Positions 1-64,000 of a stretch of DNA of 64,000 bases are shown here, piece by piece (positions within the stretch are counted from its first letter, which is position 1; each line of letters opens with the position of its first letter). The notes under the pieces are model-generated. The model was not told the origin of the DNA, made no database searches, and was given only the letters and a program-made list of their open reading frames with translations. The stretch comes from Xanthobacter dioxanivorans. GTDB lineage: Bacteria; Pseudomonadota; Alphaproteobacteria; Rhizobiales; Xanthobacteraceae. A program made the translations under genes and the position numbers. The stretch is taken from NCBI RefSeq assembly GCF_016807805.1, contig NZ_CP063362.1, positions 1,550,001 through 1,614,000 of the forward strand, given 5' to 3'.

Positions 1-1353
1 ATCCTCGCCATCCGCTCGGACGCCGGCCACCAGGCCTCGCTCGCCGAGCATGCCATCGCCCCCATCGACCTCGTGGTGGTGAACCTCTATCCGTTCGAGG
101 CCACCGTCGCCCGCAAGGCCGGCTTCGAAGAGACCATCGAGAACATCGACATCGGCGGCCCGGCCCTCATCCGCGGCGCCGCCAAGAACCATGGCGACGT
201 GGCCGTGGTGGTGGAAGCGGCGGATTATGACGCGGTGCTGCATGAGATCGCCGAGCACGGCGGCACCACCCTGCCCCTGCGCCGCAAGCTGGCGCAGAAG
301 GCCTATGCCCGCACCGCCGCCTATGACGCGGCCATCTCCAACTGGTTCGCCCGCGAGCTGAAGGAGGTCGCGCCGGACTTCCGCGCCGTGGGCGGCCGGC
401 TCATCGAGGCCCTGCGCTACGGCGAGAACCCGCACCAGTCCGCCGCCTTCTACGCCTCGGACGAGATCCGCCCCGGCGTCGCCACGGCGCGGCAGGTTCA
501 GGGCAAGCAGCTGTCCTACAACAACATCAACGACACCGACGCCGCCTTCGAGGCGGTGGCCGAGTTCCACCCTGCCCGCACCGCGGCGGTGGTGATCGTG
601 AAGCACGCCAATCCCTGCGGCGTGGCCGAGGGCGCCTCCCTCGCCGAGGCCTACGCCAAGGCGCTGGCCTGCGATCCGGTCTCGGCCTTCGGCGGCATCA
701 TCGCCGTCAACCGCACGCTGGATGCCGACGCCGCCCGCGCCATGGTGGAGATCTTCACCGAGGTGATCGTCGCACCCGACGCCACCGACGAGGCCATCGC
801 GGTGGTGGCGGCCAAGAAGAACCTGCGCCTGCTGCTCACCGGCGCCCTGCCCGACCCGCGCGCTCCGGGGATGACGGTGAAGACGGTGGCCGGCGGCCTG
901 CTGGTGCAGGGCCGCGACAATGCCAGCGCCGACGATTTGGAGCTGAAGGTGGTGACCAAGCGCGCCCCCACCGACCGGGAGCTGACCGACCTGCGCTTCG
1001 CCTTCCGCGTGGCCAAGCACGTGAAGTCCAACACCATCATCTATGCCCGCGACCTCGCCACGGTGGGCATCGGCGCCGGGCAGATGAGCCGGGTGGATTC
1101 GGCCCGCATCGCCGCCCGCAAGGCGCTGGACGCGGCCGAGGCCCTGGGCCTCAGGGAGCCGCTCACCAAGGGCTCGGTGGTGGCCTCCGACGCCTTCTTC
1201 CCCTTCGCCGATGGCCTCATGGCGGCGGTGGAGGCAGGGGCGACGGCGGTGATCCAGCCCGGCGGCTCCATGCGCGACGCCGAGGTGATCGCGGCGGCGG
1301 ACGCGGCGGGCCTCGCCATGGTGTTCACCGGCGTGCGGCATTTCCGGCACTGA
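1..1353 (+). CDS. purH: Bifunctional IMP cyclohydrolase / AICAR formyltransferase (5' end outside window)
   Basis: Catalyses the last two steps of de novo IMP synthesis in the cytoplasm. The frame is open from base 1, so the first part of the cyclohydrolase (MGS-like) domain lies upstream; about 450 residues are visible of a family length near 530. Seen motifs are [11 protein letters not shown] in the cyclohydrolase domain, [20 protein letters not shown] with the Lys-His pair of the formyltransferase site, [10 protein letters not shown], and IQPGGSMRD close to the C-terminus. It ends tail-to-tail with the polysaccharide operon, 108 bp away, with no convincing terminator visible between them. 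Identification is secure. Confidence 0.97.
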
Positions 1354-1461
1354 CAGGCGCTGGGCGGGCGGGCCCGGGACAGGCGGAGATCCGCAGGGCC
1401 GGGACGAGCCCGCCATGACGGCGGTTCGGGAGGAGCCCGGGCCGCCTAATGCCGACCGATC

Positions 1462-2337
1462 CTACCCCTTGAGCAGCTTCTGCACGAGGATGCGGTCCAC
1501 ATAGTGCGGACCGTCGAAGACGAAGGTGTCGAACCCCTCGTAGGCCTTCAGCTGGGCCAGCAGCTCCTCGGCGGTGGCGGCGCGGAAGGTGCCGGTCTCC
1601 GCCGGGCGGAAGGCCTCGGCGATCAGCCGGAAGCGCCTGGCGCCGAGCCGGGCGGAGATCACCTCGGCATAGCGCCGCGCCGCCAGGGGCGCGCGGGTGT
1701 AGACGCCGACGCCGTCCTGGAAGAACAGCCCCACATCCTTCGGCAGCCAGTTTTCGATCCAGTCCGCCAGCGCCTCGGGACCGACGTTGGAATTGTCGTA
1801 GCAGCTCACCCAGAGCGGGCGGGGAATGGCGGCGGTCGCGGCCGCCATCTTGCCCACCTCGGCCCAGGTGGGGTCGGCCTCCACCGGAAAATAGAAGCCG
1901 GCCGGCCGGAACGGCAAAGGCTGCCGCGCGATCCGGGCGGACAGGGCGCCGAGGTCGAGGACCTGCTTGCGGGCGGTGGGCTCGCTGAAGCGGCTGGCGA
2001 GGCCGGCGATGATGCTGCGCGCCCAGGGCTCCCGCGCGATGCGGGTCCAGTTGGGAGGGTCCGCGACCAGGGACAGGCCGAGGCCGGGCAGGGGCACAAA
2101 GGCGGTGTCGTCCGCCACCAGCCATTGCACCAGGAGGCTGCGCGCACCGAGAAAGTCCCAGTCGCCGCGCGGGTCGAGCGCCCCGCCGTGCACCTGCCAG
2201 ACCACGCCATCCAGCAGGCCCGGCGTCCTCGGCCGGTGCAGCGCCGCGATGCGCTCGGCCCCGGCGAAGCCGGCGGCACCGGCGGCGGTCCCCACGGCGC
2301 CGCCTGCGAGCCCGGCGAGAAGAAGGCGGCGGTTCAT
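1462..2337 (-). CDS. Exported DUF4434-like (TIM-barrel glycosidase-like) protein
   Basis: A 291-residue protein starting MNRRLLLAGLAGG, a twin-arginine-like export signal followed by a small-residue hydrophobic stretch to about residue 27. The stretch FFQDGVGVYTR near residue 205 resembles the QDGVG signature of the DUF4434 family, which is related to TIM-barrel glycoside hydrolases; WVSCYDNSN and FDTFVFDGPHYVD are further barrel-like strands. It is the last gene of the wecB - bcsB-like - nfrB operon, 28 bp after the glycosyltransferase, so a periplasmic role in trimming, releasing or modifying the polymer is plausible. Catalytic residues cannot be assigned from sequence alone. The family call is moderate and the substrate unknown. 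Confidence 0.6.
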   Translation of the reverse strand: MNRRLLLAGLAGGAVGTAAGAAGFAGAERIAALHRPRTPGLLDGVVWQVHGGALDPRGDWDFLGARSLLVQWLVADDTAFVPLPGLGLSLVADPPNWTRIAREPWARSIIAGLASRFSEPTARKQVLDLGALSARIARQPLPFRPAGFYFPVEADPTWAEVGKMAAATAAIPRPLWVSCYDNSNVGPEALADWIENWLPKDVGLFFQDGVGVYTRAPLAARRYAEVISARLGARRFRLIAEAFRPAETGTFRAATAEELLAQLKAYEGFDTFVFDGPHYVDRILVQKLLKG

Positions 2338-2365
2338 CGCCGGGCCTGCGGGCGCCGGCCGCGCC

Positions 2366-4480
2366 TCATGCCGGTGCGACGGCGAGGCGGCGCTCCTGCT
2401 CGCGGACGGTGGCGAGGATCGCCTCTTCCTTCACGATGCCGCAACGCACGAGATACTCGCCGATGCGCCCGTCCACGTCGGGATGGTAGTTCTCCATGGC
2501 CGCATCGAAGGCCTCGCGCTGCATCAGGCCCTTTTCCAGCAGCAGGTCGCCGAGGAGCGGCGGCGACTGGTGGCCCTCCAGCCCGGGCGACACGCCGCGC
2601 AGCAGGCGCAGGCCGTCATTGATCTCGCTTTCGCGGGCGATGCGCTGGAGCGGCAGGTCGCCCACCGCGACGCGGACCTCGTCGAGGGCCTTCTGGCTGA
2701 GGGGCGAGGGCACCGCCACCACCAGGCGCCCCGTCGCGTCCTCGCCGACGGGCAGGATGCGCCGGCGCACCATGAGGTCGAGGGGGAGCAGATCGTGGAA
2801 CTGCCGCACCATCTGCTCGGTCACATGGGTGCGGGGCAGGTTGGACTGGAAGGCGATGGCCTCGGCGAGGGTCTCCTCGTCGAGCCAGCCGCGCGAGACG
2901 AGGATGCGCCCCAGCGGCTGCTGGCGCTCGTCCTGGACCGCGAGGGCCTGCTCCACATGTTCCGGCAGCACCGCCTGCCAGGTGAGCAGCAGCTCGCCGA
3001 GGCGCTGGCGTGACTGGCCGAGCTCGAGGGCATCGGGGAAATCGTGGGCGGTCTTGTCCCAGACGATCCGCTTGCCGCGGAAGACGTGGTCGAGGAACAG
3101 CCGCCAGGCGCGCACCGTGGCGGCGAAGTTGACGAAATTGGCCATCACCACGCGGGGCACGGACATGAGCCCCTGTTCCCAGCCATAGACGACGCTGACG
3201 AAGTAGAAGCGCTGGATCAGCCGCAGGGCGAAGGCCACGGCGTTGCCGGTGAGCACCGCCAGCAGCCACGTCTCGGTGGCGAAGATGGAGGGATAGCGCG
3301 CCGGCAGGACGCCGAGCCTTTCCGCGCCGTAGATCAGCAGGAAGTGCGCCGCCACCACGTAGGCCATCACCGCGACGATGGAGGTGAGGATGCCCTTGCG
3401 GTCGCGGAACAGGAAGTACTTGGTGGCCCAGTTGCCTTCCCAGCCCATCTGGCGCCAGCCCTGGAAGGCGATGCCGAGGGCCCAGCGCGCCTTCTGCCGG
3501 TAGGAGGTGCGGAAGGTGTCGGGGAAGAACTCGCGCACGCACAGCGGCATGGTGAGATGCACTTCCTTCGGCTTGGCGAAGCCGAAGAAGGATTCACGCG
3601 TCACCCGGTATTCCACCGGCAGGCGGGCGATGATGGACTGCATCTTCGCGTGGTAGAGGCGCGCGCTGATGTCGTAGTCCTCGGTGAGGCTCGCGGTGTT
3701 GAAGACGTCGCCGTCGCCTTCGTTGAGCATGTGGAGGATGGCCTTGCGCGAGAAGCAGGTGCCCACCCCCGCGGAGGGCACCGAGCCGGCGATGCTCTCG
3801 CGCACCACGAGATCCTTGGCATGCCACTCGGCGAACTCGTCCATGTAGATGCCGGCCACCAGCTCCGACCAGTGGCGCTCCAGCGAGTAGACCGGGATCT
3901 GGATCAGGTCCTTGCGCGGCAGGAGATAGTTGAAGAAGCGCAGCTCCAGGGGATGCAGCACGTCCTCGGCGTCGTGCAGCACCAGGCCGGCGAACTCGGT
4001 GCCGGTCATCTGCTCGTGCTGGAAGATGGCGCGCACCACGGCGTTGAGGCAGTCGGCCTTGTTGGTGGGGCCGGGATTGCGCACCTCCACCCGCACCAGC
4101 TGCTTGTAGCGCCGGCGCATGCGCTCCACTTCGGCGATGGTGTCGGGATCGTTCGGATAGGTCCCGACGAAGATCATGTAGCGCCGGTAGTCCATGACCG
4201 AGACCATGTTCTCGATCATGGCCGCGATCACGGGGGATTCCAGCCATGCGGGAATCATGATGGCCATCGGCTGCTCGTCCCTCTGGTAGAGGGCGGCCGG
4301 GGTCAGCGGCCGGATGAACGGCTCGATGACGAAGCGGCGGTAGATCCGCCGCCCCCAGTACCATGCGTCCACGAACAGGTCGTCGATGGACGAGATCAGG
4401 ATGATCACCGCCACGCCCGCCGCCACATACTCCACGAAGCGGATGTAATCGGCGAGGAGATAAGGCCAATAAAGCTGCAT
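2366..4480 (-). CDS. nfrB: NfrB-type processive glycosyltransferase with C-terminal MshEN c-di-GMP-binding modules
   Basis: A 704-residue membrane glycosyltransferase. Order: one N-terminal transmembrane helix (about 15-35); a GT2 catalytic domain with MIPAWLE, an HDAEDV Asp-rich site near residue 175, SLTEDYDISAR (ED) and a QKARWALG (QxxRW) acceptor motif, as in cellulose and N4-receptor glycan synthases; further transmembrane helices about 365-440; then regulatory tails. Residues 493-545 form two 24-residue motifs (RLGELLLTWQ... and PLGRILVSRG...) separated by five residues, the MshEN c-di-GMP-binding pattern; residues 642-695 repeat it with a six-residue spacer. E. coli NfrB is known to be c-di-GMP-controlled and to need WecB. 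Gene order with wecB supports the same chemistry here, a ManNAc-type polymer, but that is inferred. Confidence 0.85.
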   Translation of the reverse strand: MQLYWPYLLADYIRFVEYVAAGVAVIILISSIDDLFVDAWYWGRRIYRRFVIEPFIRPLTPAALYQRDEQPMAIMIPAWLESPVIAAMIENMVSVMDYRRYMIFVGTYPNDPDTIAEVERMRRRYKQLVRVEVRNPGPTNKADCLNAVVRAIFQHEQMTGTEFAGLVLHDAEDVLHPLELRFFNYLLPRKDLIQIPVYSLERHWSELVAGIYMDEFAEWHAKDLVVRESIAGSVPSAGVGTCFSRKAILHMLNEGDGDVFNTASLTEDYDISARLYHAKMQSIIARLPVEYRVTRESFFGFAKPKEVHLTMPLCVREFFPDTFRTSYRQKARWALGIAFQGWRQMGWEGNWATKYFLFRDRKGILTSIVAVMAYVVAAHFLLIYGAERLGVLPARYPSIFATETWLLAVLTGNAVAFALRLIQRFYFVSVVYGWEQGLMSVPRVVMANFVNFAATVRAWRLFLDHVFRGKRIVWDKTAHDFPDALELGQSRQRLGELLLTWQAVLPEHVEQALAVQDERQQPLGRILVSRGWLDEETLAEAIAFQSNLPRTHVTEQMVRQFHDLLPLDLMVRRRILPVGEDATGRLVVAVPSPLSQKALDEVRVAVGDLPLQRIARESEINDGLRLLRGVSPGLEGHQSPPLLGDLLLEKGLMQREAFDAAMENYHPDVDGRIGEYLVRCGIVKEEAILATVREQERRLAVAPA

Positions 4481-4499
4481 GGCGGCGGTTCCCAGCCTA

Positions 4500-6788
4500 T
4501 CAGTTGCCGCGGCGGCGCACTTGCGACGCGCGGATCAGCAGCAGGAAGAACAGGGCGGCGGCGCCGATTCCCAGCGGCAGCCCCCAGTCGGCGGAGTTCT
4601 GCCACAGGCGCTGCAGCGTGCCGGACGGACCGTCCGTGTCGGCCACCCGGACGGTGCCGATGGGCGCGCCGGACGCGGTCAGCTCGGTCAGCGTGCCGTC
4701 GACGCCCACCAGGGCCACGTCGCCGCGCGACAGGCGCACCGGCTTGGCCGGCGTCATCGGAACCGGGCCGATGCTCTGCCAGACGATGCCGCGGGCGTCG
4801 TCGCCGCGCACCGCCTGCACCAGGGCCACGTTCTTGAGGCCGCTGATGTCGAGCAGGCGGGCCTTGTCGTCGGTCCCGACCACGAGGCGCTCGCCCTCGA
4901 CCCGGGCCTTCAGCGTCACCCCCTGCACCGGCACGTCGAGGGCGAGGAAGCCGCCGGCGGCACGGTAGCCGGCCCCGAGGGCGGCCACGTCGAAGGTGCT
5001 GGTGGAGGCCGGCAGGCCCGCCGCCGCGGCGGCGCGCACCACCCGCGGCAGGCTCGTCTTGCCGGTGGCGAGGTAGGAATCCGGCACCACCAGCTTGCCG
5101 CCGGCGGCCATCGCCGAGATCACGCCGAGGAAGTCGCCGCCCGGCGCCGAGCCGCCCAGCTCGAAATGGCTGGTGGGCAGCACCGCCACGGGGAACGCCT
5201 GGGGCGTCTCGCGACACTTGTCGCTCACCGGCTGGCGCTGGAAGGTCACGCGCAGCACGTTGCGGGCGGCCAGGGCGTAGGGCGGCACGGCGGCGGAGAT
5301 GTGCTCGGGATGGCCGGTCGCCTCCAGCCGCTTGGCGGCGAGGAGCACGTCGTTGAGGAACACCGCCACCACCGGCTCGGAGGTGGAGGCGCCGGGCGAG
5401 GCCGCGACATCGAGGTTGAGGCGGCTCGGCAGGCTCTTGCCGCCGGTGGCGGCGGCGAGGTCGAAGCTCAGCACCCAGTCACCGCGGGCGAGCACGTCGA
5501 TGTTGCCGGCGGCCGGGCCGAGGCTCGACAGGGCCACCGAGGAGGGGTTCTCCGGCGCGGTGTCCACGGCGCGGATGGTGATGGTGCTGGAAGAGAGCGA
5601 GGTGCGCCACAGGCTGTCGAACAGCTGCGCCGCCTTGCCGCCCGCCGCGCCGCCGACCGCGATGACCGGCCGGCCGGCGAGGAACTGGAGGCTGACCTCG
5701 TCGGGGGCGACGGTGACCGAGCCGAGGCTGGCCGCCTTGGCCCGCCATTCGCCGAACGCCGCGCCGGCATTGCCGAGGCGGGCGCCGAGCGCGTCCAGGG
5801 CGCCGCGGACCCCCGACAGCAGCTGCGCGTCGGCCACCGCGATGTCGGCGCCGAGCGGCGAGCCCGGCAGCACCAGCAGCGCGCCGATCTCGGAGGCGTC
5901 GCGGATGCGGTAGGTGCCGGCGCCGACGAAGGCGGAGAACGGCGCCACCTGCCGCAGGGAGGCCGGCACCTGGATGCCGGTGAGGTCCACGTCGTCGCCG
6001 ATGGCCGGCAGGGTCTTCACCCGCAGCCGCTTGCCGGAGGATTCGAGGGCCACGCCCAGCCGCCAGGCGGTGTCGTAGGTGTCCTTGGAGAGGGTGCCGC
6101 CGGCCACCAGGATGGAGCCGGAGCCCGGCATGGCGCTCCAGGCGGTGGCGAGGTTGCGCACCGCGCCCGCGTCGTAGGAATAGGTGAAGCGGGTCTTCGG
6201 GCTGACCTTCAGGACGTTGCCGATGCCCCGCTCGTCGGCGCACAGATACTCGCCGATGACCGACGACCAGGCGGTGCCGAAGCGCACGAAGCCGGTCTCG
6301 CGCGGGCGCCCGTCCACCGCGATGGTGGCGGCGGCGCTGCCGTTGTCGGCTTCGAGGCGCCGCGAGTAGACGGGCACGCCGTCGACGGAGACCACCATGG
6401 TGGTGCGGCCGCCGTCGCCGCGCAGATAGTCGCCCTCGACGGCGATGCTGGCGCCGTCGAGCGGCACGCCGGCCGGAACCGGCAGGTAGATGTCCCGCCG
6501 CGCATCCATGCCCTGGAGCACCACCGCATCCTCAATGCCGAGGTCGGAGAGGGTGAAGGAGCGCGTCACCCGCGTGTCGGCGGCGCGTTCCTGCACCGCC
6601 GAGAGCACCGGATCGAGCGCCGGCGCCGGTGCCATGGGCACGGCGGCCGGGGCCGGGGCCGGGTTCGGCCCCTGGGCGGCGGCGGGAAAGCTCAGCAGCG
6701 CCGCGGCGAGGAGACCGGCCGGCAGGAGGCGGGCGGCGCGGAGGGCAGTCTTGCCGGGCGCCGTGCGAAAGGCGGGGTCGTGTCTCAT
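4500..6788 (-). CDS. BcsB-like periplasmic polysaccharide synthase subunit
   Basis: A 762-residue exported protein with a signal peptide (about 1-39, ending ALLSFPAAAQG), a Pro/Ala linker, a long beta-rich periplasmic body, and one C-terminal transmembrane helix (LPLGIGAAALFFLLLIRA) followed by a basic tail. This architecture (signal, carbohydrate-binding beta domains, single C-terminal anchor) is that of BcsB, the periplasmic partner of cellulose synthase BcsA. Here the partner glycosyltransferase is the NfrB-like protein 19 bp downstream, not a BcsA. It starts one base after wecB ends, so the two are co-translated. Assignment to the BcsB superfamily is good; the polymer it guides is not known. 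Confidence 0.75.
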   Translation of the reverse strand: MRHDPAFRTAPGKTALRAARLLPAGLLAAALLSFPAAAQGPNPAPAPAAVPMAPAPALDPVLSAVQERAADTRVTRSFTLSDLGIEDAVVLQGMDARRDIYLPVPAGVPLDGASIAVEGDYLRGDGGRTTMVVSVDGVPVYSRRLEADNGSAAATIAVDGRPRETGFVRFGTAWSSVIGEYLCADERGIGNVLKVSPKTRFTYSYDAGAVRNLATAWSAMPGSGSILVAGGTLSKDTYDTAWRLGVALESSGKRLRVKTLPAIGDDVDLTGIQVPASLRQVAPFSAFVGAGTYRIRDASEIGALLVLPGSPLGADIAVADAQLLSGVRGALDALGARLGNAGAAFGEWRAKAASLGSVTVAPDEVSLQFLAGRPVIAVGGAAGGKAAQLFDSLWRTSLSSSTITIRAVDTAPENPSSVALSSLGPAAGNIDVLARGDWVLSFDLAAATGGKSLPSRLNLDVAASPGASTSEPVVAVFLNDVLLAAKRLEATGHPEHISAAVPPYALAARNVLRVTFQRQPVSDKCRETPQAFPVAVLPTSHFELGGSAPGGDFLGVISAMAAGGKLVVPDSYLATGKTSLPRVVRAAAAAGLPASTSTFDVAALGAGYRAAGGFLALDVPVQGVTLKARVEGERLVVGTDDKARLLDISGLKNVALVQAVRGDDARGIVWQSIGPVPMTPAKPVRLSRGDVALVGVDGTLTELTASGAPIGTVRVADTDGPSGTLQRLWQNSADWGLPLGIGAAALFFLLLIRASQVRRRGN

Positions 6789-6789
6789 G

Positions 6790-7998
6790 TCAGTCTCTCA
6801 CGAGCAGGGCGTCGAGGCCGGTGGAACGCCGGGGCGCTGGCGCGGCGGGCGGATGGGAAATGGGAAGGGGCGAGAATTCCTGCACCGGCCGTCCGCAGAT
6901 GCAGTCCACGATCCGGCGGCAGGCCTGCCCGTCGCCGTAGGGGTTGATCCGGTCCGCGTAGGCGGCGCGGGCCGCGGGATCGTCGAGGAGCCGGCTGACC
7001 GCGCCGACGATGGCGGTGCGCGACGTGCCCACGAGCTGCACGGTGCCGGCATCCACCGCCTCCGGCCGCTCGGTCACCTCGCGCATCACCAGCACCGGCT
7101 TGCCGAGGGCGGGAGCCTCTTCCTGCACCCCGCCGGAATCGGTCAGCACGATGTAGGCCCGCTGCATCAGCCGCTGGAACGGCAGGTAGTCGAGCGGCGG
7201 CACGAGGTGCACGTTCGCCCGGCCCACCAGGGCCTCGTGCACCGGCCCCTTCACGTTGGGATTGAGATGGACGGGGTAGACGATCTCCACGTCGTCGCGG
7301 CGGGAGAGGTCGGCCAGCGCGTCGCAGATGTTGCGGAAGCCGTCGCCGAAATTCTCCCGGCGGTGCCCGGTGACGAGGACGATGCGCTTGGCCGGGTCGA
7401 GCGCCGGCATCTGCGCATCGAGCGCCGCGCACAGGTCCGGGTCGGCCTCGATCCGCACCTGCGTCGCCTGGAGGGCGTCGATGACGGTATTGCCGGTGAC
7501 GACGATGCGCCCATCGAGGCGCTCGGCCTCCAGATTGGCGCGGGAGCGAACCGTGGGCGCGAACAGCAGGCCGCTCACCACGTCCACCACGCGGCGATTC
7601 ATCTCCTCGGGAAACGGCTGATCGAGGCGGTAGGTGCGCAGCCCCGCCTCCACATGGCCCACCGGTATCCTGCGGTGGAAGGCGGCGAGCGCGGCCGCCA
7701 TGGCGGTGGTCGTGTCGCCGTGCACCAGCACGAGATCGGGCGCAACCTCCGCGAGCACCGGGTCCAGCGCCGCGAGGGCGCCGCCGGCCAGCCGGTTAAG
7801 CCCCTGGTTGTGGGCCATGAGGCCGAGATCGAAGTCGGGGCGGATGTCGAACAGGCGCAGCACCTGGTCCAGCATCTCGCGGTGCTGGCCGGTGACACAG
7901 ACGAAGGAGCTGACCGCCGCCTCCCGGCCCAGGGCCTGGACCAGCGGCGCCATCTTGATGGCCTCCGGCCGTGTGCCGAAAATCGACAATATTCTCAA
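6790..7998 (-). CDS. wecB: UDP-N-acetylglucosamine 2-epimerase
   Basis: Converts UDP-GlcNAc to UDP-ManNAc in the cytoplasm. Motifs seen: RILSIFGTRPEAIKMAPL at the N-terminus, GQHREML, VHGDTTT, HVEAGLRT followed by PFPEEMNRR, TGHRRENFG, and TDSGGVQEEAPALGKP with VMREVTERPEA. The start is TTG: it is the only one that gives the canonical N-terminus, and GGCGGAC upstream is a weak Shine-Dalgarno. At 402 residues it is slightly longer than the usual 370-380 because of a Pro/Ser-rich tail after ICGRPVQEF. First gene of the polysaccharide operon. In E. coli the same gene (nfrC) is required together with NfrB for the N4 receptor glycan, which supports the operon's assignment. Confidence 0.93.
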   Translation of the reverse strand: MRILSIFGTRPEAIKMAPLVQALGREAAVSSFVCVTGQHREMLDQVLRLFDIRPDFDLGLMAHNQGLNRLAGGALAALDPVLAEVAPDLVLVHGDTTTAMAAALAAFHRRIPVGHVEAGLRTYRLDQPFPEEMNRRVVDVVSGLLFAPTVRSRANLEAERLDGRIVVTGNTVIDALQATQVRIEADPDLCAALDAQMPALDPAKRIVLVTGHRRENFGDGFRNICDALADLSRRDDVEIVYPVHLNPNVKGPVHEALVGRANVHLVPPLDYLPFQRLMQRAYIVLTDSGGVQEEAPALGKPVLVMREVTERPEAVDAGTVQLVGTSRTAIVGAVSRLLDDPAARAAYADRINPYGDGQACRRIVDCICGRPVQEFSPLPISHPPAAPAPRRSTGLDALLVRD

Positions 7999-8045
7999 GG
8001 GTCCGCCACCACTGATTCGTTTGGGCTTGAAACGCTACGGCACAA

Positions 8046-8051
8046 TGTCAA
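8046..8051 (-). promoter_or_regulatory. Possible -35 element upstream of wecB
   Basis: On the minus strand TTGACA lies 48-53 bases before the TTG start of wecB, in a stretch that is less GC-rich than the surroundings. No matching -10 hexamer is convincing at 16-18 bases spacing, so this is only a candidate for the operon promoter. Confidence 0.25.
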
Positions 8052-8244
8052 GGAGAAGGTCTTACCATTCACGCCGCGTGAATGGGAGTCGCAACCACAG
8101 CCGTGCGGGATCCGGGCCGCCTTATGGTGAAAGCGGACGGCATCGGCACCCCCACGATGCAGCTCGCACTCTGCCAACAGAAGGTTGCAGGAGGCTTAAG
8201 CCGTGCCGTCGATCGCGGTGCGGCGCCCTATAAATGACGCTGCG

Positions 8245-9045
8245 TCAGTTCGCGGCGGGCGTCGCCCCGGCCGCCCCGTCGACGACGGCCCGGATCAGGG
8301 CCCGGGCATCGCTCCCGCCCCATTCGGCCGGGCCGGCGAGATAGGCGAGCTCGCAGCCGTCCCGGTCGACGATCAGCGTGGTGGGCAGCCCGAAGCCGCG
8401 GCCGACCGCGCGCAGGGCCTGGAAGGTGCGGGTCGCCGGGTCGGTGTAGAAGGCGAGGTGGCCGATGCCGATGTCGGCGAGGAACGCCTTCGGCTTTTCC
8501 GGGTCGCGGGTGTCGAGATTGATCGCCACCACCTCGAAGTCCGGGCCGCCGAGGGTCGCCTGGAGATGGTCGAGGGCCGGCATCTCCTTGCGGCACGGCA
8601 CGCACCAGGTGGCCCAGAGGTTCACCAGCACCACCCGGCCCTTGAAATCGGCGAGGCTCACCGTCTGTCCGTCCCGATTGGCGAAGGACAAAGGCGGCAG
8701 GCGGCGCGGCTCGGTGGCCAGCGAGAGGGCGGCGATGTCGCCCTTGGCCAGGGGCCTCAGCGCCTCGGCGCGCGCCACGCTCGCCTTGCAGGCGGGATCC
8801 GCGGCGGTGGCGGCGGACGGGGCCGCGGCCGAGGTGTCGGAGGCCGATGCGGCGGTTTGCGTCGCCGGTGCATTGCCGGGAACCCGGTTCATCCCGTATA
8901 GGGCGAGCGCGCCGGCCGCGGCGCCAGCCACCGTCGCCAGTACGATCAGGCCCATCGTCCCCAGCCGTCCGCCGCGTCCGCCGGCCTGGACGCCGGGGCG
9001 GTTCTCGTCTTGATCGGTCGGGCGGGACGGGTCGGCTTCGGTCAT
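8245..9045 (-). CDS. tlpA: TlpA-type membrane-anchored thiol:disulfide interchange protein
   Basis: A periplasmic thioredoxin-fold reductase with an N-terminal signal anchor ([20 protein letters not shown]) and the active site [12 protein letters not shown] low-complexity Ala/Ser linker joins the anchor to the domain; [11 protein letters not shown] carries the cis-proline of the fold. The family reduces cysteines of apo-cytochromes or of the cytochrome oxidase CuA site. The start is uncertain: ATG at 9045 (MTEADPSR) is chosen, but ATG at 9063 (MTDPPLM) is possible and would share the palindromic CATG with the divergent argH start. Tail-to-head with the wecB operon, 246 bp downstream. Divergent tlpA/argH is common in related bacteria. 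Confidence 0.88.
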
Positions 9046-9061
9046 CAGTGGAGGGTCCGTC

Positions 9062-10453
9062 ATGAGCAACAAGATGTGGGGCGGACGCTTCTCTTCCGCG
9101 CCCGACGCCATCATGGAGGAGATCAACGCCTCCATCGGCTTCGACCAGCGTCTTTACGCCCAGGACATCGCCGGCTCCAAGGCCCACGCGGCCATGCTGG
9201 CCGCCCAGGGCATCGTGGCGGCGAAAGATGCGCAGAAGATCCAGAAGGGTCTAGACACGATCCTGTCAGAGATCGAGGCGGGAAAGTTCACCTTCCGGCG
9301 CGAGCTGGAGGACATCCACATGAACGTGGAATCGCGCCTCGCCGAGCTCATCGGCGCCCCCGCCGGCCGTCTCCACACCGCCCGCTCGCGCAACGACCAG
9401 GTGGCCACCGACTTCCGCCTCTACGTGCGCGACACGCTGGACGCCCTCGACGCGCAGCTGGCCGACCTCCAGCTGGCGCTGGCGGAGAAGGCGCTGGCGC
9501 ACGCCGCCACGGTGATGCCCGGCTTCACCCACCTGCAGACCGCCCAGCCCGTCACCTTCGGCCACCACCTGATGGCCTATGTGGAGATGGTGTCCCGCGA
9601 CCGCGGCCGCCTCGCCGACGCCCGCAAGCGGCTCAACGAGTGCCCGCTCGGCTCGGCGGCGCTGGCCGGCACCTCCTTCCCCATCGACCGCGAGGCGACG
9701 GCGAAGGCGCTGGGCTTCGACCGCCCCACCGCCAACTCGCTGGATGCCGTCTCCGACCGCGACTTCGTGATGGAGACCCTCGCCGCCGCCTCCATCTGCG
9801 CCGTGCACCTGTCGCGCTTCGCCGAGGAGGTGGTGATCTGGACCTCGCCGTCCTTCGCTTTGGTGAAGCTGTCCGACAAGTTCACCACCGGCTCGTCCAT
9901 CATGCCGCAGAAGCGCAATCCGGACGCAGCGGAACTGGTGCGGGCCAAGGCCGGGCGCATCATCGGCGCCCTCACCGGCATCCTGGTGGTGATGAAGGGC
10001 CTGCCTTTGGCCTACGCCAAGGACATGCAGGAGGACAAGGAAGGCGCCTTCGACGCCTTCTCCGCTTTGTCCCTCGTGGTCGCGGCCAGCGCCGGCATGG
10101 TGCGCGACCTCGTGCCCGACGAGAAGCGCATGGCCGCCGCCGCCGGCCAGGGCTATTCCACCGCCACGGACCTCGCCGACTGGCTGGTGCGGGCGCTGAA
10201 CATCCCGTTCCGCGAGGCGCACCATATTACCGGGCACATCGTGGCGCTGGCGGCCGACCGCGGCATTGCGCTGCACAAGGTGCCGCTGGAGGACATGAAG
10301 GCCATCGACACGCGCATCACCGACGACGTCTTCTCGGTGCTCTCGGTGGTGCGGTCCGTGCGCAGCCGCACCAGCTACGGCGGCACCGCGCCGGCCCGCG
10401 TGCGGGCGCAGGCGAAGCGCTGGCTGAAGCGTCTGGGCAACGGTGCGGCGTGA
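9062..10453 (+). CDS. argH: Argininosuccinate lyase
   Basis: Last step of arginine synthesis: cleaves argininosuccinate to arginine and fumarate. 463 residues, normal length. Starts [28 protein letters not shown] and [17 protein letters not shown] are conserved active-site stretches, and the superfamily signature [12 protein letters not shown] is intact. First gene of an argH - lptM-like - lysA series typical of Hyphomicrobiales. It is divergent from tlpA with almost no intergenic space, so its promoter must lie inside or upstream of the tlpA 5' region. Confidence 0.97.
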
Positions 10454-10468
10454 ACCGGCGCCGTCACG

Positions 10469-10490
10469 GCCCCCCGGGCCGGCGGGGGGC
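10469..10490 (+). terminator. GC-rich hairpin after argH
   Basis: GCCCCCC and GGGGGGC form a perfect 7-bp stem with an 8-base loop, 16 bases after the argH stop. No U-run follows (only TCGCCTTT), so termination would be partial and read-through into the lipoprotein gene is possible. Confidence 0.35.
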
Positions 10491-10551
10491 TCGCCTTTGC
10501 TGCGGCGCGGGCTATAGTGGCGGCGCATTTTCAGGAACAGCCCGGCACGCG

Positions 10552-10865
10552 ATGCGATCCCTTCGACTTCTTCTCGCCCTTTGCGGCACCCTGGCCGTCG
10601 CGGCCTGCGGCGTGAAGGGGCCGTTGGAGCCGCCTCCGGGCGCCCACGCGGCCGCCCCGCCCCCCAAGCAGGCGAAGACCGAGGCGTCCGACGGCTACGT
10701 CGCCCCAAGAGCTCCGCCGACTTCCTCAACAGCGCCACTCCGCAGGCGGACTGGCAGAAGAAGAAATCCACCGGCTCCGGCAGCGGGACCTCGGGCGGCG
10801 CGGCGAACCTCCTGCACGGCGTCGAACGCCCGAACCAGCCCTTCGTCCTCGACGGGCTGCTCTGA
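10552..10865 (+). CDS. Small LptM-like lipoprotein, interrupted by an apparent one-base deletion
   Basis: Short outer-membrane-type lipoprotein: MRSLRLLLALCGTLAVAAC gives a lipobox (AVAAC) with Cys19, followed by GVKGPLEPPPG, the usual start of the LptM/LptE-associated small lipoproteins. The frame that carries this start runs off after YVAPR, while the overlapping -1 frame carries a proper continuation (KSSADFLNSATPQADWQKKK) and ends PNQPFVLDGLL, a tail typical of these alphaproteobacterial lipoproteins. One extra C in the CCCC run at 10703-10706 would join them into about 104 residues. Lies between argH and lysA as in relatives. Most likely an intact gene with a sequence error; true frameshift not excluded. 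Confidence 0.7.
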
Positions 10866-11074
10866 TCCGCCACCCGTGACCTGACGCCCGCGACCCGCCC
10901 CTCCGCCGCCGTCCCCTGGCTTTGCGGCGGGCCGGGACGGCAGGCGGGGCCCACGGGTTCAAAGCCTTTCCTCCCGCAGCCGGGCCCTGGCCCGGCGCGG
11001 GGACGACCCAGACTTCCGCCGCCCCGGACCGCATCTTCCACGGCCCGGCCCGGCCCCCGGACCGCCCCGATCCC

Positions 11075-12343
11075 ATGCACCATTTCAGCTACCGCACCGG
11101 CCGCCTGTTCGCCGAGGACGTGGACCTCACCCGTCTCGCCGCCGAGGTCGGCACCCCGCTCTACTGCTATTCCACCGCGACGCTGGAGCGGCACTACCAG
11201 GTGTTCATGGAAGCGTTCGCCGGGCGCGACACGCTCCTGTGCTATGCCCTGAAGGCCAATTCCAACCAGGCGGTCATCGCCACCCTCGCCCGCCTCGGCG
11301 CCGGGGCGGACATCGTCTCCGGCGGCGAGCTGAAGCGGGCGCTGGCGGCCGGCGTGCCCGCCGGGCGCATCGTCTTCTCCGGCGTCGGCAAGACCCGCGC
11401 GGAGATGGTGCAGGCGCTCGATGCCGGTATCCTGTGCTTCAACGTGGAGAGCGAGCCGGAACTGGCCGCCCTGTCCGAGGTGGCCACCAGCAAGGGGATG
11501 ACCGCCCCGGTCTCCGTCCGTGTCAATCCGGACGTGGACGCCAAGACCCACAAGAAGATCTCCACCGGCAAGTCGGCCACCAAGTTTGGCATCCCCATCT
11601 CGCGGGCCCGGGAGGTGTATGACCGCGCCGCCGCTTTGCCCGGCCTCGCCATCACCGGCGTCGACATGCATATCGGCAGCCAGATCACCGACATGGCGCC
11701 GTTCGACAATGCGGTGACGCTGCTGGCCGAGCTGGCGCGCGACCTGCTGGCGGCCGGCCACCGGCTGCACCACATGGACCTCGGCGGCGGCCTCGGCGTG
11801 CCCTATGCCGCCTCCGACCCGGTGCCGCCCGCCCCTCGTGCCTATGCGGAGGTGGTGACGCGGGCGCTGGGCGACCTCAAGCTGCCGCTGGTGTTCGAGA
11901 TGGGCCGCATGCTGGTGGCCAATGCCGGCATCCTGGTGACGCGGGTCATCTATGTGAAGCAGGGCGAGGGCAAGACCTTCGTGGTGGTGGACGCCGCCAT
12001 GAACGACCTCATCCGCCCCACCCTCTACGAGGCACACCACGACATCATCCCCGTCGCCGAGCCGGCGCCCGACGCCGCCCTCGCCGTCGCCGACGTGGTG
12101 GGGCCGGTGTGCGAGACCGGAGACTTCCTCGCCCTCGACCGGCCGCTGCCGGAATTGAAGGCGGGCGACCTCCTCGCGGTGATGACCGCCGGCGCCTATG
12201 GCGCGGTGCAGGCCGGCACCTACAACACCCGCCCGCTGATCCCCGAGGTGCTGGTGCGCGGCGCGCAGGCCGCCGTGGTGCGCCCGCGCCTCGACGCCGA
12301 CGCCATCATCGCCCTCGACCGCCCCGCCCCCTGGCTGGCGTGA
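11075..12343 (+). CDS. lysA: Diaminopimelate decarboxylase
   Basis: PLP enzyme making L-lysine from meso-diaminopimelate. 422 residues from the ATG giving MHHFSYRTGRLFAED; upstream in-frame codons back to 10922 give an unconserved Gly/Arg-rich extension and are rejected. Seen motifs: CYALKANSN with the PLP lysine, HIGSQITD, GGGLGVPY, FEMGRMLVANAG, CETGDFLA (catalytic Cys of the neighbouring subunit) and GAYGAVQAGTYN. Third gene of the argH-lptM-lysA series. It converges with mutS across 223 bp. Confidence 0.96.
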   Translation: MHHFSYRTGRLFAEDVDLTRLAAEVGTPLYCYSTATLERHYQVFMEAFAGRDTLLCYALKANSNQAVIATLARLGAGADIVSGGELKRALAAGVPAGRIVFSGVGKTRAEMVQALDAGILCFNVESEPELAALSEVATSKGMTAPVSVRVNPDVDAKTHKKISTGKSATKFGIPISRAREVYDRAAALPGLAITGVDMHIGSQITDMAPFDNAVTLLAELARDLLAAGHRLHHMDLGGGLGVPYAASDPVPPAPRAYAEVVTRALGDLKLPLVFEMGRMLVANAGILVTRVIYVKQGEGKTFVVVDAAMNDLIRPTLYEAHHDIIPVAEPAPDAALAVADVVGPVCETGDFLALDRPLPELKAGDLLAVMTAGAYGAVQAGTYNTRPLIPEVLVRGAQAAVVRPRLDADAIIALDRPAPWLA

Positions 12344-12389
12344 AGGGCACGGCGCGAAAGGCTTGCCACGCGGTTCCCCGGACAAGCGA

Positions 12390-12545
12390 CAGCGCAGCTG
12401 GAGCGCCGATCCAAGGCCCAGCGCAGGACCGCTGCGCAGCAGTCAATCTCCAGAGATGCTTCCCATAAGGCCGCCTTCGGCGCACTTGCGCGCCGGGCGC
12501 CGGCTCTCCTTCCGCTGCGCTGACGCTCCGCTCCCGTCGGCCGGG
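12390..12545. repeat. Dispersed intergenic element, copy 1
   Basis: Between the convergent lysA and mutS. It begins with a GCGACAGCGCAGCTGGAG-like start and ends CCGGCTCTCCTTCCGCT ... GTCGGCCGGG. The same start and end types recur at about 22950-23100, so this looks like a second, more diverged copy of a roughly 150-bp intergenic element. The overall identity has not been computed. Confidence 0.4.
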
Positions 12546-12566
12546 ACGCGAGACCTTCTGCGCCCC

Positions 12567-15305
12567 TCACCCCCGCCGCAGCCCCTTCAGCCGGTAGAGC
12601 GCATCGAGCGCGTCGCGCGGGCTGAGGGCGTCGGGATCGAGATCGTCGAGGGCCGCCAGCAGCGCGCCGGCGACGGGATCGGCCGGCGCGACCTCGGCCG
12701 GCATCGCCTTGGGCCGGGCCGCGAAGAGGGGCAAATCGTCCACGAGGCGCTGCACCGGGGAGGCCCGCTCCGCCGCCTCCAGCTCCGCCAGCACCGCCCG
12801 CGCCCGGCCGATCACCGCCTCCGGCAGGCCGGCGAGCTTGGCCACCTGGATGCCGTAGGAGCGATCCGCCGCCCCCGGCACCACCTCGTGCAGGAAGATC
12901 ACGTCGCCCTGCCACTCGGTGACCTTCACCGTGGCGTTGGACAAGCGCGCGCAGCGCTGGGACAGCGCGGTCAATTCGTGGAAATGGGTGGCGAACAGGG
13001 CCCGGCAGCGGTTCACCTCGTGCAGGTGCTCCAGGCTCGCCCAGGCGATGGACATGCCGTCGAAAGTGGCGGTGCCGCGACCGATCTCGTCGAGGATGAC
13101 GAGGGAGCGCGGGCTCGCCTGGTTCAGGATGGCGGCGGTCTCCACCATCTCCACCATGAAGGTGGAGCGGCCGCGCGCCAGATCGTCCGCCGCCCCCACG
13201 CGGGAGAACAGGCGGTCGACGACGCCGATGCGGGCCGCGCGCGCCGGCACGAACGCCCCCGCCTGCGCCAGCACGGCGATGAGCGCGTTCTGCCGGAGAA
13301 AAGTGGACTTGCCCGCCATGTTGGGGCCGGTGACCAGCACGATACGCCCGTCCGCCGCGCCCTCGGGCGGGGAGAGGTCGCAGTCGTTGGGCACGAACGG
13401 GCCGCCATCCTTGGCCAGCGCCTGCTCCACCACCGGGTGGCGCCCGCCGGCGACGGCGAAGGCGACGCCCTCCTCCATGTGCGGGCGCACATGGGACTGG
13501 CCGGCGGCGAGCTCGGCGAAGCCGGCGGCCACGTCGAGGGCGGCGAGGGCATCGGCGGCGGCGCGGATGGTCTCGGTCTCGGCCACCACGGCGGCGGCGA
13601 GGCGGTCGAAGATGGCCTGCTCCAGCCCCAGCGCCCGCTCGCCGGCGCTGGCGATGCGGCTTTCCAGGTCGCCCAGCTCCACCGAGGAGAAGCGCATGGC
13701 CCCCGCCATGGTCTGGCGGTGGACGAAAACCTGATCGTGCGGCGCCTCCTTCAGCCGGTCGGCGTTCTGGGCGGAGACCTCCACATAATAGCCGAGCACC
13801 GCATTGTGCCGGATCTTCAGCGCGCGGACGCCGGTCTCCTCCACGTAGCGCCGCTCCAGCGCCGCCACCACGCGCCGGCTCTCGTCCCTGAGGGCGCGGG
13901 TGGCGTCGAGCTCGGCGTCGCAGCCCTCGCGCACGAAGCCGCCGTCGCGCCGGTGGGGCGGCAGGGTATCCGCCAAGGCGGCCGAGAGGTCGAGCACGAG
14001 GGCGTGTGACACCCGCGCCAGCGTGGCCACGCAGCGGGCGATGTCGGCGGGCGCCTCGGGGCCGAACAAGGCGGCGATGGAGAGCGCGCCGTCCAGCGCG
14101 TCGCGCACGGCGGCGAGATCGCGCGGCCCGCCCCGCTGCAAGGCGAGGCGGGTGACGGCCCGCGCCATGTCCGGCGCCCGCGCGAGCCCCTCGCGCAAGG
14201 TCCGGCGCAACGGGCCGTCCTCGGCAAGGAAGGCCACCGCGTCGTGCCGCTCGCGGATGGCGGCAAGGTCGGTGAGCGGCTCGGCGATGCGGCGGGCGAG
14301 CAGGCGCGCACCGGCGGCGGTCACGGTGCGGTCCACCGCCGCCAGCAACGAGCCACGCCGCTCGCCGGAGGTGGTGCGCACCAGTTCCAGGTTGGCGCGG
14401 GTACCGGCATCGATGGCCATGATGCCCCCCTCCGCCTCCTTGGCCGGGCGCGAGAGCAGGGGCTTCGCCCCGAGCTGGGTGCGGTCCACATAGGCGACGA
14501 CGGCCGCCGCCGCGATCAGCTCCGCCCGCGAGAACGTGCCGAAGGCGTCCAGCGCCGCGACGCCGAAGAAGTCCGACAGCCGCTTCTCCGCCCCCGACCC
14601 GTCGAAGGACTGGCGCGGCAGCGGCGTCACCGCCGGGAAATCGCGCAGGAGCTCGCGCAGCTCGGCGTCCTCCAGCAGCGCGTCGGAGACGAGGATCTCC
14701 GCCGGCTCGACGCGGGCGAGGTCGCCGGCCATGTCGGCACGGGTGGTCGCCGCCACCCGGAAGGAGCCGGTGGACATGTCGGTGAAGGCCAGGGCGTAGG
14801 CGAAGTCCTCCGCCCCGGAGCCGGCCCGCACCCGGGCGAGGGCGGCGAGCACGTTCTCCCTGCGCGCGTCGAGCAGGGCGTCCTCGGTGAGGGTGCCCGG
14901 GGTGACGAGGCGCGTCACGTCGCGCCGCACCACCGACTTGGGGCCGCGCCGCTTGGCCTCGGCGGGGTCTTCCAGCTGCTCGCACACCGCCACGCGGAAG
15001 CCGAGGGCGATGAGCTTGTGCAGATATTCCTCGGCGCGCTCGATGGGCACGCCGCACATGGGGATATCCTCGCCCAGGTGCTTGCCGCGCTTGGTGAGCA
15101 CGATGCCCAGCGCCTGCGAGGCCGCCTCGGCGTCGGCGAAGAACAGCTCGTAGAAGTCGCCCATCCGGTAGAACAGCAGGCTGCCCGGATTGGCCGCCTT
15201 GATCTCCAGATACTGCGCCATCATGGGCGTGACGCGCGCCTCCTCCGCCCGGACGGGCGCGGCGGGATCTTCGGAAGCAGGGGCTGCGGCGGTGCTGGCG
15301 CTCAT
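12567..15305 (-). CDS. mutS: DNA mismatch repair protein MutS
   Basis: Recognises mismatches and starts methyl-independent alphaproteobacterial mismatch repair. 912 residues, full length. N-terminal mismatch-binding domain with [12 protein letters not shown] (Phe-x-Glu wedge), then connector, core/lever domains, and a C-terminal ABC-type ATPase: Walker [30 protein letters not shown], and the DEIGRGT Walker B. The ATG start gives [16 protein letters not shown], an Ala-rich leader before [14 protein letters not shown]; the next ATG pair would also make a working protein. Stands alone on the minus strand. Confidence 0.97.
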
Positions 15306-15413
15306 GGCCGCACGGTACCGGGCGGAACCGGCAAAGTCAGCGCGGGCGCGGCCGCGATCGACAGAAAAGCGGGGATGGACCGGCGGGCCTGCGGGCTTCA
15401 GCGGCTTGCCCCC

Positions 15414-15518
15414 CGTCGTGCCCCGGCGTGTCCGGGGGATCCACGGCGGCGTTGCCCCCGAACCCCGCCCTTGGTCACCGAGGCGGAATGGCTGCCCCGG
15501 ACACGCCGGGGCATGACG
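15414..15518. repeat. Long inverted repeat between htpX and mutS
   Basis: Two 24-bp arms (15414-15437 and 15495-15518) match at 23 of 24 positions when one is reverse-complemented, with a 57-bp spacer. The arm core is GCCCCGGCGTGTCCGGGG. This is the form of the palindromic extragenic repeats scattered through genomes of this group; it could also act as a terminator or mRNA stabiliser between the two genes. Confidence 0.7.
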
Positions 15519-15539
15519 ATGGGGGAAAGGCCCGGGGGC

Positions 15540-16487
15540 TCAGCCCCAAGGTCCGCGGCGCTGGCCGCCGCCCCAGGGCGTGCCGGGCGCCGGGCCGGTG
15601 GGCGCGGGGCGCGCCGCGCCGTAGCCGCCCGCCCCGCCGCCCATCCGCTGCGACAGCTCGCGCAATGCGGCGATGCGGTTCTCCACCGCCGGGTGGGTGG
15701 AGAAGAGATTGTCCATCCGCATCCCCGACAGGGGGTTGATGATGAACATGTGGGCGGTGGCCGGGTTGGCTTCTGCCTCATAATTGGGCACTTCATGCGC
15801 CGCGCCGGAAATCTTGGCCAGCGCCGAGGCCAGCACCATGGGCCGGCCGAGGATCTCGGCACCGCCGCGGTCGGCCTCGTATTCCCGCGAGCGGGAGATG
15901 GCCATCTGCACCAGCATGGCGGCCATGGGCGCGAGGAACACCATGAGGATGGTGCCGATGAAGCCGAACGGGTTGTTGTTGTCGCGGTTGCCGCCGCCGA
16001 ACAGCAGGCCGAAGTTCGCCAGCATGGAGATGGCGCCGGCGATGGTGGCGGTGATGGTCATGGTGAGGGTGTCGTAATGCTTGATGTGCGCCAGCTCGTG
16101 CGCCATTACCCCGGCCACTTCCTCGGGGCTCAGGCTCTGCAGCAGGCCGGTGGTGGCGGCCACCGCCGCGTTCTGCGGGTTGCGGCCCGTGGCGAAGGCG
16201 TTGGGCTGCGGGTTGTCCATGATGAACACGCGCGGCAAAGGCAGCTCGGCCCGGCGCGCCAGCTCGTGCACCATCCGCACGAAGTCCGGCGCGGTGGTCT
16301 CGTCGACCTCGCGGGCGCCGTACATGCGGAGCACCATCTTGTCCGCATTCCAGTAGCTGAACAGGTTCATGCCTGACGCCACCACGAACGCGATCATCAT
16401 GCCGCCGCGCCCGCCGATGGCAAATCCCACCACCATGAACAGGGCGGTGAGGCCCGCGAGCAGGATCGCGGTCTTCAGGTGGTTCAT
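15540..16487 (-). CDS. htpX: Membrane zinc metalloprotease HtpX
   Basis: M48-family inner-membrane protease that helps degrade misfolded membrane proteins. 315 residues from the ATG at 16487, chosen because GGAGGAG lies just before it and [19 protein letters not shown] is the family's N-terminus (two helices to about residue 50); the longer frame to 16721 is not conserved. HELAHIKH gives the HExxH zinc site, and a downstream [10 protein letters not shown] supplies the third ligand. Two more hydrophobic segments follow the zinc site. The C-terminus is Gly/Pro-rich ([16 protein letters not shown]). No heat-shock promoter motif is evident. Confidence 0.94.
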
Positions 16488-16642
16488 TCTCTCCTCCCGG
16501 CGCCGGTTGCGGCTCGAACGGCCGGCCGCGCCTCGCCCTAGAGGATGGGAACGGCCGGGGAGCGACGCAAGGGGAGGCGCGATGCCAGGCCCGCGCGGCG
16601 CCCGGGCGACAGCCTCCCGGCGTCGGCCGAAGGCTGCTGGTA

Positions 16643-16849
16643 TCAGGTGTCGCGGGAGAGGCGGCTGGCCGGCACGCACTTCCAGCGCCCCACCTGCCAC
16701 TGGGGGTGCTCCTCGCTCCACTGGGCGACGGTGAACTGCGACGACATCAGGCAGGCGGTCGGCGCGGCCGCTTCCATGGAAACGTTGATGCGCTCCTCCC
16801 GGCAGGTGGCGGGGGCGCTGATCAGGCAGGCGTAAAGCACGATGAACAT
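16643..16849 (-). CDS. Small conserved hypothetical protein (68 aa)
   Basis: Starts [19 protein letters not shown], with a short hydrophobic N-terminus rather than a clear cleavable signal, and ends [15 protein letters not shown]. Three or four Cys and a [10 protein letters not shown] segment are the recognisable features; proteins of this shape occur widely in Hyphomicrobiales without known function. The in-frame extension to 16930 is low-complexity and is rejected. Alone on the minus strand, between htpX and the fossil region. Confidence 0.55.
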
Positions 16850-17094
16850 GACGAATGCTTCCTCGGTCTCGACGAGCGTGCCTTCCCCTTCGTCTCCGGT
16901 CCCTTCCGCCTTCTCGCGAAGGCAGATCACATTACGGTCGGGCCCTTGTTCCGGTTCACCCGACGCGGCTTATGCAACAGCAAACGCAAAACCGATGCCA
17001 ACATCAAGCCGGGGTCCGGGAGCCCCTTCGGAAAATCGGGAGGGAAATTGAACCCGCCCGCCCGCGAGCGTGCCGAAGCGAAGTCGCTCAAGGC

Positions 17095-17330
17095 GCCCGG
17101 CTCCGGAACCAATAGATGAGCCTGAGAGTGCCGACGGACTGGGCAAGCCGGTGCCGTTGCGCGGGATCGCCTTCGACGGCGGCTCGGGGATCGCGCGCGT
17201 CGAGGTCTCCTCCGAAGATGGGGCGGCCGTTCTGGGAGGCTGACGTCCACAAGATGATTTCGGCCCAACGTGCCGCGATCGACGAGAAAGACACCAAAGC
17301 ATCATCGATTATCTGGCGGAAACCTATTAA
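17095..17330 (+). pseudogene. Remnant of a sulfite dehydrogenase (SorA-like Mo subunit end and SorB-like cytochrome end)
   Basis: In one frame 17124-17240 reads ESADGLGKPVPLRGIAFDGG then SGIARVEVSS, which resembles the C-terminal dimerisation domain of molybdenum sulfite oxidases/dehydrogenases, and hits a stop at 17241-17243. In the next frame, 17200-17300 reads GRPFWEADVHKMISAQRAAI then DEKDTK, and the first frame finishes SIIDYLAETY before TAA at 17328. Together these match the end of a small cytochrome c subunit. The order Mo subunit then cytochrome is that of sorAB. Haem and molybdopterin motifs are absent, so this is a deletion remnant and not a working gene. Confidence 0.6.
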
Positions 17331-17501
17331 CCGGCGAAGAGGCCACGGTTATTTCCCATCCCCTGGCCCGCCCCCGGCGCCGCGCGTGTTCACAGTTCGT
17401 GCGGCTTGCTGGCGAGGCCCCGCTCGGCTAGTCTCCCGCGCGCTATCTGGTGAACCGGTTCGGCACTCCTGCCGGGCGCTGACAACAAGGGTAGGCGGCA
17501 T

Positions 17502-17536
17502 ATGACCGCTTCCCGGAATGCCTTCGGGGCGGTCAT
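17502..17536 (+). promoter_or_regulatory. Hairpin in the leader of fae
   Basis: ATGACCGC and GCGGTCAT form a perfect 8-bp inverted repeat around a 19-base loop, 31 bases before the fae start and just upstream of its GGGAGGG ribosome site. It could be an operator or a 5' UTR stem that protects an abundant mRNA. Confidence 0.4.
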
Positions 17537-17566
17537 CCCTAGTCGATCTACGAGGGAGGGCATAAG

Positions 17567-18076
17567 GTGGCTAAGATTAACAAGGTTCTGATCGGTGAAG
17601 CGCTTGTCGGCGACGGCAACGAGGTCGCCCACATCGATCTCATCATCGGCCCGCGCGGCAGCGCCGCCGAGACGGCGTTCTGCAACAGCCTGACCAACAA
17701 CAAGGACGGCTTCACCTCGCTGCTCGCGGTGCTCGCCCCCAACATGCCCTGCAAGCCCAACACCCTGTTGTTCAACAAGGTGACCATCAAGGATGCGCGG
17801 CAGGCGGTGCAGATGTTCGGTCCCGCCCAGCGCGGCGTCGCCAAGGCGGTGCAGGACGCGGTGGCCGAAGGCACCATCCCCCTGGAAGAGGCCGACGACC
17901 TCTATATCAGCGTCGGCGTGTTCATCCATTGGGAAGCGGCGGACGACGCCAAGATCCAGCAGTACAATTACGAGGCGACCAAGCTTTCCATCGAGCGCGC
18001 CGTCGCGGGCTTCCCCTCTGCCAAGGAAGCGACCGAGCAGCGTGACCTGGTGAAGCACCCCTTCGCCGCGGCCTAG
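17567..18076 (+). CDS. fae: Formaldehyde-activating enzyme
   Basis: Condenses formaldehyde with tetrahydromethanopterin to methylene-H4MPT in the cytoplasm, the entry to the C1 oxidation route whose later enzymes are encoded at 36-47 kb. 169 residues, normal length. Starts at GTG behind a strong GGGAGGG site; [20 protein letters not shown] is followed by AHIDLIIG, whose His22 is the likely catalytic base. [14 protein letters not shown] and the C-terminal [11 protein letters not shown] are family hallmarks. Monocistronic: preceded by the sulfite dehydrogenase remnant and followed by tandem hairpins. Identification is secure. Confidence 0.96.
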
Positions 18077-18180
18077 AGCGGAAACCACCCTGGGCAGAGC
18101 GGCGCCCCTCCGGCCATGCCGAAGGGACTGCTTCAGCGGTTGGCCGCCATTTTTCTTGGTCGGTGACGATCCAAACCTTC

Positions 18181-18306
18181 GACCGGCGGTGGCCTCCACC
18201 GCCGGTCGTTTCATATGAGAATGGGCTTGCGGCGCTGGCCTCCACCGCCGGTCGTTTCATATGAGAATGGGCTTGCGGCGGTGGCCTCCATCGCCAGTCG
18301 TTTCAT
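18181..18306. repeat. 46-bp tandem repeat (2.7 copies), each with a hairpin, after fae
   Basis: The unit starting GGCCTCCACCGCCGG recurs at 18191, 18237 and 18283, an exact 46-bp period, with ATATGAGAATGGGCTTGCGGC between the stems. The first copy contains a perfect 12-bp stem (GACCGGCGGTGG / CCACCGCCGGTC) with a 3-base loop; the second has one mismatch and the third several. The array sits between convergent fae and a beta-propeller gene, so it probably serves as a two-way terminator. Confidence 0.8.
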
Positions 18307-18323
18307 CTGCAAGGACCGCAAGG

Positions 18324-19310
18324 TCAGCGGTCGCGGCGGATGAAGGCGCCGAAGGCGCGCGGGCCGTCGCCCACCGCCGCCGTTCCCACCACCTTCAACG
18401 CCCCGGTGTCGATGACGGACAGGGTGTTGTCGAACCAGTTGGCCACATAGACCCGCCGCCCGTCACCCGAGGCGGCGATGCCTTCGGGATATTCGCCCAC
18501 CGGGATGGTGCCGCGCGGCGCCAGGCTCTCCACGTCGAAGACACTGACCGTGCCGGCATACTGGTTGGTGACGAAGGCGAGCGCGCCGGACAGCGCCACC
18601 GCATAGGGCCGCGCCCCCACTTTCACCGTGCCCACCACCGCGCGCGCGGCCACGTCGATGACGCTGACGTCGTCCGAGCCCACATTGGCGGTGTAGGCGC
18701 GCGTTCCGTCCGCCGAGAGGGTGAGGCCGAACGGCCGCCGGCCCACCGGGATCACCGCGACCCGCGCCAGGCCCACCGCATCGATGACCGAGACCGTGTC
18801 GTCGTCGCGGTCGGCGCAGAGCACGAAGGCGCCATCGGGCGTCACCGCCAGTCCGGACGGCGAGGCCCCGGCCGGCGCGGTGCGGATCGCGTCGGGGTGA
18901 TCGGGATCCACCACGAACAGGCGGGCGGCGTACCAGTCGGCGACGAACACCGGCGCGCCGGCCGGCGCCACCGCCACGCCCAGCGGCCCGCCCTCCAGCG
19001 CAATGCGGGCGACGACACGACGCGCCTGCGTGTCGATGACGCTGAGGGCCTTGCCCTCGGGGCTGGTGACGAAGGCGCGCCGGCCATCCGCCGTCACCGC
19101 GACGCCCGCCGGCTGGCCCGGCACGGGGATGCGGCCGACGAGACGGGGCAACGCCCCGTCGCCGCCGCCGAGATCCACCACCGCCACCTCGTTCGCCGGC
19201 TGGTTGGTGACGAAGGCTTCTTCCGCCCGCGCCGCGACGGACGGCGCGACGGCGAATGCGAACGCCGCCCCCAGCGCGAGGGCGGCCGCCCCCGGCAGGA
19301 GGCTGTTCAG
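18324..19310 (-). CDS. Exported YVTN beta-propeller protein of the quinoprotein dehydrogenase cluster
   Basis: About 328 residues: a signal peptide (NSLLPGAAALALGAAFAFAV to AARAEE), then about seven repeats such as FVTNQPANEVAVVDLGG, AVTADGRRAFVTSPEG and VYVANWFDNTLSVIDT, a periplasmic seven-bladed YVTN propeller. Proteins of this type accompany PQQ-dependent alcohol dehydrogenases; their partner is unknown. There is no ATG, GTG or TTG near the signal peptide in this frame. A CTG at 19308-19310 overlaps the stop of the upstream SRPBCC gene as CTGA, with GGAGAAGGG just before it, and is taken as the start. The open frame continues to 20141 but only as shadow of other genes. Confidence 0.75.
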   Translation of the reverse strand: MNSLLPGAAALALGAAFAFAVAPSVAARAEEAFVTNQPANEVAVVDLGGGDGALPRLVGRIPVPGQPAGVAVTADGRRAFVTSPEGKALSVIDTQARRVVARIALEGGPLGVAVAPAGAPVFVADWYAARLFVVDPDHPDAIRTAPAGASPSGLAVTPDGAFVLCADRDDDTVSVIDAVGLARVAVIPVGRRPFGLTLSADGTRAYTANVGSDDVSVIDVAARAVVGTVKVGARPYAVALSGALAFVTNQYAGTVSVFDVESLAPRGTIPVGEYPEGIAASGDGRRVYVANWFDNTLSVIDTGALKVVGTAAVGDGPRAFGAFIRRDR

Positions 19311-19849
19311 TTGCCCTTCTCCAGCTTCGCCTTCAGCCCGTCCAGCCCGCCCCGGTAGACGCCGGTGACCGCGGCGATGGCGGCATCGTCGTTCAGCTCC
19401 GGCGGGGGATCGTTGTTGGGATAGCCGCGATAGAAGGCGCCGCGCCACTCCACCTTGGTGTGGGTGGCGTCGATGGGCGTGACCGTGATGGTGGACGAGT
19501 AATTGGTCACCGGCAGGACTTTCACGTCCACTTCGGTGATGCGGTAGGAATAGCTCTTCTGCTCGGGCTCGAACTTGTAGAGCACCTCGTCGATGGTGCC
19601 TCCGCCCTGGAGCGTGAGGTGGCGCGTGGCGTCGATGGCGTTGCCGCCCTGCCCGGTATTGGCGGTAACCGCCGGATGCCACGTCATGTCCTGGAAATTG
19701 CCGATGGCAGCCCACACCTTGTCGGCGGGGGCATTGATCTCCACGCTCTCGGTCACCTTCTTGCGCGTCGGCCCGTGAGCGTCGGCGGCCACGGGCAGAA
19801 GGGCGATCGAAAGCGTCGCCACGGCGGCAAGCAAAAGCTTCATGAACAC
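19307..19849 (-). CDS. Periplasmic SRPBCC-fold protein, MxaD-like
   Basis: 180 residues with a cleavable signal (MFMKLLLAAVATLSIALLPV ... ADAHG) and an SRPBCC/START-like domain: VTESVEINAPADKVWAAIGN is the usual first strand-helix, and the C-terminal helix is GVYRGGLDGLKAKLEKG. MxaD of methanol dehydrogenase clusters is a periplasmic protein of the same fold and size that assists electron transfer between the dehydrogenase and its cytochrome. Second gene of a DUF3280 - SRPBCC - propeller operon with a 4-base overlap to the propeller. The start could be the third codon (MKLLL). Confidence 0.75.
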   Translation of the reverse strand: MFMKLLLAAVATLSIALLPVAADAHGPTRKKVTESVEINAPADKVWAAIGNFQDMTWHPAVTANTGQGGNAIDATRHLTLQGGGTIDEVLYKFEPEQKSYSYRITEVDVKVLPVTNYSSTITVTPIDATHTKVEWRGAFYRGYPNNDPPPELNDDAAIAAVTGVYRGGLDGLKAKLEKGN

Positions 19850-19888
19850 ATGTCCTCCGGTGTGCCGGCCCTTCGCGCGGGCCTGTCT

Positions 19889-20434
19889 TCAGTGCGCCAG
19901 CGCCGGCAGGCCCGGCGCCAGGATGCGGTTCTTCATCAGGTAGCGCACGCCGCGCAGCCAGGACTCGTCCGTGTTGCCGCGGATGTCCACCTGGCCGACA
20001 CGCAGCATCCGCGCCTCGCCCCCCACCTCCCGCACGCTCAGGGTGAAGGTGAGGATGAGGTTGGAGATCTTGCGCACCATGCCCAGCACTTCGAGCCGCG
20101 CGCCGGCCGCGCCGGCGATCTCCGCCTCGCAGCCGTTGCATTTGTAGAACGGCCCGAGATCATCGATGCGCGCCGCCTCGGGCGCCAAGTCCACCGGCGT
20201 CATCTCGCCGGATTCGGCGATGAGGCGGTTGAGTTCCGCGTTCACCAGCCTGAGCCGCCCGGCCTGCTCGGCGCGCATCTCCGGCCGGATGTCGAGGGTG
20301 TCGTCGAAGAACTCGAAGCCGAACACCGCCGTCGGCACCGGAGCCGCCGGCGCCCCGAAGGCGGGCAGCCAGGAGCCCGCGAGCCAGGAGCTGGCGAGCC
20401 AGGCCGAAAACAGTATGACGTGCACGCGCCGCAT
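19889..20434 (-). CDS. Exported DUF3280/DUF2380-like protein
   Basis: 181 residues with a signal peptide (MRRVHVILFSAWLASSWLAG, cleavage after AFGAPAAP). The mature part has TAVFGFEFFDDTLDIRPEM, a CxxC pair in KCNGCEAEIA, and RNTDESWLRGVRYLMKNRIL-like features (seen as RGNTDESWLRGVRYL). This domain family is found next to quinoprotein alcohol dehydrogenase genes and has no established role. First gene of the minus-strand operon, divergent from the ABC-type substrate-binding gene across 154 bp that contains AGATCTA / TAGATCT arms. Confidence 0.6.
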   Translation of the reverse strand: MRRVHVILFSAWLASSWLAGSWLPAFGAPAAPVPTAVFGFEFFDDTLDIRPEMRAEQAGRLRLVNAELNRLIAESGEMTPVDLAPEAARIDDLGPFYKCNGCEAEIAGAAGARLEVLGMVRKISNLILTFTLSVREVGGEARMLRVGQVDIRGNTDESWLRGVRYLMKNRILAPGLPALAH

Positions 20435-20588
20435 GACCGGGAACCTTTTCCGGGAGGAAAGGTCTCACAGCCGGGCGGGGCGTGGCAAGACAAGATCATC
20501 TTATTGTTTTCTTAGATCTATTTGGTTGCCTCCTGCCGATGATGGTGTCTAGATCTTCCCGACTTTGGCACCGGGATCGTCCCGCATC

Positions 20589-21824
20589 ATGCTGCTGCGC
20601 GCCTTTCACCTCCTGCTTTCGATGGCCGCCATCGCCGCGGTTCTGTCGGGGCCGGCGCGCGCCCAGCAGCCGCTGGCGACCAAGCCGGCCGAAGCTACGC
20701 CGGTGGAGGTGAAGCCGGTGGAGGTGAAGCTTGGCCTCCTCACCCGCGCCGTCCCGCCGCCGCCGCTCTACGACCTCCTCGCCGTGCCGGAGGACGACGC
20801 GGTGGCCGGCGCCGAGCTGGCGGTGAAGGACAACAACACCACCGGCCTGTTCACCGGCCAGAGCTTCGCGCTGGAGACCACCACCCTGGCCGAGGACGAG
20901 GACGCGGCGGAGGCCGCCCGCGCCCTCGCCGAGGGCGGCACGCGCCTCCTTCTCGTCAACCTGCCCGGCGACGACCTGCTCAAGGTCGCCGACGCGGTGA
21001 AGGACAAGGGCGTCGTCGTCTTCAACGTGGGCGCGAGCGACGACGCGTTGCGGGCCGAGGAGTGCCGGGCCAACGTGTTCCACGTGGCGCCGAGCCGCGC
21101 CATGCTCACCGATGCGCTGGCCCAGTTCCTCGCCGCCAAGCGCTGGTCGAAGCTGTTCCTGATTGTCGGGCCGCAGCCGGCCGACCTGCTCTATGCCGAG
21201 GCGCTGCGCCGCTCGGCGAAGAAGTTCGGCCTCAAGGTCGTGGCCGACAAGCCGTGGACCTTCGGCCCGCTCGGGCGCGACCGCTCCGACAGCATCACCC
21301 GCTCCGATGCCCTCGTCTTCAGCCGGGGCGTGGATGCGGACGTGATCGTGGTGGCGGACGAGGCCAATGACTTCGGCAACTACATTCCCTTCCGCACCTT
21401 CGAGCCGCGCCTGGTGGCGGGCACGCAGGGGCTCACCGCCTCCACCTGGCACCCGGCGCAGGACGCCTGGGGATCGGCCCAATTGCAGAGCCGCTTCCTG
21501 CGCGCGGCGTCGCGCACCATGCGCCCCGCCGACTACCAGGCGTGGGTCGCCGCGCGCATGATCGGCGAGGCCGCCACCCGCACCGGCGGCGCCGACCCGG
21601 CGGCCATCGCCAAATTCCTGCGCACGCCGGACTTCAGCCTCGCCGCCTTCAAGGGGGTGCCGGTGAGCATCCGCCCGTGGGACCAGCAATTGCGCCAGCC
21701 GCTGCTCATCGCCCAGCCCCTCGGCATCGTCTCGGTGGCGCCGGAGGAGGGCTTCCTGCACCAGCGCACGCCCCTCGACACGCTCGGCACCGACGCGGGC
21801 GAATCCAGATGCCGCTTGAAATAG
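20589..21824 (+). CDS. ABC transporter substrate-binding protein, PQQ-alcohol-dehydrogenase-associated type
   Basis: 411 residues with signal peptide (MLLRAFHLLLSMAAIAAVL ... ARAQQ) and a type I periplasmic-binding fold like branched-chain amino acid receptors: KLGLLTRAVPP, GQSFALETTTLAEDEDAAEA, LLVNLPGDDLLKVAD, LVAGTQGLTASTWHPAQDAW. The C-terminus HQRTPLDTLGTD with SRCRLK is typical of the branch encoded beside quinoprotein dehydrogenases. The ATG at 20589 is preferred to an upstream TTG. First gene of a plus-strand set with a propeller, an ATPase, a permease and a small exported protein. Substrate unknown; an alcohol, cofactor or metal complex has been guessed for the family. Confidence 0.8.
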   Translation: MLLRAFHLLLSMAAIAAVLSGPARAQQPLATKPAEATPVEVKPVEVKLGLLTRAVPPPPLYDLLAVPEDDAVAGAELAVKDNNTTGLFTGQSFALETTTLAEDEDAAEAARALAEGGTRLLLVNLPGDDLLKVADAVKDKGVVVFNVGASDDALRAEECRANVFHVAPSRAMLTDALAQFLAAKRWSKLFLIVGPQPADLLYAEALRRSAKKFGLKVVADKPWTFGPLGRDRSDSITRSDALVFSRGVDADVIVVADEANDFGNYIPFRTFEPRLVAGTQGLTASTWHPAQDAWGSAQLQSRFLRAASRTMRPADYQAWVAARMIGEAATRTGGADPAAIAKFLRTPDFSLAAFKGVPVSIRPWDQQLRQPLLIAQPLGIVSVAPEEGFLHQRTPLDTLGTDAGESRCRLK

Positions 21825-21897
21825 GCGCCGCCTGAAACAGGGGCCGCTTCAAATGAACGTGCGCGCCAAGCGCCGGATGTCCGGAGGACACGCTTCG

Positions 21898-22907
21898 ATG
21901 ACCCGTCTCGCCCCCTTCTCGCCCCGGGACGGCTCGCGCCGCTTCTCGCCGGCGCCGCCGCCCTCCTCGCCGCCCTCCTCGCCGCCGACGCGGCGTCGGC
22001 CTATACGGTCTACGTCTCCAACGAGCGCGGAAACTCCATCAGCGTCATCGATTCCACGACGCTGGAGGTGAAGCAGACGGTGAAGGTGGGCCGGCGCCCG
22101 CGCGGCATCACCATGAGCCCCGACGGCAAGGTGGTCTATGTCTGCGCCAGCGACGACCACTCGGTGCAGGTGATCGATCCGGTGAGCCTGAAGATCCTGC
22201 GCAAGCTCAAGTCCGGCCCGGATCCGGAGCTGTTCGCCCTGCACCCCACCGGCAACCCGCTCTACATCGCCAACGAGGACGACAACCAGGTCACCGTCCT
22301 CGACGTGGAGGCCAACAAGGTCATCGCCCAGGTGCCGGTGGGCACCGAGCCCGAGGGCATGGCGGTGAGCCCGGACGGCGGCACGCTGGTGGCCACGTCC
22401 GAGACCACCAACATGGCCCACTTCATCGACACCAAGACCAACAAGATCGTCGGCAACGTGCTGGTGGACGCGCGCCCACGCTTCGCCGAATTCTCCGCCG
22501 ACGGCAAGACCCTGTGGGTGTCCGCCGAGGTCGGCGGCACGGTCTCGGTGATCGATCCGGCAACGCGCAAGATCATCAAGAAGATCGACTTCAAGATCCC
22601 CGGCGTCTCCAAGGAGGCGATCCAGCCGGTGGGCGTGCGCATCACCAGGGACGGCAAGACCGCCTTCGTGGCGCTCGGCCCGGCCAACCGCGTGGCGGTG
22701 GTGAACGCGCAGACCCTCGAGGTCGAGAAATACCTGCTGGTAGGCCAGCGCGTGTGGCAGCTCGCCTTCACCCCGGACGAGAAGCTGCTGTTCACCACCA
22801 ACGGCAATTCCAACGACGTCTCCGTCATCGACGTGCCCGAGCTCAAGGTGGTGAAGTCCATCAAGGTCGGCGGTGCCCCGTGGGGCGTTGTGGTCTCCCC
22901 GCAATAG
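21898..22907 (+). CDS. YVTN beta-propeller protein, PQQ-catabolism type, with apparent one-base deletion in its signal peptide
   Basis: The body (from 22016) reads YTVYVSNERGNSISVIDSTT and continues with repeats such as GRRPRGITMSPDGKVVYVCA and GAPWGVVVSPQ at the end: a seven-bladed periplasmic propeller of the family linked to PQQ-dependent catabolism. No start codon exists in that frame. An ATG at 21898 behind GGAGGA opens the neighbouring frame (MTRLAP), and one extra C in the CCCCC run at 21911-21915 would join it to LLAPGRLAPLLAGAAALLAA, a proper signal peptide. So the gene is probably intact with a sequence error. Paralogous in type to the propeller at 18324. Confidence 0.75.
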
Positions 22908-22949
22908 GTGGCATTTTCCCTGTGTATTCCCGCCGGCAGAAACGGAGCG

Positions 22950-23100
22950 AAAGCGCAGTGGAAGGAGAGCCGGGGATGCAGCGCAGGAGTCCGCCGCAGG
23001 CGCTTCATGCCCTGAGCGTCCTCTGACGTTTCGTCTGCTGCGCAGGCGTCTTGCGCTGGACCCCGGCTCTCCTTCCGCTGGCGCTCCAGTCGGCCGGGGC
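22950..23100. repeat. Dispersed intergenic element, copy 2, with 16-bp inverted repeat
   Basis: GGAAGGAGAGCCGGGG near 22960 and its exact reverse complement CCCCGGCTCTCCTTCC near 23062 bracket about 85 bp, with partly matching flanks (CAGCGCA / TGCGCTG). The ends resemble the element between lysA and mutS at 12390-12545. It separates the propeller gene from the ABC ATPase gene. Confidence 0.55.
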
Positions 23101-23121
23101 ACGGAAAGAAGAAGAAAGCGC

Positions 23122-23910
23122 ATGAACGGGATGGAAGCGCCGGCGCTGGAGATCGACCGGGTGAGCCACGCCTTCGGCAAGAGGCTCGCCCTCGACGACG
23201 TGTCGCTCACCGTGCCGGCGGGGCGGTTCGTGGCGCTGCTCGGCCCCAACGGGGCGGGCAAGACCACCCTCTTCTCCCTGGCGACGCGGCTCTACACCAC
23301 GCGCACGGGGCGCCTGCGCATTTTCGGGAAGGACCTCGCCAGCCACCCCTCCGCCGCGCTGGCCGAGCTCGGCGTCGTGTTCCAGAGCCGGACCCTCGAC
23401 CTCGACCTCTCGGTCCGCCAGAACCTTGCCTATCACGCGGCGCTGCATGGCCTGGCCGGCCGCGCCGCCCGGGCGCGCATCGCGCACCTGCTCGGCCGCG
23501 TCGGGCTCGGCGAGCGGGCGGACGAGAAGGTCCGCACCCTGTCCGGCGGGCAGGCGCGGCGGGTGGAGATCGCCCGCGCCCTCATCCACCGCCCGCGCCT
23601 GCTGCTGCTCGACGAGGCGACGGTGGGGCTCGACCTCGCCTCCCGCGCCGACATCGTTGCGATCGTGCGGGGGCTGGTGGCGCAGGAGGGGCTCGCCGTG
23701 CTGTGGGCCACCCACATCTTCGACGAGGTGCAGGCGGAGGACGAGATCTACGTGCTCGACAAGGGCCGCATCATCGCCCGCGGCACGGCGGGCGAGATCA
23801 TCGGCGGCGTGGCCGGGCCGCCCTCCGCCCCGCCGGCCGAAGGGGCCACGGCGTCGCTGGAGGCGGCGTTCCGCGCCATGACCTCGGCGCGCTCCGAGGA
23901 TGCCGCATGA
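23122..23910 (+). CDS. ABC transporter ATP-binding protein, PQQ-alcohol-dehydrogenase-associated
   Basis: 262 residues. Walker A GPNGAGKTT, Q-loop LGVVFQSRT, signature TLSGGQARRVEIARA, Walker B LLLLDEATVGLD, and the switch WATHIF are all intact. The C-terminal 35 residues are a Pro/Ala-rich tail (GPPSAPPAEGATASLEAAF). It drives the permease 11 bp downstream. Pairing of a type-2-exporter-like permease with an exported binding protein is the standard arrangement in this quinoprotein-associated family. ATG at 23122 is chosen; the open frame upstream to 22873 runs through the repeat element. Confidence 0.88.
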   Translation: MNGMEAPALEIDRVSHAFGKRLALDDVSLTVPAGRFVALLGPNGAGKTTLFSLATRLYTTRTGRLRIFGKDLASHPSAALAELGVVFQSRTLDLDLSVRQNLAYHAALHGLAGRAARARIAHLLGRVGLGERADEKVRTLSGGQARRVEIARALIHRPRLLLLDEATVGLDLASRADIVAIVRGLVAQEGLAVLWATHIFDEVQAEDEIYVLDKGRIIARGTAGEIIGGVAGPPSAPPAEGATASLEAAFRAMTSARSEDAA

Positions 23911-23920
23911 GGACGCCAGC

Positions 23921-24771
23921 ATGAGCGACGCCGCGCTCCCGCCCCCCGCCATCTCGGCCTCGCCGGCCATGCGGTGTGCCTCGGCGGCATCGTCAGCCGC
24001 GAGCTGCTGCGCTTCGTGCAACAGAAGGAGCGCTTCCTCTCGGCCCTGGTGCGGCCGCTGGTCTGGCTGTTCATCTTCGCCGCCGGCTTTCGCAGCGTGC
24101 TCGGCGTCTCCATCATCCCGCCCTACGACACCTACGTGCTCTACGAGGTCTACGTGACGCCGGGCCTGGCGGTGATGATCCAGCTGTTCAACGGCATGCA
24201 GTCCTCCCTCTCCATGGTGTACGACCGCGAGGTGGGCTCCATGCGAGTGCTGCTGACCAGCCCGTTCCCGCGCTGGTACCTGCTGTTCTCCAAGCTGGTG
24301 GCGGGGGTCGCGGTGTCGCTGGCGCAGGTCTACGTCTTCCTCGCCATCGCCCGGCTGTGGGAGGTGGAGATGCCGCCCATCGGCTACCTCGCGGCGCTGC
24401 CGGCCTTCGTGCTCACCGGGCTGATGCTGGGGGCCATCGGGCTCGTCATCTCCTCGCTGATCCGCCAGCTGGAGAATTTCGCCAGCGTGATGAACTTCGT
24501 CATCTTCCCCATGTTCTTCGCCTCCTCCGCCCTCTACCCCCTGTGGCGGATCCGCGAGTCCAGCGAGCTGCTCTATCTCGTCTGCCTGCTGAACCCCTTC
24601 ACCCATGCGGTGGAGCTGGTGCGCAACGCGCTCTACGGCGTGTTCGAGCCCACCGCCTTCCTCGTCGTGTCCGGCACCGCCATCGTCTTCTTCGCCCTCG
24701 CCGTCATCGCCTACGATCCGGGGCGCGGCATCATGGGGCGGCGCGGCGGTCCCAAAGGAGAAGCCACATGA
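23921..24771 (+). CDS. ABC transporter permease (ABC-2 type), apparent one-base deletion near the start
   Basis: From 23974 the frame gives CLGGIVSRELLRFVQQKERF, LSALVRPLVWLFIFAAGF and five or six transmembrane helices, with FNGMQSSLSMVYDREVGSMR, the ABC-2 permease coupling region. The likely start at 23921 (MSDAALPPP) lies in the next frame; one more C in the CCCCCC run at 23942-23947 would give MSDAALPPPRHLGLAGHAV and then CLGGIV. About 283 residues in the repaired form, the family length. Stop overlaps the next ATG as ATGA. Probably an intact gene with a sequence error. Confidence 0.8.
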
Positions 24772-25433
24772 TGCATCGCATGATGCGCCTGCCCCGCTCA
24801 GCCCTCCACCCTCTCGCCATCGGCGCGGCGCTCCTGGCCGGGGTGGTCGCGATGCCCGCCGCCGCCCAGCCGAAGCCCGATCCGGACTGGCCCTGCGTGC
24901 AGAGGAAGACGCCGGACATCGACCTCGCCCAGGTGTGGAGCGGCCCCGATCCCGTCTCCGCCGGGAAGTGGACCGACGACCAGGACGCCGCCACCCTGGC
25001 CCAGAAGCTCGCCTCCCGCCGCACCCCGCTGGACCAGGTGGACGGCCTGCTCGACGCCTTCGTGCAGGCGGCGGGCCCGCAGGCCAACGCGCAGCTGCTG
25101 CGGGTGATGGCGGGCGTCTTCGAGATCATCAATTCCGAGCGCGCGCGCATCATCCACGGCATCGAGCGCTATGCCCGCGGCCAGCAGCGGCTCGCCGACC
25201 GGGTGCGGCAGGAGGGCGAGGCGGTGAGCAAGGCCAAGGCGGGCCCGACCGCTGGCCCGGCCGCCCCCGAGACCGCCGAGGCGAAGGCGCTGGAAGAGCA
25301 GCTCGCCTGGGACAGCCGCATCTTCGACGAGCGCGCCCGCTCCCTCACCTATGTGTGCGAGACGCCGGTGATCCTTGAGCAGCGCGCCTACGAGCTCGGC
25401 CAGAAGATCGCCGCGCGCATGAAGGCGGGGTGA
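24768..25433 (+). CDS. Exported hypothetical protein of the quinoprotein ABC cluster
   Basis: 221 residues, signal peptide to about residue 35 (HPLAIGAALLAGVVAMPAAA). The mature protein begins KPDPDWPCVQRKTPDIDLAQ, is mainly helical, and has one more Cys near the end (LTYVCETPVILEQ). A central segment RIIHGIERYARGQQRLADRV looks amphipathic. I do not recognise a named domain. It overlaps the permease by four bases (ATGA) and has AAAGGAG before its ATG, so it belongs to the transporter operon and may be an accessory lid or adaptor. Last gene of the plus-strand set. Confidence 0.65.
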   Translation: MMHRMMRLPRSALHPLAIGAALLAGVVAMPAAAQPKPDPDWPCVQRKTPDIDLAQVWSGPDPVSAGKWTDDQDAATLAQKLASRRTPLDQVDGLLDAFVQAAGPQANAQLLRVMAGVFEIINSERARIIHGIERYARGQQRLADRVRQEGEAVSKAKAGPTAGPAAPETAEAKALEEQLAWDSRIFDERARSLTYVCETPVILEQRAYELGQKIAARMKAG

Positions 25434-25487
25434 GGCGACCGCGGTCCTTGCCCTGGATCCCGGCCCTTTGATCCCTCTCCCAACCGT

Positions 25488-25514
25488 CATGGCCGGACGC
25501 GTCCGGAGGCCATG
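25488..25514. repeat. Short palindrome between convergent genes
   Basis: CATGGCC GGACGCGTCC GGAGGCCATG is a near-perfect palindrome with a two-base insertion. It lies in the 275-bp gap between the convergent ABC operon and the SoxYZ-like gene, which otherwise shows nothing recognisable. Possibly another extragenic palindrome or a terminator. Confidence 0.4.
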
Positions 25515-25708
25515 GTCGGTCCGGGACCCAGCGCAAGGACTCGCCGCGCCGCGGGGCAATGCCCGATGCCGCCATGGGGGAAGCGCCTTCGGCGGACGCC
25601 CGCGCTGGGCCCCGTCGCGCATTCCGCTCACGCAGCATGCGTCCGGGGCACGCGGGCGGCATGGCACGTCGAGAGCGCGCCGGGAACGCTCGAAGCGCCT
25701 CGCGGTGC

Positions 25709-26728
25709 TCAGGTGCCCCCGCCGGGAAACGTCTTGCTGAAGACCTTGTTCTCCGTGTCCTCCGCCCGCACCGCCACCGGCTCGGCCGAGGCCCGGTAGC
25801 TGAAGCGGAAGGTGGGGTCCTCGGAGACGGAGATGCCGCCCTCCATGGCGAAGAGCAGCCGGTCGCCCTGGCGCACCTCCACCTCGCGCACGAACCAGGC
25901 GGGGGTGTAGCCGCGCGTCGCCTCGTCCATCTGCAGGCCGGAGAAATTGGGATGGCGGATCTGCACCTGCGCCTCCGCCTGGCCGGAGCCGGCGAAGGAG
26001 CGGAAGCGCATGTCGCCGAGATGGGTGATGGATTCGGCCGTGTCCTTGGTGGCCGGCGCCGAGCAGCCGCCCGCCGCCTTCACGAAGGCCTTGGTCATGT
26101 GCAGGGCGCCGTCGCTGGTTTCGGCCACGGCGCGGACGAAGGAGTAGGAATTCACCCGCACCCGCAGCGACAGGGTGAAGTCCCTCTGCCCGGGGCCGAA
26201 GGTGAAGCGGCCCGCCATGGGGGCGGGATTCTCGTCCACCACCAGCGTCACCGACCGGAAGCTGCGCGGATCATCCGCCGGCAAAGCGAGGGCGATGGTG
26301 ATGGGAACGATGGCCGCGTCCTCCGCCCGCCCCGGCGCGCTGAGGGTGACGAGGCCGTCCGCCGCCTCCGCGATCGCCTTGCCCGGGAAGAGGTCGGGAC
26401 GGATGGCGGCCCAGGTGGCTTCCCGTTCCGTGCCTTCCCGCTCGGTGGCTTCGCGTTCCGTGATCTCCCGTTGCGTGGCCTGCCCCCCGCCGGCGGTCTC
26501 CCCGGAGGCGCCGGAGGCCGGCACCGGGGCGCGGCCCGCCTGCGCCCGGCCTTCGCCGACGCCGACCAGGGCGGCGAGGGCCACGGCGAGGCCGAGGGCG
26601 GTCGCCGCGAGGGCAAGGCCGGCGCCGGGCATGGACAGGGGCGCGCGCCGCACCGGCGCCTTCGGCCGGGTGGCCCGGCGCGGGGTGGTCCGGAGCGCGG
26701 GAGTCCGCAGCGGTGGAGTCCGGGTCAT
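25709..26728 (-). CDS. Quinoprotein dehydrogenase-associated SoxYZ-like carrier
   Basis: 339 residues. An Arg/Pro-rich N-terminus precedes one hydrophobic segment (GAGLALAATALGLAVALAAL), then a linker with four repeats of about six residues around TEREAT, then two fused domains: a SoxY-like part (DLFPGKAIAEAADGLVTLSA to KAFVKAAGGCSAP, with the conserved Cys) and a SoxZ-like part (HLGDMRFRSFAGSG ... IRHPNFSGLQMD). Known members sit beside PQQ-dependent dehydrogenases and are thought to carry an intermediate on the Cys. The GGCSAP Cys is internal, not C-terminal as in SoxY. Last gene of the xox minus-strand series. Confidence 0.83.
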   Translation of the reverse strand: MTRTPPLRTPALRTTPRRATRPKAPVRRAPLSMPGAGLALAATALGLAVALAALVGVGEGRAQAGRAPVPASGASGETAGGGQATQREITEREATEREGTEREATWAAIRPDLFPGKAIAEAADGLVTLSAPGRAEDAAIVPITIALALPADDPRSFRSVTLVVDENPAPMAGRFTFGPGQRDFTLSLRVRVNSYSFVRAVAETSDGALHMTKAFVKAAGGCSAPATKDTAESITHLGDMRFRSFAGSGQAEAQVQIRHPNFSGLQMDEATRGYTPAWFVREVEVRQGDRLLFAMEGGISVSEDPTFRFSYRASAEPVAVRAEDTENKVFSKTFPGGGT

Positions 26729-26812
26729 GGCGTTGCCTCCTCGGATGGCGTGCCGCGGGCGATCATCGCGCCGCCCGGCCGGCCCGTTCCCGTCGCATTT
26801 CCCCGCCGCCCC

Positions 26813-27391
26813 TCACGGGCGCGGCTCCAGCGGCGCCAAAGGCAGGCCCGCCTGGGCCCAGCCGTCGGTGCCGTCGGGAAACCAGGACACGTTGCGATAA
26901 CCGTAGGCCAGCGCCCGCTTCGCGGCATTCCACGACATCCAGCACTCACGCTGGCAGAAGATGACGAGGGGCGCATTCACATCACCGCGAGAGACCTCGG
27001 CGAGCCCGGCGCGGAAATAGGCCTCGGTGTCCGCGCTCAGCGCGCCGAAGCCCACATTGGCGAGCCAGACGGCGCCGGGGATGCTGGCATGGGGCGGATC
27101 GCGCCACACGGTTCCGGCCGGCAGATTGGCCGGGCGCGGCGGGCGCGGCAGCACGTCGATGAAGAAGGCGCCGCCGGCCCGCCAGATGGCCGCCGCCGCG
27201 TCGACCGCAAGCACGCGGGCGCCGGCGAGGGTGGCCGGCGTGGGGGCGCGATAGGCATCCTGGCGATAGTCGGCGGGCTCCGGCGGCGGCTCGCCGGCCG
27301 CGGCCGGCCGCGCGGGGAGGAGGGCGAAGAGGAGCATTGCGGCGAAGCGGCGGGAGCGCCCGCCCGCGGCGCGGCGCCGGCCGCCGCTCAC
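26813..27391 (-). CDS. PQQ-dependent catabolism-associated CxxCW-type protein (rhodanese-like)
   Basis: 192 residues. Signal peptide (RRFAAMLLFALLPARPAAAG), then a rhodanese-like fold: VLAVDAAAAIW, FFIDVLPRPPRP, and the active loop VIFCQRECWMSWNAAKRA, in which CQRECW is the family's Cys...Cys-Trp motif. Members are encoded beside quinoprotein alcohol dehydrogenases and may handle sulfur or a redox carrier together with the SoxYZ-like protein. Overlaps the end of xoxJ by four bases and is followed by the SoxYZ-like gene 84 bp on. Confidence 0.83.
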   Translation of the reverse strand: MSGGRRRAAGGRSRRFAAMLLFALLPARPAAAGEPPPEPADYRQDAYRAPTPATLAGARVLAVDAAAAIWRAGGAFFIDVLPRPPRPANLPAGTVWRDPPHASIPGAVWLANVGFGALSADTEAYFRAGLAEVSRGDVNAPLVIFCQRECWMSWNAAKRALAYGYRNVSWFPDGTDGWAQAGLPLAPLEPRP

Positions 27392-28389
27392 GGCCTGCGG
27401 CCCGCGTCGGGGCTCGATCCGGTGACGAGCTGGTCGTCATCGTCCAGCAGCGGCACGTGGTAGGCCAGGAGCACCTTGTCGATGTCGGCGGCACGCTTCC
27501 GCAGCACCCGGTTGAGCACCTGCTTCCAGTCGTGGTCGGTCTGCCGCACGCCCATGGTGATGCGATAGGTCATGGACGGCCGCTCGCCCTCCTTCAGCAG
27601 CGGCACCGTCTTCAGCGGCACCGCGGCCTTGGCGGCGAAGGCCCCGGCGGTGGGGCCCCACAGCAGCGCGCCGTCGATCTCGCCCTTGGCGAGGTCGTCG
27701 ATCATCTGCTCCGCCGGCGAATCGAAGCGCCGGTCCACCAGCAGCGAATAGGTGCGCGAGGTGGGCAGCAGGCCGTATTCCAGCAGGCGGTCGGCCGGCG
27801 GGGTGGCCGCCATCACGCCGAGCCGCTTGCCCTTGAGGCGCGGGTCGGAGAGCTGCTCCACCCCGTCGAGGGGGCCGCCGGCCTTCACCAGCAGCACGTA
27901 GACCGACTGGTAATAGGGATTGGTGTGCAGCACCGGATCGGCACCGGCGGCGTAGCCGATGACCACGTCGCACAGCCGCTTGCCGAGGGTATTGCGCACG
28001 AAGCCCGGTCCCTGCGGCATGAAGTAGTAGCGCACCGGAACCTTGAGCTCGTCCGCCACGATCTCGGCGATCTTGTTCTCGAAGCCTTCGCCGGCCGTGC
28101 TGGAATAGGGCATGTTGGCGGGATCGGCGCAGACGCGCAGGGCGTCCGCCGACACCTGGTCGGGGATCTGCTGGCCTCCCGCCCCGCTGGGCGTCAGCAG
28201 CAGGATCGCCGCCAGCGCCCCGCTGGCGAGGGAAGCGAGGAGCGGCGCGAACCGCTCCCTGGAGCCCGGCCCCGCGGCCACGAAGCGGGGAAGCACGCCA
28301 TGGGCTTGCGCGGTCGCGTTTTCGTCCGGCGAAGCGGTCTCCCCCTCACCCGAAAGCGCTCTATTCTCCAAGGCAGGCCTTTTCCGCAT
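27388..28389 (-). CDS. xoxJ: XoxJ, periplasmic binding protein-like partner of XoxF
   Basis: 333 residues. A hydrophobic segment (APLLASLASGALAAILLL) at about residues 48-66 is the export signal; the 45 residues before it look non-native, so the true start may be internal. The mature part LRVCADPANMPYSSTAGEGF, EIVADELKVPVRYYFMPQG, LCDVVIGYAAGADPV and KRLGVMAATPPADRL is the type II binding fold of MxaJ/XoxJ, thought to help activate the methanol dehydrogenase. The C-terminal DDDDQ is acidic. It overlaps xoxG's end by 29 bases with the chosen start. Confidence 0.85.
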   Translation of the reverse strand: MRKRPALENRALSGEGETASPDENATAQAHGVLPRFVAAGPGSRERFAPLLASLASGALAAILLLTPSGAGGQQIPDQVSADALRVCADPANMPYSSTAGEGFENKIAEIVADELKVPVRYYFMPQGPGFVRNTLGKRLCDVVIGYAAGADPVLHTNPYYQSVYVLLVKAGGPLDGVEQLSDPRLKGKRLGVMAATPPADRLLEYGLLPTSRTYSLLVDRRFDSPAEQMIDDLAKGEIDGALLWGPTAGAFAAKAAVPLKTVPLLKEGERPSMTYRITMGVRQTDHDWKQVLNRVLRKRAADIDKVLLAYHVPLLDDDDQLVTGSSPDAGRRP

Positions 28390-28909
28390 CGATCGTCCCC
28401 TGAGACTTGTCGTCCCGCTTGGCCGGGCGCACGCGGCCCATGGCCTCGTCGGATCGGGCGCGCAGATAGACGTAGATGTCGTCGAGGTAGCACATGACGT
28501 TCTTGTTGAGCCCGAAGGACGGCATGACCTTGTCGTTGCCGCCGCCCACGTTCACGCGCCCGCCGACCACGACCTCGTTGAACTGGTCGTAGTTCATGGT
28601 CTTGAGCGAATCGATGAGGGCCGGGGCGTAGGTGGAGCCCATGCCGTCGGGGCCGTGGCAGACGTGGCATTCGGCGTGGTAGCGCCGGTAGCCGGAATAG
28701 GTGAACCAGTCCACCGTGCCGTCGGGCTTGATGTTGTAGGTGGGCGCGCCGGCGGCGTCGAAATACTTCCCGTCCTCTTGCTTCACCGCCTTGGGACTGG
28801 CCGGAGCCGGGTCGGCGGCGGACGCGGGCAGGATGGCGCCGGCCAGTTGAAACACAAGCGCGGCAGAAATGAATGCGCCGGCGCGTGTCAGTTTGACTGA
28901 TGAAACCAC
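28361..28909 (-). CDS. xoxG: XoxG, c-type cytochrome electron acceptor of XoxF
   Basis: 182 residues from a GTG behind GGAG, which gives MVSSVKLTRAGAFISAALVF as a signal peptide; the longer frame to 29011 adds unconserved residues. A single haem site CHVCHGPDGMGSTYAPALI and a VMPSFG Met ligand are visible, followed by a C-terminal segment with another Cys (EKACLGE). XoxG takes electrons from the PQQ of XoxF and hands them to a downstream cytochrome oxidase route. Encoded 382 bp after xoxF, before xoxJ. Confidence 0.9.
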   Translation of the reverse strand: MVSSVKLTRAGAFISAALVFQLAGAILPASAADPAPASPKAVKQEDGKYFDAAGAPTYNIKPDGTVDWFTYSGYRRYHAECHVCHGPDGMGSTYAPALIDSLKTMNYDQFNEVVVGGRVNVGGGNDKVMPSFGLNKNVMCYLDDIYVYLRARSDEAMGRVRPAKRDDKSQGTIDAEKACLGE

Positions 28910-28997
28910 ACGAATTCTCCAAAGCGGCAGACAAGAGCACGGGCCGATCGGATCGCACCGCAACCGGATCGGCCAACGCGTTCTTTTTCCTACGTTC

Positions 28998-29047
28998 AGA
29001 GGGCGATTCACCGATCAGCTTGAGTCAATCCGATCGGATCGCGCTCT
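28998..29047. repeat. 50-bp imperfect palindrome (dispersed-type)
   Basis: AGAGGGCGAT at one end and ATCGCGCTCT at the other pair at nine of ten positions, with a second inner pairing around CGATCAGC / CGATCGG. A related end, AATCGCGCTCTAAG, appears at about 56382-56395, which suggests a dispersed family. Confidence 0.45.
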
Positions 29048-29251
29048 AGGGGCTGGCGCGCGCGGTCGATCCGGCTGGCGCCGGTGACCGTGGCTTGCGC
29101 ACCTGTCGATGAGCGGGGCCGTCCGCCGCCCGTGGGCGTGCCGACCCTCCTTCCGAGGCATCGCACGATGCGCTCCGGGGGCTCCGGGGGCGGCGGCGGC
29201 CAGTCCTTCCGGACCTGGCCGGCCGATCCGTTCCCCGGGTCCGGGACGGAA

Positions 29252-29276
29252 GCCCGCCCGGTCGGTCCGGACGGGC
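29252..29276 (-). terminator. Hairpin after xoxF
   Basis: On the minus strand GCCCGTCCGG and CCGGGCGGGC form a 10-bp stem (one G-U) with a 5-base loop, 15 bases after the xoxF stop. There is no U-run, so it may act as a Rho-aided terminator or as a 3' stabiliser that lets xoxF outrun xoxG in abundance. Confidence 0.45.
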
Positions 29277-29291
29277 GTCCCGCCTCCCGCA

Positions 29292-31100
29292 TCACTGCGG
29301 GATGGCGAACACCGTGAGCTGGCCGCCGAGGGCGGTGTAGCTGCTCAGGGCCGCATAGCCGCCCACGGCGCCGAGGCCGGCGTTGGGATCGGTGAGACCG
29401 GCCGCGAGGCCGATGCCGGCCCAGCCGCCCACGCCCGAGAGCACGGCCACGTACTGCTTGCCCTGGTGGGTGTAGGTCATCACGTTGCCGATGATGCCGG
29501 ACGGGGTCTTGAACTTGTAGAGTTCCTTGCCCGTCTTGGCGTCCACCGCCTTCAGATAGCCCTCGAGGGTGCCGTAGAACACCACGCCGCCGGCCGTGGC
29601 GAGCGCGCCGGACCACACGGAGAACTGCTCCTTGTTGGACCACACGATCTTGCCCTGGCGGGCATCCCACGCGATGAAGTTGCCCATCCCGCCGTGGCTG
29701 TTGGGGGCGGGGAACATGCTGAGCGTGGCACCCACATAGGGCTGGCCGGGGGTGTAGCTGACGCGGAACGGCTCGTAGTCCATGCACACATGGTTGGTGG
29801 GCACGTAGAACAGGCCGGTGTCAGGCGAGAACGAGGCCGGCTGCTGGTCCTTGGTGCCGAGCGCCGCCGGGCAGATGCCGGTGGTGTTCACGTCCTCGCC
29901 CTGCTTCTCGGTCGAGTATTTGGCGACCACCAGCGGACGGCCGAAGGTGGGGCTGTTCTTGTCCATGTCCACCTTGGTGGCCCAGTTCACCGCGGGGTCG
30001 TACTTCTCGGCCACCAGCAGCTCGCCGGTCTTGCGGTCCAGCGTGTAGCCGAAGCCGTTGCGGTCGAAATGCACGAGGAGCGGACGGTTCTGGCCGCCGA
30101 TCTGCTGATCGACGAGGATCATCTCGTTGATGCCGTCATAGTCCCACTCGTCGTGGGGGGTCATCTGGTAGACCCACTTGGCCATGCCGGTGTCGGCGTC
30201 ACGGGCGAAGATGGTCATGGACCACTTGTTGTCGCCGGGGCGCTGCTTCGGGTTCCAGGTGGAGGGGTTGCCCGAGCCGTAATAGATCAGGTTGGTCTGG
30301 GGATCGTAGGAATACCAGCCCCAGGTGCAGCCACCGCCGGTCTTCCACTGGTCGCCCTGCCAGGTCTTCAGCGAGGAATCCTTGCCGACCGGCTTGCCGA
30401 GATCCGTGGTCTTCTCCGGATCGAGCAGGATTTCACTGTCCGGCCCCATGGAATACGCGCGCCAGGCCTGCTTGCCGGTGGCGATGTCATAGGCCGTGAT
30501 GTGGCAGCGCACGCCGAACTCGCCACCGGAGATGCCGACGATGAGCTTGTCCTTCACCGGCATGACGGTGGCGGTGTTGGTCTCGCCGCGCTTGGGATCG
30601 CCGTTCACCATGGACCACGCGACCTTGCCGGTCTGCGCGTCGAGCGCCACCACCTTGGTGTCCGCCTGGTGCAGGAAGACCTTGCCGTCGGCATAGGCGA
30701 GGCCGCGATTGACCGTGTCGCAGCACATCACCGGGATCACGTTCGGATCCTGCTTGGGCTCATACTTCCAGATGATCCGGCCTTCGTTCTTCAGGTCGAG
30801 GGCGTAGACGATGTTCGGGAACGGCGTGTGCACGTACATCACGTCCCCGACCACGAGCGGCGAGCCTTCATGGCCGCGCAGCACGCCGGTGGAGAAGGTC
30901 CAGGCGACCTGGAGCTTGTTCACGTTCTCCGTGTTGATCTGTTTCAGCTTGGAATAGCGGGTGTTGGCATAGTCGCCGGTCTGCAGAACCCACTGGTTCG
31001 GGTCCTGGGACAGCTTCAGCACACTTTCATTCGCACGCGCGGGCATGCCGGCAAAAACGGTCGCCGCCGCCGCCGCGGTCAAAACCAAAAGACGTCTCAT
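29292..31100 (-). CDS. xoxF: Lanthanide-dependent methanol dehydrogenase XoxF
   Basis: Periplasmic PQQ eight-bladed propeller that oxidises methanol (and often formaldehyde). 602 residues from the ATG at 31100, which has GGAGGAAG in front and yields the signal [18 protein letters not shown] ... PARA. The vicinal Cys pair is at 126-127 ([10 protein letters not shown]). Metal ligands can be placed as Glu194 (GGEFG), Asn278 (GSGNPS), Asp320 and Asp322 in HDEWDYDG. The Asp322 after Tyr is the lanthanide signature; calcium MxaF enzymes have Ala there. Tryptophan-docking repeats such as [20 protein letters not shown] are clear. No mxaI is present. Confidence 0.97.
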
Positions 31101-31472
31101 CCGGGCTTCCTCCGATGGATGCGCGCCCGCCTCCACGCACTCCGATTGAGTGCTCATGGACCGGGTAACGCACTGAGCGTTGTTGTCGCCTTGGGGGACT
31201 CCATCTACTTCGGCAGCGTGTCACGACCGGCGTGATGCCCTGAAGCCTTGCGGTGACAAAGGGTCCCGCAGGCCTGCGAACCAACCCCGCGTTCCCCGCA
31301 CGGAGCTGTTGAAGCCGAAGCTGAGAGGAACGTAAGCAATGTTCTCTCCGGAAGCAATACGCCAAACGTCTGGACCGGGGAGAGATTTATTCTGCACCTG
31401 CGAAGTAACCGTTTGCACCTATTGCGTTGCACCAATTCCGCAGCGTAACAACCGGCAGCTTGGCCAGCCGGC
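31101..31472 (-). promoter_or_regulatory. xoxF promoter region (372 bp)
   Basis: Non-coding, with the least GC-rich part at about 31330-31440. On the minus strand GGTGCA occurs three times (31428-31433, 31414-31419, 31393-31398) upstream of AGAATAAATC, a possible -10 area. No other gene or repeat was recognised here. Confidence 0.5.
31393..31433 (-). promoter_or_regulatory. Three GGTGCA direct repeats upstream of xoxF
   Basis: Copies read GGTGCAACG, GGTGCAAACGG and GGTGCAGAA on the minus strand, spaced 14 and 21 bases start to start. Two-turn spacing between two of them fits an activator site, for example for a methanol/lanthanide-responsive regulator. Role inferred only. Confidence 0.4.
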
Positions 31473-32444
31473 TCACTCCCACTCGAATTCATGGTAGGCG
31501 GCGGTGGCGTTGCGGGCGTTGAAGTCATCGAAGAGCTGCCAGTTCCCCGCCTCCCCGCGCCCCGCCTCGCCGGCCGCCTCGGCCATGGTGCGGCCGGCGC
31601 GGATCATGCCGCGCACATCGTCGGAAAGCCGCCCCAGGTAGCGCTCGGTGGGCTCCGCCGCCTGCGGCCAGGGGGCCGAGGCCGGCCCGTGGCCGGGCAC
31701 CACCCGCGCCACCGGCCGGCGCTTGAGCTCGGCCAGGAGCGCGATCCAGCCCGCCGCCTTGCCGTCGAGGGCCGGCACATGGCCGAGAAACAGCAGGTCG
31801 CCGAGGAACCAGGTGCCGGTGGCCTCGTCGAGCACGGTGAGGTCGGTGGCGGTGTGGGCCGTGGGCCAGGCTTCCAGGCGCAGCGGGCGGTCGCCGAGAT
31901 CGAGCGTGAGCGCGTCGGCCACCGTCACGTCCGGCGGCACGATGCGCGTGCCCGCGGCGGCCGCGCCCACGAGGCGCGCCGTCGCCGACAAATAGGCGTC
32001 CGCCCGCGCCGCCAGCGCCTGCGGCAGGTTGCGGTGGCCGACGAAGGAGACCCCCGGCCCGGCGAAAGCCGCATTGCCGAGCACATGGTCGGGATGCATG
32101 TGGGTGTTGATCACATAGCGCACGGGAAGCGGCGTGCGCGCGCGGATCGCCGCCCTGAGCGCCTCGCCCGCCTTCAGGCTGCCGCCGGTATCGATCACCG
32201 CCACCGCATCGCGCCCCACGATGAAGCCGGCATTGCCGACGAAGCCGAGATTCCTCGGCAAAGCAAGGGCATAGGGCGCCTGATGGACGAAGACGCCCGG
32301 CGCCACCTCCACCACCGCGAACGGCGCGGACGCGGTCTGGTTTTCCGCCGGGCCCGGTTGCACCGCAGCATCGTCGGCCTGGGCCGGCGCCGCCCAGGGG
32401 GCGAGGAGTGCGGCGAGCAGCCGCATGACGCATCGCCTCTTCAT
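31473..32444 (-). CDS. Quinoprotein relay system zinc metallohydrolase (MBL fold)
   Basis: 323 residues, exported (MRLLAALLAPWAAPAQADD). The metallo-beta-lactamase motif THMHPDHVLGN is intact, with downstream AWPTAHTATDLTVLD, GDLLFLGHVPALDG and VVPGHGP supplying remaining ligands. The C-terminus NARNATAAYHEFEWE matches the quinoprotein-relay/SoxH-related branch. In this branch the hydrolase is always near PQQ dehydrogenases and the SoxYZ-like carrier, suggesting it hydrolyses a thioester-like adduct on the carrier. Encoded just upstream of xoxF on the same strand. Confidence 0.82.
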   Translation of the reverse strand: MKRRCVMRLLAALLAPWAAPAQADDAAVQPGPAENQTASAPFAVVEVAPGVFVHQAPYALALPRNLGFVGNAGFIVGRDAVAVIDTGGSLKAGEALRAAIRARTPLPVRYVINTHMHPDHVLGNAAFAGPGVSFVGHRNLPQALAARADAYLSATARLVGAAAAGTRIVPPDVTVADALTLDLGDRPLRLEAWPTAHTATDLTVLDEATGTWFLGDLLFLGHVPALDGKAAGWIALLAELKRRPVARVVPGHGPASAPWPQAAEPTERYLGRLSDDVRGMIRAGRTMAEAAGEAGRGEAGNWQLFDDFNARNATAAYHEFEWE

Positions 32445-32487
32445 GGGTCCGCCTCCTCCTCCCGCCGGCGCCGCGCCGGCGCGCGGC

Positions 32488-33231
32488 TCACGCCTCCCGA
32501 AGCGCCGGAAGCCGCTCGGCGAGACGCGCCCGCTCGGCCTCGATCCAGTCCGCCGTGCGCGTCCCGCGCGGCGCCGCCAGCCGCACCTCCTCCACCAGCC
32601 GGGTGGGGCGGGCGGCCAGCAGCACTAGGCGGTCGGCGAGCTCCAGCGCCTCGCGCACATTATGGGTCACCATGAGCACGCTCATGGTCTGCCGGGCGGC
32701 GGCGAGGGCCACGTAGCGGCGCAGCTCGCCCGCTGCCTGGGCATCCAGCGACACGAACGGCTCGTCGAGCACCAGCAGGTCCGGCTCCACCGCCAGGGCC
32801 CGCGCCAGCGACACCCGCCGCGCCAGCCCCAGGGACAGCTCGGCGGGGTAGCGCGCCCGGTGGCCCGCGAGGCCGAAGCTCTCGATGAGGCCGCCCAGGT
32901 CCACCTTGCGCCGGTCCGGCGGCAGCACAAGGCGGATGTTCTCCTCCACCGTGCGCCAGGGCAGGAGGCGCGGCTCCTGGAAGGCGATGCCGATGGAAAG
33001 CCGCGCCGGGTCCGGCGTCACCGTGCCGGTGAAGGCGCGGTCGAGGCCGGTGAGAATGCGCAGGGTGGTGGTCTTGCCGCAGCCGGACGGGCCGATGAGG
33101 CACAGGAACTCGCCACGCGCGAGCGCAAGGTGAAGATCGCGCACCGCCTCCATGGCGGCGCCGTCGGGCCGCACATAGGTCTTCTGCGCGATATGGGCTT
33201 CAAGCAGCACCGAGCCGCCAGCGTCGGGCAT
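32488..33231 (-). CDS. ABC importer ATP-binding protein, NitT/TauT (SsuB) type
   Basis: About 247 residues. Walker A GPSGCGKTT, AFQEPRLLPWRTV, signature ELSLGLARRVSLARA (the LSLG form usual for this subfamily), Walker B LLVLDEPFVSLD, and VTHNVREAL. The ATG at 33231 (MPDAGGSV) is chosen over a TTG at 33255; either way it overlaps the permease. It energises uptake by the permease and binding protein encoded upstream. Substrate not known; position between the xox genes and the H4MPT genes suggests something used in C1 metabolism. Confidence 0.85.
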   Translation of the reverse strand: MPDAGGSVLLEAHIAQKTYVRPDGAAMEAVRDLHLALARGEFLCLIGPSGCGKTTTLRILTGLDRAFTGTVTPDPARLSIGIAFQEPRLLPWRTVEENIRLVLPPDRRKVDLGGLIESFGLAGHRARYPAELSLGLARRVSLARALAVEPDLLVLDEPFVSLDAQAAGELRRYVALAAARQTMSVLMVTHNVREALELADRLVLLAARPTRLVEEVRLAAPRGTRTADWIEAERARLAERLPALREA

Positions 33232-33961
33232 GGGATTCGAAGGGTTGCAGGACAAGATATTCGATGGCCAGCATCACCGCCATGAAGGCGAGGGAATAAC
33301 CGAGCACCGCGGCGACGTCGAACAGCTGGAAATAGACGGAGATGGCGTAGCCCACCCCGTTCGGCCGGCCCAGGAGCTCCACCACCAGCACGATCTTCCA
33401 CACCAAAGCGAGGCCCGAGCGCGCCGCGCCCGCCACATAGGGCTGGAGCTGCGGCAGCACCACATGGCGCAGCCGGTCGGCGAAGGACAGGCGGAAGGCC
33501 GCCGCCATCTCGTCCAGCTCGGGGGAGAGGGCGCGGGTGCCCTCGCGCAGCAGCACCGCCACGGTGGGGATCTTGTTGAGCGCCACCGCCAGCACCGCCG
33601 CCGTCTCGGTGAGGCCGAGCCAGATGTAGCAGAGCACGGTGAGGACCAGCGCCGGCGTGTTGAGCAGCACCACCAGCCAGGTGTCGAAGGCCCGGTCCAG
33701 CCGCCTCAGCCGGCCGAAGGCGAGGCCGATGCCGCAGCCGATGGCCATGGCGAAGGTGAAGGACACGGCGACCCGCGCCAGGGTGATGGCGAGGTTCGAC
33801 AGCAGATCACCGGTGGTGGCCTCGCGGCCGATGAAGGCGAACACGGCGGCCGGCGCCGGCAGGTTGGGGCTGGCGGCGAGCAGCGCCGCGCCCTGCCACA
33901 GCACCAGAAGCATCAGCAGCGAGGCGAGCCGCACGGCGATGCCGGGCACGAACGCCCTCAT
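33200..33961 (-). CDS. ABC importer permease, NitT/TauT (SsuC) type
   Basis: 253 residues with about six transmembrane helices and the EAA-type loop ELDEMAAAFRLSFADRLRHV before VVLPQLQPYVAGA, as in SsuC/TauC. Starts four bases inside the binding-protein gene (ATGA) and its end overlaps the ATPase gene, so all three are tightly co-translated. The motif QPFESHARRW marks the C-terminus. Confidence 0.87.
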   Translation of the reverse strand: MRAFVPGIAVRLASLLMLLVLWQGAALLAASPNLPAPAAVFAFIGREATTGDLLSNLAITLARVAVSFTFAMAIGCGIGLAFGRLRRLDRAFDTWLVVLLNTPALVLTVLCYIWLGLTETAAVLAVALNKIPTVAVLLREGTRALSPELDEMAAAFRLSFADRLRHVVLPQLQPYVAGAARSGLALVWKIVLVVELLGRPNGVGYAISVYFQLFDVAAVLGYSLAFMAVMLAIEYLVLQPFESHARRWRLGAA

Positions 33962-34962
33962 CGCGCCGCGCCTTCGCTGGTCCAGTAGAGGTCCGGCGGC
34001 AAGGTCGCGGCGGCCCCCACGAGCCGCGCGCCGCCGAGCTGCGCCAGCACCGCATAAAGCTGCGCGGCGGCGGCGCGGTCGGCGGCGAGGGACAGACGCG
34101 GGATGCCGGCGACGAAGCCCCGGCGCAGCGCCTGGAACGTCGCATCGTCCGCCGCCTGCATCTGCGGCCGCACCTGCGCCCAGAGCGGATCGGACACGCC
34201 CGGCTCCGCCGCGAGCGCCGCCTTTGCGGCCCGCGAGGCGCGGGCGAAGGCGTTCACCGCCGCCGGATTGGCGCGGGCGAAGCCGCCGTCGAACACGTAG
34301 CCCACCAAGGTAGGCTCATGCGGCACGCCGAAGCCCGCCACCAGCTCCTCGACGCTGACGAGGCGGCGGAAGCCCTTCGACTCCAGGCGGGCGCAGAAGG
34401 TCCAGTAGAGCAGGGCGGCGTCGAGCCGGCCCTGCTCCAGCTCCGCCGCGAGCAAAGGCGGGGCGGCGAACACCGGCTGGGCGGCGGCCTCCAGATCGAG
34501 CCCCGCCTGCTTGAGGGCGGCGGCCTTCAGCATCAGCCAGCTCTTGTCGAGGGCGCCGCCGGCGACCCCGAGGCGCTTGCCGGCGAGGTCGGCGAGGGAG
34601 CGGATGGGGGAGCCCTGCGGCAGCATCACCGCGCCCTCGGCGGAGGAGAAGGGGAGGTAGTAGAGATCGCGCCCCTCGGCCTTGACCCGCGCCGCCCACA
34701 GAAGGTCGCTGACGAAGGCGTCCACCCCGCCGGCCATGAAGGCGATGCGGCCGGCGTCGTTGGTGGCGAAGCGCTGGGGGGCGAGGCCGTCCGTGTCCTT
34801 GAGGCCGAGGGCGGTCATGGCGGCGAGCTCCCACGCCGCCGTACCGAACTGCAGCACGCCGAGGCGCAGCGCCGGCCCGTCACCGGCAACGCCTCGACCG
34901 GCGACCCCGCCGGCGGCGAGCGCACCGCCGGCCAGCGCGAGCATGCGGCGCCGCGTCAGCAT
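33958..34962 (-). CDS. ABC importer substrate-binding protein, NitT/TauT type
   Basis: 334 residues from the ATG at 34962, with GGGAGGGA in front and a twin-arginine-like signal MLTRRRMLALAGGALAAGG. The mature part starts LRLGVLQFGTAAWELAAMTA and has the two-lobed SsuA/TauA fold: DAGRIAFMAGGVDAFVSD, GKRLGVAGGALDKSWLM, LEQGRLDAALLYWTF. A Tat-type signal implies a folded or cofactor-bound export. Longer in-frame extension to 35133 is rejected. First gene of the importer operon. Ligand unknown. Confidence 0.83.
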   Translation of the reverse strand: MLTRRRMLALAGGALAAGGVAGRGVAGDGPALRLGVLQFGTAAWELAAMTALGLKDTDGLAPQRFATNDAGRIAFMAGGVDAFVSDLLWAARVKAEGRDLYYLPFSSAEGAVMLPQGSPIRSLADLAGKRLGVAGGALDKSWLMLKAAALKQAGLDLEAAAQPVFAAPPLLAAELEQGRLDAALLYWTFCARLESKGFRRLVSVEELVAGFGVPHEPTLVGYVFDGGFARANPAAVNAFARASRAAKAALAAEPGVSDPLWAQVRPQMQAADDATFQALRRGFVAGIPRLSLAADRAAAAQLYAVLAQLGGARLVGAAATLPPDLYWTSEGAAR

Positions 34963-35199
34963 CGCGCGTCCCTCCCCGGATTGGCCCCGGCACGGGCGCA
35001 CGCGCCCCGCCGTTCGCCGCCACTGTGGCGAGGGCCGGCAATGGTGTCCATAACGATCTGAAACAAAAGGCATTTCTGAGAGGAACTTAAGAGGGCCCGG
35101 CGGGGAAGAGTTCCCGGGGCCGGCCAGCCTCACGCCGCTTCGGCGCGGCCCTGCTCCCGTGGCGCGCCAGGGTCCTCCTGAAGCTCCGGACGGGTGACT

Positions 35200-36144
35200 T
35201 CAGAAGGTGAAGCCCACCTGCAGGCGGCCCTGCTGGCGCTCGAAATTCACCAGATCGAGGGAGGAGTTCCACGGCAGGTCGGCGCTGCCGGCCACCTGGA
35301 ACGACCAGGCCGCCTTCACGTAGAACGTCTCCGTCACCTGCGCATAGACGGTGGGGCCGAGGAACACGCCCCAGCCCTGGCGATCGCCGAAGGTGGCGCC
35401 GTCATAGGCGGCGAGATAGCGCACCTCGCCGCCGAGGAAGACATCCTTGACCACCTGCGCCGTGAGCGCGCCGGAGACTTCGAGCCCGGAGCCGGCGGAC
35501 CAGAAGCCGAAGCCGTTGTCGTTCTCGCGTTCCCATTCGGGCTGGTAGACCACGTTCACCGCCGCGAACAGGAAGTCCTTGGCGATCTCGGCGTCCGCCG
35601 CGAGGCGGAACTCGATGCCGTAGGCGGTGCCCTGCTCGCCGGTCAGCTCGTCGAAGCGCGCCCATTCCGGCTCGATGGACAAGGACAGGCCGAACGGCGC
35701 GGTGCGGTGGTCGAGGAAGCGGTACTTCAGCTCGAAGAAGGCGCCGCCGAGGCCGCCGCCGCTCGCATTGTCGAAGCCGGGGACGTGGGAAATGTCGAAG
35801 CCGGCCAGCGCGCCGCCGACCGAGACCTTGAAATTGTCGGTGACGGCGTATTCGAACTCCGCCTCGCCGGCATAGGCGTTGTAGGTGCCGCGGGCCTTCC
35901 CGAACCGGCCGTCGGCGGTGAAGGTGAGTTCCTTCTCGCCCTTCTCGCCGGTGTCGGTGCCGAGGGTGTAGCCGAAGATGTTCTCGGTCTCGATGCTTTC
36001 GACCTCATGGGCGGCGCCGGGGCCCTTCTTGTCGTCGTCATCGTCGTCGGCACGGGCAATGCCGGCCTGGAACACCAGGGCGCTCACCAGAATCGATGCG
36101 ATGAGAAGCTTGTCGCGCGCAGCCATCGGCCCAGCCTTTTTCAT
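35200..36144 (-). CDS. Outer-membrane beta-barrel protein with poly-Asp mature N-terminus
   Basis: 314 residues from ATG 36144 (MKKAGPMAARDKLL; a later ATG at 36126 is possible). Signal peptide ends near FQAGIARA; the mature chain then begins DDDDDDKKGPGAAHEVES. The rest alternates as an amphipathic barrel (ETENIFGYTLGTDTGEKGEK, FEYAVTDNFKVSVGGALAGF, FLFAAVNVVYQPEWERENDN) and ends VGFTF with the C-terminal aromatic used by barrel assembly. It is not a TonB receptor: no plug domain. It sits between the NitT-type importer and mtdB; a passive channel for the xox region is plausible. Confidence 0.7.
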   Translation of the reverse strand: MKKAGPMAARDKLLIASILVSALVFQAGIARADDDDDDKKGPGAAHEVESIETENIFGYTLGTDTGEKGEKELTFTADGRFGKARGTYNAYAGEAEFEYAVTDNFKVSVGGALAGFDISHVPGFDNASGGGLGGAFFELKYRFLDHRTAPFGLSLSIEPEWARFDELTGEQGTAYGIEFRLAADAEIAKDFLFAAVNVVYQPEWERENDNGFGFWSAGSGLEVSGALTAQVVKDVFLGGEVRYLAAYDGATFGDRQGWGVFLGPTVYAQVTETFYVKAAWSFQVAGSADLPWNSSLDLVNFERQQGRLQVGFTF

Positions 36145-36488
36145 TTCCCCGTATTTCGCTACCAAGCCGCCGCCGCCATGGTCAATGGCAGTTGTTCTTA
36201 TTATTCTTTTATCTCAGGAACTTCTGGAAAGTTCTGGAACAATTGTGGCGGGCCGGCCACAACATGCAACTTCACATGATCCGAATGCTGCGTTGCGGAT
36301 CGACCCCGCGCATCCGCCGCAATGCAACAACGAATCCTGCCGGGTGCGGTCCGGGGGGACTTGCGCAAGCCTTCGCGATGATTAAACAATCCGCTCACTT
36401 GACCGCGTGCGGGGAAACAACCGCGGCGTTCCGGCACCATCCGGGGCGCGGCCACCCGCTAATGTTTCCCTCAGCACGGAGCTGCGCC
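36145..36488. promoter_or_regulatory. Divergent promoter region between the barrel gene and mtdB (344 bp)
   Basis: Non-coding. The half next to the barrel gene is AT-rich (GTTCTTATTATTCTTTTATC). It holds the TTGTGGC palindrome (36243-36262), two TTCTGGAA copies (36221-36238) and a TTGACC near 36398 that could be an mtdB -35 without an obvious -10. Confidence 0.45.
36243..36262. promoter_or_regulatory. Palindromic candidate operator upstream of mtdB
   Basis: TTGTGGC and GCCACAA are perfect 7-bp arms around six bases. It lies in the divergent region, roughly 225 bp from the mtdB start and 100 bp from the barrel gene start, so it could act on either. Confidence 0.4.
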
Positions 36489-37382
36489 ATGGCGGATTCC
36501 GCCCCCATTCTCCACATCATCACGCCGCTTCCGCACGTGAGCCCGTTCGACGTGAACATGGCCGTGGATGCCGGCCACAAGGCCATCGCCCCCTATGCGC
36601 GCGTCGCGCTGGACGAGGTGCGGGACCTGACGCAGGACATGATGTTCTCGCGCGCGCCCCAGGCGGCGGCGCGCACCGGCCTGTTCATCGGCGGCAAGGA
36701 CGCGTTCCTCGCCCTCGACATGGCGGACGCCGCCCGGGCCGCCATCTTCCCCCCGTTCGAGATTTCCATCTTCCCCGACCCGGCCGGCTCCTTCACCACC
36801 GCGGCGGCGATGATCGCCAAGGTGGAGCAGGCGTTGCTGAAGACCCGGCTGGAGGGGCTGGCGGGCGTCGCGGTGCAGGTCTACGGCGCCACCGGCGTGG
36901 TCGGCTCCATCGCCGCCGTCATCGCCGCCGGGGCGGGGGCGCAGGTCACCCTGGTCAGCCATCGCGAGATCGGCGCGGTGGAGGAGAAGGCGCGGGAGAT
37001 CAAGGCCCGCTTCGGCCTCCACGTCGCCTGCGCCGCCGCCGCCACCGACGCCGAAAAGGCGAAGCTGGTGCCTGAGGCGCAGGTGGTCCTCGCCGCCGGC
37101 AAGGCGGGGGTGGAGATCCTCACCCGCGCCCACCTGGAAGCCGCCACCCCTCTCCTCGTCGCGGCGGACGTGAACGCGGTGCCGCCCGCCGGCATCGCCG
37201 GCATCGGCGCCCATGACGCGGCGGCGGCGCTGCCCCACGGCATCGGCATCGGCGCGCTGGCCATCGGCAACCTCAAATACGCGGTCCAGCACGCGCTGCT
37301 GAAGCGGATGTGTGAGACCGACACGGCCCTGTTCTTCGACCTTCCCGCCATCTTCAAGCTCGCCCGCGAGCTCGACGCATAA
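36489..37382 (+). CDS. mtdB: NAD(P)-dependent methylene-tetrahydromethanopterin dehydrogenase
   Basis: Oxidises methylene-H4MPT, the product of Fae, to methenyl-H4MPT. 297 residues. [20 protein letters not shown] is the family N-terminus; the Rossmann site reads [33 protein letters not shown] and [12 protein letters not shown] are further conserved stretches. First gene of a plus-strand operon with mch, a RimK-like ligase, mfnD and mfnF. MtdB rather than MtdA is inferred from context with mch/fae and this N-terminus; cofactor choice (NAD or NADP) cannot be read reliably. Confidence 0.93.
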
Positions 37383-37391
37383 GGCGGCCCC

Positions 37392-37598
37392 ATGTCCTCC
37401 AGCTCTCCCATCCCATCGGCATCGGCCTTCGCCGGGCGCCGGGCGGAACGCCTTCCGGCGCCACGCGGGCAACGCCGGCGGACCGGCCCGGCCGCCCCTG
37501 TGCGCGGCACCGCGCCCGCTGGCCTCCTGCTCCCCCGCCCGCCCGCCCGCCGCGCCGCGCCGGGCCGCCTTTCCCCGCTCCACGAGGTGCGGCCATGA
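37392..37598 (+). CDS. Doubtful small Arg/Pro-rich reading frame between mtdB and mch
   Basis: 68 codons starting [20 protein letters not shown] and ending in an ATGA overlap with mch. The overlap is suggestive of coupling, but composition is what random GC-rich sequence gives, there is no good ribosome site and no known domain. The 212-bp spacer otherwise shows nothing. Confidence 0.15.
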
Positions 37599-38584
37599 GC
37601 CAGCCCGTCCCCCCCTCTCCCGAGGCCGGCGATGCGCGGCCGAGCCTCGCCCGCACCGTCGCGCCGCTCGTGGCGTCGCTGGTGGCCGACGCGCAGGCCC
37701 TGCGCCTGCGCGTCTCGCGCGGTCCCCGCGACGTGCGCATCGTCGATGCCGGCATCGAGGTCGACGGCGGGCTGGAGGCGGGCCGGCGCATCGCCGAGAT
37801 CTGCCTCGGCGGCCTCGGCCGCGTGGCCCTCGTGCCCGGCGGGCGATTTTCCCCGTGGGACTCGCTGGTGAGCGTGTCCACCTGCGACCCGGTGCTCGCC
37901 TGCCTCGGCAGCCAGTATGCCGGCTGGAGCCTTGCCGCCGGCGATTTCTTCGCCCTCGGCTCCGGCCCCGGCCGCGCCATCGCGGCGGTGGAGACCCTGT
38001 TCGGGGAGCTCGCCTACCGTGACCGCGGCGGCGAGGTGGCGCTGGTGCTGGAGACCTCCGTCCCGCCGCCGGCCGAGGTGGTGGACGAGATCGCCGCCCG
38101 CTGCGCCGTGGCGCCTTCGGATATCACCCTCATCCTCACCCCCACCAGCTCGCTGGCGGGAGCGGTGCAGATCGTGGCGCGGGTGCTGGAGGTGGCGCTG
38201 CACAAGGCCCACGCGCTGCATTTCCCGCTGGAGCACATCGTCGACGGCATCGGCTCGGCCCCGGTCTGCCCGCCGTCGCCGGATTTCCTCACCGCCATGG
38301 GCCGCACCAACGACGCGGTGCTCTATGGTGGCGACGTGCAGCTGTTCGTCCGCGGCCCGGCCGAGGCGGCCAGGGACCTCGCCCAGCGCCTGCCATCGCT
38401 GGCCTCGCGCGACTACGGCCGGCCGTTCGCCGAGATCTTCGCGGGCTACGACAACGACTTCTACAAGGTGGACCCGCTGCTGTTCTCGCCCGCGCGGGTG
38501 ACGGTGAGCGCCATCGACCACGGGGTGAGCTTCACCGCCGGCGGCTTCGACCCGATCCTCATCTCCCGCTCGTTCGGAGGCTGA
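37595..38584 (+). CDS. mch: Methenyl-tetrahydromethanopterin cyclohydrolase
   Basis: Hydrolyses methenyl-H4MPT to formyl-H4MPT. 329 residues, normal length. Conserved parts: [73 protein letters not shown], and [11 protein letters not shown], ending [12 protein letters not shown]. Lies between mtdB and the ATP-grasp gene (one base apart), matching its place in the pathway directly after MtdB. Confidence 0.96.
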
Positions 38585-38585
38585 G

Positions 38586-39479
38586 GTGGCCGGCCTCGTG
38601 GTCTTCGCCGAGCGGGTGGACTGGCACACCCGCTCGCTCCTCGCCGCCATCCGCCGGCACGGGCGCACGGCGCGGGTGATCTCCCTGAAGTCCTGCGGCT
38701 TCGCCGTGGGCGAAACGGCCCACGGCCTGCTGCTGCCGGGCTTTGCCGACGACCTGCCGGAGGCCTGCTTCGTGCGCTCGGTGCCCGCCGGCACGCTGGA
38801 GCAGGTCACCGCCCGGCTCGGCGTGCTGCATGCCCTGCGCGAGCTGGGAGTGCGGGTGATGAACGATGCCCGCGCCATCGAGCGCTGCGTGGACAAGAGC
38901 GCCACCACCTTCCGCCTCGCCCGCGCCGGCCTGCCCACGCCGCGCACCCTGGTGCTGGAGGACCGCGCCACGGCGCAGATGCTGGTGGACGCCGCCCCCG
39001 GCGACAGCGTGCTGAAGCCCCTGTTCGGCGCCCAGGGCCGGGGCCTTGCCCGCCTCAACCCCAGGGCCGCCCTGCCCGAGGCCGAGGCGGTGGGCGGGGT
39101 CTATTACCTGCAGGACTTCGTCACCCCGCCGCACGGGGCGCTGGCCGGCGCCCATGAGGATTTCCGCGTGTTCGTGGTGGGCGGGCGGGCGGAGGCGGCC
39201 ATGGCGCGGCGGGGCACCTCCTGGATCACCAACATCCACCAGGGCGCCACCGGGGTCGCGGTCGCCGCCGAGGGCCAGCTCGCCGACTTCGCGGTCCGGG
39301 CGGCGGCGGCGGTGGGCGCGGCCTATGCGGGGGTCGACCTCATGGCCGATGCCTCGGGCCGCCTCACGGTGCTGGAGGTGAACTCCATGCCGGCCTGGCG
39401 TGGCCTATACGACGCCACCGGGCGCAACATGGCCGATCCGCTTGCCGCCTGTCTCGTCGCCGAGACCGTGGCGGCGTGA
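38586..39479 (+). CDS. RimK-family ATP-grasp ligase of the H4MPT cluster (MptN-like)
   Basis: 297 residues from a GTG one base after the mch stop. ATP-grasp features: CVDKSATTFRLARAGLPTP, SVLKPLFGAQGRG (nucleotide loop), DFRVFVVGGRAEAAMARRG, and AGVDLMADASGRLTVLEVNS with NSMPAWRGL. RimK-type ligases add glutamate; MptN adds it to tetrahydromethanopterin to make tetrahydrosarcinapterin, and homologues sit in bacterial H4MPT clusters. A role in maturing H4MPT or methanofuran side chains is inferred. Confidence 0.75.
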   Translation: MAGLVVFAERVDWHTRSLLAAIRRHGRTARVISLKSCGFAVGETAHGLLLPGFADDLPEACFVRSVPAGTLEQVTARLGVLHALRELGVRVMNDARAIERCVDKSATTFRLARAGLPTPRTLVLEDRATAQMLVDAAPGDSVLKPLFGAQGRGLARLNPRAALPEAEAVGGVYYLQDFVTPPHGALAGAHEDFRVFVVGGRAEAAMARRGTSWITNIHQGATGVAVAAEGQLADFAVRAAAAVGAAYAGVDLMADASGRLTVLEVNSMPAWRGLYDATGRNMADPLAACLVAETVAA

Positions 39480-39519
39480 GGCTTCGCACCGCGCCCGGCG
39501 CGGGAGGAAAGGACGGCGC

Positions 39520-40472
39520 ATGCGCGTCTTCGTCTGCGAGTTCGTGACCGGCGGCGGCCTGCGCGCCGAGGCGCTGCCCGACAGCCTCACCCGCGAGGCG
39601 AGCCTGATGCGCGACGCCATGGTGCGCGATCTGGCGGCGCTGCCCCGGGTCACCGAGGTGCTGCTCGCCTGCGACGACCGCCTGCCGGTGCCGGGCGCGG
39701 TGCCGGTGGCGGCCGGCGACGACGCCTTCGCCATCTGGCGCCAGCTGGCGCAGGGCGCGGACGTGGTCTGGCCGGTGGCGCCGGAGACCTCCGGCATCCT
39801 CGCCCGCCTCGTGCGCATGCTGGCGCAGACCGGGGCGCAGGTGCTCGCATCGACGCCGCAGGCCATCGAGGCCGCCGCCAGCAAGCTGGAGACCGCCCGG
39901 CGCCTCGCCGCCGCCGGCCTGCCTCACATCCCGACCTTCCGGCTCGGCGCGGCCCCGGAGCTTGCCGGCGCGCGCGTCACCAAGCCCGACGACGGCGCCG
40001 GCTGCGAGGCCACCCGTGTCTGGCCCGCCGGTGCGCCCGCGTCGCCGGGGCCGGCGGAAAACCTGGTGATCCAGCCTTACGTGGCGGGCGATGCAGCGAG
40101 CCTCACCGTGCTGGCGGACGCCGCCGGGGTGCGGCTTCTGTCCGTGAACCGCCAGCACATCCGCCAGGAGGGGGGCGGATCCGCCTCGCCGGCCTCACCG
40201 TGGGCGGCCTCGCCGATGCGGACGGGCAGCTCGCCCGGCTGGCGCGCCATGTGGCCGAGGCCTTTCCTGGCCTTGCCGGCATCTTCGGCATCGACATCCT
40301 CCTCACCCCGGACGGGCCGGTGGTGGTGGAGGTGAACCCGCGCCTCACCACCGCCTATGCGGGGCTCGGGCCGGCGCTGGGGCGAAATCCGGCGGGCCTG
40401 CTGGCGGTATTCGCCCCCGCCGCGCCGGAGGCCCCGGCCGCCCGGACCCCGGTGGAGCTCGCTTTGGCATGA
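39520..40472 (+). CDS. mfnD: ATP-grasp ligase, MfnD-like (tyramine-glutamate ligase type), apparent one-base deletion
   Basis: Starts MRVFVCEFVTGGGLRAEALP behind GGGAGGAAAGG. N-terminal frame runs through SKLETARRLAAAGLPHIPTF, VTKPDDGAGCEATRVW and LLSVNRQHIRQEGGG, then turns into nonsense; the -1 frame resumes GLADADGQLARLARHVAEAF, GIFGIDILLTPDGPVVVEVN and PRLTTAYAGL. One extra G in the GGGGGG run at 40170-40175 restores about 317 residues. MfnD joins tyramine and glutamate in methanofuran synthesis. Assignment rests on fold and on linkage to mfnF and fhc genes. Ends in ATGA overlap with the next gene. Confidence 0.72.
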
Positions 40473-41499
40473 GCTCCCCGGACAGCGGCCTCATCCTCGG
40501 CTGGGACGTGGGCGGCGCCCACCTCAAGCGCGCCGTGCTGGCGCCCGACGGCACCCTCCTTTCGGTCCACATGGTGGCCTGTCCCCTGTGGCAGGGGCTC
40601 GACCGGCTCGACGCCGCCATGGCCGCCCTGCCCCCGCCGCCGGCCGCTCGGTGGTGACCATGACCGGCGAGCTGACCGACCTGTGGCCGGACCGCGCCAG
40701 CGGCGTCGCGGGCCTCGCCGCGGCCCTTGCCGACAGGCTCGACGCCGACATGCGCATCTATGCCGGACATGTCGGCTTCGTGCCGGCCGCCGCGGCGCCG
40801 GCTTATGCCGACGCAATCGCTTCTGCCAACTGGCACGCCACCGGCTCCGCCCTGGCCCGGATCTGCGGCGACGGTGTTGTCATCGACATCGGGTCGACAA
40901 CCACCGATGTCGTGGCATTTGCCGGCAAAATACTTTGTTTCCGCGGCTACAGGGATCGCGAGCGGCTGGAAGCCGGAGAGCTGGTCTATAGCGGGGCGGT
41001 GCGCACCCCGGTGATGGCTCTCGCCCCTGCCTTGCCGTTCAGGGGGCGGCTGGTGCCGCTCATGGCGGAGCATTTCGCCACCACCGCCGACATCCACCGG
41101 CTCACCGGCGAGCTGCCCGAGGGGGCCGATCTCCACCCCACGGCGGACGGCGGGCCCAAGACGCGGGAAGCCAGTGCCCGCAGGCTTTTGCGCATGGTCG
41201 GGGAGGATCTCGGGCCGGCCTCCCCGGCGCAGGCCGAGGGGCTGGCGGCCTTCGCGGCGGAGGTGCAGCTGCACCGGCTGCACGGGGCGCTGGCGCAGGT
41301 GCTCTCGGCCGGCGGCGTTCCCGCCGATGCGCCGGTGGTGGGCGCCGGCGTCGGCCGCTTCCTGGCCGAGCGCCTCGCCCGGCGAATCGGCCGGCCTTAT
41401 CTAGACGCCGGAACGCTTCTCGCCGGCTTGCCGGAGCTTGCGACCGCCGCATCCGACTGCGCTCCCGCGGTGGCGGTGGCGCGGCTGGCTTTTGCTTAG
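40469..41499 (+). CDS. mfnF: H4MPT-linked C1 pathway protein, MfnF-like, apparent one-base deletion
   Basis: Actin/ASKHA-fold protein of the hydantoinase/oxoprolinase superfamily. It starts LILGWDVGGAHLKRAVLAPD (phosphate-1-like loop) in one frame, stops after 62 codons, and resumes in the -1 frame with SVVTMTGELTDLWPDRASGV, GDGVVIDIGSTTTDVVAFAG and a C-terminal GAGVGRFLAERLARR. One extra C around the CCCCC run at 40631-40635 would give about 343 residues. In methanogens MfnF couples the furan and tyramine-glutamate halves of methanofuran. Last gene of the mtdB operon. Confidence 0.75.
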
Positions 41500-41535
41500 C
41501 CGGCTACTCAAAAGTACTCGACTGTAGATCTACCG

Positions 41536-41563
41536 GGTCGACGGTCAAATCCGCCGACCTTTT
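41536..41563 (+). terminator. Terminator after the mtdB-mfnF operon
   Basis: GGTCGACGG and CCGCCGACC form a 9-bp stem (one G-U) with a 6-base loop and are followed by TTTT on the plus strand. It lies 37 bases after the mfnF stop and faces the end of the cytochrome gene, so it may serve both strands. Confidence 0.65.
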
Positions 41564-41610
41564 CCGAGAGTCGCCGCCCTGCTTTGGCTGATTGCAATAC
41601 ATGCCAAGAT

Positions 41611-42006
41611 CTACTTCTTGGTCCCGTCGGCATTGAACTGGGCGAGGAAGGCGATGAGGTCCTTGCGCTCGTCCTCGTTCTTGATGCCGGCGAATGCCAT
41701 CTTGCCCTTCGGCGCCAATACCTTGGGGTTGGTCAGGTAGTTGTCGAGGTTGGCCTCGTCCCACACCTTGCCGGCGGCGGCGCCGTCCTTGATGTCGGCG
41801 GAATAGGCATAGCCCTCGAAATGCGCCCATTTGGCACCGACGATGCCGTTCAGGGGCGGTCCCACCTTCACCTTGGCATCCGGGCCAACAGCATGGCACG
41901 CCATGCATTTCTTGAACGAGGTCTCCCCCTTCGCCACATCCGGATCCGCAAGGGCGGCACCCGTGGCGGCGACGAGAAGCAGGGCGGAGACGAACAGCAC
42001 GCGCAT
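41611..42006 (-). CDS. Small class I cytochrome c
   Basis: 131 residues: signal peptide MRVLFVSALLLVAATGAALA, one haem site SFKKCMACHAVGPDAK, KVGPPLNGIVGAKW, and a Met ligand in APKGKMAFAGI, with a C-terminal helix KDLIAFLAQFNADG. This is the cytochrome c2/c-550 shape of soluble electron carriers. AGAGGAA precedes the ATG; an upstream extension to 42231 is shadow of fhcC. It follows fhcC by 70 bp on the same strand and could accept electrons from XoxG, but that is inference. Confidence 0.88.
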   Translation of the reverse strand: MRVLFVSALLLVAATGAALADPDVAKGETSFKKCMACHAVGPDAKVKVGPPLNGIVGAKWAHFEGYAYSADIKDGAAAGKVWDEANLDNYLTNPKVLAPKGKMAFAGIKNEDERKDLIAFLAQFNADGTKK

Positions 42007-42076
42007 CAGGCGTTCCTCTTTCACTGTGATCGGGTTGGCCCCGGATTGCGGATGGCGGGCACCACCGGCGCCCTTT

Positions 42077-42883
42077 CTACTGAAGAACCAGAACCTCCCC
42101 CTCGCCTCCGGCGAGACGGTTGCCGACGAGGCGGTTCGCGCGCTGGGACAGGCGGCCACCGAACAGGGCCGCAAGCTCCGGCACGCGCCGGGCGAGCAGC
42201 GCCAGCATGATGAAATCCTGCGGCCCCGCATCGACGAAGCCCGGCGCGAGCGACGCGGGCGGGGACGCCAGCAGAAGCGTGCCGCGCTTCATGCCGCGGC
42301 CGGCTCCGGCGCCCAGCGCACCGGCCACGGCGAGGGTGCCGGCGATCAATCCGTCCGCCGCCTGCGGACCCGCATCGCCGCCCACCAGGATCAGCCCGCC
42401 GCGCAGGCGGGCGCCGAGCCGGCGACCCACTGCGCCCGCCACCCGGACCGCGCCGCCGGTCATGCCCTGCCGGTCACCCGGCCGCGCGCCGCCCACATTC
42501 GCGCCGGCGGATCCGGTCACCTCGATACGGCCGCCTTCGAGCCCTGCCGCCAGATCATCACCGGCGTCGCCGCGAACGACGAGCCGGCCACCGCTCATGC
42601 CCGATCCGGCATGCACGCCCACGGGGCCATCCACCACGATCTCGCCCGATGCGAGGCCGGCCCCGACGAAGTCGAGCCGAGGATCGCCGCCGAGGAGAAG
42701 GAAGTCGCCCGCCTCCGGTTCCACGTGAAACAGATCGCCCAGAGGAACGGTGCCGGCACCGAAGGGCACGCCCAGGCGCGCCACCTCTCCGGCCGCGAGA
42801 CCGGCGAGGGCGGCCGGCGTGATGCCGGTCAGGTCGACGCGCGCGGCAAGGGGCGCACGCGGGATGAGGCGATGGCTGCTCAT
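42077..42883 (-). CDS. fhcC: Formyltransferase/hydrolase complex subunit C
   Basis: Structural subunit of the Fhc complex that converts formyl-H4MPT to formate through methanofuran. 268 residues if started at the ATG 42883 (MSSHRLIPRAPLAARVDLTG), which has its own GGGGAG ribosome site. The body is the right-handed beta-helix of FwdC/GltB type: GEIVVDGPVGVHAGSGMSGG, RLVVRGDAGDDLAAGLEGG and similar repeats. In the sequence as given fhcD reads into it without a stop, forming one 606-codon frame; the family length and private ribosome site argue that fhcC is separate. Confidence 0.87.
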   Translation of the reverse strand: MSSHRLIPRAPLAARVDLTGITPAALAGLAAGEVARLGVPFGAGTVPLGDLFHVEPEAGDFLLLGGDPRLDFVGAGLASGEIVVDGPVGVHAGSGMSGGRLVVRGDAGDDLAAGLEGGRIEVTGSAGANVGGARPGDRQGMTGGAVRVAGAVGRRLGARLRGGLILVGGDAGPQAADGLIAGTLAVAGALGAGAGRGMKRGTLLLASPPASLAPGFVDAGPQDFIMLALLARRVPELAALFGGRLSQRANRLVGNRLAGGEGEVLVLQ

Positions 42884-42944
42884 GCGACATCTCCCCGCGG
42901 ATCTGCGATGGGGCGGCTCGGTGCCGCCGCGAAGCGAGGCCCAC

Positions 42945-43897
42945 TCATGCGATGCTCCCCCGGCGACCGGCGCCATCAACTCGCGCAGCTTGAAGTGGAA
43001 GGGGCCGAGATTGCCGCCGTAATTGCCGGCATCCACCGCCACCACCCCGGCCGGCGCGCCAAGGGCGCACACCGCCGAGATGCCGGCGCGCATGCTGGCG
43101 GCCACGTCCCCTTCGGTGAGGCCGTCGATGACGATCTCCAGCACGCTTTCCACCTCCGGCGGCAGCGCGCTCGGCACGGCGCCGCGCAAGGTGGGACAGT
43201 AGGCATCGTTGGTGGAGGCGATCATGCCGGCATATTTCCCGCCCACCTTGGAGCCGGACCGCACCACGCCGCCCGGGAACGGCATGACGGCGCCCTCCAC
43301 GCGGCCCATGGCCTCCACCGCCGCTTCCGCCGCCGCGAGCGCGGCGGCGCGGGAACGGGCGAGGATGAGGAAATTGCCGCCGCCCACCGCGCCCGTGGTG
43401 GAGCCGACAATCTCGTCGCAGACGAACTCGCCCTCCATCACCGGCAGGCGCCAGAAGCGGCGGCCCTCGATGGACTTGGCGATCTGGTGCCCGTCGCCGA
43501 AATAGCGCAGCGCCCGCCCCAGCGGAACGGCGGCTCCCCCTTCCAGCCCCGCATAGCAGGCGGAAGTGGGCGAGGTGAGCACGCATTGGCCGACCCGCAG
43601 CGGTACCACCTTTTTCAGGTCCTTCAGGGACATGGCGAAGATGAGCACGGACATGCCCGGCCGCCCGTCCGGCGTCTGCGCGGCCGGCAGCTCGCGCTCG
43701 ATGGCGGCCTCGCAGCCGCAGCCGATGACCGAGGTCGCGAACCCGGTCAGGCTGGCCGCCGCCGTGCGCGCCCAGCGCGGCGTGTCGGCGGTGATGATCA
43801 GACGCGTGCCCGCCATGGGAAACGCCTCGGCGAAGCTGTCGCGGATCTCGACGCCGTTGAGGATCATGGCGGATATGCCCTCGAACCCGGAACTCAT
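42945..43897 (-). CDS. fhcD: Formylmethanofuran:tetrahydromethanopterin formyltransferase (Fhc subunit D)
   Basis: Transfers formyl from H4MPT to methanofuran. Starts MSSGFEGISAMILNGVEIRD or at the second Met; NGVEIRDSFAEAFPMAGTRL is the family N-terminus, with GCGCEAAIERELPA, FGDGHQIAKSIEGRRFWRLP and LGPFHFKLRELMAPVAG near the end. A single extra G in the run opposite CCCCC at 42957-42961 would end it at the TGA 42945-42947 (...GGSIA), giving about 317 residues; without it the frame runs on into fhcC. Overlaps fhcA by four bases. Confidence 0.9.
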
Positions 43898-45543
43898 GGG
43901 TTCAGCTCCACGATTTCGGGGCCTTGCCCGTTCCGGATTTCCCCGTCGGCGATCCGGTAGTGGTTGGCTTTCAGCCCCACCGCCTCGTCGAACCAGCGCT
44001 CGAGGCGCTTGTCCATGAGCGGGTCGTAGGGGGGGTGGACGGCGTATGTGCGCCCGTCCACCAGTTCCACCACCTCGCCATTGACCACCACCACCTTGCC
44101 GTCCTTCAGCACGAGGCGCGGGGCGGCGAACATGGCCTCGCGGTCGGGCTGCTCCTCGTAGAGCACCACGTCACCGCGCGCGCCGGGGCCGAGATGGCCA
44201 CGGTCCCTGAGGCCCAGGGTGCGGGCCGGCGCGGCGCGGGTGACCACGGCGATCTCCTCCAGCGTGTATTCGCGGGAGATCTCGGCGAGCCGCGTATGGG
44301 CGCGCGCCGCCTTGTGGATGCGCCCGAGATGGTCGTCGCGGAACGGCTTGTCCATCAACAGGCGGATGAGGTGCGGATAGGAGGTGAAGGGTCCGCCGTT
44401 CGGATGGTCCGTGGTCAGGTACACCCGCCACGGATCCTCGATGAGCAGGAACAGCTCCAGCCCGATGGCCCATTGCAACGCGTTCACGAAGGACGTGTCG
44501 CGGTAGTTGAACGGCACCACGCCGCAGGCCGCATCCATCTCGATGTCCATGCCGATCCACTTCTTCGGATCAGCGATCTTGTGGTTGCGATACTGCGACA
44601 TGAGGTCAGCCGAGGCGGTCACCGTCTGGCCGAACATGATCTGCCCCACGTCCACCGAGATATGCGGATTGGCGTTCACCGCCTCCGCGATCTCGGCGGA
44701 GCCGGAAGAGAAGTGCCGGTCCCCCTCCGTGCCGTAGGAATGGAACTGGATGTGGGTGAGATGGAGCGGGAATCCCTCGCTCGCGCCGATGGTGGCGAGC
44801 GTCGTCTTCACGTTGCCGGGCACACCCAGGTTGCAGCCGTGCAGGTGGATGGGATGCGGCACGCCCAGTTCCGAGACGGCGCGCTGCAGGGTGTTGAGGA
44901 TGCGGCGCGGGGTGAGGCCGTAGAACGGCCCGGTCTCGTCGAGGTCCAGCGCCCGTCCGTTGAACTTGAACGCGTTGATGCCGCCGGGATTGACGATCTT
45001 GATGGCACAGCACTGGGTGGCCCTGAGCATCCAGGCCACATAGTCGTTTACCGCCTGCTGGCCCTCGCCTTGGGCGATGAGGCGCAGCAGGAAGTCGTCG
45101 TTCCCCAGCACCAGGAAACCGCCGGTGTCGATGTTGGGGATGTCGGCCATCTCCAGATGGGCGTGCCGGGCGTTGGCCCCCACCACCGCCGGCTCGAACA
45201 CGGCGGTGTAGCCCATCTGCGAATAGCGGCAGCCGGTGGCGTGGGTGGTGGGCGCCGCGCGCCCCCCGCCGCAACCGCAGAAATCGCCGAAGGGCTCGGG
45301 ATGGAGCAACCGGTCCTCGTTCATCAGCAGCCGGCCGAGATTGACCTTGCCGCCGGCGATGTGGCTGTGCAGGTCGATGCCGCCGGCGAGCACGATGGCG
45401 CCGGTGGCGTCGATCACGTCCTCTCCCGGCGCGGGCGGCGCGTCGGCGATGATGCGGCCGTCCTCGATGAGGATGTCGCGGACCTGGTCGATGATGGCAT
45501 TGGCGGGGTCGAACACGCGCCCGCCGGTGATGCGCGTCCTCAT
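43894..45543 (-). CDS. fhcA: Formyltransferase/hydrolase complex subunit A (amidohydrolase)
   Basis: Hydrolyses formylmethanofuran to formate; catalytic subunit. 549 residues from ATG 45543 (MRTRITGGRVFDPANAIIDQ); the frame is open far upstream but that part is shadow of fhcB. Amidohydrolase signatures: GGIDLHSHIAGGKVN (HxH), VNPGGINAFKF (carboxylated Lys region), HLHGCNLGVPGN, HLTHIQFHSYG and YLTTDHPNGGPF with the Asp ligand. Start overlaps the fhcB stop and the end overlaps fhcD, both by four bases. Confidence 0.95.
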   Translation of the reverse strand: MRTRITGGRVFDPANAIIDQVRDILIEDGRIIADAPPAPGEDVIDATGAIVLAGGIDLHSHIAGGKVNLGRLLMNEDRLLHPEPFGDFCGCGGGRAAPTTHATGCRYSQMGYTAVFEPAVVGANARHAHLEMADIPNIDTGGFLVLGNDDFLLRLIAQGEGQQAVNDYVAWMLRATQCCAIKIVNPGGINAFKFNGRALDLDETGPFYGLTPRRILNTLQRAVSELGVPHPIHLHGCNLGVPGNVKTTLATIGASEGFPLHLTHIQFHSYGTEGDRHFSSGSAEIAEAVNANPHISVDVGQIMFGQTVTASADLMSQYRNHKIADPKKWIGMDIEMDAACGVVPFNYRDTSFVNALQWAIGLELFLLIEDPWRVYLTTDHPNGGPFTSYPHLIRLLMDKPFRDDHLGRIHKAARAHTRLAEISREYTLEEIAVVTRAAPARTLGLRDRGHLGPGARGDVVLYEEQPDREAMFAAPRLVLKDGKVVVVNGEVVELVDGRTYAVHPPYDPLMDKRLERWFDEAVGLKANHYRIADGEIRNGQGPEIVELNP

Positions 45544-46862
45544 GCCGCCCTCCCCAGTGCCGCAAGGATCGCCCGCGCTGCCGCGGCGACGCTGGGCAGT
45601 TCTGCCGGCCGAAGGCCCTGGAGCGGCAGGCAGATCACCGAATCCATGCGGAACACGTGGCCCGCATGGTCCACCCCCGGCGTTCCCACCGGAATGAACA
45701 CCTCGGGTTCCCGGGCGAATGCCGTGCCGGGATGGGCCAGCGCGATCACCGGCCCCCGGTCGAAGCCGGGAGGCGGATCGGGGCGGAAGGCGCTTGCATG
45801 GAGCAGCAGGTCGGCGTCGGCGAGGGCCGTTGCGGTGGCGTAGAGGTCCGGGACGTGCCGCGCCGTGCCAGCCCCCACCACCGTGCGCAGCGGATAGCCG
45901 AAGCGCCACAGAGCGAGCTGGTGCGCGCCGGTGACATTGTCGCGCCCGCCCAACGGGAACACCGCCGCCCGGGTGGTCACGTTGAGGATGTCCACCGCCT
46001 CCGCCGCCGCGCCGGCCACGGCCGCGGCATCCTCCGGCGGCAGCGTTGCGGCGTTCCAGGTGAGCACGCCATAGCGCGCCGCCTTCAACCGCCCGGCAAG
46101 GAGTGCGAGTGCCTCCGCGACACCGAGGGGCAGGCCCGCCAGGGCCTCCGTGGCGCGACCGGCAAGAGCGGCCGACAGGGCCGCCGCCGCGGTGGCGATG
46201 CGATCCTCCGGCACCGTGATCTCCACCACGTCGTGCCGCGTCAACTGAGCACGAGACGTGTCCGAAAGCGGGCCGCCGACGATGACGACGCTGCGTCCGC
46301 CTGCGTGCGGCACGAACAGCGGCGCGGCGTCCGCGTCCGCCGGAACGGGCGCGGACGGCATCGCCCGCTCGAAGAAGTGGGCGAAGGCCGAGGCAGGGTC
46401 GGCGCCCAGCACCACCAGCACGTCGCACCGGTTACGCACCTCGGCGAGGGTGGCGGCGATCCAGCCGCGGCGGGCAAGACGCTCCAGATTGGCGAACAGG
46501 CCGGCGGACGCCGCATGGTCGAGGCTCGCCCCGGCCACCATGGCAATGTCGTAGAGCCGCCGCAGGCCCTCCAGGTCAGCGCCGAGGCCGGAGAAGACGG
46601 CGGACCGTGATGCCGCCAGATGGCGCGCCGCAGCCGCGGCGGCATCCTCCAGCGACGCCGGCGTGCCGGCTATGCGGGCCGAAGGCGGCGGCGCATCCGT
46701 CCGCGCCAGCAGCCGCGCGGCTTCCGGGCAGGCCCGGCGGGGCGCGATGGCGCGGCCGGTGACGGCCACTTCCAGGTCATCGCAGCCGAGGCCGCAGAAG
46801 CCGCACACGACATCGCGCACGATGCGCGCGGCACCGTCGGTGTCAGAAGCACCCGATGTCAT
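45540..46862 (-). CDS. fhcB: Formyltransferase/hydrolase complex subunit B
   Basis: 440 residues from ATG 46862 (MTSGASDTDGAARI). Related to FwdB/FmdB of formylmethanofuran dehydrogenases: the CGFCGLGCDDLEVAV start is kept, but no cysteine or selenocysteine molybdenum-ligand region is recognisable, as expected for bacterial Fhc, which does no redox chemistry. RLKAARYGVLTWNAATLPPE and DILNVTTRAAVFPLGGRDNV are conserved stretches. First gene of the fhcBADC operon. An in-frame extension to 46985 is not conserved. Confidence 0.92.
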   Translation of the reverse strand: MTSGASDTDGAARIVRDVVCGFCGLGCDDLEVAVTGRAIAPRRACPEAARLLARTDAPPPSARIAGTPASLEDAAAAAARHLAASRSAVFSGLGADLEGLRRLYDIAMVAGASLDHAASAGLFANLERLARRGWIAATLAEVRNRCDVLVVLGADPASAFAHFFERAMPSAPVPADADAAPLFVPHAGGRSVVIVGGPLSDTSRAQLTRHDVVEITVPEDRIATAAAALSAALAGRATEALAGLPLGVAEALALLAGRLKAARYGVLTWNAATLPPEDAAAVAGAAAEAVDILNVTTRAAVFPLGGRDNVTGAHQLALWRFGYPLRTVVGAGTARHVPDLYATATALADADLLLHASAFRPDPPPGFDRGPVIALAHPGTAFAREPEVFIPVGTPGVDHAGHVFRMDSVICLPLQGLRPAELPSVAAAARAILAALGRAA

Positions 46863-47182
46863 GGTGTCACCCGAAGGTGCGAGGGCCGGACGACGGCGCC
46901 GGCAAGAAAGGGGCGCCCGCTCCAGCGAGGGTGAACATAGGTGGAAGCAGACGGGCGGACGTGTCGCGGTCACTGGCCATGGCATTGCCTTGGGGGTTGA
47001 AGGTCCCGATCAAGACGCCGCGGCGGTTGCCCGCTTGTCGTTGCAGTGCGCTTCGGGCCTTGCCCGTGCGCCATGCGTCTGTTCTTGGAGAGGAAGCTAA
47101 CATAGCCGCGAGGGACAGAAAACCCGTCATATGTGCGGCATATGCGAGGATGTGTTGTGCGCCGCGGCAAATATTTCGCGGA
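46863..47182 (-). promoter_or_regulatory. Region upstream of fhcB (320 bp)
   Basis: Non-coding. Presumed promoter of the fhc operon and 3' region of the pqq operon. It holds two CATATG hexamers five bases apart (47128-47144) and an AT-rich AAATATTT near 47167. No terminator hairpin with a U-run was found, so pqq transcription may read into fhc. Confidence 0.4.
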
Positions 47183-47536
47183 TCACTTGAAGCAGCGCAC
47201 CTCAGCCTCCGCCTGGGCGCGACGCAATTCGGCGATCACGTCGTCATATTGCGGCGTGCTGCGAAAGATGTTCGCCGCCTGCCCCACGCCCTGCCGCATG
47301 GAAAGAATGGTCTCCGCCGCCACATATTGGTCGTAGGGCAGGATGGAAGCGAGGGTATCCACGGAGCAGGAGCAGCGCGTCATCGCCTCGCGCGACTGCC
47401 CGTTGGCCACCATGCAGCCGAACACGTAGTCGACCCGCGCGGAGGTGGGATAGTCATTGTCTTCCGTCGCTGCCGCGCCAGCGACCCCTGCCGACAGGAG
47501 CAGCAGCGCCGCCGCCTCAAGGACCTTTCGGATCAT
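47183..47536 (-). CDS. Exported Cys-rich hypothetical protein at the end of the pqq operon
   Basis: 117 residues: signal peptide [20 protein letters not shown], then a small helical domain with four Cys (FGCMVANGQSREAMTRCSCS ... EVRCFK). The pattern suggests two disulfides. I do not recognise a named domain, although SVDTLASILPYDQYVAAETI looks well ordered. It begins 20 bases inside the upstream gene, so it is co-translated with it. Link to PQQ or methanol oxidation is by location only. Confidence 0.7.
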   Translation of the reverse strand: MIRKVLEAAALLLLSAGVAGAAATEDNDYPTSARVDYVFGCMVANGQSREAMTRCSCSVDTLASILPYDQYVAAETILSMRQGVGQAANIFRSTPQYDDVIAELRRAQAEAEVRCFK

Positions 47537-48263
47537 AGGCGATGCTCTCCTCCCACAGCCGCCCGCCCGGGGCCTCGGCGGCGATCACGATGCGGGCGAT
47601 GGCGCCAGGCAGGTCCGGGGCCATGTCGAACGTGTAGACCAGGGTGTCGAGCCCGCGCATGCGCGGGGCGTTGGGGTCGCCGGCGAACGGGCTCACGCTC
47701 ACGCGCCAGCCCTTGTAGGTGCGGCCGTCGACGCTGAATTCGGCCGGCACCACCCGCGCCTTGTCGCGCAGGCCGGCGCGGATGGCGTTCTTGAAGTAGC
47801 GCGGATTGCCCTTGAGCCGTCCGGACAGGTCCGCCACGTGATTTTCCAGGAAGAGCATCAGCACCGGATTGGTGGTCACGCCCTCGAACGGCCCGGCGGC
47901 GTGATGCCGCTCGCCGGAGAAGAAGTCCACCTGCACGTCGCGGGTGTCGCCCGCGCCCGTACCCGGCGCGACGGTGAGCCGGATGCGGTCCTCGAACGAG
48001 GGGCCGAGCTCGGGATCGCTCGCCTTGCGGGCATAGCGGTAGACGAGGGACTGGCCGGAGGTCGTGGTCACGAACTGCGGCGTCTCGAACATCAGGTCGG
48101 CCGCCTCCGGCGCGCCTTGCGCGGCGGGTGGCGCGGCCGACGCCGGGTTCGCGACCGCAGCGGTCTCGGCGGCCCCGGCCGGCCGCGGCTCCACCAGGTA
48201 CCCGGCGGCGAAGAGGCCACCCGCCATCACCACGGCGAGACAAAAGATGGGCCTTGCGGTCAT
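47517..48263 (-). CDS. Exported hypothetical protein after pqqE
   Basis: 248 residues, ATG overlapping the pqqE stop (ATGA). Signal or anchor [20 protein letters not shown], an Ala/Pro-rich linker, then a beta-rich domain: [80 protein letters not shown]. No named family recognised. The HHAAGPFEG and NPVLM stretches look like a functional surface. Periplasmic action beside XoxF is plausible. Confidence 0.7.
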
Positions 48264-49432
48264 GTCCGCCCTCCCTGCGGCAGTGCGGATGCGCCGCCGA
48301 TGGTGCGATAGACATAGCCCGGCGCCGTGGCCGCCGCCTCGGCGGTGGCAAGGGCTTCCACCCGGGCGTGAAACGGCGATTTCGAGCAGGCGGGATCGGT
48401 GGCGGCGGCGTCCCCGGCGAGCGCCATGGCCTGGCAGCGGCAGCCGCCGAAATCCATCTCCCGCCGCTCGCAGCTGCGACACGGCTCGCGCATCCAATCG
48501 GTGCCACGAAACGCATTGAAGGCGGGCGATGCACGCCAGATGTCGCCGAGCGCATGCGCGCGTACCGACCAGAATTCGAGCCCGGGAATGCTCTCCGCCG
48601 CATGGCAGGGCAGGACGCGGCCGGTGGGCGTGACATTCAGCGTCCGCCGGCCCCAGCCGCCCGAACAGGGCTTGGGGAAACGGGCGTAGTAATCCGGAAT
48701 CACCATGTCGATGACAAGCACCCCCTCGAGCCGCCTGCGCGCCTCCTCCACCAGGGCGACGGAACGGTCCACGTCGGCGCGTGCGGGCATGAGCGCGGCG
48801 CGATTGGCATAGGCCCAGCCGTAATACTGGGTGTGCGCCACCTCCAGCCGCCGCGCCCCGAGCGCCACGGCCAGCGCGATCATGTCCTCCACCTCGTGGA
48901 TGTTGCCGCGATGGATCACCGCATTCACGGTGAGGGGCAGGCCGAGGTCCGTCACCTGCCGGGCGAAGGCGAGCTTGGCAGCATGGCCGCCCTTGTAGCC
49001 GCCGATACGGTCGGCGTTCTCCGCCGAAGCGCCCTGCAAGGAGAGCTGCACATGGTCGAGCCCGGCCTCGGCCAGGGGCCCGATCATGACGCCGGCGCGG
49101 CCGATGCCGGAAGTGATGAGATTGGTGTAGAGGCCCTCCGCCGCGCAATGGGCGGTCAGCTCCACAAGATCGACGCGGGCCGTGGGCTCGCCGCCGGAGA
49201 GGTGCACATGGAGGATGCCGAGGCCTGCCGCTTCGGTGAACACCCGCTTCCAGGTGGCGGTGTCCAGCTCCGCCTCGCGCCGCTCCAGCTCCAGCGGATT
49301 GGAGCAATAGGGACAGCGCAGCGGGCAGCGGTGCGTCAGCTCCGCCAGGATGCCGATGGGCAGCCCGATCTGCGGCGCCGCCAGCGGCATGTCCGCCGCG
49401 CGATTTTCGGGATGGATGGTCTCGACGCTCAT
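48260..49432 (-). CDS. pqqE: PqqA peptide cyclase (radical SAM)
   Basis: Forms the Glu-Tyr carbon-carbon bond in the PqqA peptide. 390 residues. Radical SAM site [13 protein letters not shown] has Cys36, Cys40 and Cys43; [13 protein letters not shown] is the GGE motif. The C-terminal SPASM region has Cys residues in [40 protein letters not shown] for auxiliary clusters. Overlaps pqqD and the next gene by four bases each. Confidence 0.97.
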
Positions 49433-49704
49433 CGTTCGATCACCCGCCGCGCGATCAGGTCGCCGATCATGTCGCGCACGTCGTCGGCGATCACCTCGCG
49501 CTTCTCGTCATAGCGCGCGGCCAGCGCATCCACGATCTCGCCGCAGGTACGCGTACCGTCCACCAGCTCCAGCACCGCCGCGGCGGTCTCGTCGATGTCG
49601 AAGGCCCGCTCCGGCGCGAGGAGCACGTGGCGGGAACGCACCTGATCATATTTCAGTTTCACCCCGCGCGGCAGGCGCGGCACGTCGGTCTCTTCCGCCC
49701 GCAT
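49429..49704 (-). CDS. pqqD: PQQ biosynthesis peptide chaperone
   Basis: RiPP recognition element that presents PqqA to PqqE. 91 residues from ATG 49704 ([20 protein letters not shown]); the longer frame to 49866 is shadow of pqq[21 protein letters not shown] and the helical C-terminus [17 protein letters not shown] are family features. Starts two bases from the pqqC stop. Separate from pqqC here, while in Methylobacterium the two are fused. Confidence 0.94.
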
Positions 49705-49705
49705 C

Positions 49706-50497
49706 TCAGGCCCCGCCAACGGCGACGCCGGGCCGCCACGCGCCGGGGGCGGGCCAGCCGGGCGCCACGTAGGCGAAATAGAGCGCATCCAACTGCGCCC
49801 ACAGCACTTCGGTCTTGAAGGTGAGGGCGCGGATGACGGCGCGCTGCTGCTCCGCGGTGCGGGCATGGCGCTTCACATAATCGAGGGCGAAATCGGCATC
49901 CTTCGGCGCCTGGTCGAGGCGACGGCGGAAATAGGCCACCACGGTCTCGTTGATGAAGTCGTAATGGGCCAGCATGCCGGAGATGCGCTCGGCATGGATG
50001 CCCGGCGCGAACAGCTCGGTAAGCGAGGAGGCCACCGCCTCCAGCAGCGAATGCTCGGCGACGAAGCGCACATAGGCTTCCACCGCGAACTTGGTCGCCG
50101 GCAGGGCTCCCTCCTTGGAGACCACATAGTCGCGGTCGAGGCCCAGCCCGTCGGTGAGCACCAGCCAGCGCTCGATGCCGCCACTGTCGCCGCCGGTGCC
50201 GTCATGGTCGGTGATGCGATGGAGCCATTCGCGGCGCAGTTCCCGGTCGTCGCACCGGGCCATGAGCGCGGCGTCCTTGCGCGGGATGGCGGACTGGTAG
50301 CAATAGCGGTTGAGGGCCCAGGCCCGCACCTGGTCGCGGTCGAGCTGGCCGGAATGCAGCAATTTATGAAACGGATGGAGATTGTGGTAGCGCGTCGCCC
50401 CCACCTCGCGCAGAGCCGCCTCGAGGCCTTCCGCCGACAAGGGCGCATCCGGCTCCGGCAGAGCAGGGAAGGACAACGCAACGGCGAGGGCGGTCAT
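49706..50497 (-). CDS. pqqC: Pyrroloquinoline-quinone synthase
   Basis: Cofactor-free oxidase that performs the last ring closure and oxidation to PQQ. 263 residues. RYHNLHPFHKLLHSGQLDRD, WALNRYCYQSAIPRKDAAL, TDHDGTGGDSGGIERWLVL and FVAEHSLLEAVASSLTELFA carry the conserved His/Arg/Tyr active-site positions. The Pro/Gly-rich tail after YVAPGWPAPG is of no clear use. Overlaps pqqB by four bases. Confidence 0.97.
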   Translation of the reverse strand: MTALAVALSFPALPEPDAPLSAEGLEAALREVGATRYHNLHPFHKLLHSGQLDRDQVRAWALNRYCYQSAIPRKDAALMARCDDRELRREWLHRITDHDGTGGDSGGIERWLVLTDGLGLDRDYVVSKEGALPATKFAVEAYVRFVAEHSLLEAVASSLTELFAPGIHAERISGMLAHYDFINETVVAYFRRRLDQAPKDADFALDYVKRHARTAEQQRAVIRALTFKTEVLWAQLDALYFAYVAPGWPAPGAWRPGVAVGGA

Positions 50498-51393
50498 AGG
50501 GAAAACTCCATTCCGTCGCGGGCAACGGTCCAGCCAGCGGCTTCCACGGTGCGGCGTTCCTGCGACCCGTCGACGAGGGCGGGGTTGGTATTGTTGATGT
50601 GGATGAAAACGCGCCTCCCGACCTCCACATCCGCCAGCAGCGCCACCGTTCCGCCGGCCCCCGACATGGACAGGTGGCCCATGCGGGCGCCGGTCTTGGT
50701 GCCGATGCCCGCGGTGATCATCTCGTCGTCGCGATAAAGCGTGCCGTCGAAAAAGAGCAGGTCCGCCCCGGACATGCGCGCGCGCAGCGCCGGGGTGACG
50801 GCGGCGCAGCCGGGCACGTAGACGAGGCGGCGACCGTTCGCCGTCACCGTGACACCCACGGTGGAGCCGCTCTCCTCGCCGATGACGAGGGCGGCGTCCT
50901 CGCGCCAGAGCGGCACTTTCCCGGGCACGGTGAAAAATTCCATCTCGAGACCCGGAGCCGGCGCGAAGGGGACGCCGAATTCGGCCGCCCGGCGCGGAAC
51001 AAAGGCGGGGGCCACCACATCGAACACCTGGTTCTGGCGCAGCAGGCCGAGCGTATCCTTTGTGCCGAACAGGTCGAAGGGCTGGCTTTCGCGCAGCGTG
51101 AGCAGGCCGGCGATATGGTCAATGTCCCCGTTGGTGAGGACCACGGCGCGGATAGGGCTGTCCCGGTCCCCGCTTTTCGGCTGCAAGGCGGGGGTCGCGG
51201 CGATCTGCGACCGAAGATCGGGCGAGGCGTTCAGGAGAACCCACGCGCCGCCCCCGGCCGAAACTGCAATGCTCGACTGGGTGCGCGGTTCGACGCGCGG
51301 ATCTCCCGACCAGGCCAGCTGGCACACCGGACAGCGGCAGTTCCACTGCGGAACGCCGCCGCCGGCCGCTGAACCGAGAACGATCACCTGCAT
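50494..51393 (-). CDS. pqqB: PQQ biosynthesis protein PqqB (MBL-fold oxygenase)
   Basis: 299 residues. MQVIVLGSAAGGGVPQWNCR and CPVCQLAW give the family's N-terminal zinc-binding Cys cluster; NGDIDHIAGLL is the metallo-beta-lactamase-like motif with Asp/His iron ligands; DLLFFDGTLYRDDEMI and IHINNTNPALVDGS follow. Known members hydroxylate the cross-linked Glu-Tyr dipeptide. Lies 42 bp after pqqA. Confidence 0.97.
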   Translation of the reverse strand: MQVIVLGSAAGGGVPQWNCRCPVCQLAWSGDPRVEPRTQSSIAVSAGGGAWVLLNASPDLRSQIAATPALQPKSGDRDSPIRAVVLTNGDIDHIAGLLTLRESQPFDLFGTKDTLGLLRQNQVFDVVAPAFVPRRAAEFGVPFAPAPGLEMEFFTVPGKVPLWREDAALVIGEESGSTVGVTVTANGRRLVYVPGCAAVTPALRARMSGADLLFFDGTLYRDDEMITAGIGTKTGARMGHLSMSGAGGTVALLADVEVGRRVFIHINNTNPALVDGSQERRTVEAAGWTVARDGMEFSL

Positions 51394-51435
51394 GACGCGT
51401 CAGACGCTCCGCTCCCGGTCACCGACCACCCTGGA

Positions 51436-51513
51436 TCAGAAGTCGGCCGGCAGATAGGCGGTGACTTCCATCCCGACGCAGACTTCGCACACCTGAGGCT
51501 TGTTCCAACGCAT
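51436..51513 (-). CDS. pqqA: PQQ precursor peptide PqqA
   Basis: 25 residues, MRWNKPQVCEVCVGMEVTAY then LPADF. Glu16 and Tyr20 (EVTAY) are the two residues joined to make PQQ. AGGAGG stands seven bases before the ATG. Too short for ordinary gene finding, but its sequence, position before pqqB and ribosome site make it secure. It is usually transcribed far more than the rest of the operon. Confidence 0.96.
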   Translation of the reverse strand: MRWNKPQVCEVCVGMEVTAYLPADF

Positions 51514-51539
51514 GATGCTTCCTCCTGTTTTGCGCCCCT

Positions 51540-51557
51540 GATCTTCATAAGAAGATC
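51540..51557. promoter_or_regulatory. Short inverted repeat in the pqqA leader
   Basis: GATCTTC ATAA GAAGATC, a perfect 7-bp stem with a 4-base loop, 27 bases before the pqqA start. It would form a hairpin in the leader mRNA or serve as a protein site. Confidence 0.45.
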
Positions 51558-51567
51558 ATAAGAACGG

Positions 51568-51593
51568 ACTGTAATGACCATGATCACTACAGT
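51568..51593. promoter_or_regulatory. 26-bp palindromic candidate operator upstream of pqqA
   Basis: Half-sites ACTGTAATGACCA and TGATCACTACAGT match as inverted repeats at 11 of 13 positions with no spacer. It lies 55-80 bp before the pqqA start, next to an AT-rich TTTTAAATATTG, where a promoter would be expected. A dimeric regulator is inferred. Confidence 0.6.
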
Positions 51594-51682
51594 CGTTTTA
51601 AATATTGTCGCTCAACATCGATCCCGCAAGGAAAATATGATGCTGCGCCGCACGCGCCCGGCCGCCATCGGCGGGTAACCGT

Positions 51683-52381
51683 TCAGTGGGCCGGGGCCGA
51701 GACCGAAAGATCGAGCATGAAGCCGCGACCGCGCACGGTCGCCACCTGCGGTCCGCCCGCCCGGCCTACCGGCGCGAGCTTGGTGCGCAGGTAACCCACA
51801 TAGACATCCACCACGTTCAGCGAGACGCCGCCCTGGTTGGCCCACAGGCGGTCGAAGATCTCGCCGCGCGGGACCGGGCGGTTGGGGCTGCCCATCAGCA
51901 GCGCCAGCAGTTCCGCCTCGCGCTCGGTGAGACGCACGTGGATCTCGCCATAGAGCGCGGTACGGGTGGCGAGGTCCAGCACCAGCCGGCCGGCGAGAAT
52001 GCGCTGCTCGTGGCCACCGCCGGTGCGGTGCATGAGATGGGCGCGCAGGCGGGCCACCAGCTCGCCGAACTCGAACGGCTTCACGATGTAGTCATCGGCG
52101 CCGGCGCCGAGGCCCTCGGCGCGGTCGCGGACTTCGTCCTTGGCGGACAGGAACAGGATGGGCCCCGCATGGCCGGCATCGCGCAGCGCCCGGCACACCT
52201 CGATACCAGAGCCGTCCGGCAGCATGATGTCGAGCAGCACGGCGCAGGGATTGTACTGGCGGGCGGAATCGAGGGCCTCGTCCGCGCGCCCCACCACCGT
52301 CACGTCGAAGCCCTCCGCCGCAAGACCACGGCTGAGCATGGCGCCGATGTCGCTGTCGTCCTCGACCACCAGGATGTTCAT
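51683..52381 (-). CDS. OmpR-family response regulator upstream of pqqA
   Basis: 232 residues. Receiver: NILVVEDDSD acidic pocket, phosphoacceptor Asp51 in AVLLDIMLPDGSG, switch FLSAKDE, and Lys in YIVKPFEFGE. C-terminal winged helix: RLTEREAELLALLMGSPNRP, DRLWANQGGVSLNVVDVYVG, VRGRGFML. It overlaps the kinase gene by four bases. The next gene on the same strand is pqqA, 169 bp on with a palindrome between them, so control of PQQ and methanol oxidation genes is a reasonable guess. Confidence 0.9.
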   Translation of the reverse strand: MNILVVEDDSDIGAMLSRGLAAEGFDVTVVGRADEALDSARQYNPCAVLLDIMLPDGSGIEVCRALRDAGHAGPILFLSAKDEVRDRAEGLGAGADDYIVKPFEFGELVARLRAHLMHRTGGGHEQRILAGRLVLDLATRTALYGEIHVRLTEREAELLALLMGSPNRPVPRGEIFDRLWANQGGVSLNVVDVYVGYLRTKLAPVGRAGGPQVATVRGRGFMLDLSVSAPAH

Positions 52382-54000
52382 CTCGCCTCCTGCCCGGCTC
52401 CTTCGCCGCCCGCCAGCGGCGCGATCGCGCTCCCACCGGCCTCCGGGCGCGGCAGCACGATCGCCACCCGGGCACCGCCGCCGTCTGCATGCTCCAGTGT
52501 GATACGTCCGCCGTGCCGCGTCACCACCCATTCCGCCAGCGCGAGGCCGAGGCCGAATCCGCCGCCCTGTCCGAGCTGCCCGCCGCGGACAAAGCGCTCG
52601 AACAGCCGGCCGCGAGCCTCGGCCGGAATGCCGCGCCCGTCGTCCGTTACCGTGACGCGTTCGGCCGGCGCGCCGTCCAGCTCGGCGGCGGCGCACGTGA
52701 CGGTAATGGAATGCAGCGCCCCGCCGTGGCGCAAGGCGTTGTCGATGAGGCCCTCCACCACCTGCCGCAGCCATTCGCGATCGGCGTGCACCACCACCTC
52801 GTCGGCCCCCGCATCGAGCCGCAGCGCCACATTCTGCCGGCGGGCCGCGACTTCGAAGGAGGCGACTGCCTCCGCCAGCAGCGGCGCCAGCGGCACGTCC
52901 TGGAAGATGAGGTCGATCTCGCCGCTTTCCGAGCGGGCGACGCGCAGGAGGTCCTCCACCCGGCGATGGAGCCGGCCCGCCCGCTTGCGGATGGTGGCGA
53001 GCACCGAGCGGCTCAGATCCTCCGGAATCGCGGGGGCGCGCTGGGTCACGTCGCACTCGCCGATGATCACGGTCAGCGGCGTACGCAGTTCGTGGCTCAC
53101 GTCGGCGAAGAAGCGCCGCCGCGAGGCATCGATGGCGCCGAGCCGCGCATTGGCATCCGTCAGGTCTGCGGTGCGCTCGGCGACGGTGCGCTCCAGCATC
53201 GCCCGGTCCTGCGCCACCTTCGCCTCGCGGCGGGCAAGGCGTGCCGCCATGCGATTGAAGCGCGCCATCAGGACGCCCAGCTCGTCGCGCGGTCCGATGG
53301 ACAGGCGCCGGTTAAGGTCGCCATGGCCGATGGCGGCCGCCGCCCGGTCGATCTCGGCCAGACGCTCCAGCAACGGGCGGGCGAGCGCCCGATGCAGCAC
53401 CAGCGCCGCCGCGAGCACCAAGGCGGCGACGACCACGGCCCCGATGCGCAGCCGCATGGACAAGGCCAGCGCCTCCTCCCGCGCCACCGTCACCGCCCGC
53501 CGCTCGCTTTCCACCAGAAGGGAGAGGGTGGGCCCAGCGGAGGCGGCGAAGCCGTTGAAGGCGCCGCGCACCCGGTCGCCGCGCAGCAGCTCGCTGCCGG
53601 TCCGGGCCTCGACGATCTGCCGGTCGAGAACGATGAAATCGGCGCGCAGATGAGCGGTCATGCGCTCGCGTGCCTGGGCCGACGCATCGCCGGCTGGGCC
53701 CGCTCCGGCAGCGGCGCGGACGGTGGCGCGCTCCAGCAGGGCGAAGACGCGGGAGCGCGCATCGTCCATGCGCCCGCGGTCGGCGGAAGGATGCTCGGCA
53801 TCGGCCACCGCAGCGAGGCCGAAATCGGAGAACCGGGCGGAGATTTCGGTCAAGAGGTCGAGCCGCTGCTGGGCCGCCACCGCGGCCTCCAGCGCCCGAT
53901 CCGCCGCCCCGACCGCCAGCAGCACCCCCACGGCGGCGAGGACGGCGAACGAGGCCGCGGCGCCGGTCAGGGCGGCGAGCTTGAAGCGAATGGATCTCAT
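52378..54000 (-). CDS. Membrane sensor histidine kinase paired with the OmpR-type regulator
   Basis: 540 residues: transmembrane helix 1 (about 8-30), a roughly 150-residue mostly helical periplasmic sensor, transmembrane helix 2 (GAVVVAALVLAAALVLH), HAMP, a short coiled coil, then the H box FADVSHELRTPLTVIIGE, N box GLIDNALRHGG, TDDGRGIP and GFGLGLALAEW. All catalytic boxes are intact. The periplasmic part resembles no named ligand domain. Co-translated with the regulator; no other target is adjacent except pqqA. Confidence 0.9.
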   Translation of the reverse strand: MRSIRFKLAALTGAAASFAVLAAVGVLLAVGAADRALEAAVAAQQRLDLLTEISARFSDFGLAAVADAEHPSADRGRMDDARSRVFALLERATVRAAAGAGPAGDASAQARERMTAHLRADFIVLDRQIVEARTGSELLRGDRVRGAFNGFAASAGPTLSLLVESERRAVTVAREEALALSMRLRIGAVVVAALVLAAALVLHRALARPLLERLAEIDRAAAAIGHGDLNRRLSIGPRDELGVLMARFNRMAARLARREAKVAQDRAMLERTVAERTADLTDANARLGAIDASRRRFFADVSHELRTPLTVIIGECDVTQRAPAIPEDLSRSVLATIRKRAGRLHRRVEDLLRVARSESGEIDLIFQDVPLAPLLAEAVASFEVAARRQNVALRLDAGADEVVVHADREWLRQVVEGLIDNALRHGGALHSITVTCAAAELDGAPAERVTVTDDGRGIPAEARGRLFERFVRGGQLGQGGGFGLGLALAEWVVTRHGGRITLEHADGGGARVAIVLPRPEAGGSAIAPLAGGEGAGQEAR

Positions 54001-54199
54001 CGCCGTCCGCCGGTTCCGCCGCCGATGCCCCGGCGCGCCCGGTCGGGGGCGCCGGCACGGTGGCTCAGTGTTTCACAGGCCGTCGCTTCCCATGCCCGCC
54101 CGTCCGGTGATCGTGCCACGGTGCTCGGGCCGAAAAAAGAACGCCGCCGGAGCTATGGGCGTCCGGCGGCGAAAAAACTTCGGTGCCCGCAGGCCCGTC

Positions 54200-54679
54200 T
54201 CAGGCCTGGCCGGCCTGGAACCGCTGCGCCTCGGCCTGCATGCGCTGCTGATAGAGAGCCGCGAAATCCACCGGATCGATCATCAGAGGCGGGAAGCCGC
54301 CGTTGCGCACCGCGTCGGCGATGATCTGCCGGGCGAAGGGGAAGAGGATGCGCGGGCACTCGATGAGCACCACCGGCTGCAGGCTCTGCTCGGGAACGTT
54401 GAGGATGCGGAACACGCCCGCATAGACCAGCTCGAACGCGAACAGGGTCTCGCCGTTCACGTTCGCCCCGCCTTCGATCTTCAGCTCCACCTCGAACTCG
54501 CCATTGCCACCCGGCTTGGCGTTCACGTGGATCTGGATGTTCACGTCCGGCTGGCTGGGCGGGGCCGCGAGCGAGTTCGGCGCGTTGGGATTCTCGAAGG
54601 AGAAGTCCTTGGTGTACTGCGCGAGCACGTTCAGCGACGGCGCCGCACTTGGATTGGGGCCGCCATTCTGCGTGGCCAT
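54200..54679 (-). CDS. secB: Protein-export chaperone SecB
   Basis: 159 residues from ATG 54679 ([20 protein letters not shown]); a longer frame to 54844 is not conserved. [71 protein letters not shown] and [16 protein letters not shown] are the SecB core. Holds preproteins unfolded for SecA. Alone on the minus strand, with 199 bp to the kinase gene. Confidence 0.96.
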
Positions 54680-55007
54680 GCGCATCTCCGTTAGATCTGA
54701 ATACCAAATCAGGTCGCCCCAGGTGCGGGGCGCGGCGTCCGCTACCATGCTTGGCGGCGAGCGGCAAGATTGCGTGCTCCTCGGATGACGGCGCGAGTTG
54801 CAAAGCGGTGCCGATTGGCGGAGGTTCGCGTGCCGTGACCTCATCGGCGGCAGTGCAATCGCGGCCGCCGCATCCGCGTTCCGGCACGTGACGGACGGTG
54901 TCCTGGACCCGGACAGCCGTCACGACCGACGAGGTCGTGTATCGAATGGACTTCCCCGGGGTGCCGCAGGCCCTTGAAGGATGACGGATGTGGTGAAGGA
55001 GAACGCC

Positions 55008-55220
55008 ATGGCTCATGAAGACGCCCCCGCAGGGGGTCCCCCCGGTCCCCGCAGGCCCTTGAGCGAGGCGGCCAAGCGCGCCTTGGCCGAGGCCGAGGCC
55101 CGGCGGGCTGCCATCGACGCCGCGGTCAAGGACCGCCCCAGGGAGATCAATGGCCGCGACGGCCCCGAGCCGGTGCGCTACGGCGATTGGGAAGTGGGCG
55201 GCATCGCCACCGACTTCTGA
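55008..55220 (+). CDS. DUF1674 / succinate dehydrogenase assembly factor 4-like protein
   Basis: 70 residues from ATG 55008, preferred because AAGGAG stands six bases before it; ATG 54981 would add nine residues. RRPLSEAAKRALAEAEARRA is helical and the C-terminus GPEPVRYGDWEVGGIATDF is the DUF1674 signature shared with mitochondrial SDHAF4, which protects flavinated SdhA before complex II assembly. Function in bacteria is inferred from homology. Confidence 0.9.
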   Translation: MAHEDAPAGGPPGPRRPLSEAAKRALAEAEARRAAIDAAVKDRPREINGRDGPEPVRYGDWEVGGIATDF

Positions 55221-55238
55221 AGGCGCCGGCCACCCCCT

Positions 55239-56045
55239 TCAGCCCACCAGCTTGAGGCCGATCAGGCCGGCCACGCCCACCGCGATGCGCCACCAGCCGA
55301 ACGGCGCGTAGCCGTGCTTGGCGACGAAATCGAGCAGGGTCCGCACCACCAGTACCGCTGCGCAGAAGGCGGCGACGAAGCCGATGACGATCAGCAGCCC
55401 GTCATCAAACGAGAGGTTGTTGCGGTTCTTGTAGAGATCGTAGACGAACGCCCCGAACATGGTCGGCAAGGCGAGGAAGAACGAGAATTCCGCCGCCGCC
55501 CGCTTGTCCACGCCCATGAGCATGGCGCCGACGATGGTCGAGCCCGAGCGCGACATGCCGGGGATCATCGCAAGGCACTGGAAGAAGCCGATCTTGAGCG
55601 CCAGCAGCGGCGGGAAGCCCATGGCGTTATTGTAGCGCGGCTCCGGCACCACCTTGTCGATGAAGAGCAGGATGATGCCGCCGAAGATGAGCGTACCGCA
55701 GATGAGCGCGGGCGACTCGAACAGCACGCTCTTGATGAAGCCGTGGGCCAGCGCCCCGATCACCGCCGCCGGCAGGAAGGCGACGAGGATGCCGATAACG
55801 AAGCGACGCGCGCCCGGATTGGTCGGCAGCTGCTGGGCCACATGCAGAAAGCGCTGGAAATAGACGGTCAGGATGGCCAGCACCGCGCCGAGCTGGATCA
55901 GCACCTCGAACGTGTGACCGTTGCTCTCGAAGCCGAGGAAATGGCCCACCAGCAGAAGATGCGCCGTGGAGGAGACGGGGATGAACTCCGTGAGCCCCTC
56001 CAAGAGGCCGAGAACGAGGGCTTCGAGCATATCGCCGAGGGTCAT
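55239..56045 (-). CDS. uppP: Undecaprenyl-diphosphate phosphatase (BacA/UppP)
   Basis: Recycles the lipid carrier for peptidoglycan and surface polysaccharide. 268 residues, about eight hydrophobic segments. [20 protein letters not shown] carries the (E/Q)xxE and PxSS motifs, and [17 protein letters not shown] the second PGxSRSxxT motif. Tail-to-tail with the DUF1674 gene, 18 bp apart. Confidence 0.95.
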
Positions 56046-56461
56046 GGAGCTGGTCCGACAAGAGGGGCGGGGCGGGGGCGGGGTGCGGCGTCATCCTGTT
56101 CCGAGCCCCTTGCGGGTGCAATCAGGTGACGCGGGGCAGGCGCCGCGCGGCATCCCTCCCGGCGCCGTTTGTAGCGTCGCTGTGGCTGCGCCGCCACAGG
56201 CCCGGCCTGACCCATGGGCACCTCGCCCGGCGCACGATTCCGCCGTGCGATACCGCCGCCGGGCAGGCCCGTCCACGGAGCCGTGCGGGCGTCTTCGCCA
56301 TCCGTTCACGATGTTCGCGCGCGCCCCACGTTCGGTGCGCAGGATCCGATGCGATGCAGCGAAGGGGAACCAATCGGAAAGAATCGCGCTCTAAGAATGG
56401 GGAACGCCGGTTGACTGGCCATCCCCTCGATCCCCGGCGAACAGCGGCGCGCATATCACCC
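56046..56461. promoter_or_regulatory. Divergent region between uppP and fzlA (416 bp)
   Basis: No credible gene. It contains GCACG ... CCGTGC arms near 56235-56250 and AATCGCGCTCTAAG at 56382, which resembles the end of the 50-bp palindrome at 28998-29047. TTGACT near 56412 may be an fzlA -35. Confidence 0.35.
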
Positions 56462-57151
56462 ATGTACCTGCACCATCATCCCTTTTGTCCGCATTCCCGA
56501 TTCGTCCGTCTGCTGCTCGCCGAATACGGGCTCGAACCGGAGCTCGTGGAGGAGCGGGTGTGGGAACGCAGGCCCGGCCTCCTCGCCCTCAACCCCGCCG
56601 GCGACACGCCGGTGATCGTGGAGGCGATGGCCGAGTCGGTGCCGGGCGCCAGCATCATCGCCGAGTATCTGGACGAAACGCGGGGCCTGGCACTGGGTCC
56701 CCACCGCCTGCTGCCGGAGGATCCGGCAGGCCGGGTGGAAGTGCGCCGGCTCACCTCGTGGTTCCATGAGAAGATGTATGTGGAAGCCACCGAGCCGCTG
56801 GTGCGCGAGCGCATCCACAAGCGCTACATGTCGCGCGACCAGGGCGGCGGGCCGCCGGATGCGACCTCCCTGCGCATGGCGCGGGCCAATCTGCGCTATC
56901 ATCTCAAATATATCGGCTGGCTGGCCAAGGCCCGCAAATGGCTCGCGGGCGAGCGCCTGAGCCAGGCCGACCTTGCCGCCGCCGCGCATCTGTCGGTGGC
57001 CGACTATCTGGGCGATGTGCCGTGGGAAGAGGACGAGCACGCGAGGGACTGGTACGCGCGCATCAAGTCGCGCCCGACCTTCCGCGCCCTGCTGACCGAG
57101 AGCATTCCGGGGATGCCGCCCTCCAAGACCTACGCGGACCTCGACTTCTGA
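56462..57151 (+). CDS. fzlA: FzlA, FtsZ-binding glutathione-transferase-fold protein
   Basis: 229 residues. Thioredoxin-like half [40 protein letters not shown] and helical half [40 protein letters not shown], ending [13 protein letters not shown]. These stretches match FzlA of Caulobacter and relatives, which bends FtsZ filaments and is needed for constriction; it lacks glutathione activity there. No catalytic Cys/Ser is evident. The C-terminal DLDF is the part known to matter for division. Overlaps queG as CTGA. Confidence 0.88.
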
Positions 57152-58299
57152 CGGCCGGCGGCGGCGGCCTAGAAGCCTTCATCGCCCGCGCGGCCGGCGA
57201 AGAGGGATTTGACGCCGTCGGCTTCGCCCGGCCGGATGCCGTTGCGGAAGCCGGGGCGCGGCTGAGGCAATGGGTATCGGGCGGCGCCCACGGCGACATG
57301 GGCTGGATGGCCGACACGCTGGCTCGCCGTACCGATCCGGCGGTGCTGTGGCCCGATGTCCGCGCGGTCATCATGCTGGGGATGAATTACGGCCCCGCCC
57401 AAGACCCCCGCTCCGTGCTGGCGCGGCGCAGCGCCGGCGCCATTTCCGTCTATGCGCGGGCGGAGGACTATCATGACCTCATCAAGCCGAAGCTGAAGCG
57501 CGTCGCCCGCGCCCTCCTCGCCGAGGCCGGGCGGCGCGGGCTGGCCGGGGACGTGAAAGTGTTCGTCGACACCGCCCCGCTCATGGAGAAGCCCCTCGCG
57601 GCGGCGGCGGGGCTGGGCTGGCAGGGCAAGCACACCAATCTCGTGTCGCGGGACCTGGGCTCCTGGCTGTTTCTCGGCGCCATCGCCACCACCCTCGAAC
57701 TGGCGCCTTCAGCTGCGGAAAGCGACCATTGCGGCTCCTGCCGCGCCTGCCTCGACGCCTGCCCCACGGCGGCTTTCCCTTCGCCCTACGTCATCGACGC
57801 GCGGCGCTGCATTTCCTACCTCACCATCGAGCACAAGGGGCCGATCCCGGCGGACCTGCGCCCTCTGATGGGCAACCGCATCTATGGCTGCGACGATTGC
57901 CTCGCCGCCTGCCCCTGGAACAAGTTCGCCGTCGCCGGCCGGGAGGCGAGGCTCGCGGCGCGGGCGGAGAACGACGCGCCGCCCCTGGCGGAGCTGGTGG
58001 CGCTGGACGATGCCGCCTTCCGGGCGCGCTTTCCCAAGAGCCCGATCAAGCGGGCGGGGCGCGACCGCTTCGTGCGCAACGTGCTGACCGCCATCGGCAA
58101 TTCCGGGAATGTCGCGCTGCTGCCGCTGGTGGAGGCGCGGCTTGCCGATGCGTCACCGCTGGTGCGCGGGGCGGCGGTGTGGGCGCTGGGGCGGCTGGCG
58201 GACGCGGCGCGCGTGCGGGGGTTGGCAAACTCGCACCGGGCGCTGGAGCATGACCTGGACGTCCGGCACGAATGGAGCGAGGCGCTGATGGAGGGATAG
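57148..58299 (+). CDS. queG: Epoxyqueuosine reductase
   Basis: Last step of queuosine tRNA synthesis, a cobalamin and iron-sulfur enzyme. About 383 residues. Two 4Fe-4S motifs [16 protein letters not shown] and [14 protein letters not shown], the Asp of [20 protein letters not shown], and a C-terminal HEAT-like part ([20 protein letters not shown]). No ATG, GTG or TTG fits the N-terminus; CTG at 57148, overlapping the fzlA stop, gives [20 protein letters not shown], which fits family length and is taken as start. Confidence 0.9.
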
Positions 58300-58443
58300 C
58301 GACGCTTCCCGGCGCCGCCTGTTCCCAAGTCCAACGTTTGCCGGTAGGATCATGGCCTCACGAACCATGAGGGGGGCGACAAGAGCTGGCGTCACGATCG
58401 CGTCGCGCCCACGCGCGAGTATCGAGGCGACAGAAACGGCAAC

Positions 58444-59825
<1,382 letters not shown>

Positions 59826-59829
<4 letters not shown>

Positions 59830-60941
59830 GCTTGCGCAGACCCGGCAGCGACCGCGACCGCCCCGTCGTCCCCTCTCCCGGTCCCGCCCGCGCGGCGGTG
59901 ACGGCCCCGTGGGCCAGCGCGGAGGAGGAGGCGCCGACCCACGTGGTGCTCGCCTTCGACGACAACAGGCTCGCCACCCTTCTCTTCGGCCACTACGGGC
60001 GCAACCTCGCCCTCATCGAGCGCAAGCTCGGGGTGAAGGCGGATTCGCGCGGCAACCACGTGACGCTGGAAGGCGAGCGGGACGCCTGCGAGCAGGCGCG
60101 CGTGGTTCTTGAGCACCTTTACGAGGCCCTGCGCAAAGGCCGCGACATTGGCCAGGGAGACGTGGACGGCGCCATCCGCGAGGTCACGTCCCAGGGCTCC
60201 CTGTTCGACTTCGACCCGGCGGAGCAGCGCCAGTCCTTCGACGAGATCCAGCTGCGCCGGCGTCCGGTGCGGGCGCGGACGGCGGCGCAGGATGCCTATA
60301 TCCGCGCGCTGAAGCGCCACACCCTGGTGTTCGGCACCGGCCCCGCCGGCACTGGCAAGACCTGGCTGGCGGTGGCCTATGCGGTGCACCTGCTGGAGCG
60401 GCGCATGGTCGACCGCATCATTCTGTCGCGGCCGGCAGTGGAGGCCGGCGAGCGCCTCGGCTTCCTGCCCGGCGACATGAAGGAGAAGGTGGACCCCTAT
60501 CTGCGGCCCATCTACGACGCGCTCTACGACCTCATGGACCGTCCCTTCGTGGACCGGGCGATCCAGTCCGGCGAGATCGAGATCGCCCCGCTCGCCTTCA
60601 TGCGCGGACGCACCTTGTCCAACGCCGCGGTGATCCTGGACGAGGCGCAGAACGCCACCTCCATGCAGATGAAGATGTTCCTGACCCGGCTGGGCGAGAA
60701 CTCCCACATGATCGTCACCGGCGACACCAGCCAGACCGACCTGCCCACCGGCCAGGTGTCGGGCCTGGCCGAGGCGGTGCGTCTGCTGGAGGGCGTCGAG
60801 GGCGTGGGCGTGAGCCATTTCAAGGCGGAAGACGTGGTGCGCCACGAGATGGTGGGGCGCATCGTCGCCGCTTACGAGAAGCTCGACGCCGCCAAGCTGG
60901 AGGCGGCTGCCGCCCGCCTGTCCGGAAGGGCCGGAACCTGA
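59826..60941 (+). CDS. phoH: PhoH-family ATPase
   Basis: 371 residues, TTG start inside a TTGA overlap with miaB (another TTG two codons on). N-terminal KH-like part [20 protein letters not shown], then ATPase: Walker [36 protein letters not shown], Walker [14 protein letters not shown], and [13 protein letters not shown]. PhoH proteins linked with YbeY are thought to assist RNA maturation. Function not proven. Confidence 0.93.
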
Positions 60942-60943
60942 GC

Positions 60944-61465
60944 ATGGCCGCTGCCGCTCCCGCCCCGCATGAGGAGAGCCCCGTCGTCATCGACGTGCTG
61001 GTGGAAGCGGACGGCTGGGCGGTGCTGCCCGACGCCGAGGCGATCGCGGTGCGCGCCGTCCGGGCCGCGCTCGCCGCTTGCGGCGACGACGTGCCGGAGC
61101 CCTGCGAAGTCTCCGTCACGCTCACCGACGACGCGCGCATTCGCGTGCTGAACCGGGACTGGCGCGGCAAGGACACGCCGACCAACGTCCTGTCCTTCCC
61201 TCAACCCGACCTTCCCGACGACGTGGACGCGCCCCAGCCGCTGGGCGACGTGATCGTCGCGCTGGAAACGCTAGCTGCAGAAGCCGCGGCGGAAGGCAAG
61301 GCCGCGGAGCACCATCTGGCCCACCTCGTGGTGCACGGCACGCTGCACCTGATGGGCTACGATCACATTGAAGACCACCAAGCAGAGGAAATGGAGGCGC
61401 TGGAACGCCGCATCCTCGCAGGGCTCGGGATCGACGATCCCTATGCCCTGCCGCAGGACGGATGA
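60944..61465 (+). CDS. ybeY: Endoribonuclease YbeY (rRNA maturation)
   Basis: 173 residues, two bases after phoH. The zinc motif HLVVHGTLHLMGYDHIEDHQ has the HxxxHxxxxxH pattern, and SVTLTDDARIRVLNRDWRGK with KDTPTNVLSFPQPDLP is the family core. Processes the 3' end of 16S rRNA and takes part in ribosome quality control. ATGA overlap with corC. Confidence 0.96.
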   Translation: MAAAAPAPHEESPVVIDVLVEADGWAVLPDAEAIAVRAVRAALAACGDDVPEPCEVSVTLTDDARIRVLNRDWRGKDTPTNVLSFPQPDLPDDVDAPQPLGDVIVALETLAAEAAAEGKAAEHHLAHLVVHGTLHLMGYDHIEDHQAEEMEALERRILAGLGIDDPYALPQDG

Positions 61466-62460
61466 CGTTCCCCGGCGAAGAGATGACCATGTCCAATATC
61501 GACCAGCCGACCGAGACCAGCTCTTCGGAGCCGCCGAGTTTTCTCGATCGATTGCGTGCCCTCCTCGGCACGTTCCGGCCGCACGGCTCGCTTCGCACCG
61601 ACCTCGTGGAGGTGCTCGACGCGGCGGAAACACCCGAGGAGGAAGGCGAGTTCACCTCCGCCGAGCGCAAGATGCTGCGCAATATCCTGCACCTGAAGGA
61701 AGTCGGCATCGGCGACATCATGGTTCCGCGCGCCGAGATCGTGGCGGTGCGCAGGGACATCTCGCTCGGCGAATTGCTCAAGCAGTTCGTGTCCATCGGC
61801 CATTCGCGCCTCGTCGTCTACAACGACACGCTGGATGACCCCGTCGGCATGGTGCACGTCCGCGACCTGATCGCCGTGCTCGTGGGCGACGTGTCGAGCA
61901 CGCCCGGCGGCAAGCTCGACCTCGGCTCGGTCAATCTCGACCGCTCGCTGGACGAGGCCGGCCTCGTCCGCCGCCTGCTCTATGTGCCACCCTCCATGCC
62001 GGCCGTGGACCTGCTCGTGGCCATGCAGGCCGCCCGCACCCATCTCGCGCTCGTCATCGACGAGTATGGCGGAACCGATGGCCTCGTCTCCATCGAGGAC
62101 GTGGTGGAGGAGATCGTCGGCGAGATCGAGGACGAGCACGACGAGGCCGCCGATACCCTGCTCGTGCGCCAGCCCGACGGCAGCTTCCTCGCCGACGCGC
62201 GCACTCCCCTCGAAGCTGCCGTTGAGGTGCTGGGCTCCACCTTCGCCACCGAGGAAGCCCTCGACGAGGTGGACAGTCTGGGCGGCCTTCTGGTGTCGAT
62301 CGCCTCGCGCGTGCCGAGGCAGGGCGAGACCATCTCCCTGCCGGGCGGCTTCGCGGCGGAGGTCCTGGAGGCGGATCCCCGCCGGGTCAAGAAGCTGCGC
62401 ATCATTCCCCCGCGGGAGGCCCCGATAGGGGCCGACGATGCGGGCGAGCCCCAAGCCTGA
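61462..62460 (+). CDS. corC: CorC/HlyC-type CBS-domain protein
   Basis: 332 residues. Two CBS domains (VGIGDIMVPRAEIVAVRRDI, then SRLVVYNDTLDDPVGMVHVR and LALVIDEYGGTDGLVSIEDV with EEIVGEIEDEHDE) and a C-terminal CorC_HlyC transporter-associated domain (LPGGFAAEVLEADPRRVKKL). No membrane-spanning domain, so this is the short cytosolic form. Linked to magnesium/cobalt homeostasis in enterics. Either the ATG at 61462 or the later MSNIDQ may be the start. Confidence 0.93.
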   Translation: MTFPGEEMTMSNIDQPTETSSSEPPSFLDRLRALLGTFRPHGSLRTDLVEVLDAAETPEEEGEFTSAERKMLRNILHLKEVGIGDIMVPRAEIVAVRRDISLGELLKQFVSIGHSRLVVYNDTLDDPVGMVHVRDLIAVLVGDVSSTPGGKLDLGSVNLDRSLDEAGLVRRLLYVPPSMPAVDLLVAMQAARTHLALVIDEYGGTDGLVSIEDVVEEIVGEIEDEHDEAADTLLVRQPDGSFLADARTPLEAAVEVLGSTFATEEALDEVDSLGGLLVSIASRVPRQGETISLPGGFAAEVLEADPRRVKKLRIIPPREAPIGADDAGEPQA

Positions 62461-62468
62461 CGCCGCAC

Positions 62469-64000
62469 GTGAGCACTTCGGTGGCGATCGCGTCCCTGCG
62501 CGGACGGTTCCTCGTGCTCCGTGCCCTCGCGGGATGGCGCCGGCGCTTTCTGGCCTGTGGCGCCGGGGCGCTCGGCGCCCTCGCCATGCCGCCCTTCGGC
62601 CTGTGGCCAATACTGGCGGTGAGCTTTCCGGTACTGGTGCTGCTGCTGGACGCGCCCGCGACTTCCTGGCGGGCGCGCCTGACCGCCGCCGCCGGTGCCG
62701 GCTGGTGGTTCGGCTTCGGCTATTTCCTCGCCTCGCTGTGGTGGATCGGCGCCGCGCTGCTGGTGGAAGCGGATGTGTTCGGCTGGCTGTTGCCGTTCGC
62801 AGTCATCGCCATGCCGGCGGGCCTTGCCCTGTTCACCGCCCTCGGCGCGGTGATCGCACGGCTCTTGTGGTCCCGCGGGGCCATGCGCCTGTTCGCCTTC
62901 GCCTTCGGGCTGACGGTGGCGGAATGGCTACGTGGCCACGTGCTCACCGGCTTTCCCTGGAACACGTTCGGCTATGCCTTCTCGGACTCGCTCGTGCTGC
63001 TGCAGAGCGCCTCGCTGGTTGGCGCCTACGGCCTGACCTTCTTCGCGCTGCTGCTGCTGGCAACCCCGGTGCTGCTGCTGCGGCCGGGGCGCGGCGGCCC
63101 GGCGGGCGTGGCACTGGCCGGCCTGGTGCTGGCCGGGGCGGCGCTGTGGGGCGCCCACCGGCTTGCCGCCACCCCGATACCCGACGTGCCCGGCGTCGCA
63201 CTGCGCGTGATGCAGCCGAACGTGCCGCAGGACAAGAAGTTCGCCTACGACCGGCGGCGGGAGATCCTCAAGGACTATCTGGAGCTCAGCGCGCGGCCCA
63301 GCACGACCTATCCCCGGGGCCTCGCCGACGTGACGGTACTGGTCTGGCCGGAATCCGCCTTTCCCTTCATCTATGAGCGCGAGCCGTGGGCGGCCGAGGA
63401 CATTGCCGCCGCCCTTCCGCCCAACGTGACCCTCGTGACCGGCGCGGTGCGCTACGATTTTCCGCCCAAAGGGCAGGTGTCGCCGTTCTTCAACGCGATC
63501 CGCGTCATCGATGCCGAGGGCCGGGTGCTGCACAACACGGATAAGGTGCACCTCGTGCCCTTCGGCGAGTATCTGCCGTTCCAGGCGACCCTCGAAAGCC
63601 TCGGCCTCGAACAACTTACGCGTGTACGAGGTGGTTTCTCATCCGGGGCGACGTTCGCGCCCCTGAGCGTGCCCGGCCTGCCACCGGTCGCCCCGCTGGT
63701 ATGTTACGAAATTATCTTTCCAGGAAAGGTAGTTCCGGCAGGCCCCCGCCCCGGCCTCATGCTCAATCTTACGAATGACGCATGGTTCGGAACCACGCCC
63801 GGACCCTATCAGCACTTCGCCCAGGCGCGGATGCGAGCGGTGGAGGAAGGTCTTCCGCTGGTGCGCGCGGCCAACACCGGCATCTCGGCCATCATCGATC
63901 CTCTGGGTCGAATCGTCGCACTCTCTCATCTGGGCGAGGAGGGGCTCGTCGACGGGCCTTTGCCACAATCTCTGGAAACGGTTCCCGCTGCGGGGCGTTT
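62469..64000 (+). CDS. lnt: Apolipoprotein N-acyltransferase (3' end outside window)
   Basis: Adds the third acyl chain to lipoproteins at the inner membrane. GTG start eight bases after corC; 510 codons visible, open to the last base, so only a short C-terminus is missing. About six transmembrane helices (for example GWWFGFGYFLASLWWIGAAL) then the nitrilase domain with the triad Glu295 (WPESAFPF), Lys359 (DKVHLVPFGEYLPF) and Cys412 (VCYEIIFP). NLTNDAWFGTTPGPYQHFAQ is also typical. Confidence 0.95.
   Translation, partial: MSTSVAIASLRGRFLVLRALAGWRRRFLACGAGALGALAMPPFGLWPILAVSFPVLVLLLDAPATSWRARLTAAAGAGWWFGFGYFLASLWWIGAALLVEADVFGWLLPFAVIAMPAGLALFTALGAVIARLLWSRGAMRLFAFAFGLTVAEWLRGHVLTGFPWNTFGYAFSDSLVLLQSASLVGAYGLTFFALLLLATPVLLLRPGRGGPAGVALAGLVLAGAALWGAHRLAATPIPDVPGVALRVMQPNVPQDKKFAYDRRREILKDYLELSARPSTTYPRGLADVTVLVWPESAFPFIYEREPWAAEDIAAALPPNVTLVTGAVRYDFPPKGQVSPFFNAIRVIDAEGRVLHNTDKVHLVPFGEYLPFQATLESLGLEQLTRVRGGFSSGATFAPLSVPGLPPVAPLVCYEIIFPGKVVPAGPRPGLMLNLTNDAWFGTTPGPYQHFAQARMRAVEEGLPLVRAANTGISAIIDPLGRIVALSHLGEEGLVDGPLPQSLETVPAAGR

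Follow-up and report, generated by a model that had tools for sequence, protein, structure and literature searches.

A probable NGR/PGR-type exopolysaccharide synthase locus with a BcsB-like subunit and a split layout in Xanthobacter dioxanivorans

Four tandem genes in a 64,000-nucleotide stretch of the Xanthobacter dioxanivorans chromosome (the window, C1:1550001-1614000) probably encode most of a signal-controlled machine for a surface sugar chain. The reading we consider likely is that they specify a c-di-GMP-activated, ManNAc-linked and probably O-acetylated exopolysaccharide synthase, of the kind represented by the N4 glycan receptor (NGR) of Escherichia coli and the PGR locus of Acinetobacter, here in a split layout in which nfrA and a set of acetylation genes lie elsewhere on the chromosome. 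The locus seems to belong to a kind of system that has been described before, and does not look like a new hybrid; it would extend the NGR/PGR surface-glycan type to a soil genus that includes laboratory strains. What is new is modest: the split layout itself, and a tree of NfrB proteins in which the BcsB-coupled members fall on one side of a branch.

The operon occupies positions 1462-7998 of the window on the minus strand, and all four frames are open. The first gene is wecB (nfrC-like; 6790..7998, 402 residues, TTG start), encoding a non-hydrolysing UDP-GlcNAc 2-epimerase. It is followed after a single base by the gene for a BcsB-like periplasmic subunit with a predicted C-terminal membrane anchor (4500..6788, 762 residues), after a further 19 bases by an nfrB-type gene for a GT2 exopolysaccharide synthase with C-terminal MshEN c-di-GMP motifs (2366..4480, 704 residues) and, after 28 bases, by the gene for a DUF4434/YbcH-like protein with a TIM-barrel, glycosidase-like fold (1462..2337, 291 residues). 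The gene identities and the tandem layout proposed in an earlier sequence-only reading are borne out by these open reading frames and by their family matches. The genome contains 30 GGDEF matches, consistent with c-di-GMP being made. A defence function was also considered for the operon, and was dropped when a PADLOC search with the four proteins returned no defence-system match at E <= 0.001.

On the family model NF012033 (PRK15489), the synthase scores 1104 bits, twice the cut-off of 537, and it is the single match to that model in the genome; on the E. coli-type model named NfrB (NF008411) it falls below the threshold, at 646 against 1170 bits. MshEN motifs have a tandem 24-residue LG-type shape, and motifs resembling them occur at residues 493 and 522, with a third at 642. 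The suggestion that NfrB carries such motifs agrees with two models that exceed their cut-offs on this protein (PF05157, 36 bits against 23; NF053729, 77 bits against 38), and the Pfam scan found no PilZ domain in it, MshEN being found instead. By eye, a fourth MshEN-like motif follows that at 642, within residues ~640-700, and in the E. coli NfrB, too, there is a third motif, at 691. The catalytic motifs are present as DAED at 170, TED at 266 and QKARW at 329, in keeping with the DxD, TED and QxxRW motifs given as catalytic in the published work on these synthases (PMC8669469). Identity between the window NfrB and its E. coli counterpart is 44% across 544 columns; in the window protein, the main alignment stops at residue 548 of 704. 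Among the E. coli residues mutated in that work (D169, D267, W330, L490, G491 and L537; PMC8669469), the first five correspond to D170, D268, W333, L494 and G495 in the window NfrB, and L537 corresponds to I542. By analogy with the published E. coli and Acinetobacter studies, the window NfrB would be activated by c-di-GMP; for E. coli NfrB, a Kd of 1.0 uM for this ligand is reported (PMC8669469).

On TIGR00236 (cut-off 210) the WecB protein reaches 460 bits, and with PDB 3dzc 441 bits; at E <= 0.001 the genome contains no other match to TIGR00236. WecB would be expected to supply UDP-ManNAc to the synthase. Direct linkage of wecB to nfrB has been described for organisms that have no other wecB (PMC8669469).

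The fourth protein lies below curated cut-offs, with 15.4 bits against 30 on PF14488 and 34 against 344 on NF007404 (YbcH); E. coli YbcH itself scores 235 bits on PF14488. In an hhalign profile comparison, the protein is similar to E. coli YbcH (probability 96.3, 227 columns, 22% identity), and on that account it may work like YbcH, yet by the curated cut-offs it is no family member. The DUF4434 assignment, weak by sequence alone, is supported by this profile comparison. For this protein and for the BcsB-like protein, phmmer searches against solved structures returned no match at E up to 5, and fold comparison was therefore used for both, with two structure predictions, each of one protein alone. 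The fourth protein matches the C-terminal fold of PgaB, and the glycosidase-like fold that had earlier been proposed for it is indeed a TIM barrel by this comparison. Judged by eye from its N-terminus, it is predicted to be exported. A literature search returned no paper joining DUF4434 with a polysaccharide.

The nfrA gene lies outside the window on the same chromosome. A PF13283 (NfrA_C) match of 259 bits at C1:1524126-1524641 falls within an open reading frame of 1179 residues (L004:9112-12651) carrying many TPRs, ~22 kb before the window start and ~25 kb from nfrB. Ahead of it, in the same direction, are an AlgF-like gene, an MBOAT (AlgI-like) gene and two AlgX-like genes, giving an algF-algI-algX-algX-nfrA block (L004:9112-16949) that lies ~18-26 kb before the window start and ends ~19.5 kb before the operon. 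The likeness of the encoded protein to E. coli NfrA is clear only in the C-terminal part (23% over 282 columns), and on NF007302 the comparison is 38.5 versus 1223 bits. The frame around NfrA_C is 1161-1247 residues long in nine named Xanthobacter, against 730-754 residues in two Microvirga and Aquabacter. In all nine named Xanthobacter, nfrA adjoins algF, algI and two algX matches, away from the operon; among the 11 stretches covered, no alg match was found near nfrA in L118, which is only 10.8 kb long, or in L120. Of 12 genomes in the genus, the own genome among them, 7 have NfrA_C and NfrB on a single contig, ~18-68 kb apart; in the other 5 the two lie on separate contigs.

It is unlikely that the operon is a relic or silent, cut off from nfrA and the acetylation genes and making no exported polymer. 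The position of nfrA away from the operon in the examined Xanthobacter genomes would fit such a state, as would the two of 13 other same-genus genomes in which no NfrB match was found, one of them only 88% complete. Against it stand the four open frames, the retention of the catalytic and most MshEN residues, and the side-by-side arrangement of the nfrB, BcsB-like and DUF4434-like genes in 11 of those 13 genomes.

With 29 bits, the BcsB-like protein exceeds the PF03170 cut-off of 21. In a genome-level search with the same model, the operon gene is the sole match, its best stretch reaching 19.7 bits, just under the cut-off. Fold comparison with the predicted structure of the single 762-residue protein finds a BcsB fold with predicted C-terminal membrane-anchor helices, which, with the PF03170 score, upholds the earlier identification of the protein as BcsB-like. 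Its closest homologues are ~80% identical and include named Xanthobacter proteins, and the name BcsB is given to homologues by some sources. Another genome of the same family (G683) has two BcsB-like copies, at C4:1884-4085 and C192:7298-9436, one of which adjoins its NfrB match while the other is on a different contig.

The fold of this partner, the naming of its homologues and its standing as the sole PF03170 match in the genome could all be taken to indicate a diverged bcs system producing cellulose or a cellulose-like glucan, with NfrB acting as BcsA. BcsA carries PilZ, however, whereas the glycosyltransferase here reaches twice the NF012033 cut-off and has MshEN and no PilZ in the Pfam scan; moreover, the only WecB (TIGR00236) in the genome sits in the operon, and NfrA is present. 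The scores of NfrB and WecB make a diverged cellulose operon very unlikely.

Relatives of the locus were retrieved with a BcsB-like profile, and the best 80 of 222 confirmed stretches, corresponding to 79 named loci, were retained, so that the sample leans to near relatives. Of the 79 loci, 64 were counted and 15 were dropped for having less than 2.5 kb of upstream or less than 8 kb of downstream flank. A gene was scored as present when a tblastn match at E <= 1e-8 to the window or own-genome protein occurred within ~10 kb on each side, and diverged copies can therefore be missed. Among the 64 loci (from the best 80 of 222 stretches), nfrB is present at 62, a wecB-like gene at 61, nfrA at 53 and a DUF4434-like gene at 51; the wecB-like count includes matches of 41-46% identity, some kilobases off (L016, L019, L028, L029, L040 and L063), which may be another epimerase. 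Linkage of nfrB and wecB-like genes to the BcsB-like gene is more than chance, and the co-occurrence in relatives expected in the sequence-only reading is found in this sample. The commonest orders, again among the best 80 of 222 stretches, are wecB-bcsB-nfrB-nfrA-DUF4434 (22 of the 64 loci) and this order with algF-algX inserted ahead of DUF4434 (19), and at 52 loci nfrA is downstream of nfrB in the same cluster as the BcsB-like gene.

At 11 of the 64 loci from these best 80 of 222 stretches there is no local nfrA match: eight are Xanthobacter, one is Pseudochelatococcus (L081) and two are Ramlibacter (L071 and L076). The two Ramlibacter loci, like L075 with its shorter flank, have only the BcsB-like gene and show no nfrB match in the flanks covered. 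After the BcsB-like gene, L071 and L076 each have a PAS-GGDEF-EAL gene (L071:9506-15111 and L076:9749-15323). A whole-genome search found NfrA_C in all 15 BcsB-carrying genomes checked, including those of all nine named Xanthobacter and of L081.

The sequence-only reading had held that a BcsB-like subunit replaces NfrA, an idea that looked attractive because nfrA lay outside the fixed window. Such a replacement was ruled out by the NfrA_C match on the same chromosome and by the linkage of nfrA in relatives. A true hybrid, in which the BcsB-like protein stands in for NfrA and the nfrA of this genome serves an unrelated polysaccharide, is highly improbable: nfrA does lie outside the operon in Xanthobacter, and together with the acetylation genes it could form a unit of its own, but the genome has no second NF012033 match for it to serve, the 52 clustered loci (of 64, from the best 80 of 222 stretches) and the 15 NfrA_C-positive genomes speak against it, and BcsB of cellulose synthase is a periplasmic subunit and not an outer-membrane pore. 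Since most other loci examined unite the genes, commonly as wecB-bcsB-nfrB-nfrA-DUF4434, the BcsB-like subunit is an addition to the NfrA pore and no substitute for it.

Genomes were also drawn by NfrB alone, at E <= 1e-120 for the class and E <= 1e-140 for the phylum. In the class draw 9 of 289 genomes have NfrB, and in the phylum draw 14 of 398, the own genome counted in each. Among 41 relatives, own genome included, 14 have NfrB: besides the own genome, these are 11 of the 13 others in the genus and 2 of 11 from other genera of the family, with none of 16 from the order. The 33 other NfrB genomes have NfrA_C in 32 cases, a BcsB-like protein in 19 and a DUF4434-like protein in 14 (two weakly). 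Outside the family, 19 of 20 NfrB genomes have NfrA_C within ~5 kb of NfrB, and one of the 20, G537, has NfrB but no NfrA_C match. A BcsB-like protein is directly upstream of NfrB in 6 of these 20 and was not found in the other 14, and BcsB is therefore not essential to this kind of system. The DUF4434-like protein was detected in only one of the six distant BcsB-positive genomes, with a narrow profile (A2) whose absences may be misses.

A tree built from 95 NfrB proteins places its 80 BcsB-coupled members on one side of a single branch with an SH-aLRT support of 92, a value that comes from a short search and lies below the star mark, with long branches flagged near the fork (L085, L088 and others). 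Because 73 of the 80 BcsB-positive rows came through BcsB-based retrieval and one is the window, only the six from the NfrB draws (L085 and L121-L125) test this split independently; those six agree with it. The tree leaves out 13 loci (L133-L145), since most repeat named Xanthobacter. The Xanthobacter NfrB proteins group with those of Microvirga (support 92), of which L015 is one cluster in the order wecB-bcsB-nfrB-nfrA-DUF4434, and this suggests that the split layout arose in the Xanthobacter line.

A broader reading is offered tentatively and with some doubt. It may be that there are two NfrB lineages, one working with NfrA alone and the other with an obligate BcsB-like subunit, often accompanied by an alginate-type O-acetylation module. 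In that case BcsB would serve c-di-GMP-gated synthases in general as a chain guide and would not be specific to cellulose, and the two halves of the Xanthobacter machine would be separate transcription units, possibly regulated independently. If the two-lineage reading is true, these loci would be a well-defined starting point for work on the function of BcsB beyond cellulose.

For the NGR/PGR-type synthase preferred here, the following scheme can be proposed. WecB would make UDP-ManNAc, and binding of c-di-GMP to the MshEN motifs would switch on NfrB, which would polymerise the sugar and move the chain across the inner membrane. From an anchor next to NfrB, the BcsB-like protein would guide the chain into the periplasm, where the AlgF/AlgI/AlgX-like proteins would probably O-acetylate it; the YbcH-like TIM-barrel protein could bind or trim the chain, and NfrA would export it. 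The UDP-ManNAc substrate and export to the surface are modelled on the published E. coli and Acinetobacter work, and we infer O-acetylation, the guiding role of the BcsB-like protein and the YbcH-like role from gene content and fold. A ManNAc-containing surface polymer, and its use as a phage receptor, are plausible for Xanthobacter; a ManNAc nature of the glycan is itself postulated or proposed in the E. coli and Acinetobacter papers (PMC8669469, PMC8669472, PMC12507263).

Among known systems, the nfrBA-ybcH genes and wecB of E. coli K-12, which underlie the NGR, share with the Xanthobacter genes NfrB, the NfrA_C domain and a DUF4434 protein, which in E. coli is YbcH. The listing of the E. 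coli K-12 nfr stretch shows neither a BcsB-like gene nor an acetylation gene, and the E. coli wecB sits in the ECA operon (PMC8669469, PMC8669472). The BcsA-BcsB cellulose synthase shares the BcsB fold of the partner and its predicted C-terminal anchor helices, and differs from the window in that the latter has an NfrB with MshEN and a UDP-ManNAc-type epimerase in the operon, with NfrA in the genome.

Both the association of these genes and a phage-receptor role for such loci are already in print in the Achromobacter and Acinetobacter papers (PMC8669472, PMC12507263). In Achromobacter xylosoxidans, a cluster of nfrA, nfrB and wecB with a BcsB homologue and periplasmic O-acetyltransferase homologues has been reported; as published, this cluster has the same BcsB and acetylation additions to the nfr core (PMC8669472). 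The difference is one of layout, with one cluster in Achromobacter and two loci in Xanthobacter. Three other Achromobacter loci have the order wecB-bcsB-nfrB-nfrA, followed in L070 and L078 by algX-algX-algI matches. The nfr cluster of Simplicispira suum is described as containing an alginate-type acetylation cluster (PMC8669469). Judged by title, none of the literature matches listed reports the locus in Xanthobacter.

According to its published description, the PGR locus of Acinetobacter baumannii shares with the window a BcsB homologue (PgrD), an NfrB homologue (PgrC) and a WecB homologue (PgrF). It also has PgrE, structurally like the C-terminus of PgaB, a fold shared by the fourth protein of the window, as well as a predicted outer-membrane porin, PgrG; PgrA, which is diguanylate cyclase-like but lacks the GGDEF motif, is particular to PGR in this comparison (PMC12507263). 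In Xanthobacter, unlike PGR as described, the pore gene is elsewhere, together with the acetylation genes. The 2025 study of PGR reports that clean deletion of pgrD abolishes adsorption of phage StAb3, and that a one-base change in pgrF leads to phage resistance, with susceptibility restored by complementation (PMC12507263).
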